Source: Deltaproteobacteria bacterium RBG_13_61_14
GTDB taxonomy: Bacteria; RBG-13-61-14
Assembly (NCBI GenBank): GCA_001797815.1
Contig: MGQK01000109.1
Location: 10,599 to 33,518, forward strand
Reading direction: 5' to 3'
Length of the DNA: 22,920 nt
The position numbers were made by a program, and so were the translations under genes. Shown here in pieces: positions 1 through 22,920 of the stretch (the stretch's first letter is position 1; each line of letters opens with the position of its first letter). The notes below the pieces were generated by a model. That model was not told the origin of the DNA. It ran no database searches and saw only the letters and a list, made by a program, of their open reading frames with translations.

Positions 1-567
1 CTCGAGGTCAAACCCGTCCTTGGTGCCGTCCCGGTCCATGCTGGTGAGCAGGATTTCGCCCGCGCCCAGCGCTTCCATCCGGCGCGCCCATTCCAGCGCG
101 TCTATGCCGGTGGGCTTGCGTCCGCCGTGGGTGAAGACCTCCCAGCGGAGCGGCTCCGCCCCGTCCACCCTTTTCGCGTCAATCGCCACCACCGTGCACT
201 GCGAGCCGAAGCGCTCGGCCGCGGCCCGGACAAAGTCCGGGTCCGCCACCGCCCCGGTGTTGATGCTTACCTTGTCGGCCCCGGCCTGAAGGAGCCGGCG
301 GATGTCGTCGAGAGTGCGCACGCCGCCGCCCACGGTCAGGGGCATGAACACCTGCTCCGCGGTCCGCGCCACCACCTCCAGGATGATCGGCCGGTCCTCC
401 TGGCTGGCGGTGATATCGAGGAAACAAAGCTCGTCCGCGGCCTGGCGGTCATACTCCTTCGCGCACTCCACCGGGTCCCCGGCGTCGCGCAGGGCGATGA
501 ACCGGGTGCCCTTCACCACTCGCCCGGCCATCACGTCCAGGCAGGGAATGATCCGTTTCGCGAGCAT
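1..567 (-). CDS. hisF: Imidazole glycerol phosphate synthase cyclase subunit HisF (3' part cut off by window edge)
   Basis: HisF is the TIM-barrel cyclase. With the glutaminase HisH it turns PRFAR and ammonia into imidazole glycerol phosphate and AICAR, in the cytoplasm, in histidine biosynthesis. The visible 189 residues start [12 protein letters not shown], the canonical N-terminus with the catalytic Asp11, then give [15 protein letters not shown] (phosphate-binding loop), [24 protein letters not shown] (second catalytic Asp region), HGGRKPTG and [15 protein letters not shown]. HisF is usually about 253 residues, so roughly 65 C-terminal residues lie outside the window. The start is fixed by the family's conserved N-terminus. 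No Shine-Dalgarno sequence is visible before this ATG, and a promoter -10 lies only 7 nt away, so the mRNA may be leaderless. The gene diverges from the SHOCT-type gene at 671. Confidence 0.96.
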
Positions 568-574
568 ACTAATT

Positions 575-603
575 ATATTATGGGATGGAGCTTGATTAAG
601 CAA
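575..603 (-). promoter_or_regulatory. Sigma70-like promoter of hisF, leaderless arrangement
   Basis: On the minus strand TTGCTT (603-598), a 17-nt spacer and TAATAT (580-575) are followed after 7 nt by the hisF ATG. A shifted -10, TATAAT, overlaps it. Transcription would begin at or next to the start codon. Position and spacing are seen directly; activity is inferred. Confidence 0.55.
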
Positions 604-619
604 CCTCCCGGTGAAAAGC

Positions 620-648
620 TTGAGCTTTGCCCGGCGCCGTGCTATAAC
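620..648 (+). promoter_or_regulatory. Sigma70-like promoter with extended -10 for the SHOCT-type gene and dut
   Basis: TTGAGC (620-625), a 17-nt spacer ending in TGC, then TATAAC (643-648). Transcription would start near 655, leaving a short leader that carries GGAGG (659-663), 7 nt before the ATG at 671. The promoter is back to back with that of hisF. Confidence 0.65.
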
Positions 649-670
649 GCGAGCAGATGGAGGCGCGCTC

Positions 671-1507
671 ATGAAGACGCGGGGGCAAAGGATCGGCTGG
701 TTCCTCATGCTGGCGGGAATGCTGGTGGCGCTGCGCTGGGGGTCGAAAGCCGAGACCATTTACCAGGGACCCGACAATTTCAACTACGTGCAGCTCGTGG
801 AAGTCAAAAAAGATCGCGGGCCCTTCGAGCATCCGGCCGTCATCCCCGCCCAAGAACTGGAACGGGTCCTGTTGGAGTTGGAATATGTCAAACCGGGGCT
901 GTTGCCCTTCTCCAAAGGGGGAAGCAAGGAGCGCGAGCTTTTCCCGCAAGCGGATGCGGCCCAACTCGCGCCCTTTCTCAGCCAGGCGCTGAAGAAGGCC
1001 GATCCTTCCCAGTGGGTGGAATTTTCCTGGAAAGCGACCCGGCGGCTGGCCCAAGCGAGCTTCCTGGTCAAATACCTGGTCCACGACGGGGTGCTGTTCG
1101 TCAAGGACGGCCGCCTCCAGATCGCCTTCCGCAACATCGGCTATGAAGAGATCCTAGAGACCGATATGCTCAGCCGCCTCGATCCCCTCCGCTCCTATTC
1201 AGGAATGTATGATCTGGTGTTGCCGCCCCTCGGCCAATGGCCGGCCCCGAACCTCGATGCCCAAGGCGAGCCCGCGCGCCGGAACTGGATCGCAATCCCC
1301 CTGGACACCCTGGCGCAAATCCCGGAGCCGGTCGCCGCCCCGGCCGGCGGTGAAGCCCAGGAACCGGCGGTCCTTCCCCCATCCCCTCCGCCCGCGCAGC
1401 GCTCGGCCGAAGCGCGGCTTCAGGAACTGAAGAAACTCCTCGACCAGGACTTGATCACCCAGGAAGATTATGACCGTAAAAAGCAGGAAATCCTCGACGA
1501 GTTCTGA
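671..1507 (+). CDS. Membrane-anchored or exported protein with C-terminal SHOCT-like domain, function unknown
   Basis: This 278-residue protein begins [10 protein letters not shown] and has a hydrophobic stretch at about residues 8-21, which reads as a signal anchor or uncleaved signal peptide. The middle, about 25-215, matches no family I can name. A proline/alanine-rich linker follows (about 220-245). The last 30 or so residues ([20 protein letters not shown] and after) have the two-helix pattern of SHOCT domains, short C-terminal oligomerisation modules common on bacterial membrane proteins. The start at 671 is chosen over the upstream 611 because GGAGG lies 7 nt ahead and a promoter lies between the two. 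The gene overlaps dut by 38 nt in another frame, so the two are probably co-transcribed. No function can be assigned. Confidence 0.8.
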
Positions 1508-1958
1508 GCCGGTCCGGATCCAAATCAAGCGCCTGCCCGGCCGCGACCCCAACCTGCCCCTGCCCGGCCGGCAGACCCCGGACTCGGCCGGCCTGGATAT
1601 CTCCGCGGCCAATGAAGAGCCGATCACGCTCTTGCCCGGCGCTCGCGCCCTGGTGCCGACCGGCCTGGTCCTGGCCCTGCCCCACGGGATCGAGGCCCAA
1701 ATCCGGCCCCGCTCCGGGCTGGCGCTCCGCCACGGCATCACCTTGCTCAACACCCCGGGCACCATTGATCCGGACTACCGGGGCGAGCTCCAGATCATTG
1801 TCATCAACCTGGGCCAGGAGCCTTTCACCATTAAGAAAGGCGACCGCATCGCCCAGATGGTGATCTCCCGGCTGGTGGCGGCGGAGTTGGAGGAGGTGGC
1901 GGAACTCCCGACCAGCGGCCGCGGCGCCGGCGGCTTCGGACACAGCGGCCTGCAATGA
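1470..1958 (+). CDS. dut: Deoxyuridine 5'-triphosphate nucleotidohydrolase (dUTPase)
   Basis: dUTPase hydrolyses dUTP to dUMP and pyrophosphate. This keeps uracil out of DNA and supplies dUMP for thymidylate synthesis. It is a cytoplasmic homotrimer. All five family motifs are present in the 162 residues: DSAGLDISA (I, about 38-46), PRSGLA (II, 80-85), [13 protein letters not shown] (III, 94-106, with the catalytic Asp and uracil-gating Tyr), [10 protein letters not shown] (IV, 122-131) and [10 protein letters not shown] (V, 151-160, with the phosphate-binding Arg and the Phe that stacks on the base). Length is normal for the trimeric class. The ATG at 1470 lies inside the 3' end of the preceding gene, with AGGAAG just upstream, which suggests translational coupling. 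Confidence 0.95.
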
Positions 1959-2152
1959 AAAGAAAGGCTTGAGGCATTAGGCTTTGGGCTTTAGGCCTCG
2001 GAATCCCGTGAACATGAACTTGATAAAATTCCCTCTTTTCCCTTTGCTCCTTTGCGACTTGGCGTGAAACCTCTTTTCCGCAGATTCCGCAGATTCATGT
2101 AGCCCACCCTTCGCGTCCTCGAGAAGGGTGGGTTTATGGCGCAAAAAGCTTC
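1959..2152. repeat. Non-coding repeat mosaic between dut and the DUF5618-like gene
   Basis: No gene is seen here. The stretch holds, in order: a GAGGCATTAGGCTTTGGGCTTTAGGC unit (1971-1996) that recurs at about 14085-14118; a half-unit of the 'cctttgcgacttggcgtgaa' family at about 2047-2072, inverted relative to 11191-11220; a 'ccgcagattccgcagatt' unit (about 2080-2097) shared with 2738-2805, 4749-4787, 5813-5865 and 14127-14190; and a hairpin with a 10-bp stem CCCACCCTTC/GAAGGGTGGG (2103-2112 with 2123-2132) that resembles the one at about 4653-4686. There is no T-tract after the hairpin, so it is read as a repeat unit rather than a terminator. Confidence 0.7.
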
Positions 2153-2181
2153 TTGACATCCCTTATAAAACCTGCTAGCCT
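2153..2181 (+). promoter_or_regulatory. Sigma70-like promoter with extended -10 upstream of the DUF5618-like gene
   Basis: Consensus TTGACA (2153-2158), a 17-nt spacer ending in TGC, and TAGCCT (2176-2181). The layout (14 nt, TGC, hexamer) is the same as in the promoter at 620-648. Transcription would start near 2188, ahead of an AAAAGGAAAGG site and an ATG at 2215. Confidence 0.5.
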
Positions 2182-2214
2182 TGACCCATCCTTAAAAAGG
2201 AAAAGGAAAGGCTC

Positions 2215-2334
2215 ATGATCCCCAAAGCTTCTCATCTCCTTCTCCAACACGCTGGACAATCCGGGGCAAGGGTGCTATCCTGGATGGACGAGAATGAAAG
2301 CCATGTCCAAGGAAGCTTTAAAATATCTGAATAA
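2215..2334 (+). CDS. Possible 39-aa leader ORF overlapping the DUF5618-like gene
   Basis: ATG at 2215 is preceded by GGAAAGG (2205-2211) and lies about 27 nt downstream of a predicted transcription start. The frame (starts MIPKASHLLLQ, ends FKISE) runs 39 codons and stops inside the next gene, overlapping its start by 41 nt in a different frame. It has the best ribosome-binding site on this transcript, so it could be a real small protein or leader peptide coupled to the downstream gene. The sequence matches no family I know. It may instead be a decayed gene start, because its first 13 bases (GGCTCATGATCCC, 2210-2222) recur at 2718-2730. Confidence 0.25.
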   Translation: MIPKASHLLLQHAGQSGARVLSWMDENESHVQGSFKISE

Positions 2335-2683
2335 CGCCAAGGCGATCCTGAAAACCGTCCCGCTCGAGGACGATACTTATACCGAGATCAAGCCGGTGCG
2401 GGAAGCCATGGGCACGGCTTACCTGGCGGTCCTGGAGGCCATCAACGAGCGTCTCTTGAGGAAGGGCCTGACCAAGAAGGAACTGCCCCAGTCGGTGGAA
2501 GCCTACCGCAAGGCGCTGCGCAAATACCTGGCCGTCCGCAACGGAAAACTCCTCCGCGAATTCGAGAAGCTCTACGACCTGCTCCACATCGCCGGCTATT
2601 ATCGGGGACTGCTCTACGATGTCAAGGTGGTCAAGGACGCGATCAAATCCGCCCAAGCCTTCATTGAGAAGATCGAAAGCTGA
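2294..2683 (+). CDS. DUF5618-like small helical protein
   Basis: A 129-residue, soluble, almost wholly helical protein. The opening pattern (SKEALKYLNNAKAILK, then an acidic turn, VREAMGTAYLAVLEAIN and a second long helix pair) resembles the DUF5618 family as I remember it. Members have a HEPN-like helical look but no RxxxxH catalytic motif, and none is visible here. There is no signal peptide or membrane segment. Function is unknown. Two starts are possible, 2294 and 2303 (MSKEAL); the second fits the family N-terminus equally well and neither has a strong ribosome-binding site. The gene stands alone between repeat blocks and may be expressed from the promoter at 2153. The family assignment is from memory and unverified. 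Confidence 0.7.
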   Translation: MKAMSKEALKYLNNAKAILKTVPLEDDTYTEIKPVREAMGTAYLAVLEAINERLLRKGLTKKELPQSVEAYRKALRKYLAVRNGKLLREFEKLYDLLHIAGYYRGLLYDVKVVKDAIKSAQAFIEKIES

Positions 2684-2898
2684 GAGGGAACGGCCAGAAA
2701 AAGATTCAAACCGGAGCGGCTCATGATCCCTGGAAAATCCGCAGAGAGACTCCGCCGGAGCGCTATGTCCTCCGCGAAGGCGGATTCCGCCGATTACGCA
2801 GATTTCAAATTCACTGTCCACCGTGCACTGCCTGCCCCGCCTTTAAGCGGGGTGCACTGTTCACTACTTCCCCAATTTCCCCAATCGAGCGAGTTAGG
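2684..2898. repeat. Repeat mosaic upstream of the SIR2 gene
   Basis: No gene is supported. The block carries a second copy of GGCTCATGATCCC (2718-2730). Next come inverted copies of the 'aatctgcg-aatctg' unit (about 2738-2805), broken by a small palindrome around TCCGCGAAGGCGGA, then an inverted 'gtgcac-tgttcact' unit (about 2813-2866) split by a CCCCGCCTTTAAGCGGGG hairpin (about 2836-2853). The open frame at 2723-2941 is made only of these repeats. Confidence 0.65.
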
Positions 2899-2910
2899 TA
2901 TGGTGTCCCC
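2899..2910 (+). repeat. Left inverted repeat of the SIR2 cassette
   Basis: TATGGTGTCCCC at 2899-2910 is the exact reverse complement of GGGGACACCATA at 4476-4487, on the far side of the SIR2 gene. Allowing four mismatches the pair extends to about 26 bp (2891-2916 against about 4470-4495). Further copies in the downstream orientation lie at 4813 and 5623. Confidence 0.8.
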
Positions 2911-2937
2911 TGAATTAGAATTAGGAGAAGAAAATAA

Positions 2938-4389
2938 ATGAAAGTTGGAACAAAAATTATATCAAGGCAGCAGTTGAGGTATCTTGAAAGAATACAAGAG
3001 GGAAGGTATTCTTCACCTGAGATAGTTGATATTCTACTGAAAATAGTTGATGACGATGACATCCTAGAGGACAGGGAAGAGCTACATCCTGGATGGATTG
3101 AGATATTCGAAAATAATATAGACTCCATAAAGAAGATTCAACCACCAATAATATGGGAAAAGATCAATTCATTCTTTGATAAAGTTGTTTCATTAGATTC
3201 TAACATAAAGGATATAGACCCAAAATCTACAACTATGTCTTTTCTTCTTGGAGCGGGAGCATCAAACCCGGATCCTTCAAACATCCCTACTGTCAAACAA
3301 CTTCTTCCTCAGTTACTCGAACGCGGTCGACGTCTCGATAGAGATGACGTCACAAGATTGGCTGACTTCTGCGATTCTCGGAAAATAGATAATATTGAAG
3401 ATCTGCTAACGGCTGCTCAATTAGCAACTTTTTCTAGCCGTAATCCGACGATACTGAAACTTATGAATTTTTTGCTGTATCGAGAGGATATAGAAGGGCC
3501 TTATGAAGAACCCCGTTACTATCGTCCCTGGGAAGCTGAAAGACTTGAAATGAGGAGGATTAGAAAATTTAGGGAACCCGGTGCAGAACTTTCATCAGTC
3601 GCTTTTCTTCAAGATACTTTGCAAGTTCTTTTCGGCCTGCTATCAAGTACTATGCTTCCAGCAAAGCCCAATAATGCACATAAATCAATTGCAGAGTACG
3701 CTAAATCCCATGTGAGATCTTCGATTGTGACCACCAATTACGACTGCTGTATGGATCTGGCTTTAGGAGAAGTACATAAAGATTTCTTTTATCAAGTGGA
3801 TTTCTCTAATGTTTCTAAGCCGCAGCCTATTTCTGATAAAACTATATTGATTAAGTTACACGGTAGTTTAAACTGGTTTTACTGTGAAACCTGCCAAGAG
3901 ATTCAGCTTGTTAATATAGAACAAATGGTAGATTCTTTTCAAAATGATAGATGTCCATATCCTGTCATTGGAATCTGTAGGGATTGCGGCGGACAGAGAA
4001 GAGGCTTACAAGTTCCTCCACTTGCAATGAAATTCGATTTGGGACCTCCTTTAACCCGATTGATGAGCGAGGCCACGATATCCTTTGAAAAGGCTCAACT
4101 AATCGTAGTTGTTGGATTTTCATTCGCTGAAGCAGACATTTATATATCGCGCATGTTGAGCAAATCGATGCAGAGCTCTCCTAATCAAAAGCTATTAATT
4201 GTTGATCCTGATTATAATGTGGTAGATAGAGTTCGTAGAAAATTCAAAGCTAGCATTCCGAATTTCGATGCTACCCGTATAATTAAGTTAGCAGGAAACT
4301 GCAGCGATATTCTTCCTAGATTCCTTAGTGGAGAATTTCTAAAAGTAGCATCTGAGCCAATAAACAAAGAGTCTGCCTCAGAAGAGTAG
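2938..4389 (+). CDS. SIR2-like NAD-binding domain protein with zinc ribbon, candidate defence effector
   Basis: 483 residues. The SIR2 motifs are clear: FLLGAGAS (102-109, NAD-binding glycine-rich loop), TTNYD (265-269), KLHGS (306-310, His308 in the catalytic-base position) and GFSFAEAD (393-400). A zinc ribbon is inserted after the KLHGS motif: CxxC at 316/319 and CxxC at 347/350. About 95 N-terminal residues are helical and unassigned, and there is no transmembrane segment. Stand-alone SIR2-like proteins of this divergent class often deplete NAD+ in anti-phage systems; others are deacetylases. The first role is inferred here from domain type and setting. The gene is much more AT-rich than its neighbours, has AGGAG at 2923-2927 (10 nt from the ATG), and is bracketed by inverted repeats with no partner gene inside. 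These are signs of lateral acquisition. Confidence 0.88.
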   Translation: MKVGTKIISRQQLRYLERIQEGRYSSPEIVDILLKIVDDDDILEDREELHPGWIEIFENNIDSIKKIQPPIIWEKINSFFDKVVSLDSNIKDIDPKSTTMSFLLGAGASNPDPSNIPTVKQLLPQLLERGRRLDRDDVTRLADFCDSRKIDNIEDLLTAAQLATFSSRNPTILKLMNFLLYREDIEGPYEEPRYYRPWEAERLEMRRIRKFREPGAELSSVAFLQDTLQVLFGLLSSTMLPAKPNNAHKSIAEYAKSHVRSSIVTTNYDCCMDLALGEVHKDFFYQVDFSNVSKPQPISDKTILIKLHGSLNWFYCETCQEIQLVNIEQMVDSFQNDRCPYPVIGICRDCGGQRRGLQVPPLAMKFDLGPPLTRLMSEATISFEKAQLIVVVGFSFAEADIYISRMLSKSMQSSPNQKLLIVDPDYNVVDRVRRKFKASIPNFDATRIIKLAGNCSDILPRFLSGEFLKVASEPINKESASEE

Positions 4390-4896
4390 GATGGGGTCAG
4401 ATCGTTACTTAACACTTTACATATTTGCATACCTATCCCGCGACCGAAGAGCGGTCGCGGCTACCTGCGGATTCTGGGGACACCATACTTAATTCCCGGT
4501 AAATTTTGCAGTCTGATTAGGAGAAAGTATTTAGTATATCGTATGTTGTATGTAGGGTTAAGGCCTCAGACGGAAGATAGTGGACAGTAAACAGTGCACC
4601 CCGCGAGGCGCGGGGCAGGCAGTGGACAGCTTTAGGGTTTCGCGGGAAGACCCCACCCTTCGCCCGGAAGCGAAGGGCGGGCTACAAGGATGGTTAAAGG
4701 CTGATGGTCAGGAATGCCTGTCCCCCTGCCAGATTGATAAGCTTTAGCTTTTCTGAAAATCTGCGAAATCTGCGCAATCTGTGGATGTCCGGAATTCAGA
4801 ATTCTGAATTCTGGGGACACCATACTTAATTCCCCATGAATTCCGCGGCCAGAGCTTCCCTTAAAACTTAACCTGATCCAGCTCCTGTGGCAATGG
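4390..4896. repeat. Repeat mosaic between the SIR2 gene and the PIN module
   Basis: About 500 bases with no gene. In order: GGGGTCAGATC (4393-4403) just after the SIR2 stop; a CCGCGACCG/CGGTCGCGG hairpin (4438-4446 with 4452-4460); the right inverted repeat (4476-4487), which opens the long repeat 4477-4599; a CCCCGCG-type hairpin (about 4598-4615); a 'cccacccttcg' hairpin (about 4653-4686); a 'caggaatgcctgtccccctg' unit (4706-4738); an 'aatctgcg' unit (4749-4787); EcoRI-like palindromes (about 4791-4811); and a further GGGGACACCATACTTAATTCC (4813-4833). All units recur elsewhere in the window. Confidence 0.75.
4477..4599 (+). repeat. 123-bp direct repeat, copy A
   Basis: Matches 5624-5746 with two mismatches visible by eye. 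It begins GGGACACCATACTTAATTCC, includes AGTATATCGTATGTTGTATG (4533-4552) and ends GTGGACAGTAAACAGTGCAC. Copies A and B flank the PIN/59-aa gene pair. Confidence 0.9.
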
Positions 4897-5076
4897 TCAG
4901 GCGGCAGGGCTTGGCTTTTGAGCCTTGATTCTCTGCGCCTGCCGGCGCGCCGCTTCCTCACTTTTGCGGCGCCAGTAAGCCACCTTCTGCTGGAAGGTCA
5001 AGTTCTTGGTCTCTTGATCAATCTTTTGACCCGCCCGATGCATCATCTCCACACAATCAAACTTTTTCTTTTTCAT
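4897..5076 (-). CDS. 59-aa partner of the PIN protein, putative antitoxin
   Basis: A 59-residue, highly charged protein starting MKKKKFDCVEMMHRAGQKI, continuing through LTFQQKVAYWRRKSEE and ending in a lysine/proline-rich tail. I recall small proteins with FDCVxMxH near the N-terminus, a short acidic linker and a T-x-E/Q-x-x-x-x-W/Y helix encoded beside PIN-domain genes, where they are presumed antitoxins. That is recall, not a search. The ATG at 5076 lies inside the PIN gene and the two overlap by 20 nt, so translation is probably coupled, with the putative toxin first and the partner second. There is no DNA-binding fold I can point to. Confidence 0.65.
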   Translation of the reverse strand: MKKKKFDCVEMMHRAGQKIDQETKNLTFQQKVAYWRRKSEEAARRQAQRIKAQKPSPAA

Positions 5077-5566
5077 ACTCGATCACCTCCTGGGGCGTGT
5101 GGATGCCGATTGAGGAATAACCTTCCCGGATATTGATCGCATTGTATAGGGCAATTTTATCATAGTGAACGATATGGCGGAAGTTCCAGCTCACCATGAT
5201 TTGACAGCCGGCCGCCGAAGCGATCGCCACATGCAGGGCGTCTCGGGCCCATTTGCGAGAGACAATCCTGGCCCGCAGATAGGCCGTTTGCAAACGCGCC
5301 GCGGCTTCGGTCACCGGGGCCAACTCGGTCAGCGGAGCGACCGACTGGTAAAGGGCCTGCACCCGGCGAGGAGCTTCCGAGATTTCTTCCTCGACCAGCG
5401 GAGAAATCACCAGGTGAAACCGGTTCTTCTTCACTTGATCCAGGAAAAGCGAACTGGCCGCGGCAAATTCCGGATCAAACACGCCTCCAAACACGGAGGT
5501 GTCCGCATAAATCCGGATCGCCTTTTTGGGAAAGCTCTTGGCCACGGTTCTTGAATCCTGCTCCAA
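5057..5566 (-). CDS. PIN-domain ribonuclease-like protein, putative VapC-type toxin
   Basis: PIN domains are Mg2+-dependent ribonucleases, and free-standing ones beside small proteins are usually toxins of type II toxin-antitoxin pairs. Of the 169 residues, IYADTSVFGG (19-28) carries the first acidic residue (Asp22), SPLVEEEI (55-62) the central Glu, RDALHVAIA (108-116) the third acid (Asp109), and SWNFRHIVH (126-134) the usual C-terminal WN/D motif. The frame opens with a TTG at 5566 preceded by AGAGAGG; an in-frame GTG seven codons later is also possible, so the start is uncertain by a few residues. It overlaps the 59-aa gene by 20 nt. Both sit between the 123-bp direct repeats, which suggests a mobile or recombined segment. 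Confidence 0.85.
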   Translation of the reverse strand: MEQDSRTVAKSFPKKAIRIYADTSVFGGVFDPEFAAASSLFLDQVKKNRFHLVISPLVEEEISEAPRRVQALYQSVAPLTELAPVTEAAARLQTAYLRARIVSRKWARDALHVAIASAAGCQIMVSWNFRHIVHYDKIALYNAINIREGYSSIGIHTPQEVIEYEKEKV

Positions 5567-5623
5567 ACGCCTCTCTCTACCTTATCCTACCCGTCCGCCT
5601 AATGCAAGCGAATTCGCGAATTC

Positions 5624-5746
5624 GGGACACCATACTTAATTCCGGGTAAATTCTGCAGTCTGATTAGGAGAAAGTATTTAGTATATCGTATGTTGTATGT
5701 AGGGTTAAGGCCTCAGACGGAAGATAGTGGACAGTAAACAGTGCAC
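5624..5746 (+). repeat. 123-bp direct repeat, copy B
   Basis: Same orientation as 4477-4599, differing at two positions near the left end. Its left boundary adjoins GAATTCGCGAATTC (about 5610-5623). The same follow-on units (5769-5804 and 5813-5865) come after it as after copy A, without the roughly 100 bp of hairpins present there. Confidence 0.9.
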
Positions 5747-5896
5747 AGAAAGCAGTGATTTAATGGATGACGGACAAGAATGTCTGTCCCCCTTCCAGAT
5801 TGATCACTTTGAGCTTTTCTGAAAATCTGTGGAATCTGCGGAATCGGTGTAATCTGCGGATGATCCTTTCTTCTCCCTACCTGCGACCTACGACCT
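5747..5896. repeat. Repeat units ending at the MFS remnant
   Basis: Contains the 'caagaatgtctgtccccctt' unit (5769-5804), the 'aatctgtgg-aatctgcgg' unit (about 5813-5865) and a short 'cctgcgacctacgacctac' run (about 5879-5897). It then passes straight into coding-like sequence with no start codon. No gene is seen. Confidence 0.65.
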
Positions 5897-6670
5897 ACTG
5901 CCCAAGAAGCGCTGGCCGAGGCTTTTGCCAAGGGCGAACTCACCTACTCCTATCGCATCTCGCCTGCGCAACTGCTTTCTCTCGCCCGCAAACGCAGCAA
6001 CCTCCTCTTTCTCGCCTTCGCTTTCGTGTTCACCGTCCCCCCGGCCGGGCTCGGTCCCTTCTTCATCACCTTCATGATCCGGAACCACGGGCTCAACGAG
6101 TTCTCCGCCACTCTTTTCATGTGCCTGATCTTCGGCACCCAGCTCTTCGGGCAAATCTATTTCGGCCGGATGGGCGACCGCCTTTACCAGGCCCGGCCCG
6201 ACGGCCGCTTGCGGGTGATGATCTGGACCATCCTCGCCAGCCTGCCGTTCCTCCTCGCCGGCTTCGGGCTTCCCTTCTCGGTCCAGGACCTTCCCCGGCT
6301 GGTCCTCTTCTCGCTCCTGGTCATGGTGGGCGCCGGCTTGATGGTCGGACCCAATCCCAACTGGATGGCCTCCATCTGCGACTTGAACCTCCCCGAGCAC
6401 CGCGGCACCATCATCAGCCTGAACGGGCTTTTCCAAACCCTGGCCCGGATCGTGGCCGCGCCCCTTTGCACCGGGCTGGCCCTGCACCTCCAGGGTTCCT
6501 ACGCCAATGCCTTCCTCGTCCTCTTCTCCTTTTTCCTTCCCGCCGCCGGGCTCCTGGTCCTGGTGCGCCGCCATCTCGCCCCGGACGTGGCCCAGACTCA
6601 GCGCATCCTTTCCGAGCGGGCCCGGGCGCAGTCCAATGGATTGACAATCTCGCCAAAAACCGGTATATAA
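5897..6670 (+). pseudogene. 5'-truncated MFS transporter (C-terminal half only)
   Basis: From about 5897 the frame reads as the end of a central cytoplasmic loop (QEALAEAFAKGELTY), then about six hydrophobic segments. These include LLFLAFAFVF, a TM7-like segment ending at PFFITFMIRNHGL, the MFS loop motif GRMGDR (TM8-9), LFSLLVMVGAGLMVGPNPNW and LVLFSFFLPAAGLLVL. A stop lies in frame at 5861-5863, and no ATG, GTG or TTG occurs in frame before a GTG at 6026, which is inside TM7. The N-terminal six helices are missing and replaced by repeat DNA, so this is a decapitated gene rather than a short transporter. The substrate cannot be told. The stop codon (6668-6670) overlaps the -10 of the next operon. 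Confidence 0.8.
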
Positions 6671-6671
6671 T
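6641..6671 (+). promoter_or_regulatory. Sigma70 promoter of the ammA-holB-ricT-metG operon
   Basis: Perfect TTGACA (6641-6646), then TATATA after 17 nt or perfect TATAAT (6666-6671) after 19 nt. It lies in the 3' end of the MFS remnant, about 46 nt before the first operon ATG. Confidence 0.75.
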
Positions 6672-6716
6672 AGGTAGAAGAGGGAGGGAATCCGGTTGGG
6701 TCTAGGAGATTGGGCT

Positions 6717-7040
6717 ATGGATCCTTTTCAGCAAGAACCAATTACCCCCTCGGCGCTCGAATATCTGATTCACCTGGGCGCCAAGGGGAATCATCTTCTT
6801 TTTGGGAACGACCGTATCCGCGAGGCCTTTGCCCGGCAAAAAGAAGCTTTGACCGGTCTGGAGAACCATCGGATCTCGGAGGTGCAGCGCGCCATCCGCG
6901 AGCTTTTAGCCATCCCGGACTTTGAGGGCAAAAGGGAGTTCATCGCGGCGTTGCCGAAAGAGACCGAGGACATCCTGATTTTTCTTTACTTCCAGATGAT
7001 CGAGCGGAACCTGGTCTTGACCCACCCGGCCCGCCACTAA
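6717..7040 (+). CDS. Conserved-looking hypothetical protein, first gene of the operon
   Basis: A 107-residue, soluble, mainly helical protein (MDPFQQEPITPSALEYLIHL to LTHPARH). The start at 6717 is supported by AGGAG at 6704-6708, 8 nt upstream; a longer TTG start at 6696 has no comparable site. I recognise no family, although GNDRIREAFARQKEAL and FIAALPKETEDILIFLYFQM look like packed amphipathic helices. It is the promoter-proximal gene, followed after 100 nt by the AMMECR1 gene. Its place suggests a housekeeping link to replication or translation genes, but no role can be inferred. Confidence 0.7.
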   Translation: MDPFQQEPITPSALEYLIHLGAKGNHLLFGNDRIREAFARQKEALTGLENHRISEVQRAIRELLAIPDFEGKREFIAALPKETEDILIFLYFQMIERNLVLTHPARH

Positions 7041-7081
7041 ACTAAGCCGACCCGGTTTCCTTGCCGGCGTGAAGCTCTTTC

Positions 7082-7125
7082 TCTCTGGAGGGAGGCCGCC
7101 GGTGGTGAGCGTAGTCGAACCGCGG
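7082..7125. repeat. REP-like palindromic unit in front of the AMMECR1 gene
   Basis: GGTGAGCGTAGTCGAACC, within GC-rich flanks, looks like the widespread 'gagc-tagtcgaa' short palindromic repeats. A related core occurs at about 14304-14328 (GGCGAGCTCAGTCGAGCC). It separates the first two operon genes. Confidence 0.5.
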
Positions 7126-7140
7126 CCGGAAAGACGGATC

Positions 7141-7707
7141 ATGGGCGAATTAAAACTCGGCACAGAAGATCGAGAGGCCCTGCTCCAGATCGCGCGCCAG
7201 ACCCTGGAGCGGTGCGCTCTTCACGGGAAATACCAAGCCTCCGGGATCGAGCCGGACCGCGAAGCTCTCAAAGCCCAGTGCGGGGCCTTTGTCACCTTGC
7301 ACCGGCAGGGCCAGCTCCGGGGCTGCATCGGCACTTTCCACGGCGAGGGCCACCTCTGCCGCACCATCGAGTCCATGGCCTTTGCCGCCGGCTGGCAGGA
7401 CCCCCGCTTCCCCCGCCTCCGGCCCGAAGAAATCGCCCACCTGGACATTGAAATCTCCGTGCTCTCGCCCTTGCGCCGGATCACGGACGTCGCCGAGATC
7501 GAGGTCGGCAAGCACGGCATTTGCATCTCCAAGGGCTTCCACCGGGGCGTGCTCCTGCCCCAGGTGGCCACCGAACAGGGCTGGGACCGGGAGACGTTCC
7601 TCGCCCACACCTGCCTGAAAGCCGGCCTGCCCCCCGACGCCTGGAAAAAAGACGCCACCATCGAAATCTTCTCCGCCGATGTCTTCGGAGAAAAGGATGC
7701 CCCATGA
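7141..7707 (+). CDS. AMMECR1-domain protein (AmmeMemoRadiSam system protein A type)
   Basis: The family is widespread in archaea, bacteria and eukaryotes, and its biochemical role is unsettled. In many prokaryotes it occurs with a Memo-like protein and a radical SAM enzyme, neither of which is visible here. The 188 residues span the whole domain: LARQT-type N-terminal helix, the hallmark LRGCIGTF (about 59-66), AFAAGWQDPRFPRL, HLDIEISVLSPL, GKHGICISKGFHRGVLLPQVA, WDRETFLAHTCLKAGL and a C-terminal EIFSADVF. The start at 7141 is chosen because a longer frame from 7069 would run through the REP-like unit; GGAAAG lies at a suitable distance. The stop overlaps the holB start (ATGA). Confidence 0.92.
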   Translation: MGELKLGTEDREALLQIARQTLERCALHGKYQASGIEPDREALKAQCGAFVTLHRQGQLRGCIGTFHGEGHLCRTIESMAFAAGWQDPRFPRLRPEEIAHLDIEISVLSPLRRITDVAEIEVGKHGICISKGFHRGVLLPQVATEQGWDRETFLAHTCLKAGLPPDAWKKDATIEIFSADVFGEKDAP

Positions 7708-8687
7708 TCCGGGGCCATGAGGCCGTCCAGGCGTTGTTCCGCGAGGCCCTGCGCCACGGCCGGCTGGCCCACGCCTACCTGCTGGTGGGCAAGCCCGGCA
7801 TCGGGAAAAGGCTCTTGGCCCGGGAACTGGCCCAGGCCCTCAACTGCGAGCGACCCGGCTACCCGCCGGACGGCGCCTGCCTCTCCTGCCGCAAGATCCG
7901 AGACTTGAACCACCCGGACGTGATCGAGGTGGAAGCCGAAACTAAGACCTTGAAGGTGGACCAGGTGCGCGAGCTTTGCGCCCAGCTCCGCTACCGGCCG
8001 TTCGAGGGCCGGACCAAGGTCGCGGTCCTGGCCGAGGCCGAGCGGATGAACGCCGCGGCCATGAACGCTTTACTCAAGACCCTGGAAGAGCCGCCGCCGG
8101 ACACCGTGCTCGTGCTCACCGCGCTCAGCCTGGAGAGCCTGCTCCCCACGGTCATCTCCCGCTGCCAGGTGGTGCGGGTCCAGCCCCTGCCCACCGCGGT
8201 GGTGGAGGAGATGGTGATGGAGCAGATGAAAGTGGAGCGGTCGGAGGCGCGGCTGCTGGCCGTGCTCAGCGAAGGGAGCCTGGGCAAGGCGCTCAGCCTC
8301 GACCGCGAGTTTTTCCTGGAAGGCCGGCGGCAGATCATCTCCCGCTTCCTCAAGCTGCCGGCTGGCGCGGCCACCGCCATCCTCGACTATGCCGAAGAGC
8401 TGGCCCGGCTGCGCGAAGACCCGGAAGAAGTGATGGACGTGTTCCAGAGCCTCTACCGCGACCTGCTCCTTTTCAAGGAGGGCATCGCCTCCACCATTCA
8501 CACCGACCTGGCCCCCGCGGTCCAGGCCGCCGCCGAAGCGACCTCGCCCGAGGCCATCCTCACCGGCCTCGAGCGGATCGAGCGCGCCCGCCGGCGGCTC
8601 CGGCAAAACGCCAACCCCCGCCTGACCCTGGCGGCCTTGACCCTGGCGCTCAAGGGAGTTCCCGGCGCCAGCCTGGAGAGCCCATGA
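7704..8687 (+). CDS. holB: DNA polymerase III delta-prime subunit (clamp loader)
   Basis: Delta-prime is part of the clamp loader that opens the beta clamp and loads it on primed DNA. The 327 residues show a P-loop-like GKPGIGKR (29-36), a zinc-finger region with Cys48, Cys59 and Cys62, a Walker-B-like region (VAVLAEAERM), the hallmark NALLKTLEEPPPDT and the SRC motif (ISRCQVV), followed by helical lid and collar domains. The Walker A has Arg where ATP-binding paralogues have Ser/Thr, which fits the usual view that delta-prime does not hydrolyse ATP. The canonical fourth zinc Cys is replaced (DGACLSC). It starts with ATGA overlap after the AMMECR1 gene and ends in ATGA overlap with ricT. The longer frame from 7521 is out of frame with the AMMECR1 gene and is rejected. 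Confidence 0.93.
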   Translation: MIRGHEAVQALFREALRHGRLAHAYLLVGKPGIGKRLLARELAQALNCERPGYPPDGACLSCRKIRDLNHPDVIEVEAETKTLKVDQVRELCAQLRYRPFEGRTKVAVLAEAERMNAAAMNALLKTLEEPPPDTVLVLTALSLESLLPTVISRCQVVRVQPLPTAVVEEMVMEQMKVERSEARLLAVLSEGSLGKALSLDREFFLEGRRQIISRFLKLPAGAATAILDYAEELARLREDPEEVMDVFQSLYRDLLLFKEGIASTIHTDLAPAVQAAAEATSPEAILTGLERIERARRRLRQNANPRLTLAALTLALKGVPGASLESP

Positions 8688-9640
8688 ACGACACTTTTGA
8701 TCCCAACCTGCCCCCGTCCGAGACCAAGCCGCCGGAGCCGGCTCCCGCCACCCGCAAACTGGTGGGGATCAAATATCGGAGCGCGGGCAAAACCTATTAC
8801 TTTGACGCCGGCCCGCTCATGTTCCGGATCGGCGAACTGGTGATCGTGGAGACCGAAAAGGGCCTGGGCCTGGCCCGGGTGGTGACCCCGGTGGAGGCCC
8901 GGCCGGTGGGGGAAGTGCCGGCCGAGACCAGGCGGGTGATCCGCAAGGCCAACTGGAACGACCTGGAGCGCGACCGCAAAAACAAAGAGCGCCAGGCCGA
9001 TGCCTTCAACTTTTGCTGTGAACGCATCCGCGAGCGGCGCCTGCCCATGAAGCTGATCCAGGTGGAATACTTCCACGACGCCAGCAAGGCCCTCTTCTAC
9101 TTCTTCGCCGAGCAGCGGGTGGATTTCCGCGAGCTGGTCAAAGACCTCGCCCACCACCTCCACACCCGGATCGAGATGAAACAGATCGGGGTGCGCGACG
9201 AGGCCAAGATCATGGGCGGGCTCGGCAATTGCGGCGAGCCGGTCTGCTGCGCCACCTTCATGAGCGAGTTCGCCCCGGTCTCGGTGCGCATGGCCAAGGA
9301 CCAGAACCTGGCCATGAACCCGGCCAAGGTCTCCGGGCTGTGCGGCCGGCTCATGTGCTGCCTGGCCTACGAGCATCCCCTTTACCAGGAAGCGCTCCGC
9401 TCTTTGCCCCGCAAGGGCAAGCGGGTGCAATGCGCGCACGGCCTGTGCCGGGTCGCCGACCTCAACATCTTCAAGCAGACCGTGGTGGTGGAAACCCCGG
9501 AAGGCTCGTTGGTGGAAATCCCGGCCGCGGAAGTGCAGAAAAATATCTCCCCGGAGGCGGTCGAGCCCTTGCCGGTCGAGCCGGGGGATGACGCCGACGT
9601 CCTCCCGGAGGAAAAGACCCCGCCGCGGAACCGGTCATGA
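8684..9640 (+). CDS. ricT: PSP1-domain protein RicT (YaaT family)
   Basis: In Bacillus, RicT (YaaT) forms a complex with RicA and RicF. The complex binds Fe-S clusters and modulates RNase Y-dependent mRNA maturation. This protein has 318 residues. After a proline-rich N-terminus of about 30 residues, the PSP1 domain reads VGIKYRSAGKTYYFDAG, through QVEYFHDASKALFYFFAEQRVDFRELV, to GGLGNCGEPVCCATF and SGLCGRLMCCLAYE. The clustered cysteines are those of the cluster-binding core. A variable acidic tail follows. The start at 8684 has GGAGAG upstream and an ATGA overlap with holB; the holB-yaaT order is known from Firmicutes and other phyla. The 3' end overlaps metG by 4 nt. Whether RicA/RicF exist in this organism cannot be seen. 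Confidence 0.93.
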   Translation: MNDTFDPNLPPSETKPPEPAPATRKLVGIKYRSAGKTYYFDAGPLMFRIGELVIVETEKGLGLARVVTPVEARPVGEVPAETRRVIRKANWNDLERDRKNKERQADAFNFCCERIRERRLPMKLIQVEYFHDASKALFYFFAEQRVDFRELVKDLAHHLHTRIEMKQIGVRDEAKIMGGLGNCGEPVCCATFMSEFAPVSVRMAKDQNLAMNPAKVSGLCGRLMCCLAYEHPLYQEALRSLPRKGKRVQCAHGLCRVADLNIFKQTVVVETPEGSLVEIPAAEVQKNISPEAVEPLPVEPGDDADVLPEEKTPPRNRS

Positions 9641-11169
9641 CCTCCACTTTTTACGTCACCACCCCGATTTACTACGTGAACGACGTGCCCCACATCGGCC
9701 ACGCCTACACCACGGTGGCGGCGGACGTGCTCGCCCGCTACCGGCGCCTGCGCGGCTTTCAGGTGCATTTCCTGACCGGCACCGACGAGCACGGCCAGAA
9801 GATGCAGCGGGCCGCGGAAGCCCAAGGTATCACTCCCCTGGAGATGGCCGACCGCAACTCCGCCTCCTTCCGCGAGCTTTGGGCCAAGATGGACATCTCC
9901 TACGACGACTTCATCCGCACCACCGAGCCCCGGCACGAGCAGGGCGTGGCCGCGCTCTTTCGCCGCCTGGCCGAGGCCGGCGACATCTACCTGGGCCAAT
10001 ACGAGGACTGGTATTGCGTGCCCGACGAGACCTACTACACCGAGCTGCAGTTAAAAGACGGCAAGTGCCCCATGTGCCGCCGGCCGGTGGAGAAGGTGAA
10101 AGAGGAAAGCTATTTCTTCCGGATGAGCAAATACCAGGACCGGCTCTTGCGCCACCTCCAGGACCACCCCGAGTTCCTCCAGCCCGAAAGCCGGCGCAAC
10201 GAGATCATTAGCTTCGTCGCCTCCGGGCTCCGCGACCTCTCCATCAGCCGGATCAGCTTCGCCTGGGGCATCCCGGCGCCGGACAACCCCCGGCACGTGA
10301 TCTACGTCTGGCTCGACGCGCTCGCCAATTACATCACCGCGCTCGGCTATCCCGATCCGAAGGCCGAGCCCTTCCAAACCTTCTGGCCCTCCGCCGTCCA
10401 CCTCATCGGCAAGGATATCCTCCGCCACCACGCGGTCTATTGGCCCTGCTTCCTCATGTCGGCCGGGCTGCCCTTGCCCAAAGCCATCTTCGCCCACGGC
10501 TGGTGGACCCACGAGGGCGAGAAGATGTCCAAGTCGCTCGGCAACTTCGTGGACCCCCATGACGTGATTGACCGTTACGGCCTGGATCCCTTCCGCTACT
10601 TCCTGCTCCGCGAAGTCCCCTTCGGCCTGGACGGCGACTTCTCCGAGGCGGCGCTCCGGCAGCGGATCAACTCCGACCTGGCCAACGACCTCGGGAACCT
10701 CTTGAGCCGCACCGCGGGCATGGTCTTCAAATACCGGGACGGGATCGTGCCGGCCTCCGGGCCGATCGAGCCGCTCGACCGGGAGTTGCGCGAGCTCGCC
10801 GAGGAAACCTTGACCAAGGTGGACCAGGCCTTTTCCCTCTTTGCCTTCAACCGCGCCCTGGAACTGACCTGGGCCTTGATCAACAAGACCAATAAATACG
10901 TGGACAGCTCGGCCCCCTGGTCCCTGGCCAAAGACCCGGCCAAGAAAGAGCGGCTCGGCACCGTGCTCTATTCCATCGCGGAATCCCTCCGCTTGACCGC
11001 GCTCCTCATCCAGCCCTTCATGCCCGATGCCGCCAACCGGATGTGGGAGCAACTCGGGATCCCGGAACCCCTCGAGCGCCTGGACTGGAAAGAGGCCGGC
11101 CGCTGGGGCGCGCTCCCCCCCGGCACCCGCCTCCGCAAAGGACCGGCCCTGTTTCCCCGATTGGAGTAA
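9637..11169 (+). CDS. metG: Methionyl-tRNA synthetase
   Basis: Charges tRNA-Met in the cytoplasm; class I synthetase, 510 residues. The HIGH signature is PHIGHAYTTV (18-27) and the KMSKS loop is EGEKMSKSLGN (KMSKS at 296-300). A single CxxC knuckle (Cys144/Cys147) in the connective peptide marks the MetRS type with one half zinc site. YVWLDALANY and GKDILRHHAVYWP are typical of the active site, and the C-terminal helical anticodon-binding domain is complete. The optional C-terminal tRNA-binding (EMAP/Trbp111-like) domain is absent, as in many bacteria with the short form. It starts in a 4-nt overlap with ricT and is the last operon gene, followed by a weak terminator. Confidence 0.96.
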   Translation: MTSTFYVTTPIYYVNDVPHIGHAYTTVAADVLARYRRLRGFQVHFLTGTDEHGQKMQRAAEAQGITPLEMADRNSASFRELWAKMDISYDDFIRTTEPRHEQGVAALFRRLAEAGDIYLGQYEDWYCVPDETYYTELQLKDGKCPMCRRPVEKVKEESYFFRMSKYQDRLLRHLQDHPEFLQPESRRNEIISFVASGLRDLSISRISFAWGIPAPDNPRHVIYVWLDALANYITALGYPDPKAEPFQTFWPSAVHLIGKDILRHHAVYWPCFLMSAGLPLPKAIFAHGWWTHEGEKMSKSLGNFVDPHDVIDRYGLDPFRYFLLREVPFGLDGDFSEAALRQRINSDLANDLGNLLSRTAGMVFKYRDGIVPASGPIEPLDRELRELAEETLTKVDQAFSLFAFNRALELTWALINKTNKYVDSSAPWSLAKDPAKKERLGTVLYSIAESLRLTALLIQPFMPDAANRMWEQLGIPEPLERLDWKEAGRWGALPPGTRLRKGPALFPRLE

Positions 11170-11190
11170 GGTTCGGATTAAGATAAGGAG

Positions 11191-11270
11191 TTTCACGCCA
11201 AGACGCAAAGGTTCAAAGTCGCCAAGGCTCTTGGTTTTTTTGACTTTTGCAACTTTGCGGCTGCGTGAGA
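11191..11270. repeat. Imperfect inverted repeat with 8-nt periodicity after metG
   Basis: Left arm: tttcACGCCAAG-ACGCAAAG-gttcAAAG-tcGCCAAG, a run of 8-nt units. The right arm (about 11242-11270) is a degenerate inverted version ending in gcgtgaga. The family is related to 2047-2072 in this window. Confidence 0.6.
11222..11241 (+). terminator. Weak intrinsic terminator of the metG operon
   Basis: CCAAG (11222-11226), loop GCT, CTTGG (11230-11234), then seven T residues (11235-11241). It lies 53 nt after the metG stop. The stem is only 5 bp, so strength is doubtful. It is embedded in the 8-nt-period repeat. Confidence 0.4.
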
Positions 11271-11575
11271 ATTTTTCCGGCTGAAGTGAACAGCATTAAA
11301 CAAGGCAGGCAGCGAGTGAAGGGATTTTATGCGATGCCGTCATTCCAAGCATGATTGTTGCCGACGCTCCATAGCTATGGCGACGGAGCGACGAAAAATC
11401 TTGACAAGGAAGTGAAGGTTGCGTAGGATGGGGGACGAGTTGAGCGCTTTTTCAATTTCAACTAGGAAGGGGACAACCTCAAAATAGATGGCTGTCGCTA
11501 TTCACTACTCACAAATTAAAAGCAGGGTTACTCCAATTCCCGATGAACCAGGACAGGAGAGCTGAGGAATTGGAT
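11271..11575. other. Intergenic region between the metG operon and the ParB/methyltransferase cassette
   Basis: About 300 bases with no coding frame of note. It contains the palindrome CCATAGCTATGG inside a larger CGCTCC/GGAGCG arrangement (about 11365-11392), which looks like another REP-like unit. Base composition falls from high GC to more AT-rich towards the cassette. Nothing else is recognised. Confidence 0.6.
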
Positions 11576-11604
11576 TTACTAAAGATAACTAAATGTGCTA
11601 TAAA
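11576..11604 (+). promoter_or_regulatory. Candidate promoter of the ParB-like/methyltransferase pair
   Basis: TGC-TATAAA (extended -10, hexamer 11599-11604) with a weak TTACTA -35 (11576-11581) at 17 nt. Downstream, GTGGGT-CCT-ACCCAC (11658-11672) is a perfect short inverted repeat 23 nt before the ATG and could be an operator or hairpin. AGAGGA (11685-11690) is the likely ribosome-binding site. Confidence 0.4.
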
Positions 11605-11695
11605 TTGGATATGTCTTCCATTTCCATCGTCGGAATAGAGTAAATTATAAAGAAAAGGTGGGTCCTACCCACTATCAACTCAAAAGAGGACAATC

Positions 11696-13159
11696 ATGGC
11701 GAAAGATAGTTGGAAAACCAAGAGTCTTTCCGTGGCCAACCTCCATTTGGATGAGAAGAACCCGCGTCTCGGCCGAGAAACCGTATCGCGATCACCCCGC
11801 GAGATCATCCAATATCTCTTCGAGCATGATAAGGCGTTAGAGGTAGCCGAAAGCATTGTCACTCGTGGCTATTTCCCAAATGAGCCGCTTCTAGCGATTA
11901 GGGAAAATGGTCGGCACGTGGTCGTTGAGGGCAATCGTCGACTCGCAGCTCTGAAGGCACTACGCGAGCCCGGGTTACTGGATGGTTCGTTAAGGCGTCA
12001 GGTTGAACGCCTTTCTCGGCGGATCTCTGACCCACAAGCGATTGCGAAGGTTCCAGTCACTATCGCTCCAAGTCGAAAAGCAACTGACCGTCTGCTTGCG
12101 GGCCGGCATATAGGTACTCCCGTTCTCGCATGGCAGACTGAGAATCGAGCAAGCTTTATTCTCCAAAAGCTAGCGGAAGGTTATGACAATGCTGAGCTGC
12201 AGAACAATCTCGGCTTTACGATGGCAGACATTCAACAGGCCATGCAGACAAGAGCCATCGGGGATATGGCGCGTTCACTAGATCTTCCCGACGAAGTGAA
12301 AGCCAAACTAAATAACCCCAGAGCCAAAATATTCACAACGCTAGAACGTGTTTTTGATTCCTCCGTGGGACGCGATTATCTCAAGGTTGAAACCGACCCT
12401 GAACATGGACTTCGTGGCACAACAACGAAGAGTGAGTTCGTGCGCGGCTTTAAGAAGCTTGTAAACGACGTTGCACTCGGGATACAATCTTCGCGGACGC
12501 TGAACACTAATGACAATATCCGAGCTTATTTCGAATCATGGGATCCCAAAGAACGACCTGAGAATAAGCCTGGGTCATTTATCCCTTCGGATATCATTGA
12601 GGGCAAGTCTGTTGTGTCGTTAGGCCATAAACAGGTGCCTGCGAAGATCCCTCGGAAATCGAAGCAGGAAATTAAGACAGTTTTGCCGCGTGATTTCAAA
12701 GTCAGGTTCGGCAATGACCGACTCGTCGATATCCGCCGCGAGTTGACCAAGCTTAAACGTGAAGACTTTCCAAACGCTGGTGCAGTCTTGCTTCGGGTGT
12801 TCTTCGAGCTATCAGTCATCAACTACCTTGAGCGCACTGGCGAACTTACTGGTATTATTGAAAAGATAAAGCAAAAGGGGGTGAATCTTCCCCACGGCAT
12901 GCCGACGATGAAACAACTCCAGCGGGAGATTGTGCGGATCGCAAAACAGCGCTTGCCTCGACCTCAGGCAATTAGAGTTGAAAAGGCGATCACGTATAAT
13001 CCTGCTGCCCCATTTACGATCAGCGATCTTCATGGGTTCGTGCATTCATCAGATTTGCCCACTGAACGGGATATCTTGCAATTTTGGTTGCGCACGGAAC
13101 CCCTTTTTCGGCTGATGCTGGAACAGGACTCTGGGATGCAAGTGAATGAAAACCCCTAG
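11696..13159 (+). CDS. ParB-like N-terminal domain protein with HEPN-like C-terminal region
   Basis: 487 residues. Residues about 10-95 form a ParB/Srx-like domain: SVANLHLDEKNPRL, then SIVTRGYFPNEPLLAI and the signature VVVEGNRRLAALKAL (EGNRR at 78-82, equivalent to GERR in ParB). ParB-like folds bind nucleotides, and some have nuclease activity. The middle is helical and basic. The last 130 residues contain AGAVLLRVFFELSVINYLE and HGFVH (446-450), followed by PTERDILQFW and an aromatic helix. This looks like the C-terminal HEPN-like regions of conflict proteins, an inference from pattern only. The gene overlaps the methyltransferase by 14 nt, so the two probably act together, for example as a modification-linked defence or DNA-maintenance pair. 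Composition is less GC-rich than the flanking genes. It is not a chromosome-partitioning ParB: no helix-turn-helix region typical of Spo0J is evident and no ParA is nearby. Confidence 0.8.
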   Translation: MAKDSWKTKSLSVANLHLDEKNPRLGRETVSRSPREIIQYLFEHDKALEVAESIVTRGYFPNEPLLAIRENGRHVVVEGNRRLAALKALREPGLLDGSLRRQVERLSRRISDPQAIAKVPVTIAPSRKATDRLLAGRHIGTPVLAWQTENRASFILQKLAEGYDNAELQNNLGFTMADIQQAMQTRAIGDMARSLDLPDEVKAKLNNPRAKIFTTLERVFDSSVGRDYLKVETDPEHGLRGTTTKSEFVRGFKKLVNDVALGIQSSRTLNTNDNIRAYFESWDPKERPENKPGSFIPSDIIEGKSVVSLGHKQVPAKIPRKSKQEIKTVLPRDFKVRFGNDRLVDIRRELTKLKREDFPNAGAVLLRVFFELSVINYLERTGELTGIIEKIKQKGVNLPHGMPTMKQLQREIVRIAKQRLPRPQAIRVEKAITYNPAAPFTISDLHGFVHSSDLPTERDILQFWLRTEPLFRLMLEQDSGMQVNENP

Positions 13160-14003
13160 TCCCCTTAGATATCCCGGCGGTAAATCGGCGATGGCGGGCT
13201 TGCTAAGCCATATCCGAAGAATAAATGGGCTTGGATATCGAGCAATCGCCGAGCCCTTTGCTGGGGGGGCAGGCGCGTCACTCACGTTGCTGTATCTAGA
13301 AGAAACCCACGAGATATATATCAACGATGCGGACCCCGCGATTTATGACTTTTGGTGGAGCCTCGTCAACCGGCCCCAGACGTTTATGGACATGCTCTCA
13401 AAAGCGCGTGTGAGCATGGCTGAGTGGCATCGTCAACGAGAGGTGTATAGAGATTGCGGTCGCGTATCTCGCCTCCGTAGGGGTTTCTCAGCATTCTATA
13501 TGAATCGATGCAATAGGTCCGGGATCATAGTAAATGGCGGTCCCATTGGGGGGACAAAACAAATAGGCAAATGGAAGCTCAATGCCAGGTTCAATAAAGC
13601 TGAGCTTAGGCGCCGGTGCGAGAAGGTAGCCGAATACCGTAATCGAGTTCACGTGTCTGGTTGTGACGGGATAGAGTTAATTAAGAGCTTAGATGCAGAG
13701 TCAACCTTCTTCTTCATTGACCCACCGTACTTCGTCAAAGGGAAAACGCTCTATCTGAGCGCCTTGGATGATGAATACCACATCGCTCTTTCGGCTCAAA
13801 TGAAGTCTATGTCCGATTCTGCTTGGGTGTTGGTTTACGACGATTGCCCCGAGATCCGTCGATTGTATCGGGATTGGGCGACTATCAGACCATTCTCGCT
13901 ACGTTACGTCGCAGCAGAGCGGAGGAGCGGGAAGGAATTACTTATCATCCCGAAGTGGATGCGCCTGCCTTCGTCCCAAGATTCCGCCGCCGTCTCTTGG
14001 TGA
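13146..14003 (+). CDS. D12-class DNA adenine N6-methyltransferase (Dam-like)
   Basis: Transfers methyl from S-adenosylmethionine to N6 of adenine in a specific DNA site. The 285 residues carry the alpha-class order: LRYPGGKS (7-14, SAM-region motif X), EPFAGGAGAS (36-45, motif I), an INDADPAIYDFW motif II region, FYMNRCNRSGI (conserved in D12 enzymes) and FIDPPYF with the catalytic DPPY at 192-195 (motif IV). It appears complete. No restriction endonuclease is recognisable nearby; the ParB-like protein overlapping its start is the only partner. Specificity is unknown: Dam relatives often modify GATC, but that cannot be read from this sequence. A GGAGTCAGGTC motif follows about 33 nt after the stop. 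Confidence 0.9.
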   Translation: MKTPSPLRYPGGKSAMAGLLSHIRRINGLGYRAIAEPFAGGAGASLTLLYLEETHEIYINDADPAIYDFWWSLVNRPQTFMDMLSKARVSMAEWHRQREVYRDCGRVSRLRRGFSAFYMNRCNRSGIIVNGGPIGGTKQIGKWKLNARFNKAELRRRCEKVAEYRNRVHVSGCDGIELIKSLDAESTFFFIDPPYFVKGKTLYLSALDDEYHIALSAQMKSMSDSAWVLVYDDCPEIRRLYRDWATIRPFSLRYVAAERRSGKELLIIPKWMRLPSSQDSAAVSW

Positions 14004-14812
14004 GCTATTAATACTTTTACAACACAACAAAGATTGGAGTCAGGTCTTGACATTTGACATTAGAAGCAGTGGACAGGGAAAGAAGAGGCATTAGACATTA
14101 GGCTTTGGGCTTTAGGCTTCAGAAAAAGAAAATCTGCGTAATCTGTCCTCGACCCCGAGCGCTCGGACCGAGGGGCGTAATCTGTGGATCGCTCTTTTCT
14201 TAGCGGTTGACAGACAGGAATGTCTGTCCCCCTGCCAGATTCCCTGACACCCTGCCACCATGACACCCTGACACCTTCAAGCAGTGGACAGTGAACAGTG
14301 CACGGACTTCGGCGAGCTCAGTCGAGCCGTGCACAGTGCTTGGAGTAGGGGTCCCCAGGCGGAAAACCTGGGGTGGTTGCCGCGTTAGATGGGGTGGTTG
14401 CTGAGCAGAATGGGGTGGCTGCTGGGCAGGATGGGGTGGTTGGCGTGCAGAATGGGGGGACGTTTGAAGAGGGTATATCGTATGTCGTATGTAGTAGGTC
14501 GGGGAAGAGAAGAGGAAGAAACCCGGAGAAATTTTGCCAGGTTAAGTGAATCGGCCCGGTTCCGGGGAGGCCGGAAAGAAGGATGATAGGGTTCGGAAGG
14601 GCCGGGGCCGGGAATGGGGGTGCATCTTGGGGGCACTGGGACAAAAAGGCATAGAGAAATTGCCAGGTTAGCGTCTCGAACAATCGTTCTATTTCAGCCT
14701 TCATCCTTCAGCCTTTATCCTTGATTCTTCATCATCCCCTATTAGTGTAAGAATGTTGCAGTTTTTGAGGAATTATGTAACATTTAGCCATTGCTTTTCG
14801 CTTGGAAGAAAA
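14004..14812. repeat. Repeat mosaic after the methyltransferase
   Basis: About 800 bases with no supported gene. In order: GGAGTCAGGTC (14036-14046); the 'gaggcattag...gctttgggctttaggc' unit (14085-14118); an 'aatctgcg' unit (14127-14190) split by a palindrome centred on CGAGCGCTCG (14155-14164); the 'aggaatgtctgtccccctgcc' unit (14209-14241); a 'gtggacagtgaacagtgcac' unit (from about 14283) split by a REP-like palindrome (about 14304-14328); a CCCCAGG/CCTGGGG hairpin (14353-14373); a 21-bp tandem array (14368-14451); and a 'tatatcgtatgtcgtatgta' unit (14472-14494). A weak promoter-like pair TTGCAG/TAACAT (14756-14783) precedes the next frame. Confidence 0.7.
14368..14451 (+). repeat. Four tandem 21-bp repeats
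   Basis: Units start at 14368, 14389, 14410 and 14431, each beginning (a/c)tggggtgg(t/c)tg, with a partial fifth unit (atgggggg) at 14452. The period is a multiple of three, so an open frame runs through on the minus strand, but codon content there looks random. Confidence 0.85.
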
Positions 14813-15251
14813 ATGAAGTGTAATTCCTTTTTGCTTTCCCTGGGTTCCGGGCGCTGGATTCTCGCGGTTATCTTGGCCGCGCTTGGAATTCAAGCCCGGG
14901 CCGGTGAAGCGCCGGCGCCGCGGGATCAACTTCCCCAGGACGAGGCCGGGATCGCCAAGATGATGAAGGTGACCTGGTCGCAGGAGGTCCTGCCGGCCCG
15001 ATCAGATCCGCTGGATGATCCCCCGGGCGGCGGGGGACGCGCCCGGCTTTTGGCGCTTCATCCCGCTCGAGGGAGGCAAGAGCTGCCTGATCTTCAACGG
15101 CGCCACCGCCGACATCCGGGCCATGGGCTGGATTCCCCGCTATGCGCTCAAGGTCGAGCCGACGTTGGAACACGCCCTGATCGGAAGCCAGGGCGCCATC
15201 GCCATCAACGCCAGCAAGGACCACATCCAGCGCCTGACTGCCGGCAAGTGA
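14813..15251 (+). pseudogene. Exported START/SRPBCC-like protein, frameshifted and probably internally deleted
   Basis: ATG at 14813 (GGAAG upstream) begins a clear signal peptide: MKCNSFLL, a hydrophobic core WILAVILAALGI and an ARAGEAP cleavage region. The mature part reads sensibly to about VTWSQEVLPA (near 14996). After that this frame turns into arginine/proline/histidine-rich shadow sequence, while a different frame becomes protein-like from about 15003: QIRWMIPRAAGDAPGFW, CLIFNGATADIR, ALKVEPTLEHALIG, ending at 15251. The joined product would be about 145 residues, shorter than usual START-like proteins of about 200, with the middle missing. I read it as a decayed gene with a frameshift near 14990-15003. 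The family call is tentative. The alternative is an ORF to 15295 in the first frame. Confidence 0.5.
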
Positions 15252-15349
15252 TCAAATCTTCCAAAAAAGCTTTCGCATCGGCAATGAACTTTTAGGCCGG
15301 GGGAGTGTCGAACTAAGAAAACCAGCACTTTTCAGAAGGAGGTCCGGTC

Positions 15350-18300
15350 ATGAGACACCAGGCCGCGTTTGTCGGCGCTATCTCGGTTGTTCTTTTCGCT
15401 CTCGCCTTTCCCGTCTTTGCCCAATCCATCCAGGACGTTTACGTCTTCGCTCCCGCCGAATACGCGCCGGGCTCTTCCGGCTCGCTCCGGGTGGTGGTGA
15501 TGGAGGCCACCGGCTTGACCACTTCCACCCCGATCGAGAACGCGCGGGTGCGGCTCAAGCTGCAAGGGACCGGCCAATACCACGCGCTCGCCGACGCCCG
15601 CACCAACGCCCAGGGCACGGTGGACCTGAGCTTCAAGCTGCCCGAGGCCAAGCCCGGCGATTACACCTTGGAGGTGGAGGTCTCCTCCCGGCTGGGCAAG
15701 GTCACCCGGTCTCACCCGGTCTCGCTGGTCGCGCGTAACCGCATCCTGCTTTCCACGGACAAGCCCATCTACCAGCCCGGCCAGCTCATGCACCTGCGCG
15801 CGGTGGCGCTCCGCCAGGCCGACCTCAAGCCCATTGCCGGCGAGAAGCTGGTCTTTGAGGTCGAGGACTCCAAGGGCAACAAGGTCTTCAAGAAAAGCTT
15901 CCAGACCGACGCCTTTGGCATCGCCGCGGCCGATTTCGAGCTGGCCGACGAGATCAACCTGGGCGAATACCACGCCCGCGCCGTGCTGGGCGAGCTTACC
16001 GAAGAAAAGTCCATTAACGTCAGCCGCTACGTGTTGCCCAAGTTCAAGGTGGAGTTGGCGACGGAGCGGCCCTATTACCAGCCCGGCCAAAAGGTCAAGG
16101 GCACGCTCCAGGCCAACTACTTTTTCGGGAAGCCGGTGAGCGGAGGCAAAGTCGAGATCGCGGCCCAGGCCTTTGACGTCGAGTTCCACGATATTGCCAA
16201 GGTCTCGGGCCAGACCGATCCGGAGGGCAACTTCGAGTTCGAGTTCGACCTGCCCGCGAGCTTCGTGGGCCAGCCGCTCGAGCAGGGCGACGCCTTGGTG
16301 AAAATAGACGCCAAGGTTATTGATACCGCCCAGCATAGCGAGCAGGTCTCGGTCAGCAAAAAAGTCGCGGCCTCGGGCTTGCGCCTCGAGATCGTGCCCG
16401 AAGCCGGTCGCTTGATCCCGGGCGTGGAGAACGTGCTCTATGCGATCGCCACCACGCCCAATGACGAGCCGGCGGCCGCGGAGATAGCGATCACGATCGG
16501 AGATAAAAGCTTTCGCCTGAAAACCGACGCGACCGGAGTGGCCGAGCTCCGCTTCACACCCGCGGCCGGCCAGTTCAAGGAAGACCCGAACGCCCGTTAC
16601 CAGGGCCGGGATGCCGCGCCGTTCACCCTGGAGGTCAAGGCCAAGGCCGACGATAAACTCGGGAACTCGACCGAGATCAGCCGCACCCTTTCCGCGGACT
16701 CGGTGCGCGACACCGTGCTCCTGCGGCCGGACCAGGCAATCTACAAGGGCGGCGATTCCCTCGGCCTCACCGTTCTCTCCACCTTCTCCACCGGCACCGT
16801 GTTCCTCGACATCATCAAGAACGGCCAGACCCTGCTCACCCGCTCCCTCGAACTCAAGGCCGGCAAGGCCGAGACCCGGCTCGCGCTCGGCCCGGACGCC
16901 TGGGGCACGCTCGAAGTCCACGCCTACAAGATGCTCCCTTCCGGCGAGACCGTGCGCGACACCCGGGTGGTCTATGTCAGCCCGCCGGACGATTTGAAGG
17001 TTTCAGCTAATCTGAGCAAAGTAAACCATCGCCCGGGCGAGGAAGCTCTGATTAAATTCAAAGTTACCGATAAGCGCGGCGTCGGGCACGCGGCCGCGCT
17101 GGGGATTGTAATCGTGGACGAGAGCGTGTATGCGCTCCAGGAGCTCCAGCCGGGATTGTTGAAAGTCTATTTTACGCTGGAGAAGGAACTGGCCAAGCCG
17201 CGCTACGAGATTCATTATGCGCCCGGGGGCTGGGTGGTCGAGAACCTGATCCAGGAAGAAAAAATTGACGCGGCCCGCCAGAAGATGGCCAAAGTCCTCC
17301 TCGCCGGAGTGAAGAAGCCGACCACCTATGACTGGCAAGAGAACCCGGCCCAGGCGCGCATGGACCAGGAAATGGGAAAGCTTCAGAATCTTTATAGCGC
17401 ACTGTTTGAATATGGCCGCAGGAAAATGCTCGTGAGTTACCAGGCCGGCCGCTGGGCTTATCAGCCGGACCTGTTAGAAAAAATGATCGCGGCCAAAGCG
17501 ATTGAGCGGAGCCAGGTCACCGATGCCTGGGGAAAGATTTACAACCTGAACGAAATCGGCTCGATTGATCCTGACCTGGAATCCGCTTCTTTATGTAAAA
17601 GCCTGGCCAGCCAAAAACTCCAAAGTGTTTACCAGGCACTTTCCTCATATTGGTATGAGAACCGCTCCACCATCCAAAAACTTTTCAAGACGGGATCCAG
17701 CGAGGAATGGCAGTTTCCCGAGGGAGTTTTGGATAAGTTAGTCAGCGCGGGTCGGTTAAGCGCTGATGACCTTCGCGATCCCTGGGGCTACAAGATAATA
17801 TTCAAGTATCTCAACAAACCCAATGACCGAAGCTCCCTTGGCTATCAGTTCCGCTGGTATGACCTTCGCAGTGTAGGTCCGGATGGCAAGCCTGATACCA
17901 GTGATGATGTCACGGAACTGACCTGGTATGGGCAACATCTACGAAGAGGCGGCCGCGATTTCCTTGCCTGGGATGCCGCGGAGTTCGAAATGGCGCGGCC
18001 GCGAGCCATGGGCGGGGCGATGATGAAAGCTGAAGCGATGCCGATGATGGCCTCGGTCGCGGAAGACAAAGCCGGAGCCGGCCGGGAGGAGCGCAAGGCG
18101 AGCGTGCGGGTGCGCGAGTATTTTCCGGAGACGCTGCTCTGGATGCCGGCGCTGATCACCGACCGCTATGGTTATGCGGAATTAAAAGTGCCGCTGGCCG
18201 ACTCGATCACCACCTGGAGGCTCTCGGCCGCGGCCCATTCCCGGGACGGGCTTTTAGGCTCGGGCCAGAGCGGGATCAAGGTCTTCCAGGACTTTTTCGC

Positions 18301-20212
18301 GGACATTGACTTTCCGGTCTCGCTCACCTCGGGCGACGAGGTGAGCGTGCCGGTCGCGGTTTACAACTACCTGCCCGGAAGACAGACCATCGAGCTGGAG
18401 GTGGAAAAGGGAGACTGGTTCGACCTCTTGAGCGACCAAGTGCAGAAGCTCACGCTTGACGCGAACCAGGTGGACGTGCGCTTCTTCAGGATCAAGGTCA
18501 AGGGTCTCGGCCAGCAGACCCTCACGGTCTATGCGCTCGGCTCGAAGATGGACGACGCGGTCAAGCGGCAGGTGGAGGTGGTGCCCAACGGCAAGATGTT
18601 CGAGCTGGTGGCAAACGGCCAGTTGGCGAGCGAGATCAATCAGAACCTGACCATCCCGGCCGAGGCCATTCCCGGGGCGAGCAAGGTCCTGGTCAAGATT
18701 TATCCCGGCGTCTTCTCCCAGGTGGTCGAGGGCATGGACGGCATCTTCCGCATGCCCTCCGGCTGCTTCGAGCAGACCACCTCCACCACCTACCCCAACG
18801 TGATGGTGCTCAATTACCTGAAGCGCACCAAGCAGATCACGCCCGAGATCCAGATGAAGGCCGAGGGTTTCGTCAACCTGGGCTACCAGCGGCTGCTCAG
18901 CTTCGAGGTGCCGGGCGGCGGCTTCGAGTGGTTCGGAAGCCCGCCGGCGCACCTGGTGCTGACCGCTTACGGGCTGATGGAATTTTTTGACATGAGTCAG
19001 GTGGCGGAGGTGGACCCGGCCGTGATCCGCCGCACCCATGAGTTCCTGGCCGGCAAGCAGGAGAAGGACGGGAGCTGGAAGCCGGTGGAGCACTGGATCG
19101 AGACGCTTTCGGGCGAGGCCTTTTCCCGCTCGACCTTGCTCAATACCGCTTACATCGCCTGGGCGCTCTTGGACACCGGCTATCAGGGCGAGGCCGGGGA
19201 CAAGGCGATTGCTTATCTCAAGGCCAACGTCAAGGAGGCCAAGGACGCTTACACGCTGGCGCTGGCGGTGAACGCGCTCGCGGCCAAGAACCCGAAAGAC
19301 CGGGACACGCTCGCGCTCCTGGAGCAGATCCACAACGCCCGGATCGAGGACCGGCAGAATAAGACCGTGCACTGGGAGCCCCTGGGCGAGACCGCGGTGC
19401 ACGGCGGCGGAAAATCGGCGCAGATCGAGACCACCGCGCTCATCCTTTATGCATTCTTGAAGGCCGGGGTTTACCCGAACACGGTGAACCTTGGCCTGAA
19501 TTGGCTCGCCCAGCAAAAGGACAGCTTCGGCACGTTCGAGAGCACGCAAGCCACGGTGCTGACCTTCAAGACCCTGCTCCTGGCCGAGGCCGGCAAAGCG
19601 CCCGAGCTGAACGTGAGCGTGAGCGTGACCGTGAACGGGGACCGGCGCGAGGTCAAGATCACGCCGGAAGATTCCGACGTGCTCCGGCTCCTGGACTTCA
19701 AGGAAAAAACCCTCGCCGGCGACAACGCGGTGGGCCTGAAGCCATCGGCCGAGACCAACCTGATGTATCAGGCCGTGGCGCGCTTCTTCATCCCCTGGGA
19801 CAAGTTGCCCCGGGAGCAGGTGGAGGAGCCGCTCAAGCTGGAACTGACTTATGACCGCACTCAGCTCAAGGCGGACGATCTGCTGACCGCCCAGGTCAAG
19901 GCGACCTACCGCGGCACCCAGCCCACGGAGATGATCGTCTTGGACCTCGGCATCCCGCCCGGCTTTACCGTGCAGACCGAGGGTCTGGAGAAGGCCAAGG
20001 GCGAGGGCAAGATCGAGAAGTTCACCCTGACCGGCCGGCAGATCACGGTCTATGTGCGGCGGATCGAGCCGAAGAAGCCGCTGGAGCTGAGCTACCAGCT
20101 CAAGGCCAAATTCCCGGTCAAGGCCCAGACCCCCAAGAGCGCGGCCTACGAATACTACAACCCCAAGGTGCGGAGCGAAGTGAAGCCGGTGGAGCTGCGG
20201 GTTACGCAGTGA
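15350..20212 (+). CDS. Bacterial alpha-2-macroglobulin with thioester motif and an unusual insert in the bait region
   Basis: 1620 residues with a cleavable signal peptide (about 1-24, ending VFAQ) and no lipobox, so it is secreted or periplasmic. Macroglobulins trap proteases: cleavage of a bait region triggers collapse and covalent attachment through a Cys-Gln thioester. Order: repeated MG domains including MG2 (TDKPIYQPGQLMHLRAVAL, about 137-155), VDESVYAL (about 590-597), an insert at about 660-870, a Met/Ala-rich linker (about 880-915), the conserved REYFPETLLW segment, MG7, the thioester domain with PSGCFEQ (Cys1139, Gln1142) and a C-terminal receptor-binding-like domain. The insert holds two related segments with DAWG (725-728) and DPWG (810-813) and ends YDLRSVGPDGKPDTSDD (837-853), the signature of GspG-type pseudopilins. 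It is also less GC-rich than the rest. AGGAGGT lies 6 nt before the ATG. Confidence 0.94.
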   Translation: MRHQAAFVGAISVVLFALAFPVFAQSIQDVYVFAPAEYAPGSSGSLRVVVMEATGLTTSTPIENARVRLKLQGTGQYHALADARTNAQGTVDLSFKLPEAKPGDYTLEVEVSSRLGKVTRSHPVSLVARNRILLSTDKPIYQPGQLMHLRAVALRQADLKPIAGEKLVFEVEDSKGNKVFKKSFQTDAFGIAAADFELADEINLGEYHARAVLGELTEEKSINVSRYVLPKFKVELATERPYYQPGQKVKGTLQANYFFGKPVSGGKVEIAAQAFDVEFHDIAKVSGQTDPEGNFEFEFDLPASFVGQPLEQGDALVKIDAKVIDTAQHSEQVSVSKKVAASGLRLEIVPEAGRLIPGVENVLYAIATTPNDEPAAAEIAITIGDKSFRLKTDATGVAELRFTPAAGQFKEDPNARYQGRDAAPFTLEVKAKADDKLGNSTEISRTLSADSVRDTVLLRPDQAIYKGGDSLGLTVLSTFSTGTVFLDIIKNGQTLLTRSLELKAGKAETRLALGPDAWGTLEVHAYKMLPSGETVRDTRVVYVSPPDDLKVSANLSKVNHRPGEEALIKFKVTDKRGVGHAAALGIVIVDESVYALQELQPGLLKVYFTLEKELAKPRYEIHYAPGGWVVENLIQEEKIDAARQKMAKVLLAGVKKPTTYDWQENPAQARMDQEMGKLQNLYSALFEYGRRKMLVSYQAGRWAYQPDLLEKMIAAKAIERSQVTDAWGKIYNLNEIGSIDPDLESASLCKSLASQKLQSVYQALSSYWYENRSTIQKLFKTGSSEEWQFPEGVLDKLVSAGRLSADDLRDPWGYKIIFKYLNKPNDRSSLGYQFRWYDLRSVGPDGKPDTSDDVTELTWYGQHLRRGGRDFLAWDAAEFEMARPRAMGGAMMKAEAMPMMASVAEDKAGAGREERKASVRVREYFPETLLWMPALITDRYGYAELKVPLADSITTWRLSAAAHSRDGLLGSGQSGIKVFQDFFADIDFPVSLTSGDEVSVPVAVYNYLPGRQTIELEVEKGDWFDLLSDQVQKLTLDANQVDVRFFRIKVKGLGQQTLTVYALGSKMDDAVKRQVEVVPNGKMFELVANGQLASEINQNLTIPAEAIPGASKVLVKIYPGVFSQVVEGMDGIFRMPSGCFEQTTSTTYPNVMVLNYLKRTKQITPEIQMKAEGFVNLGYQRLLSFEVPGGGFEWFGSPPAHLVLTAYGLMEFFDMSQVAEVDPAVIRRTHEFLAGKQEKDGSWKPVEHWIETLSGEAFSRSTLLNTAYIAWALLDTGYQGEAGDKAIAYLKANVKEAKDAYTLALAVNALAAKNPKDRDTLALLEQIHNARIEDRQNKTVHWEPLGETAVHGGGKSAQIETTALILYAFLKAGVYPNTVNLGLNWLAQQKDSFGTFESTQATVLTFKTLLLAEAGKAPELNVSVSVTVNGDRREVKITPEDSDVLRLLDFKEKTLAGDNAVGLKPSAETNLMYQAVARFFIPWDKLPREQVEEPLKLELTYDRTQLKADDLLTAQVKATYRGTQPTEMIVLDLGIPPGFTVQTEGLEKAKGEGKIEKFTLTGRQITVYVRRIEPKKPLELSYQLKAKFPVKAQTPKSAAYEYYNPKVRSEVKPVELRVTQ

Positions 20213-20270
20213 GGAGAGACCATGGGCGTTCGGGGTTGAGGCTTAAGCCGGGAAATTACAAATAGGAATA

Positions 20271-20658
20271 ACCACAAAGGCACGAAGACACCAAGGGAGA
20301 GAAAAAATTTGAATTTTACCAGGTCTGGTTATTGGGAATAATATTCCGAGACTGAACTTTAGAACTTTTTTTGGAGTGCGGCGCTTTAGCGCCGCTTTAG
20401 CTGGCGGCCATTCCTGGCCGCCGAAAAGCCCGCCGATCAATCGGCGGGAAGAAAAGCGGCGGTAAACTGCCGCACTCCAAAGGGCCACGGTGAATTTCCT
20501 GCGGTTTGCGGTCGAGACCCAAACTTGAGGAAAATCGGCTTCTCCCTTGCCCAAGCCTGGTGAGATGCAACTCATGGAGCAGAAAAAGTTCTAAAGTTCA
20601 GTCCGAGAAAGTCTAACTTCCAAAAAACTTAGTGCCTTTGTGTCTTAGTGGTGAAAGA
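20271..20658. repeat. Outer and middle arms of a nested inverted-repeat element
   Basis: The outer arms are runs of an 8-nt unit CACNAAGR: CACAAAGG-CACGAAGA-CACCAAGG on the left (about 20273-20297) and the reverse complement of CACTAAGA-CACAAAGG-CACTAAG on the right (about 20630-20652). Inside them lies a perfect 21-bp inverted pair starting GACTGAACTTTAGAAC, at 20350-20370 and 20583-20603. Confidence 0.85.
20370..20481. repeat. Multi-hairpin palindromic unit inside the nest
   Basis: A perfect 13-bp outer stem TTTGGAGTGCGGC (20370-20382) with GCCGCACTCCAAA (20469-20481) encloses hairpins GGCGGCCA-ttcc-TGGCCGCC (20403-20422) and CCCGCCGA-tcaa-TCGGCGGG (20429-20448). A further stem GCGGCGC-ttta-GCGCCGC (20378-20395) competes with the outer stem. 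As single-stranded DNA or RNA it would fold into a cloverleaf-like structure. Confidence 0.9.
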
Positions 20659-20699
20659 AAAAAAGAGGTCGGGGGACCCTGACTGCTGGTCCCCCGACC
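20653..20699 (-). terminator. Strong intrinsic terminator of the Fe-S reductase gene
   Basis: Perfect 12-bp stem GGTCGGGGGACC (20667-20678) with GGTCCCCCGACC (20688-20699) and a 9-nt loop. Read on the minus strand it is followed by a T-rich run, TCTTTTTTTCTTTC. It lies 50 nt beyond the stop of the minus-strand gene. Confidence 0.85.
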
Positions 20700-20748
20700 G
20701 GCGAAAGAGAAAGGCTTGGGGAAAGGGTTCTGAAAACGGCCTCAAGCT

Positions 20749-22854
20749 TCAGGCCGCGATTACCTCCGCTTCTTTTTCTTTTTCCTGGATCCGGGCCTCG
20801 CCGGCCATGGCCTCTACCACCAGCTCGGAGATGTCTTTGACCTCCAGCTTCTCATCCAGGTCCAGGATCTTGACCGCGTCGTCCATCATCTGCAGGCAAT
20901 AGACGCAACTGACCGCCACGATCCTGGCCTCGGTCGCAAAGGCTTCCTTGGCCCGGGTGACGTTGAGGCGCTCGCCGGTGGGCAAATCCATCCAGTAGTG
21001 GCCGCCGCCCCCGCCGCAGCAATGGGCGCGCTCGCGGTTGAACTGCATCTCGACCAGTTCCACGCCCTTGATGGACCGGAGGATCCGGCGGGGTTCCTGG
21101 TAAATGTCGTTGTAGCGGCCCAGGTAGCAGGGATCGTGAAAGGTGACCTTGCGCTGGATGGGCGTGTCCAGCTTGAGCCGGCCCTGCTCCAAGAGCCGGG
21201 CGATGACCTCGGTGTGGTGGAAGACCTTGAATTCGGCGCCGAACTGGGGATACTCGTTCCTGAAGACGTTGAAGCAGTGCGGGCAGTGGCTGACCAGGTA
21301 TTGGAACTTGCGGCTGCGGATCATCTCGATCTGGGTCTTGACCACGGTCTGATACAGGTTCTCGTCGCCCAGGGCCCGGGCCGGGTCGCCGCAGCAATGC
21401 TCGTCGTCGCCCAGGACCCCCACGTTCACGCCGGCCGCGAGCAGGATGTTGAGCACGTTGTAAGCCACCTTCTGCTTGACCGGGTCGTAGGTGGTGCAGC
21501 AGCCGATCCAGAAGAGCGCCTCGCACTCGTCGCCCGGGCCGACCACCGGGATCTGCACTTCCTTGATCCAGTCCGAGCGCGCGTCCTGCGGCCCGAAGGG
21601 ATTGCCGGTGCGCTCCATGGACTTGAGGGCGATGGCCGCTTCCTGGGGAATTTGCCCGCGCATCATCACCTCGCCGCGGCGCAGCTCCATGATCTGGGGG
21701 ACGTGCTCGATCCCGGCCGGGCACACTTCCATGCAGGCCCGGCAGGTGCGGCATTCCCAGATGGCGTCCGCCGGGAAGGCGTTGCCAACGATGGGCCGCG
21801 GCTCTGCGGCCGGGGCCGCCTCGCCCGAGCCGTTACCGTTCGCTGGCGCGATCGGGAGACGGTTCTTCCAGGTGAAGTCCTTGAGGTCGGCGATCAACCG
21901 CTTGGGCGAAAGCGGATGGTGGTTCAGGTGGGCCGGGCAGGCGTCCTGGCAGCGGCCGCAGCGGATGCAGGCGTCGTAATCCAAGCGCTGCTTCCAGGTG
22001 AGGTCCTTGACCGCAGTCACGCCCAGGTTGAAGTTTTCCGCCGCGCTTTCATCGGCGAGCATGGCCTCGATGTCCACCCGGGGCAAAGCGCCCTTGGGCT
22101 GGAGCGAGCGGAAGAAGACGTTGACCGGCAAGGTGAGGATGTGGGCGAACTTGGTGTAGGGGATGGAAGCGATAAAGGCAAAGGTGACGGCGAAATGGCC
22201 CCACCAGAGCGACTGGGCCACGCGCCGGGCGGTGGATTCTTCCATGCCTCCCAGTCCCAGGGAGAAAAGGTAGCCGATGGGCGACCAGGCGGCCCAGGGA
22301 TCGCGGGTGTAATGGATGCGCATGCCCTCGACCAGGAAGCCGGTGACCACGGCCAGCCCGAGCAGGACCAGGACAAAGGCGTCGTCCCAGCGGTTGTCCA
22401 GGCGCTCGGGCCTGAGGGCATAGCGCCGGACCGCGGCGATGACCAGGCCCGCGAACAGAGCGAGTCCGGCCAGGTCGGCGAGCAGGGTGATCAGGAGATA
22501 GAAGCGGCCGTGATAGATCGGGATCTGGAAGTCCACGTCCAGGAAGACCACGGCCGTGGCCAGCATCAGGGCCAGGAACGACCAGAAGATGAGCACGTGG
22601 ATCAAGCCGGGGAAAGCTTCTTTCAGCACCTGGGCTTGCAGCGGCACCTCCCAGAAGAAAAGCCGGAGGCGCTCTTTCCAGGAGCCGAAGCGCACGGGGT
22701 CGGGCCGGCCTTCCCGCCAGAAGCGGAGCTTCTGAAAAGCGCCGTAGGCGAAGATCAAGAGCGCCCCCGCCATCAAAGGGTAGATGAGGTACTTGTAGGG
22801 CGCGGCGATCTGCCAGTACATTTCGCGATGAGGGACATCTACCGGGATATTCAT
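20749..22854 (-). CDS. Membrane-bound heterodisulfide reductase-related Fe-S oxidoreductase (HdrD-like, EtfAB:quinone oxidoreductase type)
   Basis: 701 residues. The N-terminal 240 form a NarI/DsrM-like membrane domain with five hydrophobic segments (about 21-40, 85-105, 118-141, 158-176, 216-234) and His86, His181, His220 and His238 as candidate haem b ligands. Two ferredoxin-type 4Fe-4S motifs follow: CIRCGRCQDACP (Cys296-306) and CRTCRACMEVCP (Cys368-378). Two CCG domains come next (GCCTTYD with HCCGDPARAL and SHCPHC; HDPCYLGRYNDIY with HCCGGGGG and SCVYC), which bind a noncubane or 4Fe-4S cluster in HdrB/D. Proteins of this layout pass electrons between a soluble donor, often EtfAB, and membrane quinone. 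That role is inferred; no etf genes are in the window. The start at 22854 has GAGGTG a few nt upstream. A strong terminator follows. Confidence 0.9.
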   Translation of the reverse strand: MNIPVDVPHREMYWQIAAPYKYLIYPLMAGALLIFAYGAFQKLRFWREGRPDPVRFGSWKERLRLFFWEVPLQAQVLKEAFPGLIHVLIFWSFLALMLATAVVFLDVDFQIPIYHGRFYLLITLLADLAGLALFAGLVIAAVRRYALRPERLDNRWDDAFVLVLLGLAVVTGFLVEGMRIHYTRDPWAAWSPIGYLFSLGLGGMEESTARRVAQSLWWGHFAVTFAFIASIPYTKFAHILTLPVNVFFRSLQPKGALPRVDIEAMLADESAAENFNLGVTAVKDLTWKQRLDYDACIRCGRCQDACPAHLNHHPLSPKRLIADLKDFTWKNRLPIAPANGNGSGEAAPAAEPRPIVGNAFPADAIWECRTCRACMEVCPAGIEHVPQIMELRRGEVMMRGQIPQEAAIALKSMERTGNPFGPQDARSDWIKEVQIPVVGPGDECEALFWIGCCTTYDPVKQKVAYNVLNILLAAGVNVGVLGDDEHCCGDPARALGDENLYQTVVKTQIEMIRSRKFQYLVSHCPHCFNVFRNEYPQFGAEFKVFHHTEVIARLLEQGRLKLDTPIQRKVTFHDPCYLGRYNDIYQEPRRILRSIKGVELVEMQFNRERAHCCGGGGGHYWMDLPTGERLNVTRAKEAFATEARIVAVSCVYCLQMMDDAVKILDLDEKLEVKDISELVVEAMAGEARIQEKEKEAEVIAA

Positions 22855-22862
22855 GGTTCACC

Positions 22863-22920
22863 TCACTTGGCTCCTTGCAACCGCTCAGGAGCCCAGGGAA
22901 TGACAGCCGCCTGGGACCGG
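22863..22920 (-). CDS. C-terminal tail of an upstream gene (partial)
   Basis: In one minus-strand frame the window end encodes 18 residues (RSQAAVIPWAPERLQGAK) ending in a TGA at 22865-22863, eight nt before the Fe-S reductase start. The close spacing, with that gene's ribosome-binding site overlapping this stop, suggests an operon. Another frame is also open across these bases, so the call is weak. In related gene clusters the neighbour is often etfA or etfB, but this tail matches neither in a way I can claim. Confidence 0.3.
   Translation of the reverse strand, partial: RSQAAVIPWAPERLQGAK

What the first reader, a model, noticed from the sequence alone, without database searches (positions are those of the whole stretch)
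17330..17950. Tandem pseudopilin-like (GspG) insert at the bait-region position of an alpha-2-macroglobulin
Residues about 660-870 lie between the MG domain with VDESVYAL and the REYFPETLLW segment, where the bait region is expected. The insert has two related units, each starting LQ-x-x-Y-x-A-L-x-x-Y (residues 678 and 757) and ending in D-A/P-W-G (725, 810). After the second comes YDLRSVGPDGKPDTSDD, which matches the calcium-binding C-terminal signature of type II secretion pseudopilin GspG. Base composition is lower in GC than the rest of the gene. A folded, duplicated, possibly Ca-binding bait would differ from the usual flexible bait; it could sense a particular protease or tie the trap to a secretion system.
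Basis: partly seen in the sequence, partly recalled or inferred. Interest (0 to 1): 0.68.

Follow-up and report, generated by a model that had tools for sequence, protein, structure and literature searches.

The report
Pseudopilin-like domain in bacterial macroglobulin bait
A bacterial relative of our blood protease-trap and complement proteins carries, in the slot where those proteins hold their trigger (bait) or the C3a fragment, a duplicated calcium-binding domain descended from a part of a bacterial secretion machine, and this turns out to be a widespread but apparently undescribed design across many bacterial phyla.

Summary
Window 15350-20212(+) encodes a 1620-aa thioester alpha-2-macroglobulin (A2M). 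Between the two halves of its bait-bearing MG domain lies a two-unit GspG (major type II secretion pseudopilin)-like insert, residues 655-872. Pfam T2SSG alone is sub-threshold in the window (18.0 bits; cut-off 21). But 25 of 59 homologous inserts hit T2SSG (best 3e-9), a profile of the inserts retrieves solved GspG/PulG chains (3e-7), and the top 11 Foldseek hits of an AlphaFold model of the insert (pLDDT 86) are all pseudopilins or type IV pilins. The calcium ligands of GspG are kept in unit 2; unit 1 is a degenerate copy without that loop. The module is not peculiar to this gene: 54 of 81 compared A2Ms from more than ten phyla carry it; 22 carry 5-7 hydrophobic helices instead. The flexible bait is not replaced; it follows the domain as a disordered Ala/Gly/Met/Pro-rich linker (873-918) leading to the conserved R-x-x-F trigger. 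I propose a calcium-clamped scaffold presenting the bait, at the site where C3/C4/C5 hold the anaphylatoxin. A link to secretion is not supported. In passing: 13 related A2M genes appear to encode selenocysteine at the thioester.

The parts
15350..20212 (+). A2M-family gene, 1620 aa, N-terminal signal peptide (MRHQAAFVGAISVVLFALAFPVFA)
   Evidence: hydrophobic N-terminus
16982..17134 (+). N-terminal half of the bait-bearing MG domain (residues 545-595), ending ..VDESVYA
   Evidence: VIA-align: this half plus the C-terminal half match the bait-bearing MG domain of A2ML1, ECAM and C5 at Z 13-14
17135..17311 (+). conserved strand and linker-like region (residues 596-654, LQELQPGLLKVYFTLEKELAKPRYEIH...), LNK-like
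   Evidence: P, G and F columns nearly invariant in 59 homologues
17312..17581 (+). unit 1, degenerate GspG-like repeat (residues 655-744): long helix, two short strands, DAWG; no calcium loop
   Evidence: HMM of single-unit homologues 16.5 bits; model helix and strands
17582..17965 (+). unit 2, complete GspG-like soluble domain (residues 745-872)
   Evidence: HMM best domain 47.4 bits; Pfam T2SSG 18.0 bits, below cut-off; VIA-align to GspG chains Z 5.3-7.1 over 84-99 residues
17873..17908 (+). GspG-type calcium loop V842-GPDGKPDTSD-D853; D845, T850, D853 correspond to the side-chain ligands D117, T122, D125 of 3G20
   Evidence: (columns for D845, D852, D853 at least 90% kept in 59 inserts), PMC3396595
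17966..18103 (+). flexible linker, proposed true bait (residues 873-918)
   Evidence: pLDDT <50 over model residues 330-374 = 874-918; Ala/Gly/Pro/Met enriched in 54 sequences
18104..18400 (+). C-terminal half of the bait-bearing MG domain and A2M domain, starting VRVREYFPETLLW; R922 and F925 invariant
   Evidence: PMC9156758
18710..19576 (+). thioester domain (TED), thioester motif GCFEQ at 18761-18775, codon for Cys1139 at 18764
19925..20173 (+). receptor-binding/C-terminal MG domain

Best explanation
A secreted bacterial alpha-2-macroglobulin protease trap (thioester type) whose bait segment has been enlarged by a GspG-derived, calcium-binding soluble domain, here in a two-unit form. The domain is inserted in the bait-bearing MG domain (MG6 in human numbering), at the site that holds the bare bait in A2M and the anaphylatoxin domain in C3/C4/C5. 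The domain, folded and clamped by a calcium ion in unit 2, acts as a rigid spacer or plug that is itself hard to cleave and presents the short disordered linker (873-918) as the main scissile bait. Cleavage in the linker frees the segment with R922..F925, which swings between MG6 and MG7; the trap closes and the thioester of TED (Cys1139/Gln1142) captures the protease. Shown by computation: gene and domain layout, bait position, GspG homology and predicted fold, conservation of the calcium residues, disordered linker, conservation of the trigger residues. Inferred: calcium binding, protease trapping, secretion, and the scaffold role. The identity part (GspG-derived domain in the bait slot) I hold at about 0.95; the scaffold role is much less certain, and the confidence given is for the whole.
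For: Domain layout. Bait position: AlphaFold model of residues 545-1000; its flanking halves together match the bait-bearing MG domain of A2ML1 (556-789), ECAM (857-1021) and C5 (544-815) at Z 13-14. GspG homology: T2SSG in 25 of 59 inserts, best 3.2e-9; the G037 homologue passes Pfam's cut-off, 24.8 bits; profile against PDB: 3g20 2.9e-7, 1t92 1.5e-5; the reverse also holds, as the insert HMM finds the genome's own GspG candidate at 1.7e-7; top fold hits all pseudopilins or type IV pilins. Calcium: D810, S841, G843, D845, D852, D853 at least 90% conserved while the mean column identity of the segment is 13%. Linker disordered and Ala/Gly/Pro/Met-rich in 54 sequences. Trigger residues R922/F925 invariant, matching the spacing of Arg730/Phe733 of A2ML1 (PMC9156758). 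Breadth: 54 of 81 A2Ms in more than ten phyla.
Against: Foldseek E-values are only 0.02-0.9 and VIA Z at most 7.1, so the fold match rests on the consistency of the hits and on the sequence profile. Nothing shows that the protein traps proteases, that calcium binds, or that the linker is what is cleaved. In 22 relatives the slot holds a membrane-type insert and in five the calcium motif is altered or missing, so a calcium-clamped scaffold cannot be a general need of the family. Blastocatellia inserts L037 and L102 lack the calcium motif.
Confidence: 0.6

Rival explanations
1. Passive or fast-evolving decoration: the GspG-like module has no specific role; it is a tolerated, swappable loop insertion whose sequence drifts or is exchanged in an arms race with proteases.
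For: The insert is a highly variable part of the protein (mean column identity 13%); the same slot holds unrelated modules in other lineages: 5-7 hydrophobic helices (22 of 81), an added carboxypeptidase-regulatory-like domain in Acidobacteriota; GC3 of the window insert is far below the rest of its gene, as expected of an exchanged segment, and its best matches are multi-unit inserts of Planctomycetota and one Myxococcota locus.
Against: The calcium residues and the D of DPWG are held nearly invariant across phyla, and the module is kept through most of the tree with as few as four changes between GspG-type and membrane-type.
Confidence: 0.22
2. Releasable effector, like the anaphylatoxin C3a: proteolysis frees the pseudopilin-like domain, which then signals, adheres or binds partners.
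For: Same insertion site as the anaphylatoxin domain of C3/C4/C5 (PMC9156758); folded and predicted to be calcium-stabilised.
Against: The obvious disordered linker lies on the C-terminal side, so a single cut leaves the domain on the N-terminal fragment; no poly-basic processing site is seen between residues 600 and 655 (sequence).
Confidence: 0.1
3. Docking or secretion element: the GspG-like domain binds the pseudopilus of a type II secretion system and so exports or positions the trap.
For: Homology to the major pseudopilin; the genome has a GspG candidate.
Against: Internal position, no class III signal, no hydrophobic helix (highest 19-residue hydropathy 0.83 in residues 621-900), which pseudopilins need to polymerise; ordinary N-terminal signal peptide.
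Confidence: 0.05
4. Not a pseudopilin: only a stray calcium-binding PERCAL loop (G-x-D-G-x-x-[GN]-[TN]-x-D-D) as in bacterial peroxidases, with the rest of the insert unrelated.
For: PERCAL loops occur outside pseudopilins (PMC3396595); the window's loop fits G-x-D-G-x(5)-D-D; T2SSG is sub-threshold in the window.
Against: Profile and fold matches cover the helix, DPWG turn and sheet as well as the loop.
Confidence: 0.03

Closest known systems
Thioester A2M family, e.g. human A2ML1 and A2M
   Same: MG domains, bait slot within the same MG domain, A2M domain starting with a YFPET motif, TED with Cys-x-Glu-Gln thioester, receptor-binding domain, R-x-x-F trigger
   Different: The bait slot holds a folded two-unit GspG-like insert before the flexible linker; thioester motif GCFEQ rather than Cys-Gly-Glu-Gln
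Complement C3/C4/C5
   Same: A folded domain sits in the same slot of MG6 (PMC9156758)
   Different: The domain is pseudopilin-like, not anaphylatoxin; no poly-basic processing site seen; no evidence of release
Bacterial A2M of the YfhM/ECAM/Salmonella type
   Same: Protease-trap architecture, bait in the corresponding MG domain (MG8 in ECAM)
   Different: ECAM has ten MG domains and a largely disordered bait (PMC4498604); this genome has a separate, longer A2M-like ORF of about 1855 aa that is only a distant match
GspG/PulG/EpsG/XcpT major pseudopilins of type II secretion
   Same: Soluble domain: long helix, DPWG turn, small sheet, calcium loop S-x-G-P-D-G-x-x-x-T-x-D-D
   Different: Lacks the prepilin leader and the hydrophobic half of the N-terminal helix; embedded in another protein; one of the two units degenerate
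PERCAL calcium motif of bacterial peroxidases (PMC3396595)
   Same: Same calcium-loop consensus, shared with pseudopilin 3G20
   Different: Here the loop sits in a whole pseudopilin-like domain; position 7 is D rather than G/N in the window

Membership tests
alpha-2-macroglobulin family (thioester type) | MG domains, A2M domain, TED and receptor-binding domain in order | tested here: met
   Pfam MG2, MG3, A2M_BRD, A2M, TED_complement, A2M_recep above cut-offs
alpha-2-macroglobulin family (thioester type) | Thioester motif with Cys and Gln three residues apart | tested here: met
   GCFEQ at residues 1138-1142; conserved in relatives as Cys, or as TGA in 13 genes
alpha-2-macroglobulin family (thioester type) | Bait insertion in the MG6-equivalent domain | tested here: met
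   Model halves match the bait-bearing MG domain of A2ML1, ECAM, C5 at Z 13-14
alpha-2-macroglobulin family (thioester type) | Protease-triggered covalent trapping | not testable with these tools
   Needs a biochemical assay
GspG major pseudopilin (T2SSG, PF08334) | Soluble GspG domain with helix, DPWG and C-terminal sheet | tested here: met
   Profile and fold matches; window alone below Pfam's cut-off
GspG major pseudopilin (T2SSG, PF08334) | Calcium loop | tested here: met
   Unit 2 only, by sequence: D845, T850, D853; binding itself not tested
GspG major pseudopilin (T2SSG, PF08334) | N-terminal prepilin (class III) leader and hydrophobic helix for assembly | tested here: not met
   Insert begins at about residue 655 of 1620; highest 19-residue hydropathy 0.83 in residues 621-900. 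So it is GspG-derived, not a pseudopilin
Complement C3/C4/C5 | Anaphylatoxin domain in MG6 | tested here: inconclusive
   The insert domain matches GspG chains by sequence and fold; anaphylatoxin was not listed, but absence from a hit list is not an exclusion
Complement C3/C4/C5 | Furin-type poly-basic processing site between the linker region and the inserted domain | tested here: not met
   No poly-basic run between residues 600 and 655 by inspection of the sequence

The most novel reading that the evidence does not exclude
A bacterial counterpart of the C3-C3a design that arose independently: a folded, calcium-clamped domain recruited from a secretion pseudopilin occupies the anaphylatoxin slot of an A2M and, when the trap is sprung, is exposed or released to act on its own (signal, adhesion or partner binding), while other lineages have filled the same slot with membrane helices.
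Probability: 0.1. Interest if true: 0.85.

Novelty: new variant of a known kind. Interest (0 to 1): 0.62.

Why it matters
The bait slot gives A2Ms and complement proteins their specificity and trigger. Finding that many bacterial phyla keep a pseudopilin-derived calcium domain there, and others a membrane-type insert, shows that the slot has been a modular insertion site in evolution and that a folded domain beside a short bait is not confined to complement. It makes testable how bait access is controlled and whether calcium gates a protease trap. No paper in the held library mentions macroglobulin together with pseudopilin or T2SSG; three papers that hold macroglobulin and the letters gspg are unrelated. 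That library lacks most subscription journals, so prior mention cannot be excluded.

Tried and rejected
Pfam and NCBIfam on the window alone gave only sub-threshold T2SSG/GspG, and phmmer of the window insert against PDB put chance capsid matches first; the family alignment was needed. Foldseek with the larger model returned mostly macroglobulin, complement and other beta-rich chains, so the insert was folded alone. Conserved gene neighbours: no cluster was shared by more than 8 loci, with mixed strands and sides, so no partner gene could be named. The 180-aa ORF upstream (14753-15295) has no Pfam match and its sequence suggests a short or frame-broken gene; not pursued. Minimum-energy folding of 45 bases after the TGA codons gave no difference between TGA and Cys genes; a direct search for a stem with a G-containing loop did, so that test was chosen after the first failed and should be repeated on new genes. 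The organism could not be named: its MetG is at most 58% identical to those of 36 named genomes tried.

Full report
What was checked. The gene at 15350-20212(+) encodes 1620 residues with a signal peptide and the full set of thioester-A2M domains. The quoted motifs are at the quoted residues. The finding's coordinates 17330-17950 correspond to residues 661-867.

Bait position. The A2M_BRD match ends at residue 596 and the A2M match begins at 928, so the segment 597-927 lies in the bait slot. An AlphaFold model of residues 545-1000 made with 47 sequences has its two flanking halves forming one MG domain; VIA-align matches that domain to the bait-bearing MG domain of human A2ML1 (556-789), E. 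coli A2M (857-1021) and complement C5 (544-815) at Z 13-14. In this family the linker and the bait form one insert in MG6, the bait being replaced in complement by the anaphylatoxin domain (PMC9156758); in E. coli A2M the equivalent is MG8 (PMC4498604).

Identity of the insert. In the window alone, T2SSG is below Pfam's cut-off (18.0 bits against 21). The best match among 60 whole genomes sampled (G037, a different lineage) has one unit, and there T2SSG passes (24.8 bits). A scan of named genomes gave 80 A2M loci. With a second gene in L047, the G037 homologue and the window, and leaving out sequences shorter than 1000 residues, 81 sequences were compared. Of these, 54 carry the GspG-type calcium signature in the slot, 22 carry several hydrophobic helices instead, and five carry a diverged form. 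T2SSG matches 25 of 59 of the non-membrane inserts at E <= 0.01, best 3.2e-9. A profile of these inserts against all PDB sequences retrieves EHEC GspG 3g20 (2.9e-7), PulG 1t92 (1.5e-5), XcpT 2kep (4.8e-5) and others. A model of the insert alone (residues 655-872) has mean pLDDT 85.9 and pTM 0.79; its top 11 Foldseek hits are all pseudopilins or type IV pilins, with modest E-values (0.02 to 0.9), and VIA-align gives the best GspG chains Z 5.3-7.1 over 84-99 residues, against 3.9 for the first unrelated chain.

Two units. An HMM from single-unit homologues only, tested on the window, finds unit 2 (best domain 47.4 bits) and unit 1 (16.5 bits alone). Unit 1 keeps the helix and DAWG but has no calcium loop. 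Multi-unit inserts also occur in Planctomycetota (L030, L031, L033, L034, L053) and one Myxococcota locus (L047), and these are the closest in sequence to the window's insert (54-76 bits, next best 31), partly because two units align.

Calcium. In 3G20 the ion is held by main-chain atoms of P114 and V119 and side chains of D117, T122 and D125 of PGPDGVPNTEDD (PMC3396595). The window has VGPDGKPDTSDD: D845, T850 and D853 are the counterparts. Across 59 inserts D810, S841, G843, D845, D852 and D853 are at least 90% kept while mean column identity is 13%. Binding is inferred, not shown.

The bait itself. Residues 874-918 have pLDDT under 50. In 54 sequences the segment after the calcium loop has a median of 53.5 residues and is enriched in Met (2.5x), Gly (2.0x), Ala (1.8x) and Pro (1.75x). 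The next residues, R922 and F925, are invariant and have the spacing of Arg730/Phe733 of A2ML1, which settle between MG6 and MG7 after cleavage and are proposed to start the conformational change (PMC9156758). I therefore place the scissile bait in the linker and treat the GspG-like domain as a scaffold in front of it. That role is inference.

Evolution. On a tree of the backbone without insert columns, GspG-type sequences are spread over the whole tree and membrane-type ones lie mainly in Chloroflexota, with at least four changes between the types (root not inferred, several deep branches weak). Acidobacteriota add a carboxypeptidase-regulatory-like domain after the GspG-like one. The window insert has GC3 0.596 against 0.866 in the rest of the gene, while 48 homologous inserts differ little from their flanks: local exchange or relaxed codon selection in this lineage, not settled.

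Secretion link. The genome has one other T2SSG match, over the whole length of the family, a GspG candidate on another contig. The insert lacks the leader and hydrophobic helix of pseudopilins. A tie to secretion has no support here.

Selenocysteine in relatives (outside the finding). In 13 A2M genes of 12 loci the reading frame is interrupted by TGA exactly at the thioester Cys codon; the window has Cys. A stem of at least six pairs with a G-containing loop just downstream is found in 8 of 13 TGA genes and in none of 66 Cys genes; an earlier plain energy test showed no difference. SelB is above cut-off in 11 of the 12 TGA genomes and tRNA-Sec scores at least 69 bits in 10 of 12; in 18 genomes with Cys-type genes the numbers are 11 (SelB) and 10 (tRNA-Sec at 67 bits or more). 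The codon state changes at least six times on the tree. Selenocysteine in place of the thioester cysteine would be a new chemistry for this family; the held library has no paper on it.

Verdict. It is a widespread variant of a known family.

Noticed in passing
L033, L047 (two genes), L053, L057, L069, L072, L074, L076, L082, L084, L088, L108: In-frame TGA exactly at the thioester Cys codon of 13 related A2M genes, never TAA/TAG; SECIS-like stem-loop in 8 of 13 and in 0 of 66 Cys genes; SelB in 11 of 12 and strong tRNA-Sec in 10 of 12 of these genomes: probable selenocysteine in place of the thioester cysteine.
   Followed up: partly
L060, L066, L068, L071, L073, L077, L081, L083, L085, L092, L094, L097, L100, L101 and others (22 of 81): The same bait slot holds five to seven hydrophobic helices, mainly in Chloroflexota; the two examples scanned have no Pfam match above cut-off.
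   Followed up: partly
L079, L091, L096, L099, L102, L104: Acidobacteriota A2Ms appear to add a carboxypeptidase-regulatory-like beta-sandwich in the bait slot after the GspG-like domain.
   Followed up: no
window 17312-17965: GC3 of the insert 0.596 against 0.866 in the rest of the gene; no other 218-codon window falls below 0.81. Suggests exchange of the module or relaxed codon selection.
   Followed up: partly
L047: Two A2M genes in tandem, both multi-unit in the insert and both TGA at the thioester.
   Followed up: no
window 14753-15295: 180-aa ORF 54 bases upstream of the A2M start, with an N-terminal hydrophobic stretch and a low-complexity tail, no Pfam match; may be a frame-broken gene.
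   Followed up: no
window 2938-4389 and 13146-14003: A 483-aa protein with a SIR2-like domain (SIR2_2) and, further on, a D12-class adenine methyltransferase gene.
   Followed up: no
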